A stretch of 64,000 nucleotides of DNA. Source: Actinomycetales bacterium (GTDB taxonomy: Bacteria > Actinomycetota > Actinomycetes > Mycobacteriales > Micromonosporaceae). A program made the translations under genes and the position numbers. The notes under the pieces are model-generated. The model made no database searches. It was not told where the DNA came from and saw only the letters and a program-made list of their open reading frames with translations. Location of the stretch: the NCBI GenBank assembly GCA_002919305.1, contig PKFB01000023.1:92430-156429 (forward strand), written 5' to 3'. Of the stretch, positions 1 through 64,000 are shown one piece after another (positions within the stretch are counted from its first letter, which is position 1; the number at the start of each line of letters is the position of its first letter).

Positions 1-36
1 CGCAAGATCCATCTGACGTCCGACCGTGGCAGGTAA
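1..36 (+). CDS. Possible C-terminal tail of an upstream gene
   Basis: From base 1 an open frame reads 11 codons (RKIHLTSDRGR) and stops at a TAA at 34-36. The stop overlaps the AAGGAG ribosome binding site of the next gene, the spacing expected for the last codons of a co-transcribed upstream gene. In graspetide clusters the gene before the methyltransferase is usually the ATP-grasp ligase, but eleven residues cannot show that. It could also be chance. Confidence 0.35.
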   Translation, partial: RKIHLTSDRGR

Positions 37-50
37 GGAGACTCTCCGCC

Positions 51-1241
51 GTGACCGCATGGCAGGCTCGCGCCAGGACCCTCGCCGATCAGTTGAAAAA
101 CTCAGGGGTGGTGACCGACCCCGCGTGGTATGAGGCGTTCACGGCCACCCCCCGCCACCTATTCGTTCCCCGTTTTTACGCACTGGACGCCTATAACCTG
201 CCCAGCCGGCTGGTCGACGGTGAGGACCCTGCTCAACACGAGGAGTGGCTCGACGCCCTGTACGCCGATCAGCCTCTGGTCACTCAATTCACGGTGGCGG
301 GCGTCGACGAGGACGGAGTCGAGGTCCGGGTGCCGACCAGCACCGCCTCCATGCCGAGTGTGCTCGCGGTGATGCTGGACCGGCTCGATCTGCGAGACGG
401 CCACCGGGTCCTGGAGATCGGAACCGGGAGCGGCTACAACGCCGCGCTGTTGTGTCAACGTGTGGGCTCTGAGAATGTGGTCAGCGTCGACATCGATCCT
501 GATCTGGTCGCCGAAGCCGCCCGACGCCTGAAGGCGGCCGGCCACCATCCACAACTGGTGGCCGGGGACGGCGCCGCCGGGGTCCCCGACGCCGCCCCGT
601 TCGACCGCATCATCGCCACCTGCGGAGTGCGTCACATCCCCCCGGCGTGGATCGAGCAGCTCGCTCCCGGCGGGCGGATTGTCACCCCACTGACGGGAAC
701 CACCGCTGGGGCCCTGGCCATCCTGGACCTGTACGCGCCGGGAGAGGTGCGCGGCCACCTCGACCGTCGGGCCCTCCACGCGGTACTGCTCCGGGAGGGG
801 ATCGACGGTGTGCCGCGAGATAGCCGATTCCTGACCCCGTCGCCTCCCGCCGTCACCGGCGTCGGCTTTCGCTCCCTGACCAGTGTGGATCCCCGCCTGG
901 TCTCCGCCCCCGCCTTCTCGCTGTGGCTGGAGCTGCATCTGCGCGACACCCACCTGTCTCACACCGTCGACGACTCCGGCGAACCCGACTGCCTTGTGCT
1001 GTTCTCCCAGGAGGACAGCGCGTACGTGCGCTACGAGCCGGTCGCGGAGGGCACCTGGGCGGTGACCCAGTACGGCCGTCGACGGTTGTGGGACACCGTG
1101 GAGGCCGCCTGGCGCTCCTGGCGGCGACACGGCCGGCCCGGACGGGAGCGGCTCGGAGTCACCGCCGGCACCGGCCCCGGGGAGCAGTACGTGTGGCTCG
1201 ACGCCCCGGACAGCGCCGTCACCTGGCCCCTTCCGCTGTGA
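51..1241 (+). CDS. PIMT-like methyltransferase of the graspetide (ATP-grasp peptide maturation) type
   Basis: SAM-dependent methyltransferase related to protein-L-isoaspartate O-methyltransferase. The SAM-binding motif I is seen as VLEIGTGSGYNAALL, followed by the acidic motif VVSVDIDPDL and the motif DRIIATCGV. The N-terminus (PRHLFVPRFY) and about 150 extra C-terminal residues make 396 residues, far longer than housekeeping PIMT (about 220) but matching the family that accompanies ATP-grasp ligases and precursor peptides in actinobacteria. Characterised relatives methylate an aspartate of the crosslinked peptide, leading to aspartimide. GTG start with AAGGAG ten bases upstream. The precursor and ligase would lie upstream, outside the window. 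A stand-alone repair PIMT is less likely because of the C-terminal extension. Confidence 0.75.
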   Translation: MTAWQARARTLADQLKNSGVVTDPAWYEAFTATPRHLFVPRFYALDAYNLPSRLVDGEDPAQHEEWLDALYADQPLVTQFTVAGVDEDGVEVRVPTSTASMPSVLAVMLDRLDLRDGHRVLEIGTGSGYNAALLCQRVGSENVVSVDIDPDLVAEAARRLKAAGHHPQLVAGDGAAGVPDAAPFDRIIATCGVRHIPPAWIEQLAPGGRIVTPLTGTTAGALAILDLYAPGEVRGHLDRRALHAVLLREGIDGVPRDSRFLTPSPPAVTGVGFRSLTSVDPRLVSAPAFSLWLELHLRDTHLSHTVDDSGEPDCLVLFSQEDSAYVRYEPVAEGTWAVTQYGRRRLWDTVEAAWRSWRRHGRPGRERLGVTAGTGPGEQYVWLDAPDSAVTWPLPL

Positions 1242-1264
1242 CGGCCGCGCCCTCACGCAGGCGG

Positions 1265-1306
1265 GGTACGCGGCCGTGCCGGTCAGCTCCGCCGCGGCCG
1301 CGTACC
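1265..1306. terminator. Bidirectional hairpin between convergent genes
   Basis: Perfect 12-bp inverted repeat, GGTACGCGGCCG at 1265-1276 and its complement at 1295-1306, with an 18-base loop. It lies between the stop of the methyltransferase and the stop of the convergent GH43 gene. There is no T-run, as is common in high-GC actinomycetes. Confidence 0.6.
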
Positions 1307-1331
1307 GCTCCTCGTCGTGCGCGGTGACCGG

Positions 1332-2921
1332 TCACGCCGGCGTGTGGTCCTGTCCTTGGTACTCGAACCAGTCGAAGTCGGCGACGCTGTCGCTCGGGGA
1401 GCCCGTGCTGGTCGCGTACATGCCCACATAGACCCCGGTGAAGCCACCGGCGACCGACGGACTGAGGAACCGGGTGTCCACCTCCGGACCGATCCGGTGC
1501 CACCGCTCAGGTTCGACGGCGTAGGACAGCGCAAGGTGCTGCCCTCGTGCCTCGGCTGCCAGCAGGATCCGCGACGGGGCGTCAGGCGGCAACACCTGCT
1601 CGGCTATGGTCTCCTCCACCCCGTGCGCGCGCCGGGTCAGGCGCAGCGTCCGCCCCGTGGTATCCGCCCCGGCTCCGATCAGCAGACACAGGTGGAAGTC
1701 GCTGTTGTACAGCAGCGCTAACCCCGCGTACTCCCCCGGCTTGGCGGGGGTGAAGTCGACGGCAAGACGCGCGGTGAAGGAAGGGTGTTGTTGACGGCGT
1801 CCCACGAAACTGGGGGTGGCCCAGTCCGCCAAGGTCCACGGCTGCACCCGTAGCCGAAGATGCCCCGGGCGTTCCTGGAGCGACCAGAACGGCTCGTCAG
1901 GGGTACGCAGCATGTTCCACTGCGGGGCCAGGACCGGGGCGTCGAAGTGGTCGCAGGCGGGTTGGGTCGGCCACGGGGACGGGGGCAGATCGGGGAACGG
2001 GTAGTGGTGCTGGACCTGACCGATCCCGGGACTGACCACCGGCCAGCCCTCCTCCCAGGTCACCGGCGCCAGGAACGTCTCCCGCCCCAGGTTGTAGAAG
2101 TAACCGCCGTACGGGCGCATCGCCAGCAACACCATCCACCACTCGCCCGTCTGGGTCTGGATCAGGTCTCCGTGCCCGGTTCCCACGATCGGGTGTTCCC
2201 GGCCTAAATGCCGGTGGGTCAGCACCGGGTTGCGGGGGTTTCCCTGGTAGGGGCCGGTGACCGTGTCGGCGCGGTGAACGGTGACCGCGTGATCGTGACC
2301 GGTGCCGCCTTCGGCGATCACCAGGTAGTACTGCCCGTCCACTTTGTACACATGAGGCCCTTCGGCCCAGATGGCGCCACGTAAGGCACCGCTGGTGAGC
2401 ACGAACGTCTCCCCGACCAGGCGCATGGTGTCCAGATCCAGCTCACGCATCCAGATCTCGGTGTGCCCCTCGTACTCGGGCTCGGCGGCGGGGCGGCTCC
2501 CGGTGAACCAGACCCGCCCATCGTCGTCGAAAAACAACGAAGGGTCGAACCCAGGGGCGTCTTCCAGGTAGTGGGGCGACGACCAGGGGCCGGCCGGGTC
2601 GGTGGCGGTGACCACGAAATTCCCGGACCGGGAGGTACCGTCCACCAGGGTGCACACCACGTAGAACGTCCCGTCGTGATAGCGGATGGTGGGCGCGTAC
2701 AACCCACCGGAGGGCCGGATGCCCTGCAGCGGTAACTGCTCCGGCCGGTCCAGCACGTACCCCAGCGGCCGCCAGTGCACCAGATCCCGGCTGTGGTGAA
2801 TCGGCAGTCCCGGAAAGTATTCGAAAGTCGAGTTCACCAGGTAGTAGTCCTCACCGACCCGGCAGACCGAAGGGTCGGGGTAGAAGCCCGGCAAGACCGG
2901 GTTGCGGAATCGTCGCGTCAC
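1332..2921 (-). CDS. GH43 beta-xylosidase / alpha-L-arabinofuranosidase
   Basis: Intracellular glycoside hydrolase of family 43, expected to release xylose or arabinose from imported xylo-oligosaccharides. The five-bladed propeller covers about residues 5-310, and a C-terminal beta-sandwich (about 325-525) gives the 529-residue length usual for two-domain GH43 xylosidases. The three catalytic acids are visible: D16 in YPDPS (base), D126 in GFDPS (pKa modulator) and E187 in WAEGPH (acid). No signal peptide is seen, so it acts in the cytoplasm. GTG start with AGGTGA upstream. It is divergent from a LacI regulator and shares a 130-bp promoter region holding a palindrome, so it is probably repressed by that protein and induced by a sugar. 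Xylosidase versus arabinosidase specificity cannot be decided from sequence. Confidence 0.88.
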   Translation of the reverse strand: MTRRFRNPVLPGFYPDPSVCRVGEDYYLVNSTFEYFPGLPIHHSRDLVHWRPLGYVLDRPEQLPLQGIRPSGGLYAPTIRYHDGTFYVVCTLVDGTSRSGNFVVTATDPAGPWSSPHYLEDAPGFDPSLFFDDDGRVWFTGSRPAAEPEYEGHTEIWMRELDLDTMRLVGETFVLTSGALRGAIWAEGPHVYKVDGQYYLVIAEGGTGHDHAVTVHRADTVTGPYQGNPRNPVLTHRHLGREHPIVGTGHGDLIQTQTGEWWMVLLAMRPYGGYFYNLGRETFLAPVTWEEGWPVVSPGIGQVQHHYPFPDLPPSPWPTQPACDHFDAPVLAPQWNMLRTPDEPFWSLQERPGHLRLRVQPWTLADWATPSFVGRRQQHPSFTARLAVDFTPAKPGEYAGLALLYNSDFHLCLLIGAGADTTGRTLRLTRRAHGVEETIAEQVLPPDAPSRILLAAEARGQHLALSYAVEPERWHRIGPEVDTRFLSPSVAGGFTGVYVGMYATSTGSPSDSVADFDWFEYQGQDHTPA

Positions 2922-2964
2922 CGATTCACCTCACCACATCCGTCGTTGCGGTAGCCGACCGAAC

Positions 2965-2992
2965 GCCGACAGTAAGACTCGCCACTGTCGGC
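2965..2992. promoter_or_regulatory. Palindromic operator candidate between GH43 and LacI genes
   Basis: Perfect 9-bp inverted repeat GCCGACAGT (2965-2973) and ACTGTCGGC (2984-2992), with a 10-base spacer. A third half-site ACCGACAGCC lies at 3007-3016. The heptamer TCGAAAC also occurs twice in direct orientation (3003-3009 and 3025-3031). The position between a divergent LacI-family gene and its likely target fits a repressor operator; binding itself is inferred. Confidence 0.55.
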
Positions 2993-3050
2993 ACGTGATG
3001 TATCGAAACCGACAGCCATGATCCTCGAAACTGCCACGTACACTCCGCAC

Positions 3051-4112
3051 ATGACCCGTGCGACTGAGGATGGCGATGGGACGTACCGGTCCCGGAACCG
3101 GGAGTCCGGTGCGGTCACGATCGCGCGGATCGCCGCCGAGGCCGGTGTGTCGGTCCCGACCGTCTCCAAGGTGGTCAACGGCCGGGCCGATGTCGCCCAA
3201 CACACCCGGGAACGGGTCGAGGCGCTGATCCGCAAATACGGCTACCAACGACCCGGTGATCAGCGCACCAGCCGCGCGCAGTTGCTGGAACTGGTGTTCC
3301 ACGAACTGGAGAGCGCCTGGGCGGTGGAGATCATTCGTGGGGTGGAGCAGGTGGCCCGGGAACGCGGGATGGCGGTGGTGCTCTCCGAACTGGAGGGGCG
3401 CCGCACCCCCGGCCGCGGTTGGATCGAAAGCGTCCTGTCCCGCCGACCGGCCGGTGTCATCGCCGTGTTCTCCGACTTCAGCCCAGAACAACAAAGCCAG
3501 CTGCGTTCCCGGGGAATCCCGCTGGTGGTGGTTGATCCCGCCGGCGACCCCGGCCCGGACGTGCCCTCCATCGGAGCCACCAACTGGGGCGGCGGCCTGA
3601 CCGCGACCCGGCATCTGCTGGAGTTGGGGCACCGGCGAGTGGCGGTGATCGGGGGACCGGAGAAGGTGCTCTGCAGCCGGGCCCGGGTGGACGGGTACCG
3701 GGCCGCCCTGGAGACCGCAGGCCTGCCGGTGGATCCCGCCCTGGTACGCCACGGCGACTTCCACGTGGAGTCCGGCTACCAGCACGCGGTGGAGCTGCTA
3801 CGCCTGGAAGACCGCCCCACCGCGGTGTTCGCCGGGAGCGACCTGCAGGCGCTGGGGGTGTACGAGGCGGCTCGGCAGGCGGGTCTGCGCATCCCCGATG
3901 ACCTGAGCGTCGTGGGCTTTGACGATCTGCCAGTGGCCCGGTGGGTAGGCCCTCCCCTGACCACGGTGCGCCAACCGCTGCAGGAGATGGCGGTGGCGGG
4001 AGCACGGCTGGTGCTTGACCTATCCTCCCTCACGCCGCAATCCCGGCCCACCCGGATGGAGTTGGCCACCACCCTGGTGGTTCGGCAGAGCACGGCGCCA
4101 CCGCCATCCTGA
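3051..4112 (+). CDS. LacI-family sugar-responsive transcriptional regulator
   Basis: DNA-binding repressor with an N-terminal LacI helix-turn-helix (VTIARIAAEAGVSVPTVSKV, then NGRADVAQHTRERV) and a periplasmic-binding-like sensor domain filling the rest (GVIAVFSD, HRRVAVIGG, PDDLSVVGFDD). An in-frame ATG at 3018 would add 11 residues but lies among the TCGAAAC repeats and has no ribosome binding site; the ATG at 3051 also lacks one, so the start is uncertain. The divergent GH43 gene makes a role in xylan or arabinan sugar control likely. Its nearby palindrome (CCGACAGT type) differs from the TGGGAGCGCTCCCA boxes at the cellulase genes, so it is probably not the CelR of this organism. Confidence 0.87.
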   Translation: MTRATEDGDGTYRSRNRESGAVTIARIAAEAGVSVPTVSKVVNGRADVAQHTRERVEALIRKYGYQRPGDQRTSRAQLLELVFHELESAWAVEIIRGVEQVARERGMAVVLSELEGRRTPGRGWIESVLSRRPAGVIAVFSDFSPEQQSQLRSRGIPLVVVDPAGDPGPDVPSIGATNWGGGLTATRHLLELGHRRVAVIGGPEKVLCSRARVDGYRAALETAGLPVDPALVRHGDFHVESGYQHAVELLRLEDRPTAVFAGSDLQALGVYEAARQAGLRIPDDLSVVGFDDLPVARWVGPPLTTVRQPLQEMAVAGARLVLDLSSLTPQSRPTRMELATTLVVRQSTAPPPS

Positions 4113-4134
4113 CCTGCGCTGCAGGCTGGATTGG

Positions 4135-4161
4135 ACGCCCAAGCACACGGTGCGTGGGCGT
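4135..4161. terminator. Hairpin between convergent genes
   Basis: ACGCCCA (4135-4141) pairs with TGGGCGT (4155-4161). After one A-G mismatch GCAC pairs with GTGC, closing an ACG loop. It lies between the convergent LacI and lipoprotein genes and can serve both. Confidence 0.5.
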
Positions 4162-4167
4162 ACCGGC

Positions 4168-4974
4168 TCACGGGGTACCAGTCACCGCCGGAGAGGCCGC
4201 CACCGGTTGCACAAAACCGACGAACCGGTAAAGCTCCTCGGGCGCTTCGACCACCGATTCGGCAGCTGGCTCGATGACGGTGACCGGCTCTCCGAAGTTG
4301 GTCAGGGTCAGGTTCACCTCGGGCAGCAGCCCTGCCCACACCACCGGCACCTGAAGGGTCAGCGCCGTCAGCCGTTCGTTATCGACCTGGGCAGTGAAGG
4401 GAATCTCGGCGGTACCCTCGCTGCCCAGCATCCCTTCCAGCCAACGCCGGGCTTCACTGTCGGGCAGCCGACCCAACGCGGTACGCGTGTCAATGACACC
4501 CTGGTACTCACCGGCCGTGACCTCCTCGGCGTAGGTCACCCCGGCGAGCAGACCGATGTAGGCCTCCGGGTACCCCAGCGCGACCAGGTCTGGGGTTGGC
4601 AGCCGTGTCAGGTCCACGTGCATGAACCGTCCCTGCTCCACCGACGGAAGGCCGGAGATGTACAGATCCTCCGCTCCGATCAGCCGCAGTGACGCGTCCT
4701 GACCGAAGATGGTCACCTCCGCGGTGGTGCCGACCTGTGGATCAACCTCCCCCGATATGGTCACCACACCGGCGTCGACATTGAACCGGTGCGGAAAGTG
4801 CTGGGTGTTCCCGGCGGCCTCGATCAGGCTCTGCAAGTCGCCTTGAGATGCCAGTGACGCGGATGCCGGCGGAGCGGACCGACTGAAGTCGAAAGCATCC
4901 GCTGAACCACACCCGGCGGCGGCTAGCAGCGCCGCCATCCCCACGGCGACGAGGGAGTCATGGCTGGAACGCAT
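4168..4974 (-). CDS. LppX/LprG-like lipoprotein
   Basis: Predicted membrane-anchored lipoprotein with a lipobox ending LAAAGC; the modified cysteine is residue 22 from the ATG at 4974. An upstream in-frame GTG (4980) directly abuts the GGGAG ribosome binding site, while the ATG at 4974 has proper spacing, so the shorter 268-residue form was chosen. The body resembles the LppX_LprAFG family: glycine- and threonine-rich beta strands, repeated VxISGEVD/AEVTIFG-type strands and a final PVTVIEP-like strand. Such proteins have a LolA-like fold that holds a lipid at the outer membrane face. No partner exporter is adjacent. The family assignment rests on overall pattern rather than a single motif. 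Confidence 0.65.
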   Translation of the reverse strand: MRSSHDSLVAVGMAALLAAAGCGSADAFDFSRSAPPASASLASQGDLQSLIEAAGNTQHFPHRFNVDAGVVTISGEVDPQVGTTAEVTIFGQDASLRLIGAEDLYISGLPSVEQGRFMHVDLTRLPTPDLVALGYPEAYIGLLAGVTYAEEVTAGEYQGVIDTRTALGRLPDSEARRWLEGMLGSEGTAEIPFTAQVDNERLTALTLQVPVVWAGLLPEVNLTLTNFGEPVTVIEPAAESVVEAPEELYRFVGFVQPVAASPAVTGTP

Positions 4975-5170
4975 GTGCACCTCCCATCCTCGAACGGCCC
5001 GCAGGTACCCGCCATGACCCGTCTGTCAAACCCCGCCTACCGTGGGTGATCGCACCCCGTCTGTGAAGACCAACCCACGTCCTCTGGCCGCCGCGGCGCC
5101 GCAGGGAGGTGCCCAGCCCCGAAGCGTCACCGAAAATTCTTCGAATTGTTAGCGGAGGGATTTGGAGAGA

Positions 5171-5686
5171 TTACTTTTCAGCGCAGCGGAAAGTCGGATT
5201 CGTCGCGGTTGGACGACGCCGATACACATACCAGGACAACACCAGATAACGACCGATACCCGCCGCGGCCATCGCCACCACCAAGACGATCTGCTCCACC
5301 AGAAAACTAGGCTGGGGGTCGAGTTCGTAGAGCGCCATCACCGCGCCCGTGGTCACCAGCCAACTGGCGAACGCCGTCGCCCCGGCCTGCACATGCCGGA
5401 TCAGGCCACTCGGGCCGCTACGAAATGTCCATCGGCTGTGTAACTCGTTAGCCAGCAGTGTGGTCGTCACCGCCGCGATCGCCGTGGTAACCGGAATAGG
5501 CAGATAGAGCACGAGGACCGCGTACATCACATTGAACAGTGCCGTGGTACTGCCGCCTACCACGACGAACCGACTGAACGGCGCCAGTACCCCCCATACC
5601 CGGCGCACCCATGACTGCTTCACTCGCTGCGACCCCGCCCGGTTTTCGGTCAGAGATTCCGACCCGTCAAACGTGATTCCTTCCAC
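5171..5686 (-). CDS. GtrA-family membrane protein
   Basis: Small polytopic protein of 171 residues with four hydrophobic segments (about 39-60, 65-80, 104-124 and 131-150), the layout of GtrA/DPMS-like proteins. Members are thought to help translocate lipid-linked sugars or to partner with glycosyltransferases for wall or teichoic acid decoration. The signature N-terminal RFVVVGGSTTALFNVMY and the central NELHSRWTF (family: N-x-x-W-x-F) are visible. It starts at a GTG without an obvious ribosome binding site, so the exact start is uncertain. Neighbours do not name a partner. The 196 bases downstream to the lipoprotein start should hold that gene's promoter. Confidence 0.8.
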   Translation of the reverse strand: MEGITFDGSESLTENRAGSQRVKQSWVRRVWGVLAPFSRFVVVGGSTTALFNVMYAVLVLYLPIPVTTAIAAVTTTLLANELHSRWTFRSGPSGLIRHVQAGATAFASWLVTTGAVMALYELDPQPSFLVEQIVLVVAMAAAGIGRYLVLSWYVYRRRPTATNPTFRCAEK

Positions 5687-5825
5687 CGCGATTCCAGCCG
5701 GAGGGATTCCCGGGCTCCTCCGTCCAGAACCGCAGAGTACCGCGCGGCGTCACCAGCGTAACCGTGATTTACCTCTGAGTTTCTCCTCCTCAATGAGGAC
5801 CGGCATATCCTTCTCCAAGCCGAAC

Positions 5826-5851
5826 AGGTCCCCCGATGAATCGGGGGACCT
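5826..5851 (-). terminator. Strong hairpin downstream of the LLM oxidoreductase gene
   Basis: AGGTCCCCCGA (5826-5836) pairs perfectly with its complement at 5841-5851 around a TGAA tetraloop. A second palindrome, CGCCCCTTAAGGGGCG (5859-5874), covers the stop codon of the gene upstream. Together they should end the LLM oxidoreductase transcript. Confidence 0.7.
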
Positions 5852-5864
5852 ACCATGTCGCCCC

Positions 5865-6761
5865 TTAAGGGGCGAGAGCCTCCATCACCTCTTCGGCGTA
5901 CCGCAGCGACGCGGCAGGGTCAGCGTCGATAGCGGCCACACGCGGATCGAAATTGAGGTCATAGAACAACTCAGTGACCCCTTGCGCCGCCAGTACCGGC
6001 AGATCCTGACGAATCTGTTCGAGCGAACCGGTCAGTGGGCGGCGCTCCTCTCCGCCTGGCTCTCCGACCCGCACCACACCGCGGCACACGAACCGAAGGG
6101 TGGCCGGATCCCTGCCCGCTTCCCGGGCCGCCGCGCGGACCACCTCAATGGCCTCCCCGATCCGGGTCAGATCAGCGGTGCTGGAACTGACCCAGCCATC
6201 GGCTAACCGGCCGGCCCGCTTAAGCGCACGCTCAGCGCTGCCTCCCAGCAGCAGCGGCGGGTGCGGACGCTGAATGGGCTTGGGCTCCAGTCGGGCAGGC
6301 GGCACCCGATAAAACTCCCCATCGAAGTGGGCCACATCCTGTGTCCACAAGGCCCGCAGCACCTTGAGGTACTCCTCGGCACGCTTCCCGCGTTGCTGAT
6401 AGGGCACTCCGGATGCCGCGTACTCTTCGATCTGCCACCCCAATCCCAACCCCAGATCAAGCCGTCCCCCACTGACCTGATCGAGGGTGGCCGTCTGTTT
6501 AGCCAGCAATGCGGGGGAGAAAAACGGCATGTTGAGCACGGCCACCCCCAACCGCACGCGGCTGGTCTGTCCGGCCAGATACGCCAGCGTCACCACCGGG
6601 TCAGCCGCGTTTCGGTACGCGGGAGTGGCCTCAGTGGTGAGAAGCCGCTGGAGCGTCCACAACGAGTGGTAACCCAAACGCTCCGCGCGCCGCGCCACCG
6701 CCACCTGATTAGCGGGAGTGGCCCAGGCGCCCATTGTCGGTACCGCGAACCCGATCTTCAC
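5865..6761 (-). CDS. LLM-class (probably F420-dependent) oxidoreductase
   Basis: Flavin or F420-dependent oxidoreductase of the luciferase-like superfamily, with the whole 298-residue barrel in one domain. Visible family features are the N-terminal FAVPTMG strand, SLWTLQRLL, the RVRLGVAVLNMPFFSPALLAK region, the GGRLDLGLGLGW motif and PLLLGGSAERALKRAGRLADGW. This last pattern is typical of the TIGR03619-like F420-dependent group common in actinomycetes. The substrate is unknown. GTG start with GGTGAG upstream; that ribosome binding site lies inside a 38-bp perfect palindrome. The gene follows the unknown gene at 6855-7490 on the same strand. Confidence 0.82.
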   Translation of the reverse strand: MKIGFAVPTMGAWATPANQVAVARRAERLGYHSLWTLQRLLTTEATPAYRNAADPVVTLAYLAGQTSRVRLGVAVLNMPFFSPALLAKQTATLDQVSGGRLDLGLGLGWQIEEYAASGVPYQQRGKRAEEYLKVLRALWTQDVAHFDGEFYRVPPARLEPKPIQRPHPPLLLGGSAERALKRAGRLADGWVSSSTADLTRIGEAIEVVRAAAREAGRDPATLRFVCRGVVRVGEPGGEERRPLTGSLEQIRQDLPVLAAQGVTELFYDLNFDPRVAAIDADPAASLRYAEEVMEALAP

Positions 6762-6766
6762 GCCCT

Positions 6767-6804
6767 CACCTTCTCATGGCGGCGGCCGCCGCCATGAGAA
6801 GGTG
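6767..6804. repeat. 38-bp perfect palindrome covering the ribosome binding site
   Basis: Two 19-base arms (6767-6785 and 6786-6804) are exact reverse complements with no spacer, centred on GGCC. It lies between the stop of the gene at 6855-7490 and the GTG of the LLM oxidoreductase, five bases from that start, and includes its ribosome binding site. It could end the upstream transcript, hide the downstream start in a hairpin, or bind a dimeric protein. Confidence 0.75.
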
Positions 6805-6854
6805 CGCGGAAAACTCGCAGGAGACTCACCGTCGGTCCGCGACGCGGATACCGG

Positions 6855-7490
6855 TTAGGCCGCTGCGGCGGCGTTCCAGACCGCGGCGAACGCGGCCGCC
6901 TCCCCCTCCAGCCACCGCGTCAGGTGCTGCGTCTTGACCGACGGCTCGGGGCGGTGTATCTGGCCGTGACGCAGATCGACCAGGACCGCAGTGGCGTCCG
7001 GCAGGACAGCGGGCATGTACCGCTCCATCAGGTGCAGCGTGGCCAACACCGCCTCCCGACCGAGCGGTTCAGGATCGAAGCACAGCCGGACCGCCTCGAG
7101 GCGACCATCGGGGCGTCGCAGGCCGAGCTGTGGGTTGATCTTCACCGGAAGGCCACCGATCGTACCGATCACCTCACGTGGGCGTACCCGCGTACTGCCC
7201 ACGATGGACTCCAGGTAGTTCAACGCTCCGGGTAAAAGCGCCTGGTACAACGGCCGCCAGCGCGGTGCGACGGCTCCGACGGCCGCCGTCAGATGGGTTC
7301 CCGGTGTACCGGCGTCGATGTCTGCTTTCAACGCCTTGATGAAACGACCGTGCGGGTTGAACCCGGCACGGGCAGCGCGACGCTGCCGCAGCTCAAAGAC
7401 GTACGCCGCCTTAGCAGGGCCGGTGCGGTCGACATAGCGGGTGAAGGTGAGCAGAGTGGCGTAGGGGGCGGGCAGTGCAGTGTCGGGCAT
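6855..7490 (-). CDS. Conserved-looking protein of unknown function
   Basis: Not recognised. The ATG at 7490 is preceded by GGGAG at good spacing and gives 211 residues; an upstream in-frame GTG at 7508 would place that site inside the gene. The protein is soluble, without signal peptide or membrane segment, and rich in Ala, Arg and Leu. It has an N-terminal helix (YATLLTFTRYVDRTGPAKAAYV), a central VIGTIGGLPVKINPQLGLRRPDGR strand pair, and a C-terminal LVDLRHGQIHRPEPSV segment that could hold a nuclease-like or binding site, though no catalytic set is complete. It is read with the LLM oxidoreductase gene but separated by the palindrome. Confidence 0.7.
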   Translation of the reverse strand: MPDTALPAPYATLLTFTRYVDRTGPAKAAYVFELRQRRAARAGFNPHGRFIKALKADIDAGTPGTHLTAAVGAVAPRWRPLYQALLPGALNYLESIVGSTRVRPREVIGTIGGLPVKINPQLGLRRPDGRLEAVRLCFDPEPLGREAVLATLHLMERYMPAVLPDATAVLVDLRHGQIHRPEPSVKTQHLTRWLEGEAAAFAAVWNAAAAA

Positions 7491-7790
7491 GGAAGTGCTC
7501 CCTTCCACCGGGATACGCGCTGGTCAGAGCCCGGTGATGACACCGTATTCGAACATTTATTCTACCTCACATACCCGACAATCTTGAGGCTTTATAGCCT
7601 TTATGTCCGTTATTCTGATACGCTTTTTCCCTTTCTTTTCGACCGTGTCGGCTCTCTGACAATTCCCCGGTTTCAGCTCCGCGTGGCGTCCGTCATGCCC
7701 CGATCAATCGGGTACGGCCTCGCCTTGGGTGACCGACAGACGCCACGCGGGGTGAATATTTAAAGGGATGTGACAGCGGACCGCCCCGCC
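7491..7790. other. Intergenic region, AT-rich, with nested inverted repeats
   Basis: No gene is supported here. Bases 7540-7640 are unusually AT-rich and probably hold the promoter of the unknown minus-strand gene at 6855-7490. Further on, CCGCGTGGCGTC (7679-7690) and its exact complement (7739-7750) enclose a smaller hairpin, CCCGAT (7699-7704) with ATCGGG (7707-7712). On the minus strand this structure lies between the PAP2 gene and the unknown gene. Confidence 0.6.
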
Positions 7791-8828
7791 TCAGGAGGAT
7801 GGAGTGGAGGCGGCGATCGGTCGACGCGCCGAAGGGTCGGTATAGGACGGCGACCACTCGTCTCCCTCCCCGGCAGGAGCGGCGTCGCCGGACGGGAAGT
7901 CGTCCCCCGACTCCGCGGAGGCTTCTTCGGTCGCCGGCTGGTTCCCGGCCGTGTCAGTGAGGCGCGAGGAACGCCACGGTGGCCCAAACACGATCCGCGT
8001 CAGACGGGGCGGCAGCGTGGTTGACAGCACGGAAGCCGCCAGCACAGCGATCCCGACCAGCGCTGAGCCGACTATGGCGTCGAGCCAGTAGTGGTTGGCC
8101 GTCACCACCACCACCGCAGTGGTCGCCACCGGATGAGCCAGGGCGAGCCACCGCCACCGTCCTTTGAGGACCCGGATCACCACGATCGCGACCACCAAGG
8201 CCCATCCCACGTGCAGGGAAGGCATCGCCGCGTACTGATTAGCAATGCCGCTTCCCGGTGGCGGATAGGCCGATGGGCCGACCAGGGACATGGTGTCGAC
8301 CATGTCGAACTGGGGCATCAGCCGCGGGGGCGCCATCGGCGCCAGGATGTGCAGCACCAGCCCCATAGCAGTGGCGATCACCAGTTCGGCACGCAGCCGA
8401 CCGTACGCCTGGGGCGCCCACACAAAGACGCCGACTAGTAACGCGCACACCACCGGGAAATGCCCCAGGATGTAGTACAGGTTCGCCAGCCGGGCCAGCG
8501 GCTCCCAACCCAACGCCCACGCTTGAATCACCTGTTCGCTGGGAAGGTGTAAGGCCCGCTCCAGGTCCCACAGCCATACGGCGTTGTCGACGGCCTGTTC
8601 TACCCGGCCATCGGCGAAGTGGCGTCCCATCTCGTACGCCAGGAACAGGACCGCGAGCAACGCCGTCTCTGCCAGGAGCGCCCCTAGAAGAGTGATTGCA
8701 CGCCCCCACTTGGTTTTCTGTGGATTTACCGGGGCCGGGGTACCGGACGCGGGGACGCGGGGCGATTCCTCGACAGAGAGTCGCGACCAGGATCCCGCCT
8801 TCTCGGTACGTGCCGCGACTCCAGACAC
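7791..8828 (-). CDS. PAP2-family membrane phosphatase / inositolphosphotransferase-like protein
   Basis: Integral membrane protein of the PAP2_3 (Aur1/Ipt1-like) group with about six helices between residues 44 and 275. The acid-phosphatase motifs are present in the form typical for this group: APPRLMP (about 166-172), AMPSLHVGW (201-209, catalytic H206) and NHYWLD (245-250, H246 and D250). These predict phosphoester transfer or hydrolysis on a lipid such as a phosphatidylinositol or polyprenyl phosphate at the membrane face. The last 70 residues are a charged, disordered cytoplasmic tail. GTG start with GGGGGAG six bases upstream. The lipid substrate cannot be named. Confidence 0.82.
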   Translation of the reverse strand: MSGVAARTEKAGSWSRLSVEESPRVPASGTPAPVNPQKTKWGRAITLLGALLAETALLAVLFLAYEMGRHFADGRVEQAVDNAVWLWDLERALHLPSEQVIQAWALGWEPLARLANLYYILGHFPVVCALLVGVFVWAPQAYGRLRAELVIATAMGLVLHILAPMAPPRLMPQFDMVDTMSLVGPSAYPPPGSGIANQYAAMPSLHVGWALVVAIVVIRVLKGRWRWLALAHPVATTAVVVVTANHYWLDAIVGSALVGIAVLAASVLSTTLPPRLTRIVFGPPWRSSRLTDTAGNQPATEEASAESGDDFPSGDAAPAGEGDEWSPSYTDPSARRPIAASTPSS

Positions 8829-9225
8829 TGGCCACTCCCCCGATAAACACGCGCGATCCCGTGTTCACCCGAGGATCAAGGTCTCGCTACGATCCTGTCA
8901 AGAACGAACGTTCGTTTTGTAATGTGGCAGTTACCACGCCCCACAGGATCTGTACGAGTACGACAACGCCCGGGTGGGGAACCGCGAAACGGAACGGTTC
9001 AACGCGTAACGCCATTACGGAGAGTCACAACAAATACGTCATGGTCTCGCGAGGGGCGCCCGCGTCTGTTGGACATCATTCATCATGATGTCCACTCAGA
9101 GGCTGTCAGGTAATAGTCAAGAGACGCCTGTCACCCAGAGTGGTAGGAATTTCCGGGCTTCCCCTAAGGGGGACACCGCGCCAATGTCAGGGGCCGGTAT
9201 CAGGCCATGTCAGGGTCCACATTGC
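8829..9225. other. Intergenic region with two dyads
   Basis: No coding frame is convincing. It holds a perfect 14-bp palindrome AACGAACGTTCGTT (8903-8916), 75 bases upstream of the PAP2 start, which looks like a TetR-type operator. It also holds an inverted repeat GGACATCAT/ATGATGTCC (9071-9079 and 9085-9093). The latter could end the ACT-GNAT transcript or act as an operator. Confidence 0.55.
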
Positions 9226-10269
9226 TCACACGGCCGCGCGGTCAGGAAGCGCCTTAGGCAGCTGCACGGTAACGGTGAGTACTCCGTCGGTGAGCGTACT
9301 GGTTGTGGGCAGATTCAAACCGTTCAACAAGGTGCGGGCTCGAGGATCGGCGGGGGTGAACCGCGCATGGAGTTTCTCCACTCCGGCCCGGCCGGCGGCC
9401 ACCGCCAATCGGCGAAGGATGGCCGTGGCCAGCCGTCGCCGCTGCATGGCGTCCTCAACCAGAATCCCGACCTCGGCCTCCTGCCCATCGATAAGCAGGG
9501 TTCCCAAAGCCACAATCGCGCCGTTAGAGGTTTCAGCACCCAGCGCGTATCCGGCGGTATGCCCCAACAACCGGTGAATCCACTCCCGGTCGGGAACGGT
9601 GTCGACACCGTAACGGCCCGCCAGTGATTCCGGAGAGCACCGATTGTGCATCCGCCAAACCTGTTCGGTGTCCGACACCCCACAACGCCGCAGCGTCACC
9701 TCGGCCCCGTCGGGGAGGATGACCACAGTCCGAGGCAGCATGGAGGCGGTCTCAACGCAATTCATCATGTCCACCGCCGCCCGCGCCCGGGCGAACTCGG
9801 TGGGCGTGAAAGGCATCCCTTCCCGCCGCGCCACCAGCACTCCCCCGTCGGGGTCCGGCAGGGACATCACCGTCTCTCCGGGACGGTACCCGGTCGCCAC
9901 CTGATCACCGGGGCGCCACCGCACTTCATCGGCATCCAGCAGATCAGCCAGCAGGACGGTGATATCCACCGGGTCCATCACCTGTTGACCGGCCAATCGC
10001 AGCGCCCGCGTCGGCATGTCCACCAACGCCTGCGTGTGTGCCACCCGTACCACAGGCTGACGCCCGCCGCCTTGCAGCACCGCCTCGACGATGGCGCTTT
10101 CGGTGATATGGGAGGGGACGTCCACCACCAGGTCGTCCACCACATGCTCACCGGTCACGTGGACCTGCAGCGCGAGGATATTCGCTGGTAGCTCCGCCAG
10201 ACGGGCCCCTAGATCGGCCAGACGTCCAGGGGTGTCGGGCAAGATCACCCGGATCTGCCAGAGTGCCAT
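9226..10269 (-). CDS. ACT-domain GNAT acetyltransferase (amino-acid-regulated protein acetyltransferase type)
   Basis: Two domains in 347 residues: an N-terminal ACT domain (about 4-75, starting WQIRVILPDTPGRLADLGARL) and a C-terminal GNAT fold (about 185-340, TLRRCGVSDTEQVWRMH to LTVTVQL). In actinomycetes ACT-GNAT proteins acetylate lysines of metabolic enzymes and are switched by amino acids bound to the ACT domain. The acetyl-CoA loop, normally Q/R-x-x-G-x-A, reads QRRRLA here, so the glycine is replaced by arginine and acetyl-CoA binding may be altered. ATG start with AAGGAA upstream. It is monocistronic, with no target enzyme alongside. Confidence 0.75.
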   Translation of the reverse strand: MALWQIRVILPDTPGRLADLGARLAELPANILALQVHVTGEHVVDDLVVDVPSHITESAIVEAVLQGGGRQPVVRVAHTQALVDMPTRALRLAGQQVMDPVDITVLLADLLDADEVRWRPGDQVATGYRPGETVMSLPDPDGGVLVARREGMPFTPTEFARARAAVDMMNCVETASMLPRTVVILPDGAEVTLRRCGVSDTEQVWRMHNRCSPESLAGRYGVDTVPDREWIHRLLGHTAGYALGAETSNGAIVALGTLLIDGQEAEVGILVEDAMQRRRLATAILRRLAVAAGRAGVEKLHARFTPADPRARTLLNGLNLPTTSTLTDGVLTVTVQLPKALPDRAAV

Positions 10270-10468
10270 CCGTTTCCTTAACTGTGGGACTGTGGAACGC
10301 CCCGATCACCATCCTCGATGACCGGCGGCACCTGTGTCCTGCGACCGGCGGCCTTAGGATGCCCGACGCGGGTTACCCCGATGTTTCCACTGGATGTCCA
10401 CCTCTCCGATCCGGATTGAGCATTCTCACAATGTCCTGATCTCCACACCCGACGCCCCATCACACCGA

Positions 10469-11443
10469 TCAGGTCCGTTCCCGGAGGCGGGAAGAGTCAC
10501 CAACGACCGGCGGCTCCCCAAAGGACAGCTTCAGCCCGAACGCCCAGAACAGGCGGGTGATCATGTGATACCGCTTGCTGTCGGTCGGCAAGGTCCGGGC
10601 GAGTTTGAGCAGCTGACCGGCGGCGTCATCCGAGAGCGCCTCCGGCCCCTCCGCCTCAACGATGAGCGCCACGGCCCGCAGAGCCCAGTACTGGTTGAAC
10701 GGCACATCCTCACGGCGACACAGCACCTCCACCAGCGGCCCCAGCAGCGCCGGATCGGGGCGCGCGTACAAATACGCGTACCCGGCCAACCGCTCCCCGA
10801 CGTGCTCAGAACGCAACGCGGCCCGGACATCGAAATCCGTCGTGTGAGGAGCGATCGCCATCAACTTGCCGAAGATGCGGTCCATCACCCCGACCCGCTG
10901 CGGCTCGCTGCGCTCGGTACTGACGTGAGCAAACTCGGCCACCAGCCGGGCGATCAGCTCATGCAGCTCTGCATCAGGCCTGTCCCCACCCCACTGGGAA
11001 ACCGCTGGTGGGGTGACGGTACGGACCGGATGGTACGGCTGGGCTCTCTGACGAGGTGGGAGCGGAATCGGTCCGGAGGCTGGCCCTGCCAAACCCTGGG
11101 CGGCTCCCAGCGCCGCCCGGGCCGAATGCGCCACATTGGCCACATCCCGCTCGGTACGCTCCACCCGCTCGGCCAGCTCGCGGTACTCCAACCGCCATCC
11201 TCCGGGCAGCTCCACCCGTGAGAACACCCCACCCAACCAGGGCAGGATGGCGACCAGCAGGAGGGCGAGGGTGGCTACGTCGATATCAAGCTGTGGCCAC
11301 ACCAGCCGGACCACCACCAACCCGAGCGAAATCACGCTGATACCGGCAGCCACTATCCGCTGCCGAGCGCGCCGCCGATCAATGCGCTCGGTTTCGGTTT
11401 CGTGCCTGTCACGTGGTGACTCGGCGAAGCGACGCGTATCCAT
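10469..11443 (-). CDS. Membrane protein with helical cytoplasmic domain, unknown function
   Basis: Not recognised. From the ATG at 11443 it has 324 residues. A basic N-terminus (RIDRRRARQR) is followed by two hydrophobic helices (about 31-45 and 56-70), a short coiled-coil stretch (YRELAERVERTERDVANVAHSARAAL has heptad spacing), a proline-rich linker and an all-helical C-terminal half. That half (DVRAALRSEHVGERLAGYAYLY, WALRAVALIVEAEGPEAL) reads like HEAT/ARM-style repeats. Only a TTG would extend the frame upstream. No ribosome binding site is seen, so the mRNA may be leaderless. The arrangement suggests a membrane-tethered scaffold. Confidence 0.65.
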   Translation of the reverse strand: MDTRRFAESPRDRHETETERIDRRRARQRIVAAGISVISLGLVVVRLVWPQLDIDVATLALLLVAILPWLGGVFSRVELPGGWRLEYRELAERVERTERDVANVAHSARAALGAAQGLAGPASGPIPLPPRQRAQPYHPVRTVTPPAVSQWGGDRPDAELHELIARLVAEFAHVSTERSEPQRVGVMDRIFGKLMAIAPHTTDFDVRAALRSEHVGERLAGYAYLYARPDPALLGPLVEVLCRREDVPFNQYWALRAVALIVEAEGPEALSDDAAGQLLKLARTLPTDSKRYHMITRLFWAFGLKLSFGEPPVVGDSSRLRERT

Positions 11444-11719
11444 GGGGTGGCGCAAGTGTGGCACTAATTTGACGTTTTGCCCAGCTCGCGCGTGTCGCAC
11501 GCTGCCGTCTGGCAAGCCGCTGCGGTATCGGGTTCCCGCTGGCTTGCCCCATCCGGTGGCCCTAGTTGTCGACGTACCAATTGGGGCTCACCGTCCCCCC
11601 GTCCGGGGCGACATACCCTACGCTGTGCGCAAGCCTCATCGGGTGCCGGCGCACCCGCACAACACCACGGCGCGCAGGGCCACGGCTTGGAGCAGGTGGC
11701 GTTCGGAAGAGGACACAGT

Positions 11720-12109
11720 GTGGCGCTGAATATCGAGATCGATCAGTACAAAGGCTGCGTGGTGGCGCACCTGTCCGGCGAGCTGGATCTCACGGTGGCT
11801 ACCGAGACCCAGGACCGGTTCGCGGAGTTGATAGCCGCGCCTGGCGCTGCGGGCCCATTGCGGCTGGTGATCGATCTCACCCAGGTGTTCTTCTGCGACT
11901 CCACCGGCATCGGTGTGCTGGCCTGGATCCTGCGTGCGGTGCACAAGGCGCACGGGCAGTTGGCTCTGGTCGCTCCCCGGGGGATCTTGGTGACCAACCT
12001 CATCGAGGTCACCCAACTGTCCCGGGTCATTCCCACCCATCCCACGGTTGAGGCCGCCTGTCAGTATCTGACCGGCTCACCCCCTGCAGCGACCGGTACG
12101 ACGCCCTAA
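11720..12109 (+). CDS. STAS-domain anti-sigma factor antagonist
   Basis: SpoIIAA/RsbV-like antagonist of 129 residues. In known systems such proteins bind an anti-sigma kinase and so free a stress or sporulation sigma factor; phosphorylation of a conserved serine switches them off. That serine is in FFCDSTGIGVL. The GTG at 11720 has AAGAGGA six bases upstream and gives a family-typical length, whereas the frame open further upstream would add 81 low-complexity residues. No anti-sigma kinase or sigma gene is adjacent. A second STAS protein lies at 22578-22991. Confidence 0.85.
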   Translation: MALNIEIDQYKGCVVAHLSGELDLTVATETQDRFAELIAAPGAAGPLRLVIDLTQVFFCDSTGIGVLAWILRAVHKAHGQLALVAPRGILVTNLIEVTQLSRVIPTHPTVEAACQYLTGSPPAATGTTP

Positions 12110-12157
12110 CCTTTATCTCCTTATCCGACGCGACATCGAGTAGAACGAGTTCACCGA

Positions 12158-12847
12158 ATGTCCATTGATCTGATGGCGCTGCTGCCACCACAGTGGCGGG
12201 AGCGCATGGAGCCCTTACTGGACCCGGACCACGTCGCCGCCCTCTCGGCCTTCCTGACCGAGGAGTACGCGGGTGAGACGCCTATCTATCCCCCCTTACC
12301 CGATCTATTCACGGCGTTTCGCCTCTGCTCCCCCGAGGACGCCAGGGTGCTCATCCTGGGCCAGGACCCCTATCACCGTGCCGGTCAGGCCCACGGCCTC
12401 AGCTTCAGCGTGCCGGAAGGCGTCACCCCACCACCGTCACTGCGTAACGTCTTCCGGGAGCTGCAGGATGACCTGGGGATCCCGCCCAGTAAGAGCGGTT
12501 CCCTCACCGGTTGGGCGGCTCAGGGGGTGTTGCTCCTCAACGCGGTGCTCACTGTGCGCGCCGGCGCCGCTGGTTCGCACGCCGGCCGCGGGTGGGAGGA
12601 ATTCACCGACGCCGCGATCCGGGTGCTCGACGCCAAGGACACCCGGGTGGTCTTTGTCCTGTGGGGCAGTTACGCCCGGCGGAAACGGACATTGGTCACC
12701 CGTCCCCACCACGTGATCCTGGAGGCGGGCCACCCCAGTCCGATGAATCCTCGAGGCTTCTTGGGGAGCCGACCATTCAGCAAGGTCAATAAGGCATTGG
12801 CCGATGCTGGCCTGCCCGAAATCGACTGGGCGCGCCGCTCCCTGTAA
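12158..12847 (+). CDS. ung: Uracil-DNA glycosylase (family 1)
   Basis: Removes uracil from DNA to start base-excision repair. The water-activating motif GQDPYH is at 68-73 with catalytic D70, and the minor-groove loop HPSPMNP starts at H192. The PPPSLRNVF proline-rich loop and LLLNAVLTV strand are also present. The 229-residue length is normal for bacterial Ung. ATG start 48 bases after the STAS stop, so the two may be co-transcribed. A long hairpin follows the gene. Confidence 0.96.
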   Translation: MSIDLMALLPPQWRERMEPLLDPDHVAALSAFLTEEYAGETPIYPPLPDLFTAFRLCSPEDARVLILGQDPYHRAGQAHGLSFSVPEGVTPPPSLRNVFRELQDDLGIPPSKSGSLTGWAAQGVLLLNAVLTVRAGAAGSHAGRGWEEFTDAAIRVLDAKDTRVVFVLWGSYARRKRTLVTRPHHVILEAGHPSPMNPRGFLGSRPFSKVNKALADAGLPEIDWARRSL

Positions 12848-12910
12848 GCCCACTGGGCCGCTTGAGCTCAGCTTCTGACCAAGGCGCCGCAACGGTGCCA
12901 CCTTCACGCG

Positions 12911-12955
12911 GTGGGGCGGTGGCGCTCCCGGACGAGGGGAGCGCCACCGCCCCAC
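12911..12955. terminator. Strong bidirectional terminator
   Basis: A 19-bp perfect stem (12911-12929 with 12937-12955) with a 7-base loop lies between the convergent ung gene and the Hsp70-binding-protein fusion. The stem is almost all G and C and no T-run follows. Confidence 0.8.
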
Positions 12956-13020
12956 CCTCACGGTCGTGGTGTGCCGTATGACTCCATACGCCACCCTCGA
13001 ACGCGGTTAACGCGGACGGA

Positions 13021-16000
13021 TCATTCCGCGAAGCTCAAGGTGTCGTACCGCAGCCGCCCACCGGCATCCACGGTGATCCCCTCGATGCTTCCGTTCGAGA
13101 CGATGGTCGTCACTCCGGCCGCCACCGGTATCGCGGGCATCTGCTGATCCAGTACCTCCAGGGCGTCCCGGTACTGGGTCTGCGGGTCCGGCTGGGAGTC
13201 GGCCTCACGCATCAGGCGATCGAAGTCGGCGTCATTGAAGCCCCAGTAGTTGTACGCGCCGTCGCTCCTGAACAGCGGACCGATGTAGCCGTCCACCCGG
13301 GGGTAATCCGCCCGCCAGCGCAACAGCGCCATTCCAGGCAGCTCCTGCGCCACCGTGCGCTCGACGAGTTCCGCGGTCTCCACCTCGCGAAGCTCGACCT
13401 CGATCTCCAGAACCTCCACCAGCTGTTCGCGGATCTCACCGGCGAGCGGCTCTAACCGAGGGTCGTCGTACCACAGTTCCAGCGCGTCATCCCCGGACCA
13501 GCCACCCGCCTGATCCAGCAGCTGCGCGGCCCGGGCCGGCTCGGTCTGGCAGTAACCGCAGTTCCCCTCTCCCGGCGCGGCCGGGGTCCCGGAGGGGATG
13601 AAGTTGTTCAGTGCCTGCCACTCACCCGCGACCTGACCGGCGATCGCCTCCCGATCCAACGCCAGCGACAACGCCCGCCTCACCTCGGGGTCGGAGAACT
13701 CGGGCCGGTACAACGGCAGCGCCAGCATCAGGATCTGACCGTCAAACGCGTTGGTCAGGTGTTCTCCGTATTCCTGTGAGGCGTTGTCCAGCGAGCTGGA
13801 GGGCACCCCATCCACCAGCGTCAGATCCCCGGCGACGAACGACATGTAAGCGGTCTCGGGGTCCGGCATGATCCGCAGAGTCAGCACATCGATCTGCGGC
13901 TGCTCACCGGGGTAGTCCTCGTTACGCTCCAGCACGATCTGGTTGCCTTCCTCCAAGGCGGAGGCCACCCGGAACGGCCCATTGCCGATCGGGTGACGGT
14001 GGCAGGTCTCCAGATCCTCCAGACACCCGGCGGTCACCGGCAGGAAGGCCGCTTCGGCCAGCAGACGCCGGAATCCCACAAACGGGGTCGTGAGCGTCAC
14101 CTGCAGCGTCCGGGCATCGACAACCTCCACGCCGGACAGTTGGTTGGCGCTGGGGTTGTCGCCCTGCATCTGGTCGTACCCCTCTATCCGCGCGAAGAAG
14201 TGATTGTTCGCCTGCTGGTTGGGGCCGTAGGCGGCGTAGTTCCAGGCTCGGGCGAACGCTTCGGCGTCGACGGGGTCACCGTTATGGAAGGTCCATCCTT
14301 CTCGGATGCGGATGGTCCAGACCCGGTTGTCAGCGCTGTCGACCGCCTCGGCCACCGTGTTGGTGGGGGAGCCGTCCTCCGGGTTCAACGTCACCAAGCC
14401 GGTGTACAGGCTGTGCACAATCGCCAGCTCCGATCTGGTGCTGGCTTGGGAAGGCAGCAGACTGTGCGGCTCGGCGATGTTGGTGATCACCGCCCTTTCT
14501 TCCCCTGGGCCCGGTGACGTGGTGGTGGAGTTATCGTCGTCACTCGGCCGTGTCAAGAAGTACACGACACCGGTACCGACCAGCAGGATCAGCACGATCA
14601 CCCCGGCCAGCACCCCGATGAGGGCGCTTCGATTCCGACGCGGCGGCGGCCCTGAGCTCAGCGGGGGGTACGGCCCGAAGGTCGGACCGGGCGGCGGGCC
14701 AGGCGGCGGGCTGGTCGGCCCCGAAGACGGGGGGTACGCCGGAGGCGCCCCGGATGTGGGGGCCGACGGCGGAACTCCCGGTGTCGTACCGGAACCGTGG
14801 GCCATGGCTCCGACGGGCGGCTGCGTGCCCGGGGGCATCGGTGGTGTCGCGCCTGGCCCAGGCACAGGAGCAGGCACGGACGGACCGCCCTGTGGAGGCG
14901 CGGGCGGACCAGCCACCGGGACCGGCGGGGAGACCGGGGCGGTCGGCGGGGCGGACGGGCTGTTCGCCACCAGGACCGCTGGTGTGGCAGGGGTGGAGAA
15001 CTCGGCGGCGATGTTGGGCAGTGTCGGCGGTTCCTGGGTGTCCGACGGCGGCAGTGGGGTCGCGGCGCCCACAGCGACAGCGAGTTCCGGTTGATCGGCC
15101 GGTACCGGCACGGTCGCCAAGGCTTGGTGCAGCATCGCACCAACCAACGGCAATCGGCTGGATCCACCGACCAGGAACACCCCGGCCAACTGCTGCGGGG
15201 TGATCCGGGACCGGTACAGCGCCTGCACCATCGCCTCAACCGTGCGCTGCACTATCGGTCCGGCGAGCCGGTCCAGATCCTCCCGGGTGAGCAGGGCATC
15301 GGTGCCGAACAGGGGCAGGTGGATCGACGCGGTCGGGGTGGTCAGTAGCGACTCCTTGGCCGCACGCACGCTGTTCCACAGCGCCAACCGGTGCTGCCAG
15401 TCCTCGGGGGTGCTCGGTGACGTCAGACGCTTCCAGTCGGCGGGCCGGACCGCACCGTGGACAGTACCCAGATGGGTGACGATCGCATTGTCGATGTCCA
15501 GGCCACCCACCCCGTCCACGCTCTCGGTGGCGAGGATCTCGAACTGTTGAGGATCCCGGCGTACCACACTGGCCTCGAACCGACCAGCGCCGAAGTCATA
15601 CACCGCCAGCGCGCTTCCCACCGGTATGGAGCGCCCCAGCACCATCGTGTAGTAGGTGGCGGCGGCCACGGGGGTCGGGGTTAAAGACACCTGCCCCAAT
15701 CCAGCAGCGGCCGCTGCGTCGGCCAGTCGAAGCCGACGCGGCGGAGACCACGCAGCGGGGCAGACCACGGTCGTGACCCGATCCCGTCCCGGGGTGCCAC
15801 TACCGGCTCGGTCCGCCTCCAAGCCCACCCGTTGCAACACCACCTTCAGGGCGGCCTCGATCCCCACCGGGTGCCCACCCAGTGTCAAGGTCTCCGTATC
15901 GATGTGCCGCAGTGGGTGCAATTCCAGACGGGAAGGGTCACTAGCCGCCTGTGAGAAGGCCTCCCATCCCGCCAGCAGCCGATTGGGCCCCTCGGCGTAC

Positions 16001-16131
16001 ACCGCCGACGGTAGGAGGGGGGTCCCATCGAACAGCAATGGTTGGATCTGGCCATCGGGACGACGGGATACCGCAACCGTGTAAGCGGTCCCCACGTCTA
16101 TTCCGAGTCGGAACTCTCCACTCTGAGCCAC
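13021..16131 (-). CDS. Hsp70-type ATPase fused through a membrane helix to an oligopeptide-binding (SBP_bac_5) domain
   Basis: A 1036-residue chimera. Residues 6-358 are an Hsp70/actin-fold ATPase: phosphate-1 loop LGIDVGTAYTVAV, phosphate-2 loop YDFGAGRF (178-185, DLGGGT in DnaK) and adenosine motif GVFLVGGSSRLP (317-328). The DnaK peptide-binding domain is absent. About 140 residues of Pro/Gly/Ala linker (359-498) lead to one membrane helix (503-526), then a family-5 solute-binding domain (547-1036) with TIRIREGWTFHNGDPVDAEAF, HPIGNGPF and RRALSLALDREAI, as in DppA/OppA. With the ATPase inside, the binding domain is outside. No permease or ATPase genes adjoin. A membrane peptide sensor is the simplest inference; an alternative is a permease-independent binding receptor. 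The frame is continuous and no internal start is needed. Confidence 0.88.
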   Translation of the reverse strand: MAQSGEFRLGIDVGTAYTVAVSRRPDGQIQPLLFDGTPLLPSAVYAEGPNRLLAGWEAFSQAASDPSRLELHPLRHIDTETLTLGGHPVGIEAALKVVLQRVGLEADRAGSGTPGRDRVTTVVCPAAWSPPRRLRLADAAAAAGLGQVSLTPTPVAAATYYTMVLGRSIPVGSALAVYDFGAGRFEASVVRRDPQQFEILATESVDGVGGLDIDNAIVTHLGTVHGAVRPADWKRLTSPSTPEDWQHRLALWNSVRAAKESLLTTPTASIHLPLFGTDALLTREDLDRLAGPIVQRTVEAMVQALYRSRITPQQLAGVFLVGGSSRLPLVGAMLHQALATVPVPADQPELAVAVGAATPLPPSDTQEPPTLPNIAAEFSTPATPAVLVANSPSAPPTAPVSPPVPVAGPPAPPQGGPSVPAPVPGPGATPPMPPGTQPPVGAMAHGSGTTPGVPPSAPTSGAPPAYPPSSGPTSPPPGPPPGPTFGPYPPLSSGPPPRRNRSALIGVLAGVIVLILLVGTGVVYFLTRPSDDDNSTTTSPGPGEERAVITNIAEPHSLLPSQASTRSELAIVHSLYTGLVTLNPEDGSPTNTVAEAVDSADNRVWTIRIREGWTFHNGDPVDAEAFARAWNYAAYGPNQQANNHFFARIEGYDQMQGDNPSANQLSGVEVVDARTLQVTLTTPFVGFRRLLAEAAFLPVTAGCLEDLETCHRHPIGNGPFRVASALEEGNQIVLERNEDYPGEQPQIDVLTLRIMPDPETAYMSFVAGDLTLVDGVPSSSLDNASQEYGEHLTNAFDGQILMLALPLYRPEFSDPEVRRALSLALDREAIAGQVAGEWQALNNFIPSGTPAAPGEGNCGYCQTEPARAAQLLDQAGGWSGDDALELWYDDPRLEPLAGEIREQLVEVLEIEVELREVETAELVERTVAQELPGMALLRWRADYPRVDGYIGPLFRSDGAYNYWGFNDADFDRLMREADSQPDPQTQYRDALEVLDQQMPAIPVAAGVTTIVSNGSIEGITVDAGGRLRYDTLSFAE

Positions 16132-16392
16132 TCGGCGAGTTTAGAGAGTGGACGCAACCCCAGGTGACACCAGGAGGCCCGGATTTTTCGCGAAGAAAGA
16201 AGCAAAAGGAAAGAATGCGGCTTTTGATCGACGATGATGTGACGTGCAGTGTCGAGCCGTGTGCTCGTTTCAAACGAACGAGTGGCGTTCCAACCGGCTT
16301 ACCGACTGCCAGTTAGGGTGTCTGTCTAAGACATACCGTCCTCATGGACGCCGTGGAAATCTTTTCAACACCACCCAGGCAAGCGAGACTCC
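16132..16392. promoter_or_regulatory. Divergent promoter region
   Basis: This 261-bp gap separates the divergent Hsp70-fusion gene and the polysaccharide operon and must hold both promoters. A short dyad TCGTTT-C-AAACGA lies at 16265-16277. Nothing else distinct was seen. Confidence 0.4.
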
Positions 16393-18279
16393 GTGACTGA
16401 GAGCAACCAGACGGTGATCCTGCCTCATCAGCATGGCCACCAGCCCGCCGGTACCGGCTCCTCCGGCGTCGCTTCCTCCCCCGGTGCCGGCTCCGACGAG
16501 GAGACTACTCAGATCATCATGCCCTCGGAGGCTTTCGACGCTGATCCGCCGAACCAGGAGCGTCCCGAAGAGAACACCTCTCCTCCTCACGGTGCGGACG
16601 CATCCCCCGACGATGCAGATAGCCCATCCGGGAGGGTGAAGCCCGACTCCGCGGAAGAGGACACCTCATCCGATGACGCGAGCGCCTCCACCGGCGACGA
16701 TTCCGCTTCCCCAGCCCCGTCCCCCACCAAGCCCACCTCGACAGCACGCCCCCGCGTCACGACGCAGACCCGGTCAGGCCGGCTGGACCCCGCGATGATC
16801 GAGCCCGATGAACGGCTGACCGCTGTTTTAGGGATCGCGCCGGTCGGTGACGCCGGGGGTCGCGATCGTGCCTTAGCGCAGGTGGCCGTGCTCGTCCCCG
16901 CCATTGTGATGGCTGCTTTGGGGCTGATCCGTGCTCACTGGCCAGCCCTGTGGGCCGACGAGCTGGCGACCTGGGGCGCCGCCACCGCTCCCTGGGAGAA
17001 CCTGTGGGGGATGTTGTCGGAGATCGACGCCATCATGGCGCCCTACTACGTTCTGATGTGGGGCTGGGTCAAAGTATTTGGCGCCTCCGACTTCTCCCTA
17101 CGGGTGCCGTCGATTCTGGCGATGACGGCGGCTACCGGCCTGGTGGCCGCTTTAGGGACCCGACTGGCCTCACCACGGGTCGGGCTGATCGCCGGTCTGT
17201 TGTTCGCCCTGTTCCCCGCCACCTCCCGGTACGCCCAGGAAGCGCGGATGTACGCGTTCGTGGTGTTCGCCGGGGTGCTGGCCACCTTGTTGCTGGTTCG
17301 AGCCTTGGATGACCGCCCCCGCCTGGGACGGTGGGCAGCGTACACCGGTGGCGTCGCCCTTCTGGGGTTATTCCACGCCGTGGCCCTCCTTTTGTTGGCC
17401 GCGCACGCCCTCACCGTGTTGCTGCTGCGTCGCAGCTCCACCCTTCCATGGCTGATCAGCGCCATCGCAGGGTGCCTGCCGGCCCTCCCGCTGCTGTACA
17501 TCGGCTACTTCCGGCAACGCTCCCAGGTCAGTTGGATTCCCGAGACCAGCGCCGACCGGCTGGTCGACTACCCCGAGCAACTGTTCGGCTTGGCGCTCAT
17601 CGGCGCGGTCGTGATCGCTCTGTCGCTGTTGAGCATCTCCCTGCGGTATCCGGCGGTCGTCTACACCACCTGGGCCTTGATCCCGGCGGGAACGTTGTAT
17701 GTGGTCTCCGCCTTCATGCCCCTGTGGCTGCCCCGGTACCTGTTGTTCACCCTGCCGGCGTGGGCGTTGCTGGCCGCGACCGCGTTAGGTCGGGCCCCTG
17801 TCATGCGGGGCCTGGTAGCGGTGATGGCCATGGTGCTCTTCGCGGTCCCCACCCATCTGACCCTGCGTGAGCCAGACGGTCACACTCAGGCCACTCGGGA
17901 CCTCGCGGCGATCCTGACCGTCAGCTACCAGGAAGGCGACGTGATCGTGTACGGCCCCAATGACCGTGGGGAAGGGCGTGTGGGGCGGGACCTGGTCGCC
18001 CATTACGTGCCGGACGACCGTACCCCGGCCGATGTTCTGACCACCCGACCGCTGCGTACCGACGGCTTCTACCACGCCGAGGAGTGTGAGGATGTGGCCT
18101 CCTGTCTGGGGGAACCTGCCCGGGTCTGGGTGCTGCGCGTCGGTGACCGCAACGACCCCCTGTTCCAACTGGGTGAGGCCAAAGAGGATGTGCTACGGGA
18201 GTACTACGAGGTCGAACAAATCTGGCATCCCACCGGTCTGACCCTGGCCCTGCTGGTGCGGGAGTCCACCGTGTCGTGA
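16393..18279 (+). CDS. Membrane glycosyltransferase of the PMT/ArnT (GT39/GT83-like) type
   Basis: A 628-residue protein with about 155 disordered, acidic, Ser/Pro-rich cytoplasmic residues, then ten or more membrane helices (from about 162) and a C-terminal extracytoplasmic domain (about 490-628). The first outside loop carries WADELATW with the D189-E190 pair typical of lipid-phosphosugar-dependent PMT-type enzymes, and RYAQEARMYAF is the conserved second-loop motif of the PMT_2 group. It should use a polyprenyl-phosphate sugar outside the membrane. GTG start with only a weak ribosome binding site. It is first in a run with a processive GT2 and a GH26, suggesting it modifies or primes the same polymer. 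The long acidic leader is unusual. Confidence 0.8.
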   Translation: MTESNQTVILPHQHGHQPAGTGSSGVASSPGAGSDEETTQIIMPSEAFDADPPNQERPEENTSPPHGADASPDDADSPSGRVKPDSAEEDTSSDDASASTGDDSASPAPSPTKPTSTARPRVTTQTRSGRLDPAMIEPDERLTAVLGIAPVGDAGGRDRALAQVAVLVPAIVMAALGLIRAHWPALWADELATWGAATAPWENLWGMLSEIDAIMAPYYVLMWGWVKVFGASDFSLRVPSILAMTAATGLVAALGTRLASPRVGLIAGLLFALFPATSRYAQEARMYAFVVFAGVLATLLLVRALDDRPRLGRWAAYTGGVALLGLFHAVALLLLAAHALTVLLLRRSSTLPWLISAIAGCLPALPLLYIGYFRQRSQVSWIPETSADRLVDYPEQLFGLALIGAVVIALSLLSISLRYPAVVYTTWALIPAGTLYVVSAFMPLWLPRYLLFTLPAWALLAATALGRAPVMRGLVAVMAMVLFAVPTHLTLREPDGHTQATRDLAAILTVSYQEGDVIVYGPNDRGEGRVGRDLVAHYVPDDRTPADVLTTRPLRTDGFYHAEECEDVASCLGEPARVWVLRVGDRNDPLFQLGEAKEDVLREYYEVEQIWHPTGLTLALLVRESTVS

Positions 18280-18332
18280 CCAGTACCTCGCTTCCATGAC
18301 GGTCCACACAGGAGAGTCTTCGAGGCACAGCG

Positions 18333-19652
18333 ATGCTGGCGTTCCTACTGCAGGTCGGCGAGTGGCTCCGCAGCGGCCAGGTTTATCTGTTCGCGCTTTT
18401 CATGGCCTGGATCTGGGCTTTATGGGCACTCCGGATCACCCTCGCCCGTAACTACCGTCCCGCGCAGGGCACCTGGTGGACCAGCACCTCTGTCGTCATC
18501 CCGGTCGTGGACGAGCCTCCAGAGCTGTTCGCCACGGTGTTGGACAACATCACCGCCCAAAATCCCACCGAGATCATCGTTGTGATCAACGGTCCTCGGA
18601 ACACCGATCTGGAGAAGGTGTGCGAGGCCGCCGGGGTCCGCTGGTTCTGGACCGAGCAGCCCGGTAAACGCAACGCCATCAAGCTCGGGGTGTCCATGTC
18701 CACCTGCGAGATCGTGGTGCTGGTGGACTCGGACACGATGTGGACCAAGAACACGCTGCGGGAGCTGGTCAAACCGTTCCGGGATCCGCGGGTGGGCGGG
18801 GTCACCACTCGGCAACGGATCATCGATCCCAGCCGCAGCGTGCTGACCCGGTGGGCGGACTGGTTGGAGAACGTCCGTAACGAGTACTCCATGCCCGCGA
18901 TGAGTGTGCTCGGAACCGTCGGGTGCCTCCCTGGCCGGACCATCGCGTTCCGGCGCTCCATCTTGGTTGAGTACATGGACCGGTTCCTCAGTGAGAAGTT
19001 CCTGGGGATCTTCCTGGAGGTCAGCGACGACCGGACCCTGACCAACTACACGCTGATGGCGGGGTACCGGACCGTGTATCAGGCGACATCACTGGTCTAC
19101 ACCGACGCACCGACTTCGCTGCGCAAGATGATGCGGCAGCAGTACCGGTGGGCTCGCGGTTCGCAGTACAACACGCTGCGGATGTTGCCGTGGATGCTGC
19201 GCCACGCCCCTGTCCTGGCGGTGTTCTACCTGTCGGACATCGTGGTGCCGTTCGTGTTGGTGGGGGCGTACATCTCCTGGGCGGTGTCGATCACCACCGG
19301 TCACCGCGCCGAACTGTACGCCGATTTGCCGTTGCCCGAGGTTCCCTGGCAGGCGTTACTGTTTGTTTTGACCCTCTCGGGCGTGATGACATTGTTGTCG
19401 CTGGGGGTTAGATTTGGTCATCATTTCGCTTACCGCCCCAATGACCTCGTCTATCTCCCGGTTTTCATGTTGATCAATTCTTTCCTGTTGATGCCGATCC
19501 GAGTGCTGGGTTTCTTCAGGATGGCCCACAACTCCGGATGGGGTACGCGCGCCGGCGGTTTCTCTGGACAACGGGAACGAAATCCGTTGGTGTTGATTCC
19601 GTATCTGTTGGGAGGGGCGATGCTGGCCGCGTCGGTGGTTATCAGTGTCTAG
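18333..19652 (+). CDS. Processive GT2 glycosyltransferase (polysaccharide synthase-like)
   Basis: Membrane synthase of 439 residues resembling hyaluronan/cellulose synthase-type GT2 enzymes. It has an N-terminal helix, a cytosolic GT-A domain (about 50-275) and four to five C-terminal helices that could form an export channel. Catalytic signatures are DSD (132-134), the acceptor motif SDDRTLTN (231-238) and QQYRW (269-273), the Q-x-x-R-W mark of processive enzymes. ATG start with AGGAGAG and GAGG upstream. Its stop overlaps the next gene, a GH26 hydrolase, by eight bases. Pairing of a synthase with a glycanase recalls bacterial cellulose systems (BcsA with BcsZ); the GH26 partner points to a beta-mannan or mixed beta-glucan, which is inference. 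Confidence 0.85.
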   Translation: MLAFLLQVGEWLRSGQVYLFALFMAWIWALWALRITLARNYRPAQGTWWTSTSVVIPVVDEPPELFATVLDNITAQNPTEIIVVINGPRNTDLEKVCEAAGVRWFWTEQPGKRNAIKLGVSMSTCEIVVLVDSDTMWTKNTLRELVKPFRDPRVGGVTTRQRIIDPSRSVLTRWADWLENVRNEYSMPAMSVLGTVGCLPGRTIAFRRSILVEYMDRFLSEKFLGIFLEVSDDRTLTNYTLMAGYRTVYQATSLVYTDAPTSLRKMMRQQYRWARGSQYNTLRMLPWMLRHAPVLAVFYLSDIVVPFVLVGAYISWAVSITTGHRAELYADLPLPEVPWQALLFVLTLSGVMTLLSLGVRFGHHFAYRPNDLVYLPVFMLINSFLLMPIRVLGFFRMAHNSGWGTRAGGFSGQRERNPLVLIPYLLGGAMLAASVVISV

Positions 19653-20730
19653 GCACCAATTACTCTCCCGTACCAGCTTGCGGATTTGGCTGGTGGCCCA
19701 CGCCGTGGTGCTGGTCTCCCTGTCGGCCTGGGTCCTCACGGTCGCTTTTGACACCTCGGTCCCCACCACGACCCCGCTGCCCTCTCCCAGCCCGTCGACG
19801 CGGGTCCCGTCCCTGGCTCCGTTGCCTCCGAACACGGACGTGTTCACCGTCGAGGACATCCTGCAGGTGGAGGGGCAGCACTTCGGGATCAGCTCCCCGA
19901 ACGCGCCGTGGTCGGTCAGCGAGCATGAGGCGATCGCCGAAGCGGCCGGTTTCCGACCGACCTTGATCGAGTTCTTCATGAACTGGACCGATGAGTTCCG
20001 CCCCGAGGCGATCGCCGCGTCCTATCAGCTGGGTGGGATCCCGGTGGTGTCCTGGGAACCCTGGGCGGGGGAGAGCTACGGGGTGGATCAGCCCGTCTAC
20101 TCGCTGGCCAACATCGCCGCCGGCGCCCACGATGAGTACATCCGGCGGTTCGCCACCGCGGTCCGGGACTACGGCTGGCCCATCGTGCTGCGTTTCGCCC
20201 ACGAGATGAACGGCAACTGGTACGCCTGGTCCGAACGCCGTTCCGGGAACAACGCCGGCGATTTTGTCCCCGCCTGGCGCCACGTCCACGACATCTTCAC
20301 CGAGGTCGGCGCGGACAACGTGGTCTGGGTATGGAGCCCGAACATCATCCGGGCCGTGCCCAACGTGGCGCTGGCCCCGCTGTACCCGGGAGACGACTAT
20401 GTGGACTGGGTCGGCGTGGTGGGGTATGCAACCGGGGAAGCCACCGCCGCGCAGGTGTTCGAGCCCACTTTGGAGCGAATCCGGGAGTTCACCGACCTGC
20501 CTCTGCTGATCACCGAGACCGGTGCTGAGCCCGGGGAAAACCAGGTGGAGTGGATCAGGGACTTTTTCCGCTGGTTGCCCACCCGCTCCGACATCGTGGG
20601 CTTCATCTGGTTCGAGTACGACAAGAGTTACGCCACCGCGGACTGGCGGTTCACGGCGACCCCGCAGACCCTGGCCGCTTTCCAGGAAGGGATCGCCACC
20701 ATCGAGTTGGCTCCGCCGCCGGAGTTTTAA
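19645..20730 (+). CDS. Membrane-anchored GH26 beta-glycanase
   Basis: Extracellular GH26 hydrolase (beta-mannanase or beta-1,3-1,4-glucanase clade) of 361 residues. A single N-terminal membrane anchor (about 14-34) precedes a Thr/Ser/Pro linker and a (beta/alpha)8 domain. The acid/base E187 is in RFAHEMNG and the nucleophile E291 in LLITETGAE, both in the expected contexts. The GTG start lies inside the end of the GT2 gene (8-base overlap), so translation is probably coupled. Being anchored and co-encoded with a synthase, it more likely trims or releases the newly made polymer than feeds the cell. The neighbouring cellulases, by contrast, are freely secreted. Confidence 0.85.
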   Translation: MSRHQLLSRTSLRIWLVAHAVVLVSLSAWVLTVAFDTSVPTTTPLPSPSPSTRVPSLAPLPPNTDVFTVEDILQVEGQHFGISSPNAPWSVSEHEAIAEAAGFRPTLIEFFMNWTDEFRPEAIAASYQLGGIPVVSWEPWAGESYGVDQPVYSLANIAAGAHDEYIRRFATAVRDYGWPIVLRFAHEMNGNWYAWSERRSGNNAGDFVPAWRHVHDIFTEVGADNVVWVWSPNIIRAVPNVALAPLYPGDDYVDWVGVVGYATGEATAAQVFEPTLERIREFTDLPLLITETGAEPGENQVEWIRDFFRWLPTRSDIVGFIWFEYDKSYATADWRFTATPQTLAAFQEGIATIELAPPPEF

Positions 20731-20760
20731 ACGTCGCGAAGCGGCGGGGTACGGGCCCGC

Positions 20761-22368
20761 TTAGGCGGCGCAGGCGTCGTACTCCTCGATCCAGCTGCAC
20801 TCGACCTCACCGGCGCGACCTTGCGGCGCGGCCGGGCGATACCGGTCACCGGTGAGCTCGGCCGTCCGCGAGGCGGGGTCCTCCGGGGTGGGGTCGTATT
20901 CGGCCAACGCCACGGCGATCCGGTCCTGCAGATCGGTGGGCGCCCCAGACAGGTAGTTGTTGAACATCACGGAGAACACCAGCCGTTCCCCGTCGGCGTT
21001 GGTGACATAGCCCGACAGGGTGCTCACCGCGGTCAGGGTGCCGGTTTTAGCGTGAACGTTCCCCTCGGCCACGGTCTGCCTCATCCGACCGGCAAGCGTG
21101 CCGTCCCGCCCGGCGATCGGCAACGCCGCGTACCAGGCGGGAAACCACGGCTCGTCTTGGACACCCAGCAACAGCGCGGTGATCTGCGCGGGAGCGATCA
21201 GGTTACGCCGGCTCAGCCCGGAACCATCCATGATCCGGGTGACGGCCATGTCCACTCCCCACGCGGCCAGAGCCTCAGCGGCGGCCTGGCGTCCTGCCGG
21301 CCAGCTCCCCTGATCGAAGGCGGCCCGTCCCATCGCCTTCATCAGGATCTCGGCGACGGTGTTCTTGCTCAATTTGAGGAACTGGGGCAGCAGCTGTATC
21401 AGGGGGACCGACTCTCGGGTGGCGTAGACGGTCACGTCGGGTGGGGTGGCGACGCCGGTGACGGTGTCACCGATGACCCTGACCCCCGCCTGGGTCAGGG
21501 CGGTACGGAATACGTCGGCGGTCACCTCGCTGGGATGCTCCAACGAGGTGTACCGGCGTACCTCTGCCCCTCCTAACGGCGTCGATCCGGTGATTACGAT
21601 GTGGTTGGTGCCGTGTTCCCTGGTGACCGACAGGGTGGTGGCCGAACCGGCAGCGCCGGTCGTCGCACGGTTGATGATCACAACGCGCCCGGTGGGCGGG
21701 TCGGTGGTCACCGTGGGTGCGGCGCCGACCGTCGCGGCTGGTCGCACGATCACCGCCAGGGAACCGGGATCAAGCTCACCGGTGGGGGTGACCGGCACTG
21801 AGGTCACCTGGGCGGCGGTCCGCAACGGCTCGTCGTCCCAGCCCCACTCAGTGCCCAGCGGTACCGCGTCGAAGAACGTGTCGTCGATGACAAGGTCGCC
21901 GGTCACGACCCGGATCCCCGCCTCGGCCACCGCGTTCGCCAACTGCTGGAGGTCAGCGGCTCGCAGCGTCGGGTCACCGGTGCCGCGCAGATACAGGTCT
22001 GAGGAGAGAATCCCACGCCGAAGAACGCCGGTGGAGGCGACGGTGGTGGTGAAACGGTGGTCCGGCCCCAGCACCTCCAAGGCGGCCGCGGAGGTGAACA
22101 ACTTCATATTGGAGGCGGGGAGCTGCCGCTGATCGGCGGCGCGGGCGTACAGCCGCTCTCCGGTCTCAGCGTCGGCGACCACCACCCCCACCAGCGCCCC
22201 CTCCAGTCGGGGATCGTCCAGGATGGCGTTGATGGTGGTCGCCAGCTCCGCGCGCGGGTCAGAAAGCCGATTCGGCCTTACCAGACCGGTCAGGGTCATC
22301 AGGAGGGCGAGCACCGCGGTAGCCGACACCAGCGTTCGTCCACGGTTGTGTCCGGCACGGGCCATCAT
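20761..22368 (-). CDS. dacB: D-alanyl-D-alanine carboxypeptidase/endopeptidase (PBP4, class C)
   Basis: Peptidase family S13 enzyme that trims or cleaves peptidoglycan stem peptides outside the membrane. Signature triad: SNMK (86-89, nucleophile S86), SKN (334-336) and KTG (441-443). The roughly 240 residues between the first two motifs correspond to the inserted domains typical of PBP4, and the 535-residue length fits. An N-terminal hydrophobic segment (about 13-30) acts as signal or anchor. Two ATG codons stand in tandem; AGGAGA is nine bases from the first, which was chosen. The upstream gap contains repeated CGACAG/CTGTCG dyads (22393-22409). It ends 30 bases from the convergent GH26 gene. 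Confidence 0.92.
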   Translation of the reverse strand: MMARAGHNRGRTLVSATAVLALLMTLTGLVRPNRLSDPRAELATTINAILDDPRLEGALVGVVVADAETGERLYARAADQRQLPASNMKLFTSAAALEVLGPDHRFTTTVASTGVLRRGILSSDLYLRGTGDPTLRAADLQQLANAVAEAGIRVVTGDLVIDDTFFDAVPLGTEWGWDDEPLRTAAQVTSVPVTPTGELDPGSLAVIVRPAATVGAAPTVTTDPPTGRVVIINRATTGAAGSATTLSVTREHGTNHIVITGSTPLGGAEVRRYTSLEHPSEVTADVFRTALTQAGVRVIGDTVTGVATPPDVTVYATRESVPLIQLLPQFLKLSKNTVAEILMKAMGRAAFDQGSWPAGRQAAAEALAAWGVDMAVTRIMDGSGLSRRNLIAPAQITALLLGVQDEPWFPAWYAALPIAGRDGTLAGRMRQTVAEGNVHAKTGTLTAVSTLSGYVTNADGERLVFSVMFNNYLSGAPTDLQDRIAVALAEYDPTPEDPASRTAELTGDRYRPAAPQGRAGEVECSWIEEYDACAA

Positions 22369-22577
22369 TCAACGCTTCTCCTCATCAGCCACCGACAGAC
22401 CGACTGTCGCACGTGGACAATGATGCCCTCGGTGAGGAGAGGGAGACAGACGGTGATTCTGTCAGACACGACAAGACAGGCGCGATGAGACCCGCGCCGG
22501 AAGGCAGCGATCAGGCGGCCAGGTCAAGCCGCCTGCACGAGGTTGCCGCGCCCCACACGGCTGACCTTGAGACCAGG

Positions 22578-22991
22578 TCAGGGGGTGGGGACCGGACGAC
22601 GCAGCCCGGTCAGGCGGCTCCGCTGGGGTGGCACCGGCCATGCATCCGCATCGGAGTCCTCCGATGACGTCACACCCAGCAACTCGGCAACACCGATGAC
22701 CCGGAACAGCCGAGACACGAAGCGGTTGGGGTTGCGAACCACCAAACGGACGCCCACGTCTCGCGCGATGCGATACGCCACCACCAAGGTCCCGATGCCG
22801 GTGGAGTCCAGCACGGTGATCCCGGCGACGTCGATCGTGATCAACGAGGGTTGCTCGTTGATCAGCACGTCGGTGATGACTTGTCGCAGATCAGGAGCGG
22901 TCGCGCAGTCCATCTCTCCTTTGAGAGTGATCAGGACGTTGCGGCCCCCATCGTCTTCATCCTGGACGTGCGTGGTGATCGACAGCGCCAT
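22578..22991 (-). CDS. STAS-domain anti-sigma factor antagonist
   Basis: Second SpoIIAA/RsbV-like protein in the window, 137 residues, with the phosphorylatable serine in VLDSTGIGTLV. The ATG at 22991 follows GGGGGAG by six bases, and reading further upstream would add 48 residues without family support. The C-terminal 25 residues (SSEDSDADAWPVPPQRSRL...) are an extra tail. No kinase or sigma factor gene is adjacent. It probably joins a partner-switching network whose other members are elsewhere. Confidence 0.85.
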   Translation of the reverse strand: MALSITTHVQDEDDGGRNVLITLKGEMDCATAPDLRQVITDVLINEQPSLITIDVAGITVLDSTGIGTLVVAYRIARDVGVRLVVRNPNRFVSRLFRVIGVAELLGVTSSEDSDADAWPVPPQRSRLTGLRRPVPTP

Positions 22992-23208
22992 TGCGTTCTC
23001 CCCCACGACACTCAAACCTCGCCACGCGGTTCGCGGCCGGTATTGCCCCACAGCCCGGTTAGGCGCATGCCAGCCTAGCGGGTTTCGACCGACCGTGCCG
23101 ACTCTCTGTCCCACAGTGACGCCCAACACGGTCAACGGTCAACCCCTTATAGGTCCTGAAATAGGGATCGTGAGTGGACGCCACAGCCACATCGTGGAGT
23201 GATCTACT

Positions 23209-24213
23209 TCACTTGCCACCATAACGAGTCAGCTCCGACTTGTCCTTGTCAGAAACGTTATTTCCGGTGCATCCGGCGCCCATGAGCAGCTCCTCCGCCA
23301 CGCTTATCACCTCCGTCACGGTGACCGCCGCCACCGTGTCGCGGGGCGGGCGCTGTGGGTGCCACAGCACACGATGCCAGGACCGCGTCGGGAGCGGTCC
23401 CCACTCGGTGGGGGGCACCGGCCCAAACACCAGCACCGACGGAGTGCGGTACGCGGTCGCCAGATGTCCCACTCCGGTGTCGCCACACACCACAAGCCGG
23501 GCGTGTGCCACCAGCGCCGCCAGCTGCCCCAGCGCGGTCCGCCCGGCCAGGACCGCCCGTGGCGGCAAACCGGCCCGCCGGGCGATCCACTGTCCCAGCG
23601 GCGCCTCCTGACGGGAACCGGTGATCACGATCCGTTCCCCGCGGGCCGCCAGCGCGGCCGCCACCGCCGCGAACCGCTCCGCCGGCCACCGCCGGGCAGG
23701 GTCTTTGGCCCCAGGGTGGATGAGCACAGCGCCGCTGAGGGCCGGTGCGGGTGGACGTGGCAGATCCAGCGCCATCGGGTCGGCCGGCATCCCATACCAC
23801 TCCACTAGGCGACACCAGCGACGCACCTCGTGCTCCCCGGGGTACCAGGTCGGGCCCGCCATCCACCCGAGGCCCGGGTGGGCGAAGGCCAGCAGACGGT
23901 GCGGTCGGGTGGCCAGCAGCAACCGATGACTGTGCGGACCCCGACCGTGCAGATTCACCGCCACCTGTGGGCCTGGGCCGCTCCACGGCACGGGCTCCAG
24001 TTCACCGGTGGGCAGCAGCTGGTCCACCGCGCCGCTGGCTCGGGCCACGGGCTCCAGCGCCGCCGGGGCGGCCAGCACGATGCGGTGTCCGGCGTACCCG
24101 CTCCGTAACGCCCGAAGCGCGGGGATGCCGGTCAGGAGATCCCCGAGCCCCAGGGCACGCAGCACCAGGACGGTGGGTCGGTCCGGCGGTACCTGGTCGC
24201 GGTGAGAGGTCAT
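23209..24213 (-). CDS. GT9 (heptosyltransferase-family) glycosyltransferase
   Basis: GT-B enzyme of family 9, whose characterised members use ADP-heptose. N-terminal motif VLVLRALGLGDLLTGIPALRAL, acceptor-domain LHGRG, donor-site HPGAKDPARRWP and CGDTGVGHLATAYRTP near the end are all family hallmarks. The ATG at 24213 starts just before the first strand; upstream residues look non-coding. It lies at the 3-prime end of the heptose cluster but is cut off from it by a small opposite-strand gene, so it has its own promoter. It is one of three GT9 domains in the cluster (others at 27219 and in the 33873 fusion), implying several transfer steps. Confidence 0.87.
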   Translation of the reverse strand: MTSHRDQVPPDRPTVLVLRALGLGDLLTGIPALRALRSGYAGHRIVLAAPAALEPVARASGAVDQLLPTGELEPVPWSGPGPQVAVNLHGRGPHSHRLLLATRPHRLLAFAHPGLGWMAGPTWYPGEHEVRRWCRLVEWYGMPADPMALDLPRPPAPALSGAVLIHPGAKDPARRWPAERFAAVAAALAARGERIVITGSRQEAPLGQWIARRAGLPPRAVLAGRTALGQLAALVAHARLVVCGDTGVGHLATAYRTPSVLVFGPVPPTEWGPLPTRSWHRVLWHPQRPPRDTVAAVTVTEVISVAEELLMGAGCTGNNVSDKDKSELTRYGGK

Positions 24214-24312
24214 GACCGGGGGGTTCCCCGGAATCTCTCGCTCATGACACGGGCGGCATGAAACGGCGGGGCCTGGGGTATGCAGCGACCTACCCGGGAG
24301 GTGAAAAGACCG

Positions 24313-24609
24313 ATGGCGACACCGCGTGAGCACTCATCGAAGGCCGGCGCCGCTGCGTCTCAGGCCACTTCACGACTTCGAGGTGGCCCGAATGGACTAG
24401 ATCCGCGTCAGTTGTCGGATACGGACCTGTTCCGAGAGCTGGCGAGTCTCCACCGGACCCGCCTGGACACGCTCCGTCATGGTTCGGATGACGCATTAGC
24501 CAGGCATGATCGTCGCGTCGCGGAGCTGGAACAGGAGTACCGCCGCCGCTACCCGGAGCGGGAGATCAGTCCTGACCGGCTCCGGGAAGGGGCTCGGCAG
24601 CGACGCTGA
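24313..24609 (+). CDS. DUF6158-like small actinobacterial protein
   Basis: A 98-residue hydrophilic, helical protein. Its core DPRQLSDTDLFRELASLHRT, then RLDTLRHGSDDALARHDRRVAELEQEYRRRYP, matches the DUF6158 pattern widespread in actinomycetes, for which no function is known. GGGAGGT lies nine bases before the ATG at 24313. It is the only plus-strand gene inside the heptose cluster, divergent from a GT9 and convergent with a GT2. Whether it belongs to the pathway is unclear. Confidence 0.8.
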   Translation: MATPREHSSKAGAAASQATSRLRGGPNGLDPRQLSDTDLFRELASLHRTRLDTLRHGSDDALARHDRRVAELEQEYRRRYPEREISPDRLREGARQRR

Positions 24610-24627
24610 CGGAGCCACCGCCGCTCC

Positions 24628-24646
24628 GTCACCCACCCTGGGTGAC
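24628..24646. terminator. Hairpin between DUF6158 and GT2 genes
   Basis: GTCACCCA (24628-24635) and TGGGTGAC (24639-24646) form an 8-bp stem with a CCC loop in the gap between two convergent genes. Confidence 0.55.
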
Positions 24647-24725
24647 CGCGTGTCAGGGCGTCGACCGTTCCGTATCACGCGGGAGCGGCACAGGCCGCGT
24701 ACCCCCGCTGCCCATGGTCAGAGCG

Positions 24726-25667
24726 TCACGAAACGGTCAGGGGGTCGCCAGGGCATTCAGGCACTGCACCGCCCCCGGAAGCGGAGGGTGACGCCGAGGG
24801 TTGCACGTGGTACGCCCCGCTAGGGAGGATCCCGGCGCCGCCGTAGCGGGCCATCATCCGTACCTGGACCACTACCTCCTCCCCCGTGTACTCGGCGGAC
24901 ACCCGGGGCCAAAAATCGAACCCTCCGCACTCGAGGAGTTTCCGTCGGTCATACAGGACACACCCTTTGATCCAGGCCAGCTTGTACGCCCGCCACTGCC
25001 CCGGTCGCAATCGCCCCTCCGCGGTCAGGCGTCGGGTCAGTTGTCGCAGCGTACCGGCGTGATGCAGCTCCGCGCGCCGCCACGCCGACGTGTCAGGCCC
25101 GATCGTTTCAGGCCTCACCGGCCCTTCCCACTCCTCATACCGCACCCGCGTCTCGACAGGCGGCCCGTGGCCGGCCGTCAGATCATGGGGCGCGTTGCCG
25201 ACGAACCCGCACTTGAGGAGCCTGATCGCCTGATACAGCCGGTCCACCGTGCCCGGCGCCATCCAGATGTCGTCGTCCAGGTACAGCACATACCGCGCCC
25301 GGGAACACGACAACAGATACGCGCGCTGCTCCGCCATCCCCCGGGGCGGTACATTGCGAGTCAACAGCACCGGATGCCCCTGCTCCCGCAGCACGCGCAC
25401 CACGCCGGCGATGGCGTCCCACCGCCAAGCCGGCGCACTGGTCGATTGATCGCTGATGACCACACCGAACCGCTCCTGGCCTGCCCGCGCCTGAGACAGC
25501 GGTCCCTGGCAGGCCAGGGAAGCCAAGGTCGCGGCCAGGGCCGTCGGTCGTTCCCGGGTCGGGATCAGCACATCCAGCTCCCGCGCCGCGCGGAACAACA
25601 CTGGAGAACTCGGGTTCACAAAGCGCTCTGGCGCATCCCGTCCTTCGTGTCCACTGTGCTCACTCAC
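24726..25667 (-). CDS. GT2 family glycosyltransferase
   Basis: Soluble GT-A glycosyltransferase of 313 residues. The domain opens with LDVLIPTRERPTALAATLASL and carries the metal-binding DDD in YVLYLDDDIWMAPGT; a later WIKGCVLYDRRKLLECGGFDFWP is the acceptor region of GT2 enzymes. Its GTG start overlaps the last eight bases of hldE, so translation is probably coupled; AGGAG lies inside hldE very close to the start. It likely adds a non-heptose sugar to the same glycan as the neighbouring GT9 enzymes. The last 20 residues are low-complexity. Confidence 0.82.
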   Translation of the reverse strand: MSEHSGHEGRDAPERFVNPSSPVLFRAARELDVLIPTRERPTALAATLASLACQGPLSQARAGQERFGVVISDQSTSAPAWRWDAIAGVVRVLREQGHPVLLTRNVPPRGMAEQRAYLLSCSRARYVLYLDDDIWMAPGTVDRLYQAIRLLKCGFVGNAPHDLTAGHGPPVETRVRYEEWEGPVRPETIGPDTSAWRRAELHHAGTLRQLTRRLTAEGRLRPGQWRAYKLAWIKGCVLYDRRKLLECGGFDFWPRVSAEYTGEEVVVQVRMMARYGGAGILPSGAYHVQPSASPSASGGGAVPECPGDPLTVS

Positions 25668-27129
25668 TGCTCCTGATCCGTTCGATGATCGCGGTGGTGG
25701 AGCGGTCGGCCACGTAGTCGAGCACGCGCACCTGACCGCCGATGGCCTCCACCAACGCCCGCTCAGGGATCATGTCGAGGGTGTAGTCGCCGCCTTTGAC
25801 GTAGATGTCGGGGCGGACCGCTTCAATCAGGGCCGCCGGGCTGTCCTCCTCAAAGACCACCACATAGTCCACACAGGACAACGCGGCCAGGACCGCGGCC
25901 CGGTCCTCGACGGGATTCACCGGCCGCCCCGGCCCTTTCAGGCGACGCACGCTGGCGTCGGAGTTGACCGCCACCACCAGCACGTCCCCCAGCCGCTTGG
26001 CCTGGTTGAGATAGGCGACGTGGCCGCGATGCAGCACGTCGAAGCAGCCGTTGGTGAAAACCACCCGTCGCCCCTGGGCGCGGTGCCCGGCGAGCTGAAC
26101 GACCAACTGCTGCGGATCGACGGTGCGTCGATCGGCCTCCTGGGCGACGTCGTGCAGGGCGGCCACAGAGCACACCGCGGTCCCTGGCCGCCGCACCGCC
26201 GCCGTCGCCGCCAGCTGCGCCGTTTCGGCTGCTATGGGCGGGTCTGCGCCACTGGCCAGTGCCAACGTCAGGGCGGCCAGATAAGCGTCCCCCGCCCCGG
26301 CGGTCTGGCTGGAAGGCGCCGGTTCGGCATAGGTGCGATGCGGGGGTGCGCGCCGCTCTAACACCACGGAGCCGTCCACATCAAGGGTGACCGCCACGAT
26401 CCGCGCCCGCGCCCCCTCCAGCAGCCGGTGCGCCACCCGGCCGGCCCACGCCACCCGATCGGCCGGCGCCTCTCCCGCGTCGCCGTTGAGCAGCCTGCGG
26501 GCCTCCTCGAAGTTAGGGGTCACCGCCGTCGGACACACCGGCGCCCAACGGCTCAGATCATGGGCGTCGATGACCAGCAGGGGAATCCGGTGCCGGATGG
26601 TGGTCAACCAGTTCCGCATCTGGGCGTCGAGGACCCCGGCTCCGTAGTCGCACACCACCACGGCGTCCGCCTCGTCCATGACATCGGTGAATGCGTCGCA
26701 CATGGCGCGCCGGGTGGCGCAGGTCAGGGGTGGCGGAGGCACCCCTTCGTCGAACCTCACCAGGATCTGCCCGTCGGCCACCAGCCGCCGTTTGCTGACC
26801 GTGGGCCGCTGGGGGACCACCGCCACGCGCAGCTCCACGCCCGCCTCCGCCAGGCACCGCCGCAACGACTCGGCGTCGGCGTCGGCTCCGATCGCGGTGA
26901 CCAGGATGGACCGAGCGCCCAGCGCCGCCACGTTCACCGCGGTGTTCGCGCCGCCTCCCGCGGCGTACTCCACCCGGGCAATGTCGACCACCGGCACCGG
27001 AGCCTCCCGGCAGAGCCGATGGGGGGTGCCCAACAGCCAAGAATCCAGCAGCGCATCCCCCACCACGATCACCGTCCGGTCCCGGAAACGCTCCGTCACC
27101 TCACTGATCGCGATCGGTTGTCTGTCCAC
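25660..27129 (-). CDS. hldE: Bifunctional heptose-7-phosphate kinase / heptose-1-phosphate adenylyltransferase (HldE)
   Basis: Two catalytic domains in 489 residues. The N-terminal PfkB-type kinase (about 15-325) phosphorylates D-glycero-beta-D-manno-heptose 7-phosphate at C1; it begins VIVVGDALLDSWLLGTPHRL, has GGGANTAVNVAALG and the catalytic AGAGDAY loop. The C-terminal nucleotidyltransferase (about 355-489) makes ADP-heptose and shows GCFDVLHRGHVAYL with the H-x-G-H site and VNSDASVRRLKGPGRPV. This is the E. coli HldE layout. It should work after GmhA and GmhB, both encoded nearby. The GTG start has a poor ribosome binding site. Confidence 0.92.
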   Translation of the reverse strand: MDRQPIAISEVTERFRDRTVIVVGDALLDSWLLGTPHRLCREAPVPVVDIARVEYAAGGGANTAVNVAALGARSILVTAIGADADAESLRRCLAEAGVELRVAVVPQRPTVSKRRLVADGQILVRFDEGVPPPPLTCATRRAMCDAFTDVMDEADAVVVCDYGAGVLDAQMRNWLTTIRHRIPLLVIDAHDLSRWAPVCPTAVTPNFEEARRLLNGDAGEAPADRVAWAGRVAHRLLEGARARIVAVTLDVDGSVVLERRAPPHRTYAEPAPSSQTAGAGDAYLAALTLALASGADPPIAAETAQLAATAAVRRPGTAVCSVAALHDVAQEADRRTVDPQQLVVQLAGHRAQGRRVVFTNGCFDVLHRGHVAYLNQAKRLGDVLVVAVNSDASVRRLKGPGRPVNPVEDRAAVLAALSCVDYVVVFEEDSPAALIEAVRPDIYVKGGDYTLDMIPERALVEAIGGQVRVLDYVADRSTTAIIERIRSSE

Positions 27130-27218
27130 GGGAAGCCGGTTCCCGACCAGCGACGGAACAAACCTCGCCCGGCGTACGGCGCCTGGCCGGGCCGCGCTGG
27201 ACCGGCTGGCTCGGCTCG

Positions 27219-28313
27219 TCAGTGCCGTAGGAGATCGAAGGCCTGCGCGAGCACCTCATCCACCGGGATATCGGCGATGAACGACACCTGGTGGCCGCAG
27301 TCCCCACCGGGATGGTCCGGGTGCATGCAATCGACCCCGCACACCGGGCAACGCGTAGTCCACGCACACAGCGGCCGGTGCCGTCCCCGCTCCACCGGCG
27401 CCACATTGATCAGGTTGCCGACCCAGTACAGCCCTACCGTGGCGGCTCCGACCGCGTCGGCCAGATGTAGGGGGCCGGTGTCGTTGGCCACCACCAGCCG
27501 GCACCGGGCGTACAACCCGGCCAGCCCACCGAGCGACAACGCGCCGGCCAACGCCCGCACCGGGCGCCGCGCCTGCGCCACCACCTCATCGACCAGCTCC
27601 GTCTCCGACGCACCCCCGGTAATGACCACATCGGCGCCGGCGGCGGCGAGCGCATCCGCCACATGGGCGAAACACTTCGGGGGCCAGCGACGACGCGGAT
27701 CCCTCGCACCAGGGTGAAGCGCCACCACAGGACGGTCGCTGTCTGGAACCGCCGCTTTCGCCTCGGCCAGATCCTCAGCCACCACCGGAAACCGCGGGCG
27801 GTACCCCACCGGCGTCGCCCCGATGAGCCCGACCACCTCCAGGTACCGGAAAACCTCCGGCTGGTAGTGGATGTAGCGCACCCAGCGATCCAACCGTGGC
27901 GCGTCCGGGGTGGCCATCCCCACGGTCAGGCGGGCCCCGAGTCGCCGCACCAGCGGATTGCTGTAGCGCCCGCCGCCATGCAGTTGGATCGCCACATCAA
28001 ACCGTTCTGCCCGTATTCGTTCGATGAACCGCCCCAACTCCGGCGGCTCAGGCGGGATGGGATGGCCAGGTCGCGGTGAGGGGGCCGTCACCCCGACGAC
28101 CCCGTCGGGCACCGCCTCGACCCGGTCGTAGGGGCCCGGTCGCCTCCCGAGCAGCCGGGCATGCCACCCAGCCCCGAGGAGCACGATCCGGGCCTGTGGG
28201 TACGCCGACCGCAGCGCCTCCAGGGCCGGAAGCGACAGGATGTAATCGCCGAGAGCGTTGGCGCGCAGCACGGCGATCGTCCGCACTTCCGGCACCCGAC
28301 GCGGCGGTGTCAC
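27219..28313 (-). CDS. GT9 (heptosyltransferase-family) glycosyltransferase
   Basis: Family 9 transferase of 364 residues with IAVLRANALGDYILSLPALEAL, LHGGGRYSNPLVRRLGARL, the donor motif HPGARDPRRRWPP and VANDTGPLHLADAVG. A short Cys-rich stretch near the end (CAWTTRCPVCGVDCMHPDH) resembles the cysteine cluster found in several GT9 proteins and might bind metal. Its GTG start overlaps the stop of the CBS gene by four bases (GTGA). Probably transfers a heptose from the ADP-heptose made by the cluster; the acceptor is unknown. Confidence 0.88.
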   Translation of the reverse strand: MTPPRRVPEVRTIAVLRANALGDYILSLPALEALRSAYPQARIVLLGAGWHARLLGRRPGPYDRVEAVPDGVVGVTAPSPRPGHPIPPEPPELGRFIERIRAERFDVAIQLHGGGRYSNPLVRRLGARLTVGMATPDAPRLDRWVRYIHYQPEVFRYLEVVGLIGATPVGYRPRFPVVAEDLAEAKAAVPDSDRPVVALHPGARDPRRRWPPKCFAHVADALAAAGADVVITGGASETELVDEVVAQARRPVRALAGALSLGGLAGLYARCRLVVANDTGPLHLADAVGAATVGLYWVGNLINVAPVERGRHRPLCAWTTRCPVCGVDCMHPDHPGGDCGHQVSFIADIPVDEVLAQAFDLLRH

Positions 28314-28729
28314 TGATTGGACGGGGCGGCGCTGATGTCGCCCAGCGCCGAGGTTGGATCGCGTTCGATGGCCAGGTCACCGAGCGACACCACTCCGACC
28401 ACCTCATCGCCTCGGCAGACCGGCAGCCGCCGCAGCGCGTGTTCCCGCATCAGCTCGACCGCTCGTTGCACCGATTCGTCCTCCTGGACGGTCACTAACT
28501 CCTCGCTGCACACCTCGATCACCGGGGTGCTGCTGGGGTCACGGCCCTCGGCCAGACCACGCACCACGATGTCCCGATCGGTGACCATGCCGCGGACGCC
28601 CTCGTCGTCAACGACGAGTACGTCGCCGATCGCCTCATCCCGCATCATGCGGGCGGCATCCAGCAAGGTCGAGTCGATCGTCACGCTGATCGGTCCAGGC
28701 GTCATGACCTCGCGTACCGTCTGTGGCAT
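28310..28729 (-). CDS. CBS-domain pair protein
   Basis: A 139-residue protein that is just two CBS motifs (about 7-60 and 72-126): VREVMTPGPISVTIDSTLLDAARMM with VTDRDIVVRGL, then SVQRAVELMREHALRRLPV with GVVSLGDLA. Such pairs bind adenosine nucleotides and usually regulate a partner. Strong GGAGAGGG ribosome binding site, and translational coupling to the GT9 gene downstream (4-base overlap). Placement in a pathway that consumes ATP and makes ADP-heptose suggests nucleotide sensing, which is inference. Confidence 0.9.
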   Translation of the reverse strand: MPQTVREVMTPGPISVTIDSTLLDAARMMRDEAIGDVLVVDDEGVRGMVTDRDIVVRGLAEGRDPSSTPVIEVCSEELVTVQEDESVQRAVELMREHALRRLPVCRGDEVVGVVSLGDLAIERDPTSALGDISAAPSNQ

Positions 28730-28793
28730 CGTCCCTCTCCTTCCGGTGTCGTACCGCGGAGGGATTACCCGCCGGCCGGTCGGTCATGCTCTG

Positions 28794-29501
28794 CTACGGG
28801 TAGGAGGATTCGACGCTGGGGCAGATGACCAGCTCCCGTAGTTCACAGCCGGCTGGTTGAGTGAGGGCGAACACCACGGCACGCGCCACATCGGCCGGAT
28901 CGTTCAAAGGGGCGTCCGCCGGCGGCCGATACTGTTCGGCGCGGCCCTCGAAGAACCGAGTCCGCATCCCCCCGGGTATCAGCAGGGTCACTCCGACCTG
29001 GCCGGCCAGCTCGGCGGCCAACGCCCGGGTGAACCCCACCACCCCGAACTTGGCCGCGCAGTACGCGGTGGCGTCCGACACCGCCCGCAGGCCCAGGGTT
29101 GAGGCGACCGTCACGATCCTGCCGCCCGGCCGTTCCACAGCCGGGAGCGCCGCGCGGATCACCGCGGCGGTGCCCAGCAGGTTGACCCGCACCACCCGCT
29201 CCCAGACCTCGGTGGAGACCTGATCCAGGCGGCCGGGGTGGTCGATCCCGGCGGCGGTGACGACGGCGGTAAGGCTGCCTGCCTGGGCGACCAGCGCGGC
29301 GGTGGCGCGCTCCGCCTCGCCGCTGTCGGCGAGGTCAGCGATGACGTACGGTACGTCGGCCCCTGGGGGCCGCTGGTCCACCACCAGGGGTTTGCCGCCG
29401 GCGGCGAGGACGGCGTCGACCACGGCGGCCCCCAGACCACTGGCTCCTCCGGTCACCAGGACCGAACCGGCCAGCGGGGGCGTCCCGAAACTGGAGGTCA
29501 T
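28794..29501 (-). CDS. Short-chain dehydrogenase/reductase
   Basis: Classical SDR of about 235 residues from the ATG at 29501, which has AAGGGA eight bases upstream; an earlier ATG at 29519 lacks one. The NAD(P)-binding TGGASGLG, the VTAAGI motif (NAG position), catalytic Ser in VASTLGLR and Y-x-x-x-K in YCAAK are present. It is too short and of the wrong subfamily to be HldD, the extended-SDR epimerase that finishes ADP-L-glycero-heptose. It may oxidise or reduce a sugar or a lipid linker in the glycan pathway. It sits between the heptose kinase and the CBS gene. Confidence 0.87.
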   Translation of the reverse strand: MTSSFGTPPLAGSVLVTGGASGLGAAVVDAVLAAGGKPLVVDQRPPGADVPYVIADLADSGEAERATAALVAQAGSLTAVVTAAGIDHPGRLDQVSTEVWERVVRVNLLGTAAVIRAALPAVERPGGRIVTVASTLGLRAVSDATAYCAAKFGVVGFTRALAAELAGQVGVTLLIPGGMRTRFFEGRAEQYRPPADAPLNDPADVARAVVFALTQPAGCELRELVICPSVESSYP

Positions 29502-29595
29502 TGTCGGTGTCCCTTCCATGTTGGACGGTCGGTCACGCGCTTTTGAGGGGACGGGGCACGGTGACGGGTACGCCCTGACCGCGGCGCGGGCCAGG

Positions 29596-30558
29596 TCAGG
29601 CGCTGACCCTGCGTGGCCAGACGAAGGGGTACGCGCAGTTAGGCGGCGCCGTCGGGGACGGCGCGGGAGCGCTGAGCCGACGGGCCCCTCCGATCGCGAC
29701 GAAAGAGGTCGCCTTCACCACCGCCGTGTGGATGGCATCGGTCAACGTGGCGCCGGCCCTGAGCCCCTCCAGGGCCGCGACAGCGAACCGATCCCCAGCG
29801 CCGCACGGGTTACCGGCAGCCACCCGGGGCGCCGGGAGCCGAACGGGGAACGGGGCCTGCTCCGGAACGACCAGAAGGGCCCCGTCAGCGCCGAGGGTCA
29901 CCGCGATCGCCGGGCACCTCCACAGTCGACACAGCGCCACGGCGGCCGCCGCCTCGCCGGGGTGCTCCGGCCCCGCCAGCCGCCGCGCCTCGGCGGCGTT
30001 GGGCGTGGCCAACCGGATCCCCGGCACCGGTGTGTGGCCCCGCGGATGCGGATCCCACACCACCGGAACCTGGCGGGCGGCGCGTTCCATGACGCGCCGT
30101 AGCGCGGCGAGGCCGGTGGTCCCTCGGCCATAGTCGCTAACCAGGACCGCACCGGCCGCCTCCACCGCGGCCAGCGCCTCAGCGGGGACGGTGTCGACCC
30201 GTGCGCTCCGTTCGCCCCGGTCCCAGCGCAGCATCACCTGGCCGTGGGCCAGCAGCCGAATCTTCTCCTCGGTCCGCCCCTGGTCCGGAAGTGGCCACAC
30301 GGTGACCCCCGCGTCCTCCAGCAGCTGGCGCAGCCGCAGCCCCGCCGCGTCCGCGGCCAGGGGCGTCACCAGCACCACGTCGTGCCCCTCAACGGCGGCG
30401 ATCAACGCGGCCAGCCCGGCTCCGCCGGGGCGTTCCTCGACCGTGGTCTCCTCCAGCACCGGGGCCGGGGCGTCCGGGCACAGCCGCTCCACCCGACCGA
30501 TCACATCCCGGTCAAGCAGGGCGTCCCCCACGACCACCAGCGGCGCCGGGGCGTTCAC
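29596..30558 (-). CDS. PfkB-family heptose kinase (HldE kinase domain only)
   Basis: A 320-residue sugar kinase resembling the first half of HldE: LVVVGDALLDRDVIGRVERLCPDAPAPV, ERPGGAGLAAL, VLVSDYGRGTTG and the catalytic loop GNPCGAGDRFAVAAL. There is no nucleotidyltransferase domain. GGAGG precedes the GTG at 30558, which overlaps the stop of gmhA by four bases. It duplicates the kinase activity of the full HldE at 25660. It may phosphorylate a different heptose phosphate or supply a heptose 1-phosphate for another nucleotidyltransferase. The last 25 residues are Pro/Ala-rich. Confidence 0.83.
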   Translation of the reverse strand: MNAPAPLVVVGDALLDRDVIGRVERLCPDAPAPVLEETTVEERPGGAGLAALIAAVEGHDVVLVTPLAADAAGLRLRQLLEDAGVTVWPLPDQGRTEEKIRLLAHGQVMLRWDRGERSARVDTVPAEALAAVEAAGAVLVSDYGRGTTGLAALRRVMERAARQVPVVWDPHPRGHTPVPGIRLATPNAAEARRLAGPEHPGEAAAAVALCRLWRCPAIAVTLGADGALLVVPEQAPFPVRLPAPRVAAGNPCGAGDRFAVAALEGLRAGATLTDAIHTAVVKATSFVAIGGARRLSAPAPSPTAPPNCAYPFVWPRRVSA

Positions 30559-31241
30559 GGCTCCCTCCGTGACTGCCACGCCCCCGCCATGACGCCCGGC
30601 AGCGCCGCGTCGACGTGCTCGCACAAAAGGTGAATGGCGACCAGGTGCAGCTCCTGGATGGTCTGGTTATCGTCCGACTCCACAGCCAGCACGTCATCGC
30701 AGCAGGCCGCCAGAGGGTTGGGCAACGGACCGGTCAAGCCCCACACGGTCAGCCCCAATGCCCGCCCGACACCGGCCGCTGCCCGCAGGTTGGCGCTGGC
30801 GCCGCTGGTCGACATCAACAGCAGGATGTCCCCAGGGCGGCCGTGGGCCTGGACCTCCCGGGCGTAAACCCGCTCGTAGCCGTAGTCGTTGGCGATGGCG
30901 GTGAGGCTGGAGGTCTCGGCGTGGAGAGCGAGGGCGGACATGGGCCGGCGATCCTGGCGCAGCTTGCCCACCAGCTCCGCCGCCAGATGCTGGGCTTGGG
31001 CGGCGCTGCCTCCGTTGCCCGCGGTCAGCAACCGGCCTCCCTGGACCGCCAGCACCTCAGTCACATGGGTACCCCACCGCGCCAGGCGGGCCCCGTGCGC
31101 CCGGAAGGCGACCATCGCGGCGCCTAAAGCCCGCAGGTGCGCGTCGGTGGTGGGGTGAGTCAGGACCGGCGGGACGGCGCCGCGGACCGTGCCGACCGTG
31201 GGGATGGACACCTGGGTGCCCGTGTCGGACATCGTGTTCAT
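30555..31241 (-). CDS. gmhA: Sedoheptulose-7-phosphate isomerase (GmhA)
   Basis: SIS-domain isomerase turning sedoheptulose 7-phosphate into D-glycero-D-manno-heptose 7-phosphate, the first committed step. The phosphate-binding loop GNGGSAAQAQHLAAELVGKL, second SIS motif LLLMSTSGASANLRAA, and active-site segments ALHAETSSLTAIANDYGYERVYAREV and QELHLVAIHLLCEHVD are all family-typical. At 228 residues it has about 25 more N-terminal residues than the E. coli enzyme. The ATG overlaps the stop of the upstream GT4 gene (ATGA), and its own stop overlaps the next kinase, so the three genes are tightly coupled. Confidence 0.93.
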   Translation of the reverse strand: MNTMSDTGTQVSIPTVGTVRGAVPPVLTHPTTDAHLRALGAAMVAFRAHGARLARWGTHVTEVLAVQGGRLLTAGNGGSAAQAQHLAAELVGKLRQDRRPMSALALHAETSSLTAIANDYGYERVYAREVQAHGRPGDILLLMSTSGASANLRAAAGVGRALGLTVWGLTGPLPNPLAACCDDVLAVESDDNQTIQELHLVAIHLLCEHVDAALPGVMAGAWQSRREP

Positions 31242-32476
31242 CGCCTCGCCTCCTGAGGCCGCGCGACCGATCGCGATGATCCGGTGCGTTCACCGCACAG
31301 TGAGCGGTAGATCCGCAGTAGGTCCGCACCGGCGCGTTCCCAGCTGTAGCGGGCGCGGACTCGGTCGTTCCCTCCGCTGGAGTAGCTCAACCTGAGCAGC
31401 TCGTCGCTCAGGATTCGGCGTAAGGCCGCTGCCAAGGCGCGAGGATCGCCGGGAGGCACCAGGATGCCGGTGACTCCGTCGATGATGGTGTCGGTCAGTC
31501 CACCCACCGCGGTGGCCACGACCGGGACACCACAGGCCATCGCCTCTAAGGGAGTGATACCGAACGGTTCGTACCAGGGTGTGCACGCCACCACGTCGGC
31601 CGAGCGGTACCACAAGGGCAGCTGGTCCCGGGCGACGCCTCCCACCAACCGCACTCGATCGGCCACCTGGACACGGGCGGCGATTCGACGCAGGCGCCGT
31701 GCCTCCGGGTCGGCGTCCAACTGGGCCGCGGGAGGGCCGCCGATGATCACCAACTCGGCGTCGGGTACGAGCCGGAGCACGCTGATCAGTTCGGCGAAGC
31801 CTTTGCGGGCCACCAGGCGCCCCACCGACAGGATGCGGGGTCGTTCGCTCCGTGGCGCCGCCGGGCCATGGGGGGTGAACATGGTCAGATCGACCCCGGA
31901 AGGCACCACGCTGATGGCGGTCCGCGGCACGCCCAGCTGCACCAACTCGAAAACCTCGTCGGTGCTCTGGGCGATCACCCGGTCGGCTACTCGCCCCAGT
32001 TGACGCTCCAGGGCGATCCGCTGTCGTGGACTGGTGTCCCGCTCCCCCTGATAACGCCGCTTGACCGTCCCCAACGCGTGGTAGGTCACCACTAACGGCA
32101 GGTTGGTTCCCGCGACCGCGGTGAGCGCCGCCAGCCCGCTCATCCAGAAATGAGCGTGAACCACGTCTGGGCTCCAGTCCCCTTGGCGCCATCGCTGAGC
32201 CAGCCAGTGGCCGAACTGTCCCATGTAGGGCAGCAGATCGTCCTTGGGGATCACCATCGCCGGTCCGGCGGGGACATGCTCAACCAGTACCCCATCGCGG
32301 TACTCGACCACCTCAGGCAGCTCGGGGGCATCCCGTCGGGTGTAGACGCGCACGTCATGCCCCGCGCGCGCCAAAGTGACCGCTAACTCCCCCACATGCA
32401 GGTTCTGCCCTCCGGCGTCCACACCGCCCAAGGTGGCCAACGGACTGGCGTGCTCGGAGACGAACGCGATTCTCAT
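31238..32476 (-). CDS. GT4-family glycosyltransferase
   Basis: GT-B transferase of 412 residues. N-terminal RIAFVSEHASPLATLGGVDAGGQNLHVGELA is the acceptor-side loop seen in GT4 enzymes such as MshA-like and sucrose-synthase-like proteins. The donor domain carries ILSVGRLVARKGF, VGGVARDQLPLWYRSAD and the E-x7-E motif in WYEPFGITPLEAMACGVPVVAT. It starts the tightly overlapped gmhA-kinase unit and probably has its own promoter in the 344-base gap upstream. Sugar donor unknown. Confidence 0.87.
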   Translation of the reverse strand: MRIAFVSEHASPLATLGGVDAGGQNLHVGELAVTLARAGHDVRVYTRRDAPELPEVVEYRDGVLVEHVPAGPAMVIPKDDLLPYMGQFGHWLAQRWRQGDWSPDVVHAHFWMSGLAALTAVAGTNLPLVVTYHALGTVKRRYQGERDTSPRQRIALERQLGRVADRVIAQSTDEVFELVQLGVPRTAISVVPSGVDLTMFTPHGPAAPRSERPRILSVGRLVARKGFAELISVLRLVPDAELVIIGGPPAAQLDADPEARRLRRIAARVQVADRVRLVGGVARDQLPLWYRSADVVACTPWYEPFGITPLEAMACGVPVVATAVGGLTDTIIDGVTGILVPPGDPRALAAALRRILSDELLRLSYSSGGNDRVRARYSWERAGADLLRIYRSLCGERTGSSRSVARPQEARR

Positions 32477-32820
32477 GCCTCACCCCCCACGGCTTCCGCT
32501 CACGAGCGCTCTTTTCCGAGAAGTGGTCTGATAAACAACCGCTACTTTCAGTAGTCATTTGGGCACCGCATAAGCGGCGCGTCGGATTCACGGCGTGAAC
32601 GCGTGTGGTTGACCGGGTGGCCCTGTGGCGGCTCGCTTCTGGACGGGCCGGCGTGTCGCTTCTGCGCTGACGGTTCCCAACGCGTGCGGCTGACGGATTT
32701 GGGCTTGCTGAAAACCCGCTAAAAGCGGAAAGGGTGATGAACGTTCCAGACAATGTCCTGCTGCTCAGATGACTGGTCAGATGACCTGGTCATCACATGA
32801 CTCACCACATGACCTGGTCC
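32477..32820. other. Gap inside the heptose cluster with ATGACCTGGTC repeats
   Basis: No gene is seen. Copies of ATGAC(C)TGGTC lie at 32769-32778, 32781-32791 and 32809-32819; the middle one forms a 15-bp palindrome GATGACC-T-GGTCATC (32780-32794). The repeats begin right after the stop of the glycosyltransferase at 32821-33876 and precede the next transcription unit, so they may be an operator or a terminator zone. Confidence 0.55.
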
Positions 32821-33876
32821 TCAATGGGGCCGCTCCGACACCGGGTCAGTACCCACGACCGCGTCCGCGTACCCATTCCCGCCCCAGCGTCCTGACACGC
32901 CGGCCGGCGGCAGCCCCGTGACCTGGCTGAGCAAGGCGTCCCAGTCAGCCTGGAAGCGCGCCACGCTGTACCGCGCCACCGCCGCCGCCCGAGCCCGCAT
33001 CCCCACCGCACGCGCGGCCCGTGGATCCTCGATCAACCAGCGGGCGGCCTCGACCAGTTCATCGATCCGGGTGGAGAGCACACCGGCGTCCCGGGGCACC
33101 GCCTGCACCGCCTCGGTCGCCGCCAACCCAACTACCGGCATCCCCAGCATCATCGCTTCAATCAGCGACAACCCCAGCGAGGTCCAGCGGTGCGGATGCA
33201 GGTAGACCCGACGATGGGCCAACTCCTGGTGCATCACGGACTGCACCACGTCCCCTCGATCGCATATCTGGTCGCGCGACAGTCCGAGGCGTTCGGCCAG
33301 ACCGGCTCCTCGCATCCCGTAGACGTCGATCGGCGCGCACGCGGCGAAATACGGCAGCAGGTCACTGCCGGTGACTCGCCACCGCCGGAGCGGCTCGTTG
33401 ATCACCGCGGCGAGACGGGGCAGCTCACCGGTGTAGTGGTGCCCGGGGTCGGGCACCCCATGGTCGATAACCGTCGTCGGGGTCTCACCGGTGTCCCAGT
33501 ACAGCTCGTTGAAGTGGGTGACATGAACCACAACGAGGTCTGAGCGGTCGGCGAACGGATGACGCGTGTCGGGGACCTGTCCCCGGGGCGTGTTGTGTTC
33601 GACGTACACGGCCGGCAGATCTCGTCCCGGCACCCGGCGCAACCACCTAGCCGCCAGCTCCAGTTCTTCAGGGCGCTGCAGGACGACCACGTCAACCTCA
33701 GCGTTCGCCAGTTGGACGGGGGTCACCTCCACGGCGTTATCCGGCCACGGATAGGTCCGTGCCCTGCCCCGCCCGTATGGACCCCGATCGGGGGTGACCG
33801 GCACCAGATAGGTGTGTCTTCCCTGGAGGAACGCGGTCATCCACGCTCCGTGCACGTGCCAGACGAGAATTCTCAT
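32821..33876 (-). CDS. GT-B glycosyltransferase (GT4-like)
   Basis: A 351-residue transferase starting MRILVWHVHGAWMTAFLQG. The ATG at 33876 follows GAGGGGG and overlaps the stop of the gmhB-GT9 fusion (ATGA); extending the frame upstream gives non-coding-like sequence. Donor-side features are VYLHPHRWTSLGLSLIEAMMLGMPVVGLAATE, with the E-x7 region of GT4 enzymes, and a typical C-terminal helix. The N-terminal DVVVLQRPEELELAARWL and YVEHNTPRGQV are also family-like. Second step of a coupled pair with the fusion enzyme. Confidence 0.82.
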   Translation of the reverse strand: MRILVWHVHGAWMTAFLQGRHTYLVPVTPDRGPYGRGRARTYPWPDNAVEVTPVQLANAEVDVVVLQRPEELELAARWLRRVPGRDLPAVYVEHNTPRGQVPDTRHPFADRSDLVVVHVTHFNELYWDTGETPTTVIDHGVPDPGHHYTGELPRLAAVINEPLRRWRVTGSDLLPYFAACAPIDVYGMRGAGLAERLGLSRDQICDRGDVVQSVMHQELAHRRVYLHPHRWTSLGLSLIEAMMLGMPVVGLAATEAVQAVPRDAGVLSTRIDELVEAARWLIEDPRAARAVGMRARAAAVARYSVARFQADWDALLSQVTGLPPAGVSGRWGGNGYADAVVGTDPVSERPH

Positions 33877-35540
33877 GCCGCCCCCTCGGTGTCCTGACGC
33901 CCTCGCCTCACGTGACGGGTCATCTCGGTCACGGCGGAGACCACCGCCGCCGGGGTGATCGTCGACAGGCAGGGATGTCCAGGGACGGGGCACTCGGTGG
34001 CGCGGCTCCCCCGGCACGGCGCGTCCTGATCCCCCAGTCGCACACTCGGCACCCCGTACGGCCCCCACTGCGCGTACGGCACGGTCGGCGCGAACAGACT
34101 GACCACCGGGGTGCCGACCGCGGCGGCCAGATGGGCGGGGCCGGTGTTGCCCACCACGACGCAGTCGGCCCGGGCCAGCACAGCGGCCAGCTGGTCAAAC
34201 CGGGTACGCCCACCCAGGTCGTAACCGACCGTGCCGGCCACCCGGCGGGTCAGTTCGCGTTCCTCCGGGCCTCCCGTGACCACCACCTGGAATCCGGCCT
34301 CGGTCAGGGCCTGCACCATGGCCGCGCACAGCGGTGGCGGGCACGCCCGAGCAGGCACGCTGGCCCCGGGATGGAGCACCACGTATGGCCCAGGCGGCAC
34401 TAACCCGGTCACCTCCGGCAGGTCGGAGGTGACCGCTAACCCGCCGTGGTCCCCGGCCGGAGGCGAGAAACCAGCGGCCCGCGCCAGGGACAGGGCCCGT
34501 TCCGGTTCGGGGATCCCCGCCGGCACCCGATGCCGCACGTCCAGCAGCGACCCGGGGTAGTCCTCACTGATGGCGCTGATCCGCGCCACACCCGCCATCC
34601 GTAGCAGCAGGGCCATCGGCAAGGGTGACTGATGGAAGGAGGTGAAGATCAGCGCCTCGTCGTACCACGCCGCGGCGAGCTGGCTGACCAGGTTCTCCAC
34701 CTCGGCACGGTCCACCGGGTCCGGGTGCGGGTCGATCCATGGCACCCGCCACTGGAGGATGTCGGTGACGCCGGGTAGGAGTTCGGCCGCCTGCCGGCCC
34801 CGGGGGCCGCACAAGAGGGTGAGGTGTGACGCGCCCGCCGCCACCGCCCGGATCGCTGGCCCGGTCAGCAGGACATCACCGTCGGAGTCCGTCCGGACCA
34901 CCAAGACCCGACGCCGCGGCGTCGCGGTCATCGCCGCCTGGGACGGTGCGGTCGCCGGCGCCTCAGCCGGTGGAGTATCGCCGCTGGACGCGCGTACGCC
35001 CGGTATCTGCTCCAACACCCAGTCGGCGACACAGGTCAGGTCCGGCAGCACGACGGTGGCGGCCGCCACCTCCTCAGGCCGGGTGACCGGGGTGGGAACT
35101 AACACGGCCCGAGCTCCCGCGCTCCGGGCCGCCTCCACGTCGGCGCCGATATCCCCCACCATCACGCAGGCCCTCGGCGCCACCCCTAACTGGCGCGCCG
35201 CCGCGAGCACCAGGCCGGGACGAGGCTTACGACACGCGCAGCCGTCCGCCGCTCCATGGGGGCAGATCTGCCAGGTGTCGAACGGGCCCAGCAGCTGCTC
35301 CACCCGCTGATTGACGGCGGTCACCTGGCGGAGCGTCAGCAGGCCTCGCGCCACCCCGGACTGGTTGGTCACCACTCCGGTACGCAGCCCGGCGGCGCGT
35401 AACCGCCGCAGGGCGGCTACCGCACCGGGCATCGGACGCACCATGTCGGGATCCCCGTTGTAAGGGACGTCTTCGATCAGGGTGCCATCCCGGTCAAACA
35501 GGACAGCACCGACGGTAGTAGGCCCTTCCGGGCACGACAT
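33873..35540 (-). CDS. GmhB heptose-1,7-bisphosphate phosphatase fused to a GT9 glycosyltransferase
   Basis: A 555-residue fusion from the ATG at 35540, which has GGAG close upstream; a GTG at 35570 is the alternative. Residues about 10-175 are a HAD phosphatase of the GmhB type: FDRDGT with D16 and D18, VTNQSGVARG, and the zinc knuckle C93-x-H95-x5-C101-x-C103, which is specific to GmhB. It should remove the C7 phosphate of heptose 1,7-bisphosphate. After an Ala/Pro linker, residues about 208-540 are a GT9 transferase (VLVVRTDSDGDVLLTGPAIRAV, HPGASVPARACPP, VVGNTGPAHLAAAVGTPVVSLFAP). Fusion ties precursor making to transfer. It heads the cluster and is coupled to the next gene. Confidence 0.9.
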   Translation of the reverse strand: MSCPEGPTTVGAVLFDRDGTLIEDVPYNGDPDMVRPMPGAVAALRRLRAAGLRTGVVTNQSGVARGLLTLRQVTAVNQRVEQLLGPFDTWQICPHGAADGCACRKPRPGLVLAAARQLGVAPRACVMVGDIGADVEAARSAGARAVLVPTPVTRPEEVAAATVVLPDLTCVADWVLEQIPGVRASSGDTPPAEAPATAPSQAAMTATPRRRVLVVRTDSDGDVLLTGPAIRAVAAGASHLTLLCGPRGRQAAELLPGVTDILQWRVPWIDPHPDPVDRAEVENLVSQLAAAWYDEALIFTSFHQSPLPMALLLRMAGVARISAISEDYPGSLLDVRHRVPAGIPEPERALSLARAAGFSPPAGDHGGLAVTSDLPEVTGLVPPGPYVVLHPGASVPARACPPPLCAAMVQALTEAGFQVVVTGGPEERELTRRVAGTVGYDLGGRTRFDQLAAVLARADCVVVGNTGPAHLAAAVGTPVVSLFAPTVPYAQWGPYGVPSVRLGDQDAPCRGSRATECPVPGHPCLSTITPAAVVSAVTEMTRHVRRGRQDTEGAA

Positions 35541-35669
35541 AGCGACTCCGTTGCGTGAGAGAACTGTCACGCTAAGAGGGGTTTACCTCACCGGCTCACC
35601 GTAAACCTGGCCGGTGAGAGCGGGCGGTGACCGGCGTCCGTGACCGCGGTTCGCGCGGCGCCCGTACGC

Positions 35670-35981
35670 TCACAGCACCGCGGCGGCGATCAGGAGGCAG
35701 ACAACGACGAACACCCCTCCCGCCAGGGCGCTGACGGTCCCCAACCAGAACCACGGCAGTCGGGGTGCGCTGAATGTCAGCGCCGCCAACGTCAACGGCG
35801 TCACCACCACGGCCGCGGACACCGCGATCGGGAACGCCGCCACTGCGACGTCCGGATCGACGGCCCCCACTGTGAACACCAGGTAGCCCACGGCGCACCC
35901 AAACCCGATCCAGGCCAGTGCCGTCACCAGCGCGAGATTGACACGCCGCTCCTCACGTCGCTGCGTGTTCTTCATGGCCAT
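35670..35981 (-). CDS. Small membrane protein, unknown function
   Basis: From an ATG at 35981, with AGGA six bases upstream, this gives 103 residues. A charged start (MKNTQRREERR) precedes three hydrophobic helices (about 14-37, 45-66 and 77-101). No family was recognised. It lies just upstream of the heptose cluster on the same strand; co-transcription is possible across a 129-base gap. The open frame continues 66 codons upstream, but that part looks non-coding. Confidence 0.6.
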   Translation of the reverse strand: MAMKNTQRREERRVNLALVTALAWIGFGCAVGYLVFTVGAVDPDVAVAAFPIAVSAAVVVTPLTLAALTFSAPRLPWFWLGTVSALAGGVFVVVCLLIAAAVL

Positions 35982-36530
35982 GTCGGTCCTGTACCCGTTC
36001 GTCCAGCCCCATCTACATAACTGATCACATAAACAGGTGTTAAATGGCCGGTTAGCTAGCAGTCCTTCAAGGTCATGAGCATGATGATGGATGGTCAACA
36101 CGTTTGGAGACGAATACCGTACGTTCGGTAATCGCGAACCGGACGACGGCTGACGCGGGAGGTCCAGTCTGGTGCCCATCCATGCCCCGATCCCGTATGC
36201 TCCACGAGCGCACCGCCGCCGGTCACCGCGGCGGCTACCGTCCGGCTCGATGCCGGCTGCGCCTCTGCCTCGCGACGCTGTATCTCCCGGACGCTCCGGT
36301 TCTGCGCGACTGTGGTGGGGCGCGACGACGGCGGTACGCTGCCCGGGTCGGGGGGTTCCACCGTGGACTGATCGTGCACGCTGGTCACCGCTTAAGGGCC
36401 GCGCGGTGTCGGCTCATCCCGTGAGCCTGCAGTCGCCTCTGAACCGCCAGGCACCTCGTCGACTCCCGGCCCTGGCCGGCGACATGGTGCTGTCTGGTCC
36501 CTGTTCCTCGAGCGCCTCCGTGGTCCTGTC
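35982..36530. other. Intergenic region with possible small disordered protein
   Basis: This gap separates divergent genes. A minus-strand frame at 36095-36388 (97 residues, GTG start) has partly gene-like third-position GC and a Pro/Ser-rich sequence, but no ribosome binding site and no known family, so it is left as doubtful. TACCG and CGGTA flank a 6-base spacer at 36115-36130 and could be a small operator. No RNA gene was seen. Confidence 0.4.
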
Positions 36531-37829
36531 GTGAGCGGGCAGTTGACCACCGACACCACCGGCCTGATGACCCGCGGGGCCTCCATCGCCCCACCCCTGG
36601 ACTGGCGGGTGAAGGGGTTATGGCTGCCGGAGCTCGGCATGACCGACGAGGAGTTTGTGGCCGGCGGGTACTCGCTGTTCGATGGGCCGTTCTGCTGGCC
36701 GGTTCTGGTGGCGCGGCGCAGCGCACTGGAGCACAACATCGCGACCATGGCCCGGTACTGCCGGCGGCACGATGTGGCGTTAGCCCCTCATGGCAAAACC
36801 AGCATGGCGCCTTCGCTGTTCGCCGCTCAGCTCGCCGCCGGCGCGTGGGGTATCACCGTCGCCACCGCCCATCAGGCGCGGGTGGCGCGGCGGTTCGGCG
36901 TACCCAGGATCCTGCTGGCCAATGAAGTGCTTGACCCGACCGCCCTGCGCTGGTTGCTGACGGAGCAGCGACGGGACCCGGAGTTTCAGGCACTGTGGTA
37001 CATCGACTCTCTGGCAGGGGTCGAGGCGCTGGACGCGGCGCTAGCGGTGACCGGGGCCCCGCCGTCCGGTGTCCGGGTCCTGGTGGAGCTGGGCTTCCCC
37101 GGTGGGCGTACCGGGTGCCGGACCACCGATCAAGCTCTGACCGTGGCTCAAGCCGCCGCCGCCTTACCGGGAGTCACCGTCGCGGGGGTCGCTGGCTATG
37201 AGGGCGGACTGCCCACCCGCGGTCGCGCCAGGGAGTACCTGTGCCGGTTACGGGAGACCACCCGTACGCTGTACACCGCCGGCCTGTTGCCACCCGCCGA
37301 ACACGTGGTGGTGAGCGCGGGAGGCAGCACCTACTTCGACGTGGTGGTGGAGACGCTGGCAGGCCGCTGGCTGGGGGGTCGGCGCCCTCTGGTGCTGCTG
37401 CGCAGCGGCGCCTACGTGACTCATGATCACGGTTTCTACAGCACGCGTACGCCGTTCCGACGCTCCCCGGATGAGGGGGTGCTGCGCCCCGCGTTGGAGT
37501 TGTGGACGCAGGTGCTCTCGGTCCCCGAACCGGGGTTGGCGATCGCCGCGATGGGCAGGCGAGACGCCCCGTTCGACGAGGGGTTGCCAATTCCGCTGCG
37601 GATACGCCGTCGGGATGGGCGGCAGGAGCCGGTGGGGACGGCGCTGCGTACCACCGCGCTCAACGATCAGCACGCGTATCTGGCGATGAGCCACCCGAAG
37701 GTGGTGTCGCCGGGTGACCTGATCTGCTTCGGGATCTCCCATCCCTGTACGGCGTTCGACAAGTGGCGAGTGATCCCGGTGCTGGATGACGCGGATCGCG
37801 TGGTGGATCTCCTACACACCTATTTCTGA
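36531..37829 (+). CDS. PLP-dependent D-amino acid dehydratase/aldolase-like enzyme (fold type III)
   Basis: A 432-residue alanine-racemase-fold enzyme of the D-serine dehydratase/D-threonine aldolase group. The PLP lysine is K89 in LAPHGKTSMAP, and the C-terminal metal-binding pair H404 and C406 in GISHPCTAFDKW is the zinc site known from eukaryotic-type D-serine dehydratase. The middle carries VLVELGFPGGRTGCR and VSAGGSTYFDVV. It should act on a D-amino acid, perhaps recycling wall-derived D-residues. The GTG start has no clear ribosome binding site; an ATG at 36567 is the alternative. The gene stands alone. Confidence 0.83.
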   Translation: MSGQLTTDTTGLMTRGASIAPPLDWRVKGLWLPELGMTDEEFVAGGYSLFDGPFCWPVLVARRSALEHNIATMARYCRRHDVALAPHGKTSMAPSLFAAQLAAGAWGITVATAHQARVARRFGVPRILLANEVLDPTALRWLLTEQRRDPEFQALWYIDSLAGVEALDAALAVTGAPPSGVRVLVELGFPGGRTGCRTTDQALTVAQAAAALPGVTVAGVAGYEGGLPTRGRAREYLCRLRETTRTLYTAGLLPPAEHVVVSAGGSTYFDVVVETLAGRWLGGRRPLVLLRSGAYVTHDHGFYSTRTPFRRSPDEGVLRPALELWTQVLSVPEPGLAIAAMGRRDAPFDEGLPIPLRIRRRDGRQEPVGTALRTTALNDQHAYLAMSHPKVVSPGDLICFGISHPCTAFDKWRVIPVLDDADRVVDLLHTYF

Positions 37830-38258
37830 TTTTCCGACCGGTTATCTCCTGCTCTCCTGGTTTCCGATCGGAATCTTGAGAAGTTTCGATGCCAAAAGTT
37901 CGACCCCGCTTTCCCGATCATCGTCACCGATGTTCCACCGACTGGAACGTTCTGAGAGTTTGCCGACGACTACCCTCCGATCCTGTCGTCGTATGCCGTA
38001 CACGCCATCGATCGTTACGCAGATCATCAATACCGGTCACGCTGGATGTTGATGACAATGAGTGTCAGTAGCCGATACGAAGACAGGTATCCGACACATC
38101 TTGGTCACACAACAGACATACAGCTATTGTCTGCCCAGTCCACATCCTTAGAAAGAGATCGTATTGGAGACAGCATCTGCACATTCCGGTATCGAGAATG
38201 GCGAGGTCAGAAGTGGTTGTCTTAGGGTGTTGTCTCCAGGCAACCGCAGGAGGAACAG
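37830..38258. promoter_or_regulatory. AT-rich promoter region of the DUF4352 gene
   Basis: A 429-base gap of lower GC than its surroundings, without a convincing gene. It holds an inverted repeat CAGACA (38113-38118) and TGTCTG (38128-38133), about 125 bases before the next start. AGGAGG at 38248-38253 is the ribosome binding site of the downstream gene. Confidence 0.5.
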
Positions 38259-39011
38259 GTGGCGGTACCGCCCCAACCGCATGACGCGTGGATCAGACAC
38301 AATCCGCAGTCAGACGGTAACAACAACATAGAACCCGGCAGTACAAACACTGCCCCGCGGTACCGTTCGCTCAAAGATCTGTCCCGGGGGCAGGCAGCCC
38401 GTTCCGTCTTAGGCGCATCCGCCACGGACGAGGCCGTGTTGGATGACGACGAATCATTGGGGACCGGCTCGGACGCGCCCCAGCGTCCCACGCTACCCAC
38501 CCCATCGTCATCCCGGCAGAATCGGAACCAGCGCCGTATCTGGATCGGCGTGGCCGCCGCGGCGAGCCTCGTCGTCCTCGGCGCTTTGGTATGGGGCGGC
38601 CTGCAGCTCTACAAGGTCATCAACCCCGATTTCGGCCGGAACTACATCACCGGCGGCCAAACCACGGTCGGCGGTGTGGAGTTCACGGTCACGGATCTGG
38701 AATGCGGGCGGGATTCGGCGCCCGACATGGCCGGCGCGCCGGACGAGGGGCAGTTCTGCGTAGTGTGGCTGGAGGCTCACAACACCAGCGACAGCCAACG
38801 CTACGTCAGTCTCGACCTGATCACCGCCTACCTCGACAACGCCCGACAGGTCACGCCTGACGTCAACGCCATGCTGACCCTGTTCGGCGCGTTGGAGGCC
38901 GACGCCTCAGCCGAGTACGTGGTGGTCTACGACATTGCCTCCAATGCCCGCTTGGAGGAGCTCACGATTCTGCTGGGGACTGAGTTCGGGACGATCGACG
39001 TCTCGGATTGA
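38259..39011 (+). CDS. Single-pass membrane protein with DUF4352-like outer domain
   Basis: A 250-residue protein: a disordered cytoplasmic part (1-92), one membrane helix (about 93-117) and an extracytoplasmic Ig-like domain of DUF4352 type (about 125-250). That domain shows TTVGGVEFTVTDLECG, a disulfide-capable second Cys in GQFCVVWLEAHNTS, and the DxxxxLEELTIL ending. DUF4352 occurs in lipoproteins and anchored proteins of Gram-positive bacteria, with no established activity. GTG start with AGGAGG five bases upstream. Monocistronic with a strong terminator. Confidence 0.78.
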   Translation: MAVPPQPHDAWIRHNPQSDGNNNIEPGSTNTAPRYRSLKDLSRGQAARSVLGASATDEAVLDDDESLGTGSDAPQRPTLPTPSSSRQNRNQRRIWIGVAAAASLVVLGALVWGGLQLYKVINPDFGRNYITGGQTTVGGVEFTVTDLECGRDSAPDMAGAPDEGQFCVVWLEAHNTSDSQRYVSLDLITAYLDNARQVTPDVNAMLTLFGALEADASAEYVVVYDIASNARLEELTILLGTEFGTIDVSD

Positions 39012-39047
39012 CACTCCTGGCCACACGGCTGGGATCAGCGGGCACAA

Positions 39048-39077
39048 CGAGGGGGTACGCCACGGCGTACCCCCTCG
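39048..39077 (+). terminator. Rho-independent-like terminator
   Basis: A 13-14 bp perfect stem (39048-39061 with 39064-39077) with a tiny loop, followed by CGCTTTCTCC, lies 37 bases after the DUF4352 stop. Confidence 0.8.
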
Positions 39078-39385
39078 CGCTTTCTCCCTGTCGGTCGCGC
39101 CACCGCCCGTACCGTCCTGATCGGAGTGTCGCGACCGGAACGTCACACGTGGAATTCAGCACCCGACATCGCTCTTGACATCCGAATAGCACAGAACATC
39201 CGACGGTTTACGGTCTGAGTCTCAGTGAGGTTCCACCCGCGCCGATCTCCCTGCCGACACCGCGGATGTCCCTGCTCAGCGACGCCCGCCCTTATGACCG
39301 ACCCGACCAATACACCCGATCAATACACCCGACCAGTGCACAAGACCGACGCCGCCGATCCCTGTCCCGTCGACGTTCGTCAGTG
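39078..39385. other. Intergenic stretch with a short direct repeat
   Basis: No gene is seen. CAATACACCCGA occurs twice with a 13-base period (39308-39319 and 39321-39332). It lies at the downstream end of the minus-strand gene that follows. Confidence 0.45.
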
Positions 39386-39775
39386 TCAGGCACCGGCGGG
39401 CTGCGGTGTAGTAGCCGGCTCACTCACCCTGGCCACCAGTTGCTCAACGGTGATGACGTTTGGCCCCTGTGGCCACATATGGACGGCGAGATCGACGAAG
39501 AGCGCCCCTTCCCGCTGAGCGGTGTAGTCCGGCGACTCATCCGACCACATCGGTTCACACGCATCCTGGGTTACCGTCGGTCGGGGCGGCGTGGCCAGGT
39601 GCCGCCACAACGCCAAAGCTGATCGATCAGCCGGCGCCGAGAACGCCATCACCTGCGTAGCCGGGCCCAGGATGAGCAGCCGGTGGTCATTAACCGCACG
39701 CATGACGGCCTCAGCGGAGTGCGCGTCACTAGCCAACCGTCGATACGCGGCTGTGGACAGTACAACTCGCAGCAT
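39386..39775 (-). CDS. Hypothetical protein
   Basis: Not recognised. The ATG at 39775 follows GGAGGA by five bases and gives 129 residues: MLRVVLSTAAYRRLASDAHS, then a strand-rich centre (HRLLILGPATQVMAFS), a loop with a possible D-E-S-P segment, and VDLAVHMWPQGPNVITVEQLVARV at the end. It is soluble, without signal peptide. Upstream residues in the same frame are Arg-rich and probably not translated. No neighbour suggests a role. Confidence 0.55.
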   Translation of the reverse strand: MLRVVLSTAAYRRLASDAHSAEAVMRAVNDHRLLILGPATQVMAFSAPADRSALALWRHLATPPRPTVTQDACEPMWSDESPDYTAQREGALFVDLAVHMWPQGPNVITVEQLVARVSEPATTPQPAGA

Positions 39776-40190
39776 GGCTGTCCTCCCCCCGGCATGGTCG
39801 GGACGCGACCGCCAGGCCACCCCCGAGCCGACACCCCTTTTTCCGAGCATATGTCTGATCACATGACTGACCTGCGGAAACGAGGAAATCCGCGGATCTC
39901 GCCGGATCTGAGTACGCCGCCGGCGGTGCCGCGGCACCGCCCCCTCTGACCCTCACCCCATTTTGCCCTGATACGAGGGATATAGCGTACTTTCCAGGAT
40001 ATAGCGTACTTTCCAGGTTTACCCTACCTCTTTAATTCAGCTTTATGCGACAAAGCACTATTCGCCGTCGTCGCGGTTCGCCTCAGCACCCCACCAGCCC
40101 CAGCAACCGTCAGAGGGCACTGAAGATACTTTCTTTCAATGAAGCACTGAATTATGGTAATAATCCTCAGATCCGGACACGGGAGGATTC
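39776..40190. promoter_or_regulatory. Intergenic region with an exact tandem 19-bp duplication
   Basis: Between divergent genes. GGATATAGCGTACTTTCCA is present twice back to back (39978-39996 and 39997-40015), about 175 bases upstream of the amidase start. The region after it is AT-rich (CTTTAATTCAGC) and probably holds that promoter. The repeat could be two copies of an operator. Confidence 0.65.
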
Positions 40191-40874
40191 ATGACCCTGG
40201 ACCCGACATCCACACCCGCCTCCCGCCGCCGCCTCCTCACAAACGCCGCGGGTTTAGCCGGTGGCCTACTTGTGGGAGCCGCCGGTGGTCTGACTGCCGA
40301 CCTCATTCGTCCGGCCACCGCCGAAGCCGCGCCGGCGCCCCGGGTGTACACCCGGGCGGAGTGGGGCGCCCGACGCCCTACCGGCACGATCGTCTATCTG
40401 GACCGCCAACCGGATCACATCGTGATCCACCACACTGCCAGCGCGAACGTCACCGACTACTCCCTCAACGCCGCGTTCGCCCTCTCCCGCTGGATCCAGG
40501 ACCTCCACATCTCCAACGGTTGGAGCGACTCCGGCCAGCAGCTGACCATCAGCCGGGGCGGGTACGTGATGGAGGGGCGGTACCTCAGCCTCCGGGCGAT
40601 CTACGAAAGGCAGCACGTCAGGGGTGCGCAGACCGCCAATCACAACGACCACACCATCGGCATTGAAAACGAGGGCACCTACATCTCGGAGACTCCGCCG
40701 GCGGCGCTGTTGAACTCTCTGGTGGCGACCTGCGCCTGGTTGTGCACCGTTTACGACCTCGACCCGTACGAGGCGATCGTCGGACACCGCGACTACGTGG
40801 CGACCCAGTGCCCGGGTGACGCGTTCTACGCGCTCCTCCCCGAACTTCGTAACCGAGTGGCTAGAGCGTTGTGA
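40191..40874 (+). CDS. Tat-exported PGRP/Amidase_2 N-acetylmuramoyl-L-alanine amidase
   Basis: Zinc amidase of 227 residues that cleaves the bond between MurNAc and L-alanine in peptidoglycan, outside the cell. The N-terminus has a twin-arginine signal (SRRRLL, then a 16-residue hydrophobic stretch, cleavage near AEA). The PGRP domain opens VYTRAEWGARRP; zinc ligands are H80 or H81 in IVIHHTAS, H199 in GHRDY and C207 in TQCPGD. GGGAGGA is placed correctly before the ATG. Followed 121 bases later by a GH25 muramidase; the two cut the stem and the glycan strand of the same polymer. Confidence 0.9.
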   Translation: MTLDPTSTPASRRRLLTNAAGLAGGLLVGAAGGLTADLIRPATAEAAPAPRVYTRAEWGARRPTGTIVYLDRQPDHIVIHHTASANVTDYSLNAAFALSRWIQDLHISNGWSDSGQQLTISRGGYVMEGRYLSLRAIYERQHVRGAQTANHNDHTIGIENEGTYISETPPAALLNSLVATCAWLCTVYDLDPYEAIVGHRDYVATQCPGDAFYALLPELRNRVARAL

Positions 40875-40887
40875 CAGCCACTGTCAC
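40871..40887 (+). terminator. Short hairpin at the amidase stop
   Basis: GTGACAG (40871-40877) and CTGTCAC (40881-40887) pair around a CCA loop and include the stop codon. Too short to be a certain terminator. Confidence 0.4.
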
Positions 40888-40945
40888 GACATTTCATCAG
40901 TAGGAAACCTTCGGGGCTCTTGTATTTATCGGTAATGTTCGCCAC

Positions 40946-40982
40946 CATGTGGCATGTGTGTGAACAGCCACACACCCACATG
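40946..40982 (+). promoter_or_regulatory. Leader stem-loop upstream of the GH25 gene
   Basis: CATGTG (40946-40951) pairs with CACATG (40977-40982) and GTGTGTG (40956-40962) with CACACAC (40969-40975), giving a bulged hairpin that ends only a few bases before the GGGGAGG ribosome binding site. It may be an operator or an mRNA structure. Confidence 0.45.
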
Positions 40983-40995
40983 AAGGGGAGGCACC

Positions 40996-41775
40996 GTGAC
41001 CAAAGCTGACACTGGCCCACGAGGCCGCACATTCAGGTCACGCATCACGCGTCGGCTGGCCGTCCTGTTAACGGCCGTGGCCACCGCGACGGTCGGACTG
41101 GTCGTCACCGCCAGCCCCGCTTACGCACAAGGGCTGCCGGGCATTGATGTCTCGAACTGGCAGGGCTCGATCAACTGGACCAGCGTCCGCAACGCCGGCA
41201 TCCAGTTCGCGTACATCAAGGCCACCGAGGGCACCAGCTACACCGACCCCCGGTTCGACGCCAACTACCCTGCGGCTTATTACGCCGGAGTTATCCGGGG
41301 CGCGTACCACTTCGCGCTTCCCGACCGTTCCAGTGGCGCGGTGCAGGCGAACTTCTTCGCCCGCAATGGTGGTGCCTGGTCGGCGGACAATCTGACGCTG
41401 CCGGGCGCCTTGGACCTGGAGGCGAACCCGTACGGCTCCTACTGCTACGGGTTGAGCACCACCGCTATGCGGAACTGGATCAGCGATTTCCTCAACACCT
41501 ACTACGCCCGCACCGGCCGTTACGCGGTGATCTACACCACCACCAGCTGGTGGAACCAGTGCACCGGTAGCTGGAGCGGCACCGCCGCCAACCACCCGCT
41601 GTGGATCGCCCGCTGGGCCAGCTCGCCGGGCACCCTGCCGGCCGGCTACAGAATTTGGACCTTCTGGCAGTACACCTCCACCGGCTCGGTGTCGGGTATC
41701 TCCGGCAACGTGGACCGCGACTACTTCAACGGCGCCCGCAGCCGCCTGCTGGCGCTGGCCAACAACACTCCGTAA
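40996..41775 (+). CDS. Secreted GH25 muramidase (lysozyme)
   Basis: Secreted hydrolase of 259 residues, with a 44-residue signal peptide ending SPAYA and a single GH25 domain. Family residues seen are D51 in LPGIDVSNWQG and the D140-L141-E142 motif in GALDLEAN; E142 is the acid. The RGAYHFALP strand and the end IWTFWQYTSTGSVSGISGNVDRDYF are typical. It should cut MurNAc-GlcNAc bonds in peptidoglycan. There is no wall-binding domain. GTG start with GGGGAGG. Together with the upstream amidase it could serve autolysis, spore or hyphal wall turnover, or attack on other bacteria. Confidence 0.93.
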   Translation: MTKADTGPRGRTFRSRITRRLAVLLTAVATATVGLVVTASPAYAQGLPGIDVSNWQGSINWTSVRNAGIQFAYIKATEGTSYTDPRFDANYPAAYYAGVIRGAYHFALPDRSSGAVQANFFARNGGAWSADNLTLPGALDLEANPYGSYCYGLSTTAMRNWISDFLNTYYARTGRYAVIYTTTSWWNQCTGSWSGTAANHPLWIARWASSPGTLPAGYRIWTFWQYTSTGSVSGISGNVDRDYFNGARSRLLALANNTP

Positions 41776-41835
41776 GCCCCCAACCGCCCTTCTGGCGTGA
41801 GCGTCAGTTCCTCAACGCTCAGTTCCTATCGTGAT

Positions 41836-41861
41836 GAGCGGCCGGAGGCCTCCGGCCGCTC
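41836..41861. terminator. Bidirectional terminator palindrome
   Basis: A 26-bp perfect palindrome with arms GAGCGGCCGGAGG (41836-41848) and its complement lies between the convergent GH25 and MarR-GNAT genes. Confidence 0.75.
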
Positions 41862-41902
41862 CGTCGTAGTCGGCCGCGTACCCCTTCGACCTGATGGGGT
41901 GC

Positions 41903-42829
41903 TCACCGCAGCTCTAGCACCCAGTCCTGATCCACGAGGTGACGCCCGAACAGAGGCCGTCGCTCCTCATACGCCAGCCGGAAGCCGGCCCGCTGATAGA
42001 GCCGACGGGCGGTCTCCAGTACGTCAATCGTCCACAGAACGATCCTGTGGTACCCGGCCTGGCGCGCGAATGTCACGCACTCGGTGACCAGCCGGGCTCC
42101 GATCCCCATCCCCCGTGCCCACGGCTCGACCAGGAGCCACCGCAGCCGCGCGGTGGTGTCGTCCTCTCGGACGCACCCTATGCATCCCACCGGCTCGCCG
42201 TCGATATCGGCGATCCAGACTCGTTCATACCGGGGATCATGCGTTGTCGCGTACTCCCCCACTGTGCGGGCGACGAGCGCTTCGAAGCTGGCGTCCAGCT
42301 CATACTCGGCCGCGTACAACGCGCCGTGCCGCTGCACGATCCACCCCATCTCACCCGGCTTCGGCTCTCGCAGGCTGTAGCTGGTCGACCGCCGGGCGGT
42401 GGTGAGCAAGGCCTTCATGGTGTTTATCGCCGCGACCAGGTGGGCCTGCCCTTCGGGACCCAACGGTGCCAACAGCTCCACGATCTGTTCGTTGGCACGG
42501 GCATCGAGCGTTGTGAAGGCTTCCCGACCGTCCGGGGTCAGAGTGATCACTTGTCGTCGCCCGTCGAAGGCGCTGCGGTTACGGCGGACCAGTCCGTCCT
42601 TCTCGAACCGGGTGAGGATGCGACTGAGGTAACCAGCGTCAAGATCTAGTCGCTGGCGAAGGTCACTCATCTCCACCTCACCGGCCTGCGCCAACTCGAA
42701 CAGGACCCGGGCCTCGGTGAGGGAGAAAGACGTTCCCAGCAGATCGTCACGTAACGCACCGATCAGATTGGTGTAAAAGCGGTTGAAAGCCCGCACAGCG
42801 GCGACCTGCTCTTGTGGCACGACCGACAC
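41903..42829 (-). CDS. MarR-GNAT bifunctional regulator/acetyltransferase
   Basis: A 308-residue fusion. Residues 1-140 form a MarR winged helix (SLTEARVLFELAQAGEVEMSDL, LDAGYLSRILTRFEKDGLVRR, DGRRQVITLTPDG). Residues about 150-308 form a GNAT domain with the acetyl-CoA loop complete as ARGMGIGARLV and a family-typical LYQRAGFRLAYE. Such fusions are known in actinobacteria and proteobacteria but poorly characterised. The protein may regulate its own gene and acetylate a small molecule, peptide or protein. A 15-bp palindrome lies 30 bases upstream of the GTG. It is transcribed away from the MFS gene. Confidence 0.87.
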   Translation of the reverse strand: MSVVPQEQVAAVRAFNRFYTNLIGALRDDLLGTSFSLTEARVLFELAQAGEVEMSDLRQRLDLDAGYLSRILTRFEKDGLVRRNRSAFDGRRQVITLTPDGREAFTTLDARANEQIVELLAPLGPEGQAHLVAAINTMKALLTTARRSTSYSLREPKPGEMGWIVQRHGALYAAEYELDASFEALVARTVGEYATTHDPRYERVWIADIDGEPVGCIGCVREDDTTARLRWLLVEPWARGMGIGARLVTECVTFARQAGYHRIVLWTIDVLETARRLYQRAGFRLAYEERRPLFGRHLVDQDWVLELR

Positions 42830-42858
42830 GCAGTACCCCCGATAACTACAACCAGTTA

Positions 42859-42873
42859 TTTGACTGAGTCAAA
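42859..42873. promoter_or_regulatory. Putative MarR operator
   Basis: Perfect palindrome TTTGACT-G-AGTCAAA, 30 bases upstream of the MarR-GNAT start; size and position fit autoregulation by a MarR dimer. Confidence 0.55.
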
Positions 42874-42945
42874 CAATCGGGAGGATACACCCTCAGCGCC
42901 TCCACGACCCCCTTTGACTCCCCCAAAGAAAGAGACACGAGTCAC

Positions 42946-43018
42946 GATACGAAACGGTTTCGTATCGATATTCAGCCCGCTACCGTCCTCCTATAACGAA
43001 ACGAAACCGTCTCGAATC
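42946..43018. promoter_or_regulatory. Duplicated TetR-type operator upstream of the MFS exporter
   Basis: A perfect dyad, GATACGAAAC (42946-42955), one base, then its complement (42957-42966). A second copy at 42998-43018 matches it at 17 of 21 positions. Both lie just before the exporter start, and the TetR gene follows the exporter. Binding by that TetR protein is inferred from position and symmetry. Confidence 0.65.
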
Positions 43019-43028
43019 AGGAGCCGAT

Positions 43029-44633
43029 GTGGCGAATCCGCTTTCCTCGGCCGGGCCCTCTGCCCCCGCCGAATACCCTGACGGCCACCCCCGCCGCTGG
43101 GTCATCCTGGGAGTGCTGATCGTCAGCCTCCTCGTCGTGGTGCTGGACAACACGATCCTCAACGTCGCGATGGCGGTCATCGCCAGCCCAGATCGGGGCT
43201 TGAACGCCACCCAAAGTGAGCTGGCGTGGGCCATCAACTCCTACACCCTGGTCTTCGCCGGCCTGCTGTTCACCGCAGGCGTGATCGGCGATCGGTACGG
43301 CCGCCGACGCATCCTGACGGCGGGCATGGTGCTGTTCGGGCTGTCCTCTCTGGCGTCGGCGTACTCCCAAAGCCCGGATCAGCTCATCGCGGCGCGCGCC
43401 CTGATGGGGGTCGGCGGCGCACTCATCCTGCCGGCCACCCTGTCGATCATTTCCAATGTTTTCCATCCCCGGGAACGCGCTCGCGCTATCGGGATTTGGG
43501 TCAGCGCCGTCGGGTTGGGCATGGCGATCGGACCGATCACCGGCGGCGCGCTTCTTGAGCGGTTCTGGTGGGGCTCAGTCTTCCTGATCAATGTGCCGAT
43601 CGTGCTCGCCGGGCTCGTCGCGATCCTGGCCCTGGTACCCGAGTCCCGGGACCCCGCACCCAATCGAATCGATATCGGCGGGGTGGTGCTCTCTGTGCTC
43701 GGTCTGGTGTCCCTGGTCTACGGCATCATCGAAGGCGGTGAGACCGGTCGCTGGGGTGCGCCCTGGGTATGGGGCTCGATCGTGACCGGGGTCGTGATCC
43801 TCGCCGGCTTTGTCGCCTACGAGCGGCGGATCGCCTTCCCCGCGCTGGACGTGCGCCTGTTCACCAATCCCCGGTTCTCCACCGCGGTCGGCGTCGTGGG
43901 ACTGGTGTTCTTCGCGGCGATGGGCGCCTTCTTCTTCAGCACCTTCTACCTGCAGATGGTGCGGGGCTACTCTCCGCTGGCGGCCGGCGCGCTGCTGCTG
44001 CCCTTCGCCGGTGCCCAGCTGCTGTTTGCTCCCCGCAGCGCGGCGATGGTCGCCCGTTACGGAGCCAAGAAGGTGGCGGTCGTGGGCATGCTGCTGACCG
44101 TCATAGCGCTGACGGGCATGGCGACCTTGGACGCCGACACTCCGATATGGCTGGTAGGCGCGCTGTTCTTCATCCAGGGCGCGGGCATGGCCAACGTGGT
44201 GCCACCCGCCACCGAAGCGGTCATATCCACCCTGCCTCGTCAGAAGGCCGGGGTGGGGTCGGCGGTGACGAACACGGTCCGTCAGGTCGGCGGGGCCCTG
44301 GGCGTCGCCGTGCTCGGTTCCCTGCTGTCCTCGGTATACCGGGCCCGGATCGAGTCCAGCGTCGCCGATTTGCCAGCGGGACCGCGGGAGCTTGCCTCCG
44401 AATCGCTGGCCGGCACCCACGCCGTAGCCGCCGAGTTAGGCCAGACCGGCGACTCCTTGATCGCGGCGGGTAACACCGCCTTCATCGAGGCCATGCACTG
44501 GGCCGCGGGTGGTTCAGCGCTTGTGGCCGTCCTCGGCGCCCTGGTGGTGCTGCGGTGGCTGCCGGGACACCGTAGTGCTCCCGCGGTGCCGGTAGCCGCG
44601 CCCCACTCGCCGGAGCAGGTGTCGGTTTCGTAA
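43029..44633 (+). CDS. MFS drug/proton antiporter, DHA2 (EmrB/QacA) family
   Basis: A 534-residue transporter with 14 predicted helices, the DHA2 count. The family motif C-like LMGVGGALILPATLSIISNVF and motif A-like GVIGDRYGRRRIL are seen, and the first helix has the acidic VVVLDNTILNVAM motif D1. It should expel hydrophobic or cationic compounds, possibly antibiotics. GTG start with AGGAG five bases upstream. A TetR regulator starts 12 bases after its stop and two operator-like dyads precede it, so it is probably a self-contained inducible efflux unit. Confidence 0.93.
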   Translation: MANPLSSAGPSAPAEYPDGHPRRWVILGVLIVSLLVVVLDNTILNVAMAVIASPDRGLNATQSELAWAINSYTLVFAGLLFTAGVIGDRYGRRRILTAGMVLFGLSSLASAYSQSPDQLIAARALMGVGGALILPATLSIISNVFHPRERARAIGIWVSAVGLGMAIGPITGGALLERFWWGSVFLINVPIVLAGLVAILALVPESRDPAPNRIDIGGVVLSVLGLVSLVYGIIEGGETGRWGAPWVWGSIVTGVVILAGFVAYERRIAFPALDVRLFTNPRFSTAVGVVGLVFFAAMGAFFFSTFYLQMVRGYSPLAAGALLLPFAGAQLLFAPRSAAMVARYGAKKVAVVGMLLTVIALTGMATLDADTPIWLVGALFFIQGAGMANVVPPATEAVISTLPRQKAGVGSAVTNTVRQVGGALGVAVLGSLLSSVYRARIESSVADLPAGPRELASESLAGTHAVAAELGQTGDSLIAAGNTAFIEAMHWAAGGSALVAVLGALVVLRWLPGHRSAPAVPVAAPHSPEQVSVS

Positions 44634-44644
44634 GGTCAGTGTCG

Positions 44645-45358
44645 ATGACCACGAAACCCCCTATGTCGGATGGTGTCCGAGGTGCCTCCTCGGACACCTC
44701 CACCGCTGCACGCCCTCCTGGACGGCCGCGCAGTGCCCGGGCGGACGAAGCCATCATCCAGGCCGTGCTGGACATGTTGGCCAGTGGGACGACCGTCGAC
44801 TCTTTGTCCATGGATGCCCTGGCCAGCACCGCCGGGGTCGGCAAGGCCACCATCTACCGCCGGTGGCCCAACAAGGAAGCGCTGATACTCGACGCGGTCG
44901 CCACCTTAAAAGGGCCCGTACCGCAGCCGACCGGGAAGTCCGTCCGGGAGGATCTGCTGCTTTTACTCCAAAGCCTGTGCCGGCCTCGCTCTGCCCGCGA
45001 GATCCGGATATTCAACTGCCTCCTCCCCGAGATTCAGCGCAATCCCGAGCTGCGGGCCTCCTACGAGGCGCTCGTCCAGCGCGGGCGAAACGCGATTCGC
45101 ACCGTTCTGCACCGCGGCATCGCCACCGGGGAACTGCGGTCGGACATCGACATCGATCTGGTCATCGCGATGTTGACGACCCCGCTTCTGGCCCGCATGA
45201 CCGTGCCATGGTCGCTCGGCCTGGAAAAGTCCTCAATTCCTAAGAAGATCATCGATACCTTGTTGGCTGGGATCGCGGGCCCTGCCCTCGCCCAGGACGC
45301 CGCCCCGGCCGTTTCCACCCCACCGCCCGCCGGCTCCGATCCGTCCCCCACAGACTGA
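44645..45358 (+). CDS. TetR-family repressor of the MFS exporter
   Basis: A 237-residue TetR regulator from the ATG at 44645, nine bases after AAGG; a GTG at 44639 is too close. After a disordered, Pro-rich lead of about 25 residues, the helix-turn-helix reads IIQAVLDMLASGTTVDSLSMDALASTAGVGKATIYRRWPNKEALI. The C-terminal ligand domain (about 90-205) contains RIFNCLLPEIQRNPELR, as in AcrR-like members of the TetR_C_16 group. Likely binds the two dyads before the exporter and is released by the exported compound. Confidence 0.9.
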   Translation: MTTKPPMSDGVRGASSDTSTAARPPGRPRSARADEAIIQAVLDMLASGTTVDSLSMDALASTAGVGKATIYRRWPNKEALILDAVATLKGPVPQPTGKSVREDLLLLLQSLCRPRSAREIRIFNCLLPEIQRNPELRASYEALVQRGRNAIRTVLHRGIATGELRSDIDIDLVIAMLTTPLLARMTVPWSLGLEKSSIPKKIIDTLLAGIAGPALAQDAAPAVSTPPPAGSDPSPTD

Positions 45359-45422
45359 TCGCCCGCAACGCCACGGGCGGTTCCCTCCCGTCTTCTCCCG
45401 AATCCCACTTGGAGGTATATCG

Positions 45423-46094
45423 GTGTCCTCGTCCGGTGTTCTGGTATTCACCCGCACCACGGCCTACCGCCACGACTCCATCCCCGACGGAGTGGAGCTG
45501 GTACGCCGAATCTGCAGCCAGACGGGAACGGCAGTGCTGCATACCGAGGACCCTGCCATCTTCGAGTCCGGTGATTTAGCGCGGTTCGACACGGTGGTGT
45601 GGCTGTCAACCAGCGGTGAGGTCCTGACCCCGGCGGGCCGAACCGCGTTCGAGCAGTACATCCGCGACGGCGGCGGCTTCGTCGGCATCCACAGCGCCAC
45701 CTCCACCGAGTACGACTGGCCCTTCTATCGACGGCTGGTGGGCGCCGCCTTCGCCTCCCATCCCCCCGTCCAACCAGGCATCGTCGAGGTAGTCGACCCC
45801 ACGCACCCCTCAACGGCGCACCTGCCGGCGGCCTGGCGTTGGGTGGACGAGTGGTACGACTTCCAGGAGCCGGTCACCGATGTCCACATCCTCCTCACCG
45901 TGGATGAGAGCAGCTATGAAGGTGGGCTGACCGGCAACCCCCATCCGCTGGCGTGGTGCCATGAACGGTTCGGTGGTCGAGCCTGGTACACCGCCTTGGG
46001 CCACCCGCGCGAGGCGTACACCGATCCACATTTCGCCGCACACATCGCCGGTGGCCTGGCCTGGGTACGCGAGGGGCGATCCGTGAACAACTGA
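45423..46094 (+). CDS. ThuA-like (trehalose utilisation) domain protein
   Basis: A 223-residue single-domain protein of the ThuA family, a glutamine-amidotransferase-like fold. Family features: VLVFTRTTAYRHDSIPDGVELV, FDTVVWLSTSGEVLT, IRDGGGFVGIHSATSTEYDW, and WCHERFGGRAWYTALGHPREAYTD. ThuA proteins are tied to sugar use in rhizobia and to glycoside handling elsewhere; the reaction is unsettled. GTG start with GGAGGT. It follows the TetR gene by 64 bases but is not obviously part of the efflux unit. Confidence 0.87.
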   Translation: MSSSGVLVFTRTTAYRHDSIPDGVELVRRICSQTGTAVLHTEDPAIFESGDLARFDTVVWLSTSGEVLTPAGRTAFEQYIRDGGGFVGIHSATSTEYDWPFYRRLVGAAFASHPPVQPGIVEVVDPTHPSTAHLPAAWRWVDEWYDFQEPVTDVHILLTVDESSYEGGLTGNPHPLAWCHERFGGRAWYTALGHPREAYTDPHFAAHIAGGLAWVREGRSVNN

Positions 46095-46274
46095 CGGATC
46101 CGGTGTCTACATATCCAACATCACATTTTTTCCCACTCCAGATGGGCCGCTGAATGTTCAACGAAATTCGCGTTTTCGGCTAAGTTCTCCTGCGGGGCTG
46201 TCCTCAGGCGATATCGGCCGTTCGATGGTCGTTCCTGGACGTCCCGGACTTGAAACGCACAGGAGGCGAGCCAC

Positions 46275-47750
46275 ATGAGATCTGTTGGTGCCACCCTCTG
46301 CCTACTTGCGGCCCTTCTGGTGGGAACCCCCGCCTATGCGGAACCCGCACCCGGCGCACCGGGAATAGGAGACCCCTACTTCCCCAGCTATGGCAACGGC
46401 GGCTACGACGTAGACCACTACGATCTTCGGCTTCGATATCGACCCGAGACTGATCTGCTGTCGGGCACCACCACGATCCTGGCTCGCGCCCTTGAGGATC
46501 TATCCCAGTTCAACCTGGACTTTGTCCTGCCTCCCACCTCGGTACGCGTGAACGGCCTGCCGGCGGTATTCCGTCAGGAAGGCACGGAGCTGGTGGTCAC
46601 TCCCGCGCGTACCATCGCTGCGGGCTCCCGGATAACGGTCGTGGTGACCTACTCGGCCTCCCCCTCGGAGTACCCGGTCGACGGCTGGAGCGCCTGGGCG
46701 CCGACCCCCGGTGGGGGCATCATCGCGCTGGGCGAGCCCGAGGTGGCCTGGTGGTGGTTCCCCAGCAATGACCACCCCGCGGACAAGGCCACCTTCGACA
46801 TCTCCATCGGTGTCCCCGATGACTACCAGGCCATCAGCAGCGGCAGGTTCCTGGGCACCGTCGACGAGCCGGGGTACACCCGGTGGCGGTGGCGGGTGGC
46901 ACAGCCCACCACCACCTACCTGGTGTTCCTGGCGATCGGCCACTACGACATCACCACCGACACCACGGCCGACGGGTTGCCGATCGTCAACGCCTACTCG
47001 ACCAGCCTGGGGGAGTTCGACGGTGCGGCGCGCGCCAGCCTGGAGCGGACCGGTGAGGTGGTGCAGTTCCTGTCGGACCTGTTCGGCGACTACCCCTTCG
47101 ATGCTCTCGGCGGTGTGGCGCTGGCGGGCGGGGCCAACTTCGCCCTGGAGACCCAAGCCCGACCGGTGTACGGGCCTGGCTTCTTCCGCAACGGTTCGAA
47201 CCTGTACGTCGTCGTCCACGAGCTGGCGCACCAGTGGTTCGGTGACTCGGTCTCGGTAGCCACCTGGCGGAACATCTGGCTTAACGAGGGCCTCGCCTCC
47301 TACGCGGAGTGGCTGTGGTCGGAGGCGGTGGATGAGGGCACGGCCCAGGAGATCTTCGACTGGTACTACTCCGTGGTGTACCCGCCCGAGTCCGACTTCT
47401 GGCAGGTGACGCCGGGGGATCCGGGTCCGGATGTTCTGTTCCACAGCGCGGTCTATGACCGTGGCGCCATGGCCGTGCACGCCCTGCGGCAGGCGGTCGG
47501 GGACGAGGCTTTCTTTGAGATCCTGCGCACCTGGGTGAGTGAAGAGGCTTACGGGAACGCCACCATCGAGGACTTCATCGCCCTCGCTGAACGCATCAGC
47601 GGCCAGCAGCTGGATGAGCTGTTTGAGGCGTGGTTGTTCACCCCGGGCCGGCCTTCTTTGTCACCGGCTGCGCGGGCTGTGGCGTCCCCCACCCAACCGG
47701 AGTCGTTCCCTCTGATCGCGGACACCCACCGACTACTCAGCATTGCCTGA
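46275..47750 (+). CDS. Secreted M1-family zinc metallopeptidase
   Basis: Secreted peptidase of 491 residues, with a signal peptide ending PAYA at about residue 22. Zinc ligands form the M1 pattern H315-E-L-A-H319 with E338 (HExxH-x18-E) in NEGLASYAEW. Substrate N-terminus recognition, GxMEN in aminopeptidase N, reads GGANFALET, as in a bacterial secreted subfamily. It is shorter than aminopeptidase N because the C-terminal helical domain is cut back. AGGAGG before the ATG. It may feed on external peptides. Confidence 0.9.
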   Translation: MRSVGATLCLLAALLVGTPAYAEPAPGAPGIGDPYFPSYGNGGYDVDHYDLRLRYRPETDLLSGTTTILARALEDLSQFNLDFVLPPTSVRVNGLPAVFRQEGTELVVTPARTIAAGSRITVVVTYSASPSEYPVDGWSAWAPTPGGGIIALGEPEVAWWWFPSNDHPADKATFDISIGVPDDYQAISSGRFLGTVDEPGYTRWRWRVAQPTTTYLVFLAIGHYDITTDTTADGLPIVNAYSTSLGEFDGAARASLERTGEVVQFLSDLFGDYPFDALGGVALAGGANFALETQARPVYGPGFFRNGSNLYVVVHELAHQWFGDSVSVATWRNIWLNEGLASYAEWLWSEAVDEGTAQEIFDWYYSVVYPPESDFWQVTPGDPGPDVLFHSAVYDRGAMAVHALRQAVGDEAFFEILRTWVSEEAYGNATIEDFIALAERISGQQLDELFEAWLFTPGRPSLSPAARAVASPTQPESFPLIADTHRLLSIA

Positions 47751-47831
47751 AAGCAGATCACCGGCGACGATGACGAATACCACGGCGTTACACGCCCGGA
47801 GGCCTTCCGCCATTTCCTAGGGAGGTGAGCC

Positions 47832-49133
47832 ATGGTCGCCATCGCGGTCAAGGATCTAACCAAGATCTTTCCCGATGGCACCATGGCCGTTGACCATCTG
47901 ACCTTCCAGGTCGACCCTGGCGAGTTCCTGGTGCTGCTCGGCCCGACCGGATGCGGCAAATCCACGGTGCTGCGTCTGATTGCCGGGCTCGAGCAGCCCA
48001 CAAGCGGCCACATCTACCTGGATGATCAGCTGATAGACGCCGTTCCCTCCCACGAGCGACGAGTGGCGATGGTCTTTCAAGACGTCGCCCTCTACCCGCA
48101 CCTGACGGTCGCCGACAACATCGCTTTTCCGCTCCGCCTCGCCTCCATCCCGGAGGTCACCGTCAGTGCCCGGGTCGTGGAGGTGGCCCGTCAACTGGGT
48201 CTGACCTCTTTATTGACCCACCTGCCTTCCCAACTGTCCGGCGGACAACGACAGCGAGTGGCGATGGCCCGAGCCCTCGTCCGTAACCCTGTGGCCTTCC
48301 TGCTGGATGAGCCTTTATCGAATGTCGATGCTGGAATGCGGGCCGAACTGCGCAGCGAGATCGTCAATACGGCTCGACAGATCGGCGCCACCGCGGTGTA
48401 TGTCACGCACGATCAGGCGGAGGCGATGTCTATGGCCGACCGGATCGCTGTGCTACGCCGCGGCGCACTTCAGCAGATCGGCACCCCCGTCGAGATCTAT
48501 AACAATCCGGACACCATATTCGTCGCGGCTTTCGTCGGTTCTCCCCGCATCAACCTGCTGCAGGCGGCGGTGTACGCGGAGGCGGAGCGGACCGTGATTG
48601 ATCTGGGCACCCAGGTGATCACCATTCCCTGGAGCGATCCGTGGGGGCGTGCCCTGGCGGTCCTGCACACCGCCCGGGTCACCGTCGGGATCCGCCCCGA
48701 GGCCATGACGCTGACCACCGACACCGAGACCGACGCCGCGCTCGACGGGGTGGTTCGTCACACCGAGTACCTGGGCCATGAAAGCGTGCTCTATGTCGAT
48801 ACCGGCTCCCTGCCTGTGGTGCCTTCCATGACCCAGCTTGACCTGCCGCCCGGGTTGGACCTTGGTACGCCCGCCGCTCACCGGAACAGCGATCGACCCC
48901 AGAGCGGACCCCCAGGTCAAGATCCAGTCCCGACCGAGGAGCGGGCCAGCTTCGCGCTCTACCCGGCGTACCAATCCGATTCAGAGCACACCAGCGGGTC
49001 GTTAGGTGACGTGGTGGTTCGGTTACCTCGCGTCCCCCCGCCCCGGGTGGGGAGCCGGGTGACGCTGATGGTGGATCCGCGACGCCTGCTGCTGTTCGAT
49101 CAGCATGGCGCCCGGATCCGACCGACGATCTAG
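47832..49133 (+). CDS. Orphan sugar ABC transporter ATPase (MsiK/UgpC/MalK type)
   Basis: A 433-residue ATPase with Walker A GPTGCGKST (37-45), Q-loop in VFQDVALYP, signature LSGGQ (135-139), Walker B VAFLLDEP with E160 and H-loop in YVTHDQAEAM. The C-terminal TOBE-like regulatory region (about 235-433) marks the sugar-importer group. It has no permease or binding-protein genes beside it. In Streptomyces a lone ATPase, MsiK, energises several sugar importers including those for cello-oligosaccharides, so the same role is plausible here, though the C-terminal part (340-390) has an unusual charged insertion. AGGGAGGTGA precedes the ATG. Confidence 0.88.
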   Translation: MVAIAVKDLTKIFPDGTMAVDHLTFQVDPGEFLVLLGPTGCGKSTVLRLIAGLEQPTSGHIYLDDQLIDAVPSHERRVAMVFQDVALYPHLTVADNIAFPLRLASIPEVTVSARVVEVARQLGLTSLLTHLPSQLSGGQRQRVAMARALVRNPVAFLLDEPLSNVDAGMRAELRSEIVNTARQIGATAVYVTHDQAEAMSMADRIAVLRRGALQQIGTPVEIYNNPDTIFVAAFVGSPRINLLQAAVYAEAERTVIDLGTQVITIPWSDPWGRALAVLHTARVTVGIRPEAMTLTTDTETDAALDGVVRHTEYLGHESVLYVDTGSLPVVPSMTQLDLPPGLDLGTPAAHRNSDRPQSGPPGQDPVPTEERASFALYPAYQSDSEHTSGSLGDVVVRLPRVPPPRVGSRVTLMVDPRRLLLFDQHGARIRPTI

Positions 49134-49226
49134 AAATCGTTACCACAATCGTGGCCACGGCGATGCCCACAGCCCACGCATTTCCCGATCAGGAGGCTAC
49201 GGGCCGGAAATATCCGGTCGGCGGGG

Positions 49227-50528
49227 CTAGTGATAGGGAGTCTGTGTGAGGATATCGTTGACGATCTTCTGCACAGTCTCACGGCTCCCCTGGGGTGAGG
49301 AGACGAAAACCCCGACCTGCCATAGCAGGGGTCCGCCAGGCTCCTCGGCGAAGAAGCGCCCTAAATCAATGTAGTAGAGATCATTGATGTGGATCTCAAC
49401 ATAGGCCGTGACCTCATCGAACTGCCGGGCGCTTTCAGGCTGGCTCAACCACTCCTCGTTCATCTCCTGCTGTTCCTGCTGATCACACCCGTTGGGGCAG
49501 TTACGCAGGATCACGAGCAGGAACTGGTCCGCGATGTGGGTCTCTTCGTCCTTGCACACCCAGCTCTCCACCCGGGGCATGGCGTTATAGGGCTGCCTGG
49601 CACATCCCCAGCTGGCGGGGGTCCGGAACGCGAACGGCCACCCCCGGAACGCCATCGTGTATGTGGGCTCATCCACCGTGAACGTCGGACCGACGAGGAC
49701 GACAGGTTCAGCGTCCTCGATCAGCTCCGGCCGCCCCTCCCCCAGCCGGGTGGTCTCCTGGCTAGGGGGTGGTTCCTCGGTCGGGCTGGCCGTGGGCGCC
49801 GTGGTGTTCTCCACCGACGGTGAGGGAGTGGAGGTCGTCGGGGCGGGAGTCGGGTCGGCGGACGATTCGCTCCTGCGGTTCAACGCCACCACGATCGAGA
49901 CGGTGACCAGAAAGGCCAACACGACCGCGGTCACGCTCAAAATCATGACGATGCTTCGCTGGTGATCCCCGCCCGACGGCGCCAGCGGCGGTGGCACGGG
50001 TGTGCTGGTCCAGCTTCCGCTCGCCGATGCGGCCGCCCCCGATACCGGAGCCGATACCGGAGTGCTGACGCCCCGCGCCGGTGAGACCGGTGCGTAACCG
50101 GCCACGGCGCGGTCGGAGGCCGGGGTTGGCGTCCCCCACCTTCCAGAGGATTGAGCGTCAGCGAACATGGCCGGAGCCCCGGAGGTCACGGAGGGGGTCG
50201 GGGGCGGCAAGATGCCCATCACGGTTACTAACCGTTCCGCTCCGGTCTGCTCCGGACGCCGGTAACTGGCCGCCCATGGCCGGGGAGCGTCCATATCAGC
50301 CTGGTGGATATCCACCTCATTGAGAGCGAGGTGCTCGCGGGCCCGGTTGACGGCGATGCGGAAAGCCTTCCGGAACCGCTCCTCGGCGGCCGCGGCCGGA
50401 GTGAGGATAACGACTGTCACCGGCTGGTGGCTGTAGTCCGTACCGGTCAATACCTCGACGGCTGCGGTGCGCTGAACGCACTGAAGATTTAAAAACGGAA
50501 GCTGCTCCGCCTGAGGTCCGTTCATCAC
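49227..50528 (-). CDS. Membrane-anchored protein of unknown function with Cys-containing outer domain
   Basis: Not recognised. The 433-residue layout is a folded cytoplasmic N-terminal domain (about 1-105), a Pro/Ser/Ala-rich linker, one membrane helix (about 190-215), a Thr/Pro-rich stalk and an extracytoplasmic domain (about 265-433). The outer domain has four cysteines, two in LRNCPNGCDQ, suggesting disulfides, and many aromatic residues. GTG and ATG are adjacent at the start; AGGAGG is six and nine bases away. The N-terminal part resembles pieces seen with type VII secretion or regulatory proteins in actinomycetes, but I would not assign it. Confidence 0.6.
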   Translation of the reverse strand: MMNGPQAEQLPFLNLQCVQRTAAVEVLTGTDYSHQPVTVVILTPAAAAEERFRKAFRIAVNRAREHLALNEVDIHQADMDAPRPWAASYRRPEQTGAERLVTVMGILPPPTPSVTSGAPAMFADAQSSGRWGTPTPASDRAVAGYAPVSPARGVSTPVSAPVSGAAASASGSWTSTPVPPPLAPSGGDHQRSIVMILSVTAVVLAFLVTVSIVVALNRRSESSADPTPAPTTSTPSPSVENTTAPTASPTEEPPPSQETTRLGEGRPELIEDAEPVVLVGPTFTVDEPTYTMAFRGWPFAFRTPASWGCARQPYNAMPRVESWVCKDEETHIADQFLLVILRNCPNGCDQQEQQEMNEEWLSQPESARQFDEVTAYVEIHINDLYYIDLGRFFAEEPGGPLLWQVGVFVSSPQGSRETVQKIVNDILTQTPYH

Positions 50529-50713
50529 CTGCCGCCTCCTGATGCCGGATCCCGGGTGTAGCCAATGAACTCCCGCCGCAGTAACCCACTGTAGCTATCG
50601 CTCGCTACTGGATTCCGGCAGCGCCCACCACACTGCTTGGCCGCGGCAGGTGTCCTCCGGCTAGGTGAGGGGTAACGGGGTGTAGGAGACACGATACGCG
50701 CCGAGGAGGAAAA

Positions 50714-51160
50714 GTGAGCACGATCGAAAAGGCCATCGAGGTCGAGGTCCCATTACGGACGGCCTACAACCAGTGGACACAGTTTGAGGAATTCCCCCGC
50801 TTTATGGAGGGGGTTGAAGAGGTACGCCAGTTAACCCCCACCCTCACTCACTGGCGGACCAAAATCGCGGGGGTAACCCGGGAATTCGATGCGGAGATCA
50901 TCGATCAGATTCCTGACCGCCGCATCGCGTGGCACAGTCTCGAGGGCCCCGATCAGACGGGCCTGGTGACCTTCCAGCGTTTGGATGAGGGAAGAACCCG
51001 GGTAGAGCTGACCATGGAGTTCAACCCGCAGAGTGTCGCCGAGAAGATCGGCGACGCCACCAACCTAGTGGAGCGTCGCGTCGAGGGAGACCTGCGACGT
51101 TTCAAGGAATTCATCGAGAGCCGAGGTACTGAGTCCGGCGCCTGGCGCGGCACTGTCTGA
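50714..51160 (+). CDS. SRPBCC/polyketide cyclase-like protein
   Basis: A 148-residue START-like protein of the cyclase/dehydrase-COQ10 group: IEKAIEVEVPLRTAYNQWTQFEEFPRFMEGVEEV at the start, RRIAWHSLEGPDQTGLVTFQRL in the centre and a long C-terminal helix. Such proteins bind hydrophobic ligands in a deep cavity. The subfamily is common in actinomycetes as a small stand-alone protein of unknown ligand. GTG start with GAGGAGG. Followed by a perfect terminator. Confidence 0.88.
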   Translation: MSTIEKAIEVEVPLRTAYNQWTQFEEFPRFMEGVEEVRQLTPTLTHWRTKIAGVTREFDAEIIDQIPDRRIAWHSLEGPDQTGLVTFQRLDEGRTRVELTMEFNPQSVAEKIGDATNLVERRVEGDLRRFKEFIESRGTESGAWRGTV

Positions 51161-51180
51161 GGCGCTGAACGCCATAACGC

Positions 51181-51226
51181 CACCGCGATGGCGGCCAGCC
51201 TGTCAGGGCTGGCCGCCATCGCGGTG
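51181..51226 (+). terminator. Perfect 20-bp stem terminator
   Basis: Bases 51181-51200 pair without mismatch with 51207-51226 around a TGTCAG loop, 20 bases after the SRPBCC stop. Confidence 0.85.
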
Positions 51227-51361
51227 TCAGAATCGCTCGCTGCGTAAAGATCATGGGTGGCTGCGTCGGGTTCTCAACCCGTTGGCGCCGTGGGACAGAG
51301 CCGACGGGTTTCCTCACCCCACATTGGAGCGTGCGGCGCCTCGGTCGGATGTCGCGGTTCG

Positions 51362-51622
51362 TCACACCGTGGTGCTGGGTATCGTGCGGGCACGAAGTTG
51401 CCCTTGCGCGTCGAACTCGCCGACCGCGTCGAGCACCCGCCAAGCCTGATAGCGTGCGGGGCAACCGTGCTTTTCACGGATCCAAGGTTGTCGGCACCAC
51501 CCGCAACGGCCTGAGTTGGGATGGCGACACAGGCGGTGACGGTGCCATACCCGACGCGCGTTGATGATGTCTCCTTCGGTGTAACCCTCTGCCGGAAGAT
51601 CACAATCGGTGATCGCGCTCAT
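51362..51622 (-). CDS. Small Cys-rich protein divergent from the XRE gene
   Basis: An 86-residue frame with a distinctive core, YTEGDIINARRVWHRHRLC, then CGWCRQPW and HGCPARYQAW. The four cysteines, including a C-x-x-C, could bind zinc. Similar short Cys/Trp/His-rich proteins often sit beside XRE-DUF397 pairs in actinomycetes, from memory of the pattern. The ATG at 51622 has no ribosome binding site, so the mRNA may be leaderless. It diverges from the XRE gene across 129 bases. Confidence 0.6.
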   Translation of the reverse strand: MSAITDCDLPAEGYTEGDIINARRVWHRHRLCRHPNSGRCGWCRQPWIREKHGCPARYQAWRVLDAVGEFDAQGQLRARTIPSTTV

Positions 51623-51751
51623 ACGGAGAGCATTCCAAGAGATATCCCACCACGCAACGTTTCACGCCGATTCACTTCATTGATTCACCCGAGCGGGGCA
51701 TGTCCTACGCCTGGTGATGTACGCGGATGTTTCGGCATGAAACACTGAGTC

Positions 51752-52582
51752 ATGCCCGTTTCCGGCCCGACCGTGGTCCGTCGCCAACTCGGGCGGCGGT
51801 TGAGGAATCTGCGTGAGAAAGCCGGCAAGACCGAACGTGAGGTTGAGGACGCGAAGCTGGTCTCGCGGACCAAGCTGTGGCGTATCGAATCCGGCAAAGT
51901 ACCGGTGAAGGTGCCCGACGTGCGGGCGCTGTGTTGGTTCTACGGCGCGGACGCCGAGACGACCGATGCCCTGGCGAACCTGGCGGTGGGAACCGCTGGA
52001 CAGGGCTGGTGGGAAGACTACGGCGATGTCGTCCCGGACTGGTTCAAGCTCTACGTCGGCCTAGAGGGTGTCGCCACCCGGATTCAGAGTTACGACGGCG
52101 AGTTGGTTCCCGGTCCCCTGCAGACCGAGGACTACACCCGCGCGGTCTATCGGGCGGCCCGCCCCGACGACAGCGAGTGTCGTGAGGAGATCGAGCGGCA
52201 CGTCGCCCTCCGCCGCCAACGCCAGGAGGCGCTGCTACGTCGCGACCAACCTCCCACGTTGCAGTTCGTCCTGGGCGCGGGGGCGGTGCTCCGCCAGGTG
52301 GGGGGCCCTGAGGTGATGGCGGCGCAGGTCGAACAGCTACGGCACTTCAACCGACTCGATCATGTCGAGATCACGGTGATCCCCTTGGAGGCTGGTGCTC
52401 ATGCTGCCATGTTGGGCGCCTTCAGCATTCTCGAGTTTTCTGAGTCTGATGACCCCGATGTGGTGTATTTTGAGACCCAAGCCGGAGCCCGCTATCTGGA
52501 GAAATATTCAGAAATCCAGGAATATAGGCGGATCTTCGAGCTGATTCATCGACAAGCAGTGCCGATCGAGGAGTACCCATGA
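51752..52582 (+). CDS. XRE-family regulator with DUF5753 domain
   Basis: A 276-residue regulator: N-terminal helix-turn-helix (about 10-65, RQLGRRLRNLREKAGKTEREV, KLWRIESGKVPVKVPDV) and a C-terminal DUF5753 domain (about 95-270) with GLEGVATRIQSYDGELVPGPLQTEDYTRAVYRA, RQEALLRRDQPP and YFETQAGARYLE. In Streptomyces such proteins (for example the WhiJ group) control development or antibiotic production with a small DUF397 partner, which is encoded directly after with a 4-base ATGA overlap. An AT-rich promoter lies upstream. Confidence 0.92.
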   Translation: MPVSGPTVVRRQLGRRLRNLREKAGKTEREVEDAKLVSRTKLWRIESGKVPVKVPDVRALCWFYGADAETTDALANLAVGTAGQGWWEDYGDVVPDWFKLYVGLEGVATRIQSYDGELVPGPLQTEDYTRAVYRAARPDDSECREEIERHVALRRQRQEALLRRDQPPTLQFVLGAGAVLRQVGGPEVMAAQVEQLRHFNRLDHVEITVIPLEAGAHAAMLGAFSILEFSESDDPDVVYFETQAGARYLEKYSEIQEYRRIFELIHRQAVPIEEYP

Positions 52583-52779
52583 GCACCTACACCCCCTGGA
52601 TCAAGGCGTCTAAGAGCGGTGGTAACGGCGGGAACTGCGTCCAGGTGCGTCGCCACGGCGACCGGATCGAGATCCGCGACAGCAAGAACCCCGAGGGAGC
52701 GATCCTCTCCTTCACCACCGCCGAGTTCGACGCGTTTCTCGACGGCGCCAAGAAGAACGAGTTCGATCACCTGCTGTAA
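52579..52779 (+). CDS. DUF397 small partner protein
   Basis: A 66-residue protein with the DUF397 pattern: WIKASKSGGNGGNCVQVRR, then IEIRDSKNPEGAILSFTTAEFDAFLDGAK. It starts inside the stop of the XRE gene (ATGA), so the two are made together. DUF397 proteins are thought to oppose or modulate the XRE partner, similar to a toxin-antitoxin relation; the mechanism here is inferred. Confidence 0.92.
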   Translation: MSTYTPWIKASKSGGNGGNCVQVRRHGDRIEIRDSKNPEGAILSFTTAEFDAFLDGAKKNEFDHLL

Positions 52780-52796
52780 CCACACGCAACTCTCAC

Positions 52797-52827
52797 AAGG
52801 CCGTGCCCGGGTCTCGGGCACGGCCTT
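52797..52827 (+). terminator. Terminator after the XRE-DUF397 operon
   Basis: AAGGCCGTGCCCG (52797-52809) pairs perfectly with 52815-52827 around a GGTCT loop, 18 bases after the DUF397 stop. Confidence 0.8.
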
Positions 52828-52990
52828 CCCGTCCTCCGCCCGTCGCCGCTTGCGTTCCGCGGGTGCGCTCTGTCCAAAGCATTGGGTCCTCAAAGCACTG
52901 GCTGGGCACTGGCTGGCCAAGACGTGGGCCGTCATCGACCTGCGCCATCAGGTCCGGCCGGCGCCGTACACAGCCAGGCCGGGCCGTTAG

Positions 52991-53055
52991 TGCCAGGGCG
53001 GCCCCTTCAAGGCCAAAGCGGCACCCTCAAGGCCAGACCTGCGCCTTCAGGGCCA
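52991..53055. repeat. Degenerate 20-bp tandem repeat
   Basis: Units ending in GGCCA recur with an exact 20-base period, at 52999-53015, 53019-53035 and 53039-53055, and a weaker TGCCA at 52991-52995. They run into the 3-prime end of the LysR gene. Confidence 0.55.
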
Positions 53056-53934
53056 GGCCGGCACGGTCGTGACCGTGGCCGTAAGTACCTCCAGGAAGGC
53101 TGCGACCGGGGCCGCGTGCGGGGGACGGCCGTAGGTGGCGACCCGGACCCACCGCCGATCGCCGGGGAGCCGCTGCACCCGGACCCGGTCGTGACGCGAG
53201 GCCACCAGCGCCAGGCCAGGCAGCGTGGTGACTCCTAGCCCCGCGGCGACTAAAGCCTGAACCGCCACATAGTCATCGGTGGTGAAGCCGATCTGTGGGG
53301 TGAACCCGTGCCGCGCGCACTCCGCCAGCAGGTGAGCGCGGCATTGATCGCAGCCGGCGATCCAGCGCCGGTCGCGGTAGTACTCCAGATCGACCGGCCC
53401 GGTCTCCTCAACCGGCGTCACCAGGTAAAGCGGCTCGACGAACAGGTCCTGGACCGTCATGTCGGCGCCGGTGGCGGTAGCCCCGTGATCGAACACCAGC
53501 GCGACATCCACCTCACCGGCTCGCAAGGCGTCGAGGGCCTGCGGCGGCTCCTCCTCCCGCAACGCCAACTCCAGATGGGGGTACGCCTGTCTGAAGTGGG
53601 CCGCCGCCCACGGCACCACTGTGCCCAGGGCCGACGGGAAGGCGGCTAGCCGCACGGTTCCCCGTCGCAGCCCGGCGTACGTGGCGATCTCGGCACCGGC
53701 GGCCTCCAAACGCCCCAGGATCTCCTCGGCCCGACGCGCCAGTAAACGCCCTGCCTCGGTCAGACGGACGCCGCGCCCGGCCCGTACCAGGAGCGGGGTC
53801 CCCACCTCTGCCTCCAGCCGGGACAGGTGGTGGCTTATAGAGGGCTGGGTGTAGTGCAGGGCTGCGGCGGCGGCCGTCAATGAACCGTGCTTGGCGATGG
53901 CCACCAGGACCCGCAGCCGTGTCACGTCCAGCAC
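53047..53934 (-). CDS. LysR-family transcriptional regulator
   Basis: A 295-residue LysR protein with N-terminal winged helix (RLRVLVAIAKHGSLTAAAAALHYTQPSISHHLSRLEAEVG) and an effector domain from about 90. It is transcribed away from a PLP-dependent dehydratase; LysR regulators usually control the divergent gene, so the dehydratase or its amino acid substrate is the likely target or inducer. The AT-rich 54059-54110 stretch, with GATCTAT repeated at 54060-54066 and 54073-54079, is the probable shared control region. Confidence 0.9.
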   Translation of the reverse strand: MLDVTRLRVLVAIAKHGSLTAAAAALHYTQPSISHHLSRLEAEVGTPLLVRAGRGVRLTEAGRLLARRAEEILGRLEAAGAEIATYAGLRRGTVRLAAFPSALGTVVPWAAAHFRQAYPHLELALREEEPPQALDALRAGEVDVALVFDHGATATGADMTVQDLFVEPLYLVTPVEETGPVDLEYYRDRRWIAGCDQCRAHLLAECARHGFTPQIGFTTDDYVAVQALVAAGLGVTTLPGLALVASRHDRVRVQRLPGDRRWVRVATYGRPPHAAPVAAFLEVLTATVTTVPAWP

Positions 53935-54136
53935 GTCATCCCCTTCCCCACCGCGCCCCGTCGCGCTGGTTCATCGCATTCATTACAGGCTTGGATTGCG
54001 GGCCGGCGCTTTCACGGCCCCGGCTCGTCCAGCCGCGCCGTGGCTGCTCCCGCGCCGACGATCTATAGAAAGGATCTATGGATTTAGCAGAACATTAGCA
54101 TTAGACCTATCAGAGGTGACGGACCACCATCAAGGA

Positions 54137-55159
54137 ATGGCGATACTCAGCGACGTTCCCGCTTCGTCTATAGCGGTCTCCGCCCCAGCGACACCGCCCA
54201 CTGTGGAGGACGTGCTGGCCGCCCGGCGGGTCCTGACCCGTTACCTTCCCCCCACTCCCTTGTGGTCCTACCCCGTTCTCAACGCCCGGCTCGGTGCCAC
54301 GGTGTTCATCAAGCACGAGAACGTTCAGCCCACCGGCGCCTTCAAAGTGCGGGGCGGGATCAACCTGCTGGCCACGATGAGCGAGGAGGAACGCTCCCGC
54401 GGCGTTCTCAGCTACTCCACCGGGAATCACGCCCAGTCTCTGGCGTACGCGGCACGCCTGTTCGGGGTTCGCTGCGTGATCGTGATGCCCGACCCTCCGC
54501 AACCGGTCAAGGCCCGGGCCGTCGAAGCGCTCGGCGCCACCGTGATCGCACACGGCGCCACCCTCACCGAATCCCGGGAGCACGCCGAACAGCTGGCCCG
54601 CTCCAGCGGGATGCGGCTGGTCAGCCCGGGAGATGAACCGGCACTCATCGCCGGAGTCGGCACCGCGTACCTGGAGATCTGCGAACAGGCCAGTGACCTT
54701 GACGTCATCCTGGTCCCCGTGGGCAGCGGCAGCGGCGCCGCCGCCGCATGTGTGGTCACCGCCGCCCTCGCGCCGCGCTGTCAGGTCATCGCGGTCCAGT
54801 CCGCCGCGTCACCGGCCGCGCATGACTCGTGGCGAACCGGCTCCTGCGTCAACCGCCCCAACCGAACCACCGTGGAGGGTTTGGCGACCGGATGCGGCTT
54901 CGCCCTGCCGCAGAGTCTGATAGCCGAGCGGCTCGCCGATTTCATCCTGGTCAGTGACGCGGAGATCGCCGCGGCCCAGCGGGTGTTGGTGGAGCACGCG
55001 CACACCCTGGCCGAAGGCGCGGGCGCCGCGGCGCTCGCTCCCCTGCTCCGAGACGATCATCCGTGGGTGGGGAAGCGGGTGGCCGTGGTCTGCAGCGGTG
55101 GAAACGCCTCACTTACGGAACTCACCACAGCCCTGACCAGCGCCACTGTCCAAGAGTGA
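54137..55159 (+). CDS. PLP-dependent threonine/serine dehydratase-like enzyme
   Basis: Fold-type II PLP enzyme of 340 residues, likely making a 2-oxo acid and ammonia from threonine or serine or a related beta-hydroxy amino acid. The PLP lysine is in ENVQPTGAFKVRGG, the substrate loop is SYSTGNHAQSLAYAARLFG, the phosphate cup is VPVGSGSGAAAAC, and VVCSGGNASLTEL closes the site. There is no C-terminal ACT regulatory domain, so it is not the feedback-controlled biosynthetic IlvA. The ATG at 54137 begins the conserved part; in-frame starts upstream add low-complexity sequence. Control by the divergent LysR protein is likely. Confidence 0.85.
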   Translation: MAILSDVPASSIAVSAPATPPTVEDVLAARRVLTRYLPPTPLWSYPVLNARLGATVFIKHENVQPTGAFKVRGGINLLATMSEEERSRGVLSYSTGNHAQSLAYAARLFGVRCVIVMPDPPQPVKARAVEALGATVIAHGATLTESREHAEQLARSSGMRLVSPGDEPALIAGVGTAYLEICEQASDLDVILVPVGSGSGAAAACVVTAALAPRCQVIAVQSAASPAAHDSWRTGSCVNRPNRTTVEGLATGCGFALPQSLIAERLADFILVSDAEIAAAQRVLVEHAHTLAEGAGAAALAPLLRDDHPWVGKRVAVVCSGGNASLTELTTALTSATVQE

Positions 55160-55249
55160 CGATGCAGAACGCTCCGCAGCGCGCTCCGCGGCGGCCTTAC
55201 TCGGACGGGCCGCCTGCGGCCGCTCCTCCCTCCTCCAGTCGCTGTGTCC

Positions 55250-56446
55250 TTACGGCGCCTCGAATCTGATCTGACGAGTAGTGGCGTCGGCGGCGGCGAA
55301 CTCCAGCAGGCCGGTGGCTTCCTGCTCCAGGCCGTCCCGGTCCTGGCGGGATATCCGCTGAAATGGGTGAAACACCACGGTGGCGGTATGACGCTCGCGC
55401 GTCAATTTCCAGGTCCCGGCCACGAACCCATCGAGCAGAAACGTCGCCGGCATCAAGCCGTTCTTAGCTCCGAAGACCACCTTCCGGTACTGCTCGGGCA
55501 GGATTCGGGTCCGCTCGTCATACGACAGCAGAACGTTGTCAAACTCCGGCAACAGCCGGGGTGGGGCCGGGGTGTCGGGATCAGGACGGGGCGCGTCGGG
55601 CAGGTCATACACCGCTCTGCCCTGCTCATCGCGGAAGACACGCACCGCTCCCGGCCCATCCCCGCGGGCCAACCGCTCAACGACCGGCCGGAGCCGGGTC
55701 AGGCCCGACCAGGTCTGGATGTCGCTGACCGTGGCGGGGCCGTACGCGGCTAGGTAGCGCAGCACCATCGTCTCCAGCGACGGCTGCGCCTGAAGGGGAC
55801 GCCCCAACCAGTGCTCCACGGTGGTGTGGGTCGCCTGCCCAGCCGCGCCCCAGACCCCGCGAGGCGGTACCTGGACCAGGGGCAGGACGGTCCGTAGCGC
55901 CGCGCACAGCACGGACGGGTCGTGATCCGGCCACCACCGCGCCAGCAACGGCCCTAGTTCCTTGTTGGTACGCGGCTTCTCCTCCAGCAAGGTGCGGCCG
56001 ATAGCCGCCAGCTGCTCCAGATCGACCCCGGCCAACGCCGCACCACGGCTGGTGCGCAGGCCACGATCCAACACCGGCTGTGTCAACGGCCGCAGCATCA
56101 AGGCGTCGTCGGCGGTGACCAGGTGGACGGTGCCGCGCATCAGGGCTATCCGCACCACCCGCCGCTCCAGGATCAACCGGCCCAGCTCGTGAGGATCGAA
56201 ATCCTCCAATCGGCTCCACAGCCCGAAGTACGGCGGGAAGGGCGCCTGGGCCTGCATCCCGGTCAGATGCTCAACCGCGGCCATCACATGCGCGGCCGCC
56301 GATCGTTCCCGCCCAGACAGGGACCGGGGAGAGCGACGCAGCAGCATCTGACGCTCCAGGGTGGCACGGTTGAGTGCCCGGAGACTCAGCGTTCCGGACG
56401 CTGGCTCACTCTGCCGCGTCGCCGCGGCGGTCGATGCGTCGGGCAC
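55250..56446 (-). CDS. Winged-helix DNA-binding protein of the AlkZ/YcaQ-like (HTH_42) family
   Basis: A 398-residue protein starting at a GTG (56446) six bases after GGGAGGT. Family marks are LSLRALNRATLERQMLLRRS, AVEHLTGMQAQAPFPPYFGLWSRLEDF, VRIALMRGTVHLVTADDA, and the C-terminal LLPEFDNVLLSYDERTRILP and TFLLDGFVAGTWKL. In AlkZ such proteins act as DNA glycosylases for interstrand crosslinks or bulky alkylation, often as self-resistance to DNA-damaging metabolites. The Q-x-Q motif of catalytic AlkZ enzymes is represented by MQAQ here. No biosynthetic genes for such a compound adjoin. Confidence 0.82.
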   Translation of the reverse strand: MPDASTAAATRQSEPASGTLSLRALNRATLERQMLLRRSPRSLSGRERSAAAHVMAAVEHLTGMQAQAPFPPYFGLWSRLEDFDPHELGRLILERRVVRIALMRGTVHLVTADDALMLRPLTQPVLDRGLRTSRGAALAGVDLEQLAAIGRTLLEEKPRTNKELGPLLARWWPDHDPSVLCAALRTVLPLVQVPPRGVWGAAGQATHTTVEHWLGRPLQAQPSLETMVLRYLAAYGPATVSDIQTWSGLTRLRPVVERLARGDGPGAVRVFRDEQGRAVYDLPDAPRPDPDTPAPPRLLPEFDNVLLSYDERTRILPEQYRKVVFGAKNGLMPATFLLDGFVAGTWKLTRERHTATVVFHPFQRISRQDRDGLEQEATGLLEFAAADATTRQIRFEAP

Positions 56447-56579
56447 GGGCGTACCTCCCTTAAGTCCTGTCCACTCCGCCCGGAAACGGTAGCGACGCGG
56501 TATGACATTCCCACCCGCCGACAGTCCAGCGCATCGCCGCGCACCGGCCCGGCCCGACAAACCCGGCCCTGATGACGGT

Positions 56580-56607
56580 GCCCCCGGAGCCGGATGGCTC
56601 CGGGGGC
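56580..56607 (-). terminator. Terminator downstream of GH48
   Basis: GCCCCCGGAGCC (56580-56591) pairs perfectly with 56596-56607 around a GGAT tetraloop, 31 bases after the GH48 stop. Confidence 0.75.
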
Positions 56608-56638
56608 CTTCTCGGGGATCCGGCTGATGAGTCAGCCG

Positions 56639-59545
56639 TCAGGTGAACAGCTCGGCGTGGGTGGCGTACGCCAGCGCCGCGTCAACCTGCGCCCAGAAGC
56701 GGTGGTAGTGGAAGACCGGGTACTCACCGGCCTGGACGGCAGCCTGCACCCGATCCCAGTCCGGGTCGTCGTGGTAGAACGACCGGATGGAGTCGAAGGT
56801 GGCTCCCGGCTCGATCCGGTCACCGTTGGGCATGGTGCCGGAGAAGCCGGCCGGCACGTAGATCTCCTGGGTCAGCCGGTCGTAGGCGTCCCGCGGCTCG
56901 GGCACCGACAGACCCTGGTCATCACGGTGGTACCACAGGGCGTCGAGCAGATCCTCAGCCGTCTGACGCGCCTCGGTGTCCCCGGTCGCGGCCGCGTAGT
57001 ACAGCAGCGTCCGGGCGAGGGCGCCGGTGATCCCCACGTCCTGGGTGTAGTTCACCACCGTCACGTGGAGGTTGGTGTTGGGCTGCGGGTTGCTCGGGTT
57101 CCACTGGTTCGGCTGGCCGCTCCAGTTCAGCGTGGACGGAATCTGGTAGTCACCGTTGGTGCCCACGGTGACCTCCGAGAGCACCCAGTCGACCCACCGG
57201 TCCATGACCTGACGCACCCGGGTGTTGTCAGGCTGGACGTACAGCAGCTGGGCCATCCGGTCCATGGACCACGCCTGGAAGCCGAACCAGTTGTTGCTCG
57301 GCGGGTCGTGGTAGACCGGCTGCCAGTCATAGAACATTCCGTAGAAGGTCGAGTTCTGCACCTCCGCCGGAGGCGTTCCGTACGCGCCGCCCCAGCTGTT
57401 GGTGGCACCACCAGCGATCGCACCCTCAGCGGACTGCAACCACTGGTAGAACTCAACCTGCCGGTTCAGGCTGGTCTCCCAGTCCTGCTGCGCGGTCGGC
57501 GACCGCGGGATGAACGCCGACTGGGTGGACAGCACCCACGCCGCGAACGGGTTCTGGTACCCGAAGTGGCTGTGGCTGGATCCAATCCGCCACGCCCATC
57601 CGGCGCTGGAGTCGAGCGCACCACCCCACGCGTAGTACCAGGAGAGCAGGTAGTGCATGCTCTCCCGACCGGTACCACCGGGGCAGCTGGTCGGGTTGGT
57701 GCAGTTCCCGATCCGCTTGAAGTACTTGTCGAACATCGCGTAGCGCAGGTAGTCACCCATGCGCGCCGCGTTGGCTACGGCGTCGGAAATCTGCGACGCG
57801 TTGCCCTGCTCGCTGGCCCAGGTGTACGCCCAGTAAGCGGCCTGCACGGCACGAGCGTCGGCGTCAGGGGCGTTGGTGTAACGCCACTGGCGCGCGTACT
57901 GCTGGTCCTGAACGAACAGCGGCAGGAAGCCGTTGGGGCCACCGTAGGTGAAGGTTTCGCAGGACGGGTGCGGGATGGTCTCGAACACCGACTCCTGCGG
58001 ACCGCGCTGGTAGGTGTTGATGTACACCACCCGGCTGGTGCCGTCACCGCACCGACCGAAGCCGTAAACGTTGTCCACGTCCAGCAGCCAGTGCATGCCG
58101 TAGATGTCGGCGGTGCCGTAGGTCTGCCGGAGCTCATTGGCGATCGGGTCCTGCCCCACCGGGACGTTGCTGTCCAACGCGCTGGGGTACTGCTCCGGGG
58201 TGGGGTACTCAGGCGCGTAGGTCGCCGGCGAGGACGGGTTGTAGAAGCTGTTCGTGGGCTGGTCCCGCTGGGCAGGGATGATGTAGGTCTCCATCGTTTC
58301 CCAGGCGGTGTTGAACGGCTCCCAGTCACCCGTGATCCGACCGTACGCCGCCTCCAGCCACAGCCAGTAGCTGAACGCCTCGGAGGTGGTCTCGTGTCCG
58401 TGGTCAGGCGCCTCCACCATCAGCGTCTCGATGGAGTGGTACGGCACGCCCTCAGGGCTGAAGTAGCCACTGTTGTGGATGGCGTCGTACAGCTCCAGGA
58501 ACCGCCGCTCGCTCGGCGCCACCTCGTCGTCGGATTCTGAGGCGGTGACGACCGCCGGTTCGTAGCCGCTGGCAGAGAGCGTGAAGGTTGCCTCGCCGTT
58601 GACGGCGTCGTCGTCATCGGCGGCGTTAATCCGCAACCGCTGAGCCACGCTCCAGTTGCCGGAGCTGAAGGTCAGTGTGGTCGGCGTCGCGCTCAGGTCG
58701 GGGTCGCCGCTGTGGCTCACGGTGACCGCGGTGATGTCAGCGGGCGCCTCCGACAGCCGCACTTCAACGGTTTCGTAGCTGCCCTCGGGCACGCTCACCG
58801 CCGTCGGCTGCACCAGGATGCGAGGAGCGGTGCTTTCTATCACGTTGATCCTCACACCCTGCGACGTGGTGCTGGCGCCCTGGTCGTCGTACGCCACCGC
58901 GTTGAGGGTGTAGGTCCCCACCGGCACACCCGACCAGACCGCCTCATACGGCGAGGTGGTGTCTTCCGAGATCAGGATGCCGTCGTGGTAGAAGGCGACC
59001 CGGGTGATGCTGCCGTCCGGGTCAGAGGCCGTGGCCCTGATCGCGATGGTGGCGGGTGCGACGAAGTCGGTGCCACCCGCCGGGCTGGTGATGCTCACCT
59101 CGGGCGGCAGGTTGTCGCCTCGACACGGGGTGCCGTTGAGCAGGAACTCGGTGGGAGGCGGTGGCAGCTCGGATTCGGTGTAGGAGCCGTTGAACCCGAA
59201 CGCCACTGAACCGCCGGTGCCGAGGTTGCCGTTCCAGTCGGCGTTGCGCGCCGTCACCCTGTTCCCGTTTTGGGTGTACGAGGCGTTCCACATCTGGACG
59301 ACACGCTGGCTCCCCGGGAAATCCCACTCGAGAGTCCAGTTGCTGACCGGATCCCCGAGGTTGTTGATGACGACGTCCGCAGTGAATCCCCCGCTCCAGG
59401 ATGCGCGGACGGTGTAGTTCACCTCACAACGCACCGCAGCAGCGGCGGGAGTCGCCGGGACGCCGATTGCGGTAGCGACCATCGCGGCCGTGACCGCACC
59501 GATGCCGGCTGCGCGGAGCCGTCGGCGTCGTAACGAGACTCTCAT
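56639..59545 (-). CDS. Secreted GH48 processive exocellulase with CBM2
   Basis: A 968-residue cellobiohydrolase acting from the reducing end of cellulose. Signal peptide 1-37; CBM2 about 38-142, closed by C40 and C141 and with surface Trp50, Trp86 and Trp104; an Ig-like domain about 147-237 ([17 protein letters not shown]); a Calx-beta-like domain about 240-338; GH48 about 345-968. The acid E389 lies in [13 protein letters not shown]. Actinomycete homologues such as Thermobifida Cel48A usually carry one FnIII domain between CBM2 and GH48, so two other beta domains here are a departure. AGGAGA precedes the ATG but can pair in a small hairpin. It follows the DUF1349 gene by 240 bases on the same strand. 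Confidence 0.95.
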
Positions 59546-59554
59546 ACCACTGAT

Positions 59555-59573
59555 CTCCTAAGGGCTTAAGGAG
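59555..59573 (-). promoter_or_regulatory. Possible hairpin hiding the GH48 ribosome binding site
   Basis: On the minus strand CTCC-T-TAA, GCCC loop, TTA-GGAG can form a seven-pair stem with one bulge. Its 3-prime arm is the GGAG of the GH48 ribosome binding site. Short, so it may be only weakly formed. Confidence 0.35.
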
Positions 59574-59785
59574 ATGCGACCAGCCCGGCCCGGACTGCGA
59601 GTGGTCGAGACGTAACAGACGCCATGAGGGGGATGACTCATGGCTGAATCTTCGTGGCGAAGCGTTGAAAGAGCGATCCCCGGCGTCTCGCTGCGCGATC
59701 TGGCTCCTGAACGCGAATCGTCGCAATGGTACGCGGCCGGATGTTCCCCGCACAAGGACCAAGAGCGAAAAGCGCTCAAACCCTC

Positions 59786-60427
59786 TCAGGAGCCGTCACG
59801 GATATCCGTAACGGTTCGCTGGTGGAAGGTGATGTCACTGAAAGTGACCCGGCAACCGTCTCCGGTGGGGGACTGGGCGAGAAAACCCACGTGGACCTCT
59901 TCCCTCGCCTCCGGGCGGGTACTCGGAGTGTCGAGTGTGAAGTATCGAACCAGGTTCCACCGCAGCGGTTCGGTGTCGCGTGGGAGGGCGGCGTGGAAAG
60001 CAAAGGTACGGCCGATTCTGGCGATCCGCAGCCAGACGTGGTTACCCGCGACCGTGAAGGAGTTGCAATCGTCGGACACCCCACGGGTCACCACCGTGAC
60101 CACGGTCGGCTCACCCGCCGGTGAGTACTCGAAGCACAGCTTCGCCCAGGAGTCCGCGGCGGCGTAGACCAGCAGGACCCCCGCGTCGAATGTGGACGTA
60201 AATTCCACGCTCAGGCGGGCGCTGAGGATGAAATCTCCGGACGGCGGGATTCCCAACGCCTTTGGGGCGGTCGCCACGGGCGGATTCCCCGCGGGGTCGC
60301 TGAACAGATCCGTGCCCGGACCGGCCTGCACCGTCAACGTATTCGGAACGGTCAGTTCCCATGCACGCGGCGCGGGGTCCCAGGTCAAAGTCATGGGAAC
60401 GGCGGCGATCTGGACCCGGTCGGACAT
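59786..60427 (-). CDS. DUF1349 (concanavalin-like) protein in the cellulase locus
   Basis: A 213-residue beta-sandwich protein of the DUF1349 family, related to the C-terminal domain of GH43 xylosidases: PMTLTWDPAPRAWELTVP at the start, GTDLFSDPAGN, FTSTFDAGVLLVYAAADSWAKLCFEYSP, and NHVWLRIARIGRTFAFHAAL. It has no signal peptide, so it would stay in the cell. DUF1349 proteins are often controlled with carbohydrate genes; the activity is unknown. GGAGG lies before the ATG. It sits between GH9 and GH48, 230 bases downstream of the 42-bp palindrome with a CelR-like core. Confidence 0.85.
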   Translation of the reverse strand: MSDRVQIAAVPMTLTWDPAPRAWELTVPNTLTVQAGPGTDLFSDPAGNPPVATAPKALGIPPSGDFILSARLSVEFTSTFDAGVLLVYAAADSWAKLCFEYSPAGEPTVVTVVTRGVSDDCNSFTVAGNHVWLRIARIGRTFAFHAALPRDTEPLRWNLVRYFTLDTPSTRPEAREEVHVGFLAQSPTGDGCRVTFSDITFHQRTVTDIRDGS

Positions 60428-60734
60428 GGACCCTCCTGTGTAGACAGTGTGCGCTGACAGGTTCAGACGCGTTTCCCGATCCCGGTGTCGCTTTCGAGGG
60501 CAGGCGTACTATGCCTGCCACACCACCTCCCTGATCACGATCGGAGCGTGGGACAACGGTGAGGCCAGCCGACGTTGAGCCCGCGCTCGGCGCACTGTCC
60601 ACAGTGCCTCCAGGCGCCGACTGTGCTGCACCGGGGCATCAAAGACAGTACCGAGGGTGTCTCGGGTGTGAGAGCGCTCTCACACCCGAGACACCCCACA
60701 AAGCCTCGAGATGGGCGGAAAATGTCCGGGCTGC
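60428..60734. promoter_or_regulatory. Control region between GH9 and DUF1349
   Basis: A 307-base gap without genes. Its main feature is the 42-bp palindrome near the GH9 stop; the rest should hold a promoter for DUF1349 and perhaps GH48. Nothing else was seen. Confidence 0.5.
60655..60696. promoter_or_regulatory. 42-bp perfect palindrome with CelR-like core TGAGAGCGCTCTCA
   Basis: Every base from 60655 to 60675 pairs with 60676-60696. The central 14 bases (60669-60682) differ from the Thermobifida CelR box TGGGAGCGCTCCCA by one symmetric change (G to A and C to T). The size also makes it a very strong hairpin 39 bases after the GH9 stop, so it may both bind a LacI-type regulator and end the GH9 transcript. 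Confidence 0.8.
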
Positions 60735-63413
60735 TCAGCCGCTACAGGGCACGCCGTTGAGCAGGAACGTGGTGGGCGCGCTATTGGTTCCGGAGTACGT
60801 ACCGAGGAACCCGAAGGTCACTCTCCCGTCAGGCTGGATCACCTGGTTCCAACTGACGTTGGAGGCGGTCACCGTGGCGCCGTTCTGCTCCAGCGTGGCG
60901 TTCCACACTTGAGTGACCCGCTGGTCACCGCTGAAGGTCCACTCCAGCTCCCAACCGTCGATCGGCTGGTCCCCAGTGTTGTGGATGGTCACCTCGGCCA
61001 CGAAGCCGCTCCCCCACTGAGAGTGGACCACGTACTGGACGGAGCACTGCCCCACCGGAGGCTGCGGCTCCGAGTCGCCGTGCGCCTGCTCGGCGGCGAA
61101 GGCGGCCAACCAGGCCAGCGGCGCGTTCCAGTTGATCGTCACCTCGTTGGTCGACCACGACTCAATGTGGTCGATGTAGCACCACTGCGGCGCGCAGCCG
61201 GCCAGTTCGCGGGCCGCGATCGGGTCCTGGAGCCCGACGTTGGGGCCCCCGGCCAGGGTACCGGCGGGCGGGTGCGGCAGGCTCGCGTCGAGCTGGTTGG
61301 CCCAGAACCGGTGGTGCTGGTTCTGGGAGTAGACCGTCCCGTAACCGGTCACATAGGACAGGTTGAGCGCGTTCCGCCCCAGGATGTAGTCGAAGCTCTC
61401 CAGGGCGGCACGGGCGTACTCCTGCTCACCGGTCAGGTCGTAGGCGGTCGCGATCACGATCGCGTTGTTGAGGACCTGGCTGTTGGAGCCCCACACGTAC
61501 TCGTGCCGGTAGGGTGCGTAGGGCAGACCGAAGCCCTCGGACGCGATGGTGGCCACGTACCGATCGGCAGCGGCGATCACCCGCGCGGTGACGGCGTCCC
61601 GCTCCGCCTCCGGCAGGTCGTTGTCCACCATGGACAGTGTGATGTCGCCCAACGGAGCCGTTTCCAGCCAGGCGAACCCGCCGGCGGTGAAGTTGTCCGC
61701 ACCGAAGTGCGGGGACGAGCGCAGGAAGTCCAGGTACCTGGTGGCGCCCGTGGTCACGAACAGCTCAGCCGCCGCCCAGTAGAACTCGTCGGTGACGTTG
61801 CTGTCGCTGTAGGTGCCCCCACCGACGCCGTCGTTGGGGTCGGCGTAGATGTCCGGGTGCGCCACGGCGGCATCCCAGGCCCGCTCAGCGGCGGTGAGGC
61901 ACTGGTCAGCGAAGGCCTCGTCGTACGCCCGCCACAGCCGAGCACACTGGGCCGCGACCGCCGCCAGGTTGAGGGTCGCCGCCGTGCTCGGCGGGTGCAG
62001 GTACCGAGGCTGTGGGTCCTCGTGCGGCAGCATCGGCAGCCCGGTCCACTGCTCATCGTGGATCTTGTGGTGGGCCATGCCGGCGAGTTCTTCACCCTCG
62101 GGCACCTGCATCCGCAGCAGGAACTCCACCTCCCACCGTGCCTCGTCCAGCAGGTCGGGTACGCCGTTGGAGGCTTCCGGGATCGCCAGGGTGCCGTCGG
62201 CGAACGCCTCGAAGGTCTCGCCACCCACGATCAGGGCCCGCTCATACTGGTTGAGCAGCTGCCAGGCGGAGATACCGCCGTTGACCACGTACTTACCGTG
62301 GTCACCGGCGTCGTACCAGCCGCCCCGCACATCCAGGGAGTAGTCGCAGGTCCCCGGCATGCAGGGCACGTTGGTGTCACCCTGGTTCGGGGGCACGTCA
62401 AGGTGTCCGGCCGGACGCGCGTACTCCTCACCGACCAGATCCGCCGAGATCTCGATACCGCTGCGCTGGTGGTAGAAGAACGCCAACGCGTCGTAGCGGA
62501 GCCGGTCGTACAGCGACTGGGAAATCTCAAACGGGTAGCTGGCCACCGGCTCACCGGCGATCTCCACCTCCAAGGTGAAGCCGGTGCCCTCGGTGGTGAC
62601 GTCTGAGAAGTCGACCTGGTGCACGTGGGTGCCGGAGGCCGGGTCGTCACCGAACACTGTGGTCTGTCCCGAGGCCACCACTGTGCCGCCAGCGTCGAGC
62701 AACCGCCACGGCAGCGGCGTGGTCTCTTCGGCTACCACAGTGGCCCGCTTAGGGCCGTAGGTGGCGTACCCAAGCTGGTTGACGCGGACCGCGGGCCCGG
62801 TGTCAGGGACGTGCCCCGGTGGGATCTGACCCCCGATCAGCGAGATGTTGTCCAGGCAGATGGTCAGATCCTCGGCATGACCACCGACCTGGAAGACCAC
62901 TTGCGCGTTGTCGTTCTCCAGAGTGGAGTCGAATGTGAACTCGTAATTCTGTGGCGTCTCAGTCAGCGCGACGTCCTGGGAGAAAGTGGAGGTGTAGGGC
63001 TCCTGGCTGAGCTGCACCCCAGCGCGAATGGTGGCCGCGCGGTCGGCCGATGCGGTGAAGCTGAAGGTGTAGGGCTCATCCAGCTCCAGCACGATCGCGT
63101 TCTGACCGACGCCGGCGTCCCAAGGATTGGCGGTTCCACCAGGAACAGTCACACACAACTGACCGTTGACCACGGCCAGAGTGGACCCGTAGGACCACCA
63201 CGGATCGGCGGTGCCGGAGTCGAATGTGCCGTTAAAGATCCGCTCATAGCCCTCCTGGGTCGCCGTGGCGGGAAGCGTCGTGCCGCTGGCCGCACTGGCC
63301 GGACCGCTGACCGAAAAAGTGGTCGCGGCGGCCGCGAGAAGGGCTAAGGGGACACGTAAAGACTGCTTCCAGCAGGCAGAGTGAGAAGTAGACATCACGC
63401 GGGGAGGTGACAT
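60735..63413 (-). CDS. Secreted GH9 endoglucanase, CBM4-Ig-GH9-CBM2
   Basis: From the ATG at 63413, with GAGAGG upstream, it has 892 residues; in-frame starts up to 63443 are possible. Signal peptide to about residue 41; CBM4 about 55-195; CelD_N Ig-like domain about 207-297 (AVRVNQLGYATYGPKRATVV); GH9 (alpha/alpha)6 about 300-785; CBM2 about 795-892 with CxxxY-type start and final Cys. Catalytic D368 and D371 are in WYDAGDHGKY and the acid is the E of WSTNEVTINW. This is close to the Thermobifida Cel9B (E1) layout but lacks the FnIII domain before CBM2. It should be induced through the CelR box upstream, and it complements GH48. Confidence 0.95.
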   Translation of the reverse strand: MSPPRVMSTSHSACWKQSLRVPLALLAAAATTFSVSGPASAASGTTLPATATQEGYERIFNGTFDSGTADPWWSYGSTLAVVNGQLCVTVPGGTANPWDAGVGQNAIVLELDEPYTFSFTASADRAATIRAGVQLSQEPYTSTFSQDVALTETPQNYEFTFDSTLENDNAQVVFQVGGHAEDLTICLDNISLIGGQIPPGHVPDTGPAVRVNQLGYATYGPKRATVVAEETTPLPWRLLDAGGTVVASGQTTVFGDDPASGTHVHQVDFSDVTTEGTGFTLEVEIAGEPVASYPFEISQSLYDRLRYDALAFFYHQRSGIEISADLVGEEYARPAGHLDVPPNQGDTNVPCMPGTCDYSLDVRGGWYDAGDHGKYVVNGGISAWQLLNQYERALIVGGETFEAFADGTLAIPEASNGVPDLLDEARWEVEFLLRMQVPEGEELAGMAHHKIHDEQWTGLPMLPHEDPQPRYLHPPSTAATLNLAAVAAQCARLWRAYDEAFADQCLTAAERAWDAAVAHPDIYADPNDGVGGGTYSDSNVTDEFYWAAAELFVTTGATRYLDFLRSSPHFGADNFTAGGFAWLETAPLGDITLSMVDNDLPEAERDAVTARVIAAADRYVATIASEGFGLPYAPYRHEYVWGSNSQVLNNAIVIATAYDLTGEQEYARAALESFDYILGRNALNLSYVTGYGTVYSQNQHHRFWANQLDASLPHPPAGTLAGGPNVGLQDPIAARELAGCAPQWCYIDHIESWSTNEVTINWNAPLAWLAAFAAEQAHGDSEPQPPVGQCSVQYVVHSQWGSGFVAEVTIHNTGDQPIDGWELEWTFSGDQRVTQVWNATLEQNGATVTASNVSWNQVIQPDGRVTFGFLGTYSGTNSAPTTFLLNGVPCSG

Positions 63414-63670
63414 GCACGAACCTCTCATCGAGCCCCGTGACACGGGGAGGACGTGTCATGCCGACGTAACCACGGCATGGATTAAACGGCCCGGTACGGC
63501 GATCCCCCGGTGGGTCCACGGCTCGATGGCATCGTCACTGCTGAGGCAATGACCTGTCAACTGACGGTGTACGCATGTCACGTGGTTGGCTGACTGATGT
63601 CCTATCTAATCTTGCCCGGCACCTTTCGCATCGTCCGAGGTGACGGTACAGTCCCCAGTGACCACCCTCG

Positions 63671-63684
63671 TGGGAGCGCTCCCA
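63671..63684. promoter_or_regulatory. CelR operator (TGGGAGCGCTCCCA)
   Basis: Exact match to the 14-bp inverted repeat bound by the LacI-family cellulase regulator CelR in Thermobifida fusca and to the related CebR site of Streptomyces. The symmetry extends by one base each side. It lies about 260 bases before the GH9 start, implying a long leader or a promoter near 63650. In the known system cellobiose releases the repressor. Confidence 0.85.
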
Positions 63685-63914
63685 CAAAGGTGGGACAGTT
63701 GACCGCACCCCAGGGACAACAGGCGCAGCCGGGCTCCCCCACCTCGGTACCGCGCCGGCTATAACGACCGTGAGGCCGACCGTGACAGACCTCATGCCGA
63801 ACAACGTGAATAGACCACTTCGAACGCCGGACGTGCCCCCGCGCCGGCTACGATCGCGTACCGCGATCTACACCTGAAACAGGCTTATCGACGATTCGGC
63901 GCACACATAGACCG

Positions 63915-63956
63915 GAGCCGGCGGCATTTCCTGGCCCGGACATCCGCCGCCGGCTC
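63915..63956. terminator. Hairpin near the right edge
   Basis: GAGCCGGCGGC (63915-63925) and its complement (63946-63956) with a 20-base loop. It could end a transcript from either side. Confidence 0.4.
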
Positions 63957-63975
63957 GATCCCCCCGGCAGAGCCG

Positions 63976-63985
63976 AAAGGAGGTG
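63976..63985 (+). promoter_or_regulatory. Perfect Shine-Dalgarno-like sequence at the window edge
   Basis: AAAGGAGGTG is fully complementary to the 3-prime end of 16S rRNA. It may belong to a plus-strand gene starting at or just past base 64000. Confidence 0.4.
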
Positions 63986-64000
63986 CCACCACGACAACAC

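What the first reader, a model, noticed from the sequence alone, without database searches (positions are those of the whole stretch)
13021..16131. Hsp70 ATPase domain joined through a membrane helix to an extracellular oligopeptide-binding domain
One continuous 1036-codon frame carries an Hsp70/actin-type ATPase without the DnaK peptide-binding domain, a 140-residue proline-rich linker, one membrane helix and a complete DppA/OppA-type binding domain. Hsp70 substrate recognition appears to have been replaced by an extracytoplasmic peptide receptor. No ABC permease is adjacent. This could be a transmembrane sensor or a nucleotide-driven receptor of a kind not described, as far as I know. The phosphate-2 loop reads DFGAGRF instead of DLGGGT, so ATP hydrolysis may be altered.
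Basis: partly seen in the sequence, partly recalled or inferred. Interest (0 to 1): 0.82.

Follow-up and report, generated by a model that had tools for sequence, protein, structure and literature searches.

The report
Peptide receptor with dead Hsp70 engine
A bacterial gene encodes one protein that joins an Hsp70-type ATPase domain, stripped of its key catalytic residues, through a predicted membrane helix to a peptide-binding-type domain, so it likely senses peptides outside the cell and would signal by changing shape or partners rather than by burning ATP.

Summary
In detail: one intact 1036-codon frame (minus strand) carries an Hsp70-type nucleotide-binding domain (NBD), a 144-residue linker with 52 prolines, one predicted membrane helix and a complete DppA/OppA-type domain (SBP_bac_5, E 9e-62); no PF00528 permease lies in the window. 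It belongs to a large, apparently actinomycete family: NBD, Pro-rich linker, often one helix (47 of 90 surveyed), and interchangeable outer domains (PQQ, WD40, PBP1, sugar-binding, SBP_bac_5). Its SBP domain was acquired separately from those of the other Hsp70-SBP_bac_5 fusions found (AU p 0.011). The outer domain keeps the peptide-pocket W and D. Best reading: a one-pass peptide receptor with a pseudo-ATPase Hsp70 fold as relay. Ligand, partner and output are inferred. Seven paper searches aimed at the family found no description of it.

The parts
13021..16131 (-). whole gene, 1036 aa, GTG start, no same-strand neighbour close by; divergent from 16393-18279 (+) and convergent with UDG 12158-12847 (+)
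15064..16131 (-). residues 1-356: Hsp70-type nucleotide-binding domain, predicted cytoplasmic
15910..15912 (-). L74 in place of the catalytic Lys (DnaK K70)
   Evidence: role of K70: PMC12406271 passages
15673..15675 (-). T153 in place of Glu (DnaK E171)
15574..15597 (-). phosphate-2 loop DFGAGRFE (179-186): R184 for T199, E186 for D201; D194 equivalent kept
15343..15345 (-). L263 in place of the adenine-contact Ser (DnaK S274)
   Evidence: 198 of 199 homologs Ser, 1 Thr; role:
14632..15063 (-). residues 357-500: Pro-rich linker, predicted disordered; no Hsp70 interdomain-linker motif
14563..14619 (-). residues 505-523: single predicted transmembrane helix, preceded by RRNR (N-in expected)
13024..14493 (-). 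residues 547-1036: DppA/OppA-type peptide-binding domain, predicted outside; no lipobox Cys (no Cys between 124 and 703)
   Evidence: Pfam 9e-62; M. tuberculosis DppA 7jls E 1.5e-30
13306..13317 (-). W939-R-A-D942: matches W442/D445 of the M. tuberculosis DppA peptide pocket
   Evidence: alignment; PMC6751184 passages
16132..16392 (.). divergent intergenic region upstream of the gene

Best explanation
This gene encodes a single protein in which a DppA/OppA-type peptide-binding domain is joined by one predicted membrane helix and a Pro-rich linker to an Hsp70-type domain lacking five conserved residues at or near the ATP site, and it likely works as a one-pass peptide receptor whose Hsp70 half would relay the signal as a non-hydrolysing pseudo-ATPase. 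Proposed steps: (1) a peptide closes the two lobes of the outer domain [inferred; pocket W and D are kept]; (2) closure changes the packing or association of receptors through the single helix and flexible linker [untested]; (3) inside, the Hsp70 fold, frozen or nucleotide-bound but not cycling, gains or loses a cytoplasmic partner, possibly an intact family member [untested]. The general design, an interchangeable outer domain on an Hsp70-type inner module, parallels receptor kinases: domains of the same Pfam family (SBP_bac_5) sit on Ser/Thr kinases, SARP-type regulators, cyclases and chemotaxis-type proteins in other genomes [shown at sequence level].
For: Architecture. Folds. Loss of K70/E171/T199/D201: invariant in 119 of 119 first-search homologs; of 39 invariant NBD columns 5 are changed here, at most 2 in any other listed homolog in a leave-one-out count. 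PMC12406271 (passages): K70 and T11 are the gamma-phosphate sensors and replacing them incapacitates allostery, T199A greatly reduces ATPase, E171 holds Mg-bound water, S274 contacts adenine. The receptor half keeps the peptide-pocket W/D. The outer domain has neither a lipobox Cys nor a permease gene in the window. Outer domains are interchangeable across the family: 10 changes among 7 labelled kinds on the NBD tree; PQQ in 10 and WD40 in 5 of 41 outer regions from the same-family survey. SBP_bac_5 fused to kinase (P0127, P0130), SARP-type regulator (P0143), cyclase (P0149), MCP-type (P0159) (P0127, P0143, P0149 rescanned). Precedent for a solute-binding protein proposed to feed a cytoplasmic regulator: GlnH-GlnX-PknG (PMC6069109, abstract).
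Against: No partner, downstream gene or expression evidence: the neighbours are glycosyltransferases, UDG, STAS and other genes of no clear link. Most of the family keeps an intact ATPase site, so a dead copy could be a decaying gene; its long end branches (NBD 1.44, 1.10; SBP 1.01) fit relaxed constraint too. No ortholog is at hand to test selection: its genus is represented by this genome alone in the held set. D8, T11, D194 and K270 equivalents are kept, so nucleotide binding or residual hydrolysis is not excluded. [quoted passage not shown] The other degenerate SBP_bac_5 fusion, P0183, has lost the pocket Asp, which may mean decay there.
Confidence: 0.55

Rival explanations
1. A membrane-tethered scavenger: the outer domain hands peptides to an ABC permease encoded elsewhere, probably the C13 opp system, and the Hsp70 part is only an inner anchor.
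For: The free SBP most like it in this genome is OppA of an opp-type operon (L046:1503-7376, genes named by eye, its two permeases confirmed by PF00528; 39% identity); they fall together in a 9-row set (100/99).
Against: That operon has its own SBP; a 144-residue linker plus an NBD is a costly anchor; other family members carry outer domains that are not transport proteins (PQQ, WD40).
Confidence: 0.15
2. A working nucleotide-driven receptor: the NBD still binds and slowly hydrolyses ATP with a rearranged site, and ligand binding gates the cycle.
For: Most relatives keep the site (197 of 199 listed; 80 of 80; 74 of 90); D8, T11, D194, K270 and the GGSSR motif equivalents are kept here.
Against: K70, E171, T199, D201 and S274 are all replaced; replacing K70 incapacitates allostery in DnaK (PMC12406271, passages).
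Confidence: 0.15
3. A decaying gene: a fusion that is losing function and keeps an open frame only by being young.
For: Long end branches; lost invariant residues; no ortholog seen.
Against: 1036 codons without a stop against 17.6 expected on position-shuffled letters; of the five changed invariant columns four are K70, E171 and two in the phosphate-2 loop rather than scattered; peptide-pocket residues kept; degenerate sites recur in the family.
Confidence: 0.1

Closest known systems
DnaK / Hsp70 nucleotide-binding domain
   Different: no substrate-binding domain match, no interdomain-linker motif (0 of 279 family rows; own DnaK has it), catalytic residues lost here
M. tuberculosis DppA (Rv3666c) and OppA-type solute-binding proteins
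   Same: complete domain, 26% identity, best fold hits; pocket W and D
   Different: fused behind a membrane helix and an Hsp70 domain; no lipobox Cys; no permease gene in the window
Receptor Ser/Thr kinases with SBP_bac_5 outer domain (P0127; P0130 from Spirillospora albida)
   Same: kinase domain, then a Pro-rich stretch and a hydrophobic helix (by eye), then SBP_bac_5
   Different: kinase in place of the Hsp70 domain; their SBP domains form their own clade
Other Hsp70-SBP_bac_5 fusions P0089, P0181, P0182, P0183
   Same: same order of parts
   Different: SBP domain from another branch (AU p 0.011 against one clade); P0089 and P0182 keep the ATPase residues
GlnH-GlnX-PknG nutrient sensing (PMC6069109, abstract seen)
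   Same: solute-binding protein used to signal across the membrane
   Different: three proteins and a kinase; this genome has such a locus separately (L047)
HSP70-containing GTPase conflict systems (PMC7159879, passages seen)
   Different: gene clusters around GAP1-N2 or other GTPases; no outer receptor domain on the HSP70 protein in the passages seen

Membership tests
Hsp70 chaperone (DnaK-type) | Hsp70 nucleotide-binding fold | tested here: met
Hsp70 chaperone (DnaK-type) | substrate-binding domain and interdomain linker | tested here: not met
   Pfam match ends at profile position 369 of 599; linker motif in 0 of 279 family rows, present in own DnaK
Hsp70 chaperone (DnaK-type) | catalytic K70, E171, T199 | tested here: not met
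   L, T, R here
Hsp70 chaperone (DnaK-type) | J-protein and GrpE dependence | not testable with these tools
   N170 and T173 equivalents are P and V here and mostly P/A and V in the family, which argues against a DnaK-type linker contact
ABC-type peptide solute-binding protein (SBP_bac_5) | complete fold and peptide-pocket W/D | tested here: met
ABC-type peptide solute-binding protein (SBP_bac_5) | secreted or lipid-anchored, encoded with permease | tested here: not met
   no Cys between 124 and 703; no PF00528 in the window
Hsp70-NBD one-pass receptor family (named here) | family NBD, Pro-rich linker, one helix, variable outer domain | tested here: met
   layout of others
Hsp70-NBD one-pass receptor family (named here) | intact ATPase residues (majority state) | tested here: not met
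   74 of 90 intact in the survey, this one not
anti-phage defence | match to a PADLOC model | tested here: not met
   0 families at E 0.001 for this protein

The most novel reading that the evidence does not exclude
Actinomycetes have a receptor class, parallel to receptor kinases, in which an Hsp70 fold is the inner signalling module under interchangeable outer sensors; some members, this peptide receptor among them, run as pseudo-ATPases, so the Hsp70 fold has been recruited repeatedly as a chaperone-free, ATP-free signalling switch.
Probability: 0.42. Interest if true: 0.82.

Novelty: new variant of a known kind. Interest (0 to 1): 0.62.

Why it matters
Hsp70 is read almost everywhere as a chaperone. 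Here a large family, which my searches did not find described, uses its ATPase fold without the substrate domain, under outer domains of kinds that also sit on receptor kinases, and some branches have dropped catalytic residues. If the receptor reading is right, it adds an output module to bacterial one-pass signalling and gives natural pseudo-ATPase Hsp70s in which the conformational role can be separated from hydrolysis. Intact and degenerate siblings make this directly testable.

Tried and rejected
Assembly join near 14,600: rejected on coding periodicity, stop count and family layout; no second assembly was available. Canonical chaperone: rejected (linker motif and substrate domain absent). 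Single origin of the Hsp70-SBP_bac_5 fusions: AU p 0.011 (the group was named before that tree was seen). 'The dead site is unique': my first reading of 119 of 119, 197 of 199 and 80 of 80 intact was biased to high scorers, and one of the two search patterns contained the Glu motif; the survey gave 74 of 90 intact. That survey is hand-picked: of 126 PF00012 match rows in the 12 other genomes I fetched 90 and left out 36 (DnaK-like matches over 190 bits and short pieces). Of the 16 departures, by eye, L136 and L193 look like another Hsp70-like group and L173 is a cut frame; 13 remain, 12 of them with T199 changed (two only to Ser) and L138 with K70 changed; in several the K column is a gap. Five rows (L136, L193, L173, L154, L156) were dropped before the tree, which is a quick tree (SH-aLRT only). 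Genome context as a clue to function: no shared neighbour with the window among the clusters shown; some short family members share a neighbourhood (see noticed), which did not explain this gene. PADLOC: nothing. Foldseek TM-scores are low because one query holds two domains; the model's pTM is 0.47, so the domains' relative placement means nothing; the second look tested residues 4-347 and barely the SBP half. Paper searches: searches were aimed at the family or at dead Hsp70s and showed no description of it; some searches were for precedents and residues. The library lacks most subscription journals. Names recalled, not from a call: LCCL for PF03815, MCP for PF00015.

Full report

The family. 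The first protein search found 1093 proteins at E up to 0.001; 120 were listed, 119 besides the window's own. With 80 further rows there are 199 homologs. By the Pfam column, read by hand, their further parts include PBP1-type 31, PQQ 7, WD40 6, PF24249 5, PF03815 5, SBP_bac_5 4 (P0089, P0181, P0182, P0183) and sugar-binding PF13407 2; most others carry no second domain besides the related MreB model. On an NBD tree of 96 rows (60 labelled, the window protein included and P0181 left out) the seven labels need 10 changes where 6 is the least possible and shuffles average 27.9: outer domains tend to stay with a lineage but are swapped now and then. In 13 genomes of its family, PF00012 match rows (DnaK and split pieces counted) run from 3 to 30 per genome. 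From the 12 other genomes I fetched 90 of 126 match rows, leaving out DnaK-like matches over 190 bits and short pieces. All 90 match a profile built from the family; 47 have exactly one helix after the NBD, 21 none, 22 more. Of the 47, 41 have at least 100 residues after the helix; 10 of these 41 match PQQ and 5 WD40. In the 47 one-helix rows the linker is 22% Pro at the median, and 38 of 47 have more R/K on the inner side of the helix.

The ATPase site. Aligned with own DnaK, the window protein has L for K70, T for E171, R for T199, E for D201 and L for S274, and keeps D8, T11, D194, G196, G198 and K270. K, E, T and D201 are invariant in 119 of 119 first-search homologs; of 39 invariant NBD columns 5 are changed here (the fifth is a Gly to Ser at 204), whereas no other listed homolog departs at more than 2 in a leave-one-out count. 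In the larger set 197 of 199 keep K/E/T; the exceptions are P0181 (N-truncated, not readable) and P0183, itself an SBP_bac_5 fusion with E to D, T to G and D201 to T. All 80 genome loci keep K/E/T. These sets favour close, intact relatives. The less biased survey gives 74 of 90 intact; three of the 16 departures are not clear cases, leaving 13. On a 99-row quick tree the degenerate state needs 5 changes, at least 3 forced by supported branches; this protein sits among intact rows (support 88), and L170, also one-helix and degenerate, sits elsewhere with intact L160 and L174 (98). So lost catalytic residues are a minority state whose distribution asks for several separate changes; the counts cannot by themselves tell loss from gain. 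PMC12406271 (passages) says for DnaK that T11 and K70 sense the gamma-phosphate and that replacing them incapacitates allostery, that T199A greatly reduces ATPase without harming allostery, that E171 holds Mg-bound water but is not absolutely essential for allostery, and that S274 contacts adenine.

The outer domain. It aligns over its length with M. tuberculosis DppA (E 1.1e-53). The paper on that protein names W442 and D445 as conserved residues of the peptide pocket (PMC6751184, passages); the matching GWRGDYP stretch is RWRADYP here, W939 and D942. There is no Cys between 124 and 703, so no lipobox anchor. In this genome 5 SBP_bac_5 proteins were found, only this one in the long frame. The free one most like it is OppA of an opp-type operon on C13 (39%). 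In 12 other genomes of the family, 17 matches to this domain (E up to 1e-40, in 9 genomes) all lie in frames of 538 to 644 codons, that is, free proteins. On a 32-row tree the domain nests with free proteins (9-row set 100/99), while the four other Hsp70-fused domains form one clade (100/100); one clade for all five is rejected at AU p 0.011. Relatives of the domain are also fused to Ser/Thr kinases (P0127, P0130), SARP-type regulators, cyclases and MCP-type proteins.

Mechanism. Shown: fusion, layout, lost catalytic residues, kept peptide-pocket residues, separate origin, family-wide exchange of outer domains. Predicted: one helix with the NBD inside and the SBP outside. Inferred: peptide binding closes the outer domain, changes receptor packing, and the Hsp70 fold presents or hides a surface to a cytoplasmic partner without an ATP cycle. 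The partner may be an intact family member, since own genome has two more family NBDs: L011:11520-14393, 957 aa with no helix over threshold after the NBD, and a fragment cut by the end of contig C40. The design resembles receptor kinases and the GlnH-GlnX-PknG route (PMC6069109, abstract only), for which this genome has a like locus (L047).

Against. No partner or output is known; no ortholog is at hand to measure selection; long branches fit relaxed constraint as well as new function. P0183, the other degenerate SBP_bac_5 fusion, has lost the pocket Asp. Nucleotide binding is not excluded.

Literature. Seven paper searches aimed at the family or at dead Hsp70s showed no description of it. 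The nearest are HSP70 genes without the peptide-binding domain in GTPase conflict systems (PMC7159879, passages) and WD40 proteins that often neighbour or contain kinases in Cyanobacteria and Planctomycetes (PMC5587647, passages).

Noticed in passing
L047:2435-8425 (G000 contig C11, 82.4-88.4 kb, just before the window): A PknG-like kinase (PknG_rubred and PknG_TPR domains) next to an SBP_bac_3 protein, and by eye a membrane protein and a PP2C-like protein: a GlnX-GlnH-PknG-type sensing locus, about 17 kb from the finding.
   Followed up: partly
L139, L180, L181, L195: A subgroup of family NBDs with degenerate ATPase residues followed by five or six hydrophobic helices instead of one; grouped with support 99 on the quick tree.
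   Followed up: partly
L092, L124, L067 and own contig C40 (L012): Short family members in L092 and L124 share a neighbourhood with genes that look by eye like a glycerophosphodiester phosphodiesterase and an MFS transporter (L067 has the transporter); all three also have a related GTPase gene nearby (Pfam Dynamin_N in the L092 copy). By eye the own C40 fragment has the first two neighbours.
   Followed up: partly
L013:5363-7336 (contig C34): A divergent Hsp70-like protein of 657 aa whose first motif reads GIGLGS (first catalytic Asp replaced by Gly), divergent from a Ser/Thr kinase gene.
   Followed up: no
L011:11520-14393 (contig C16): A family NBD with intact residues, a very long Pro-rich stretch and no helix over threshold after the NBD; its C-terminal region has no Pfam match. 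It lies about 5 kb from an opp-type operon.
   Followed up: partly
P0143, P0149, P0165, P0176, P0177: SBP_bac_5 domains in SARP- and cyclase-type regulators that also carry AAA domains (P0177: none listed): solute-binding domains joined to regulator modules.
   Followed up: no
window 11477-12109 (+) and 22578-23135 (-): Two STAS-domain genes (anti-sigma antagonist-like) lie on either side of the finding.
   Followed up: no
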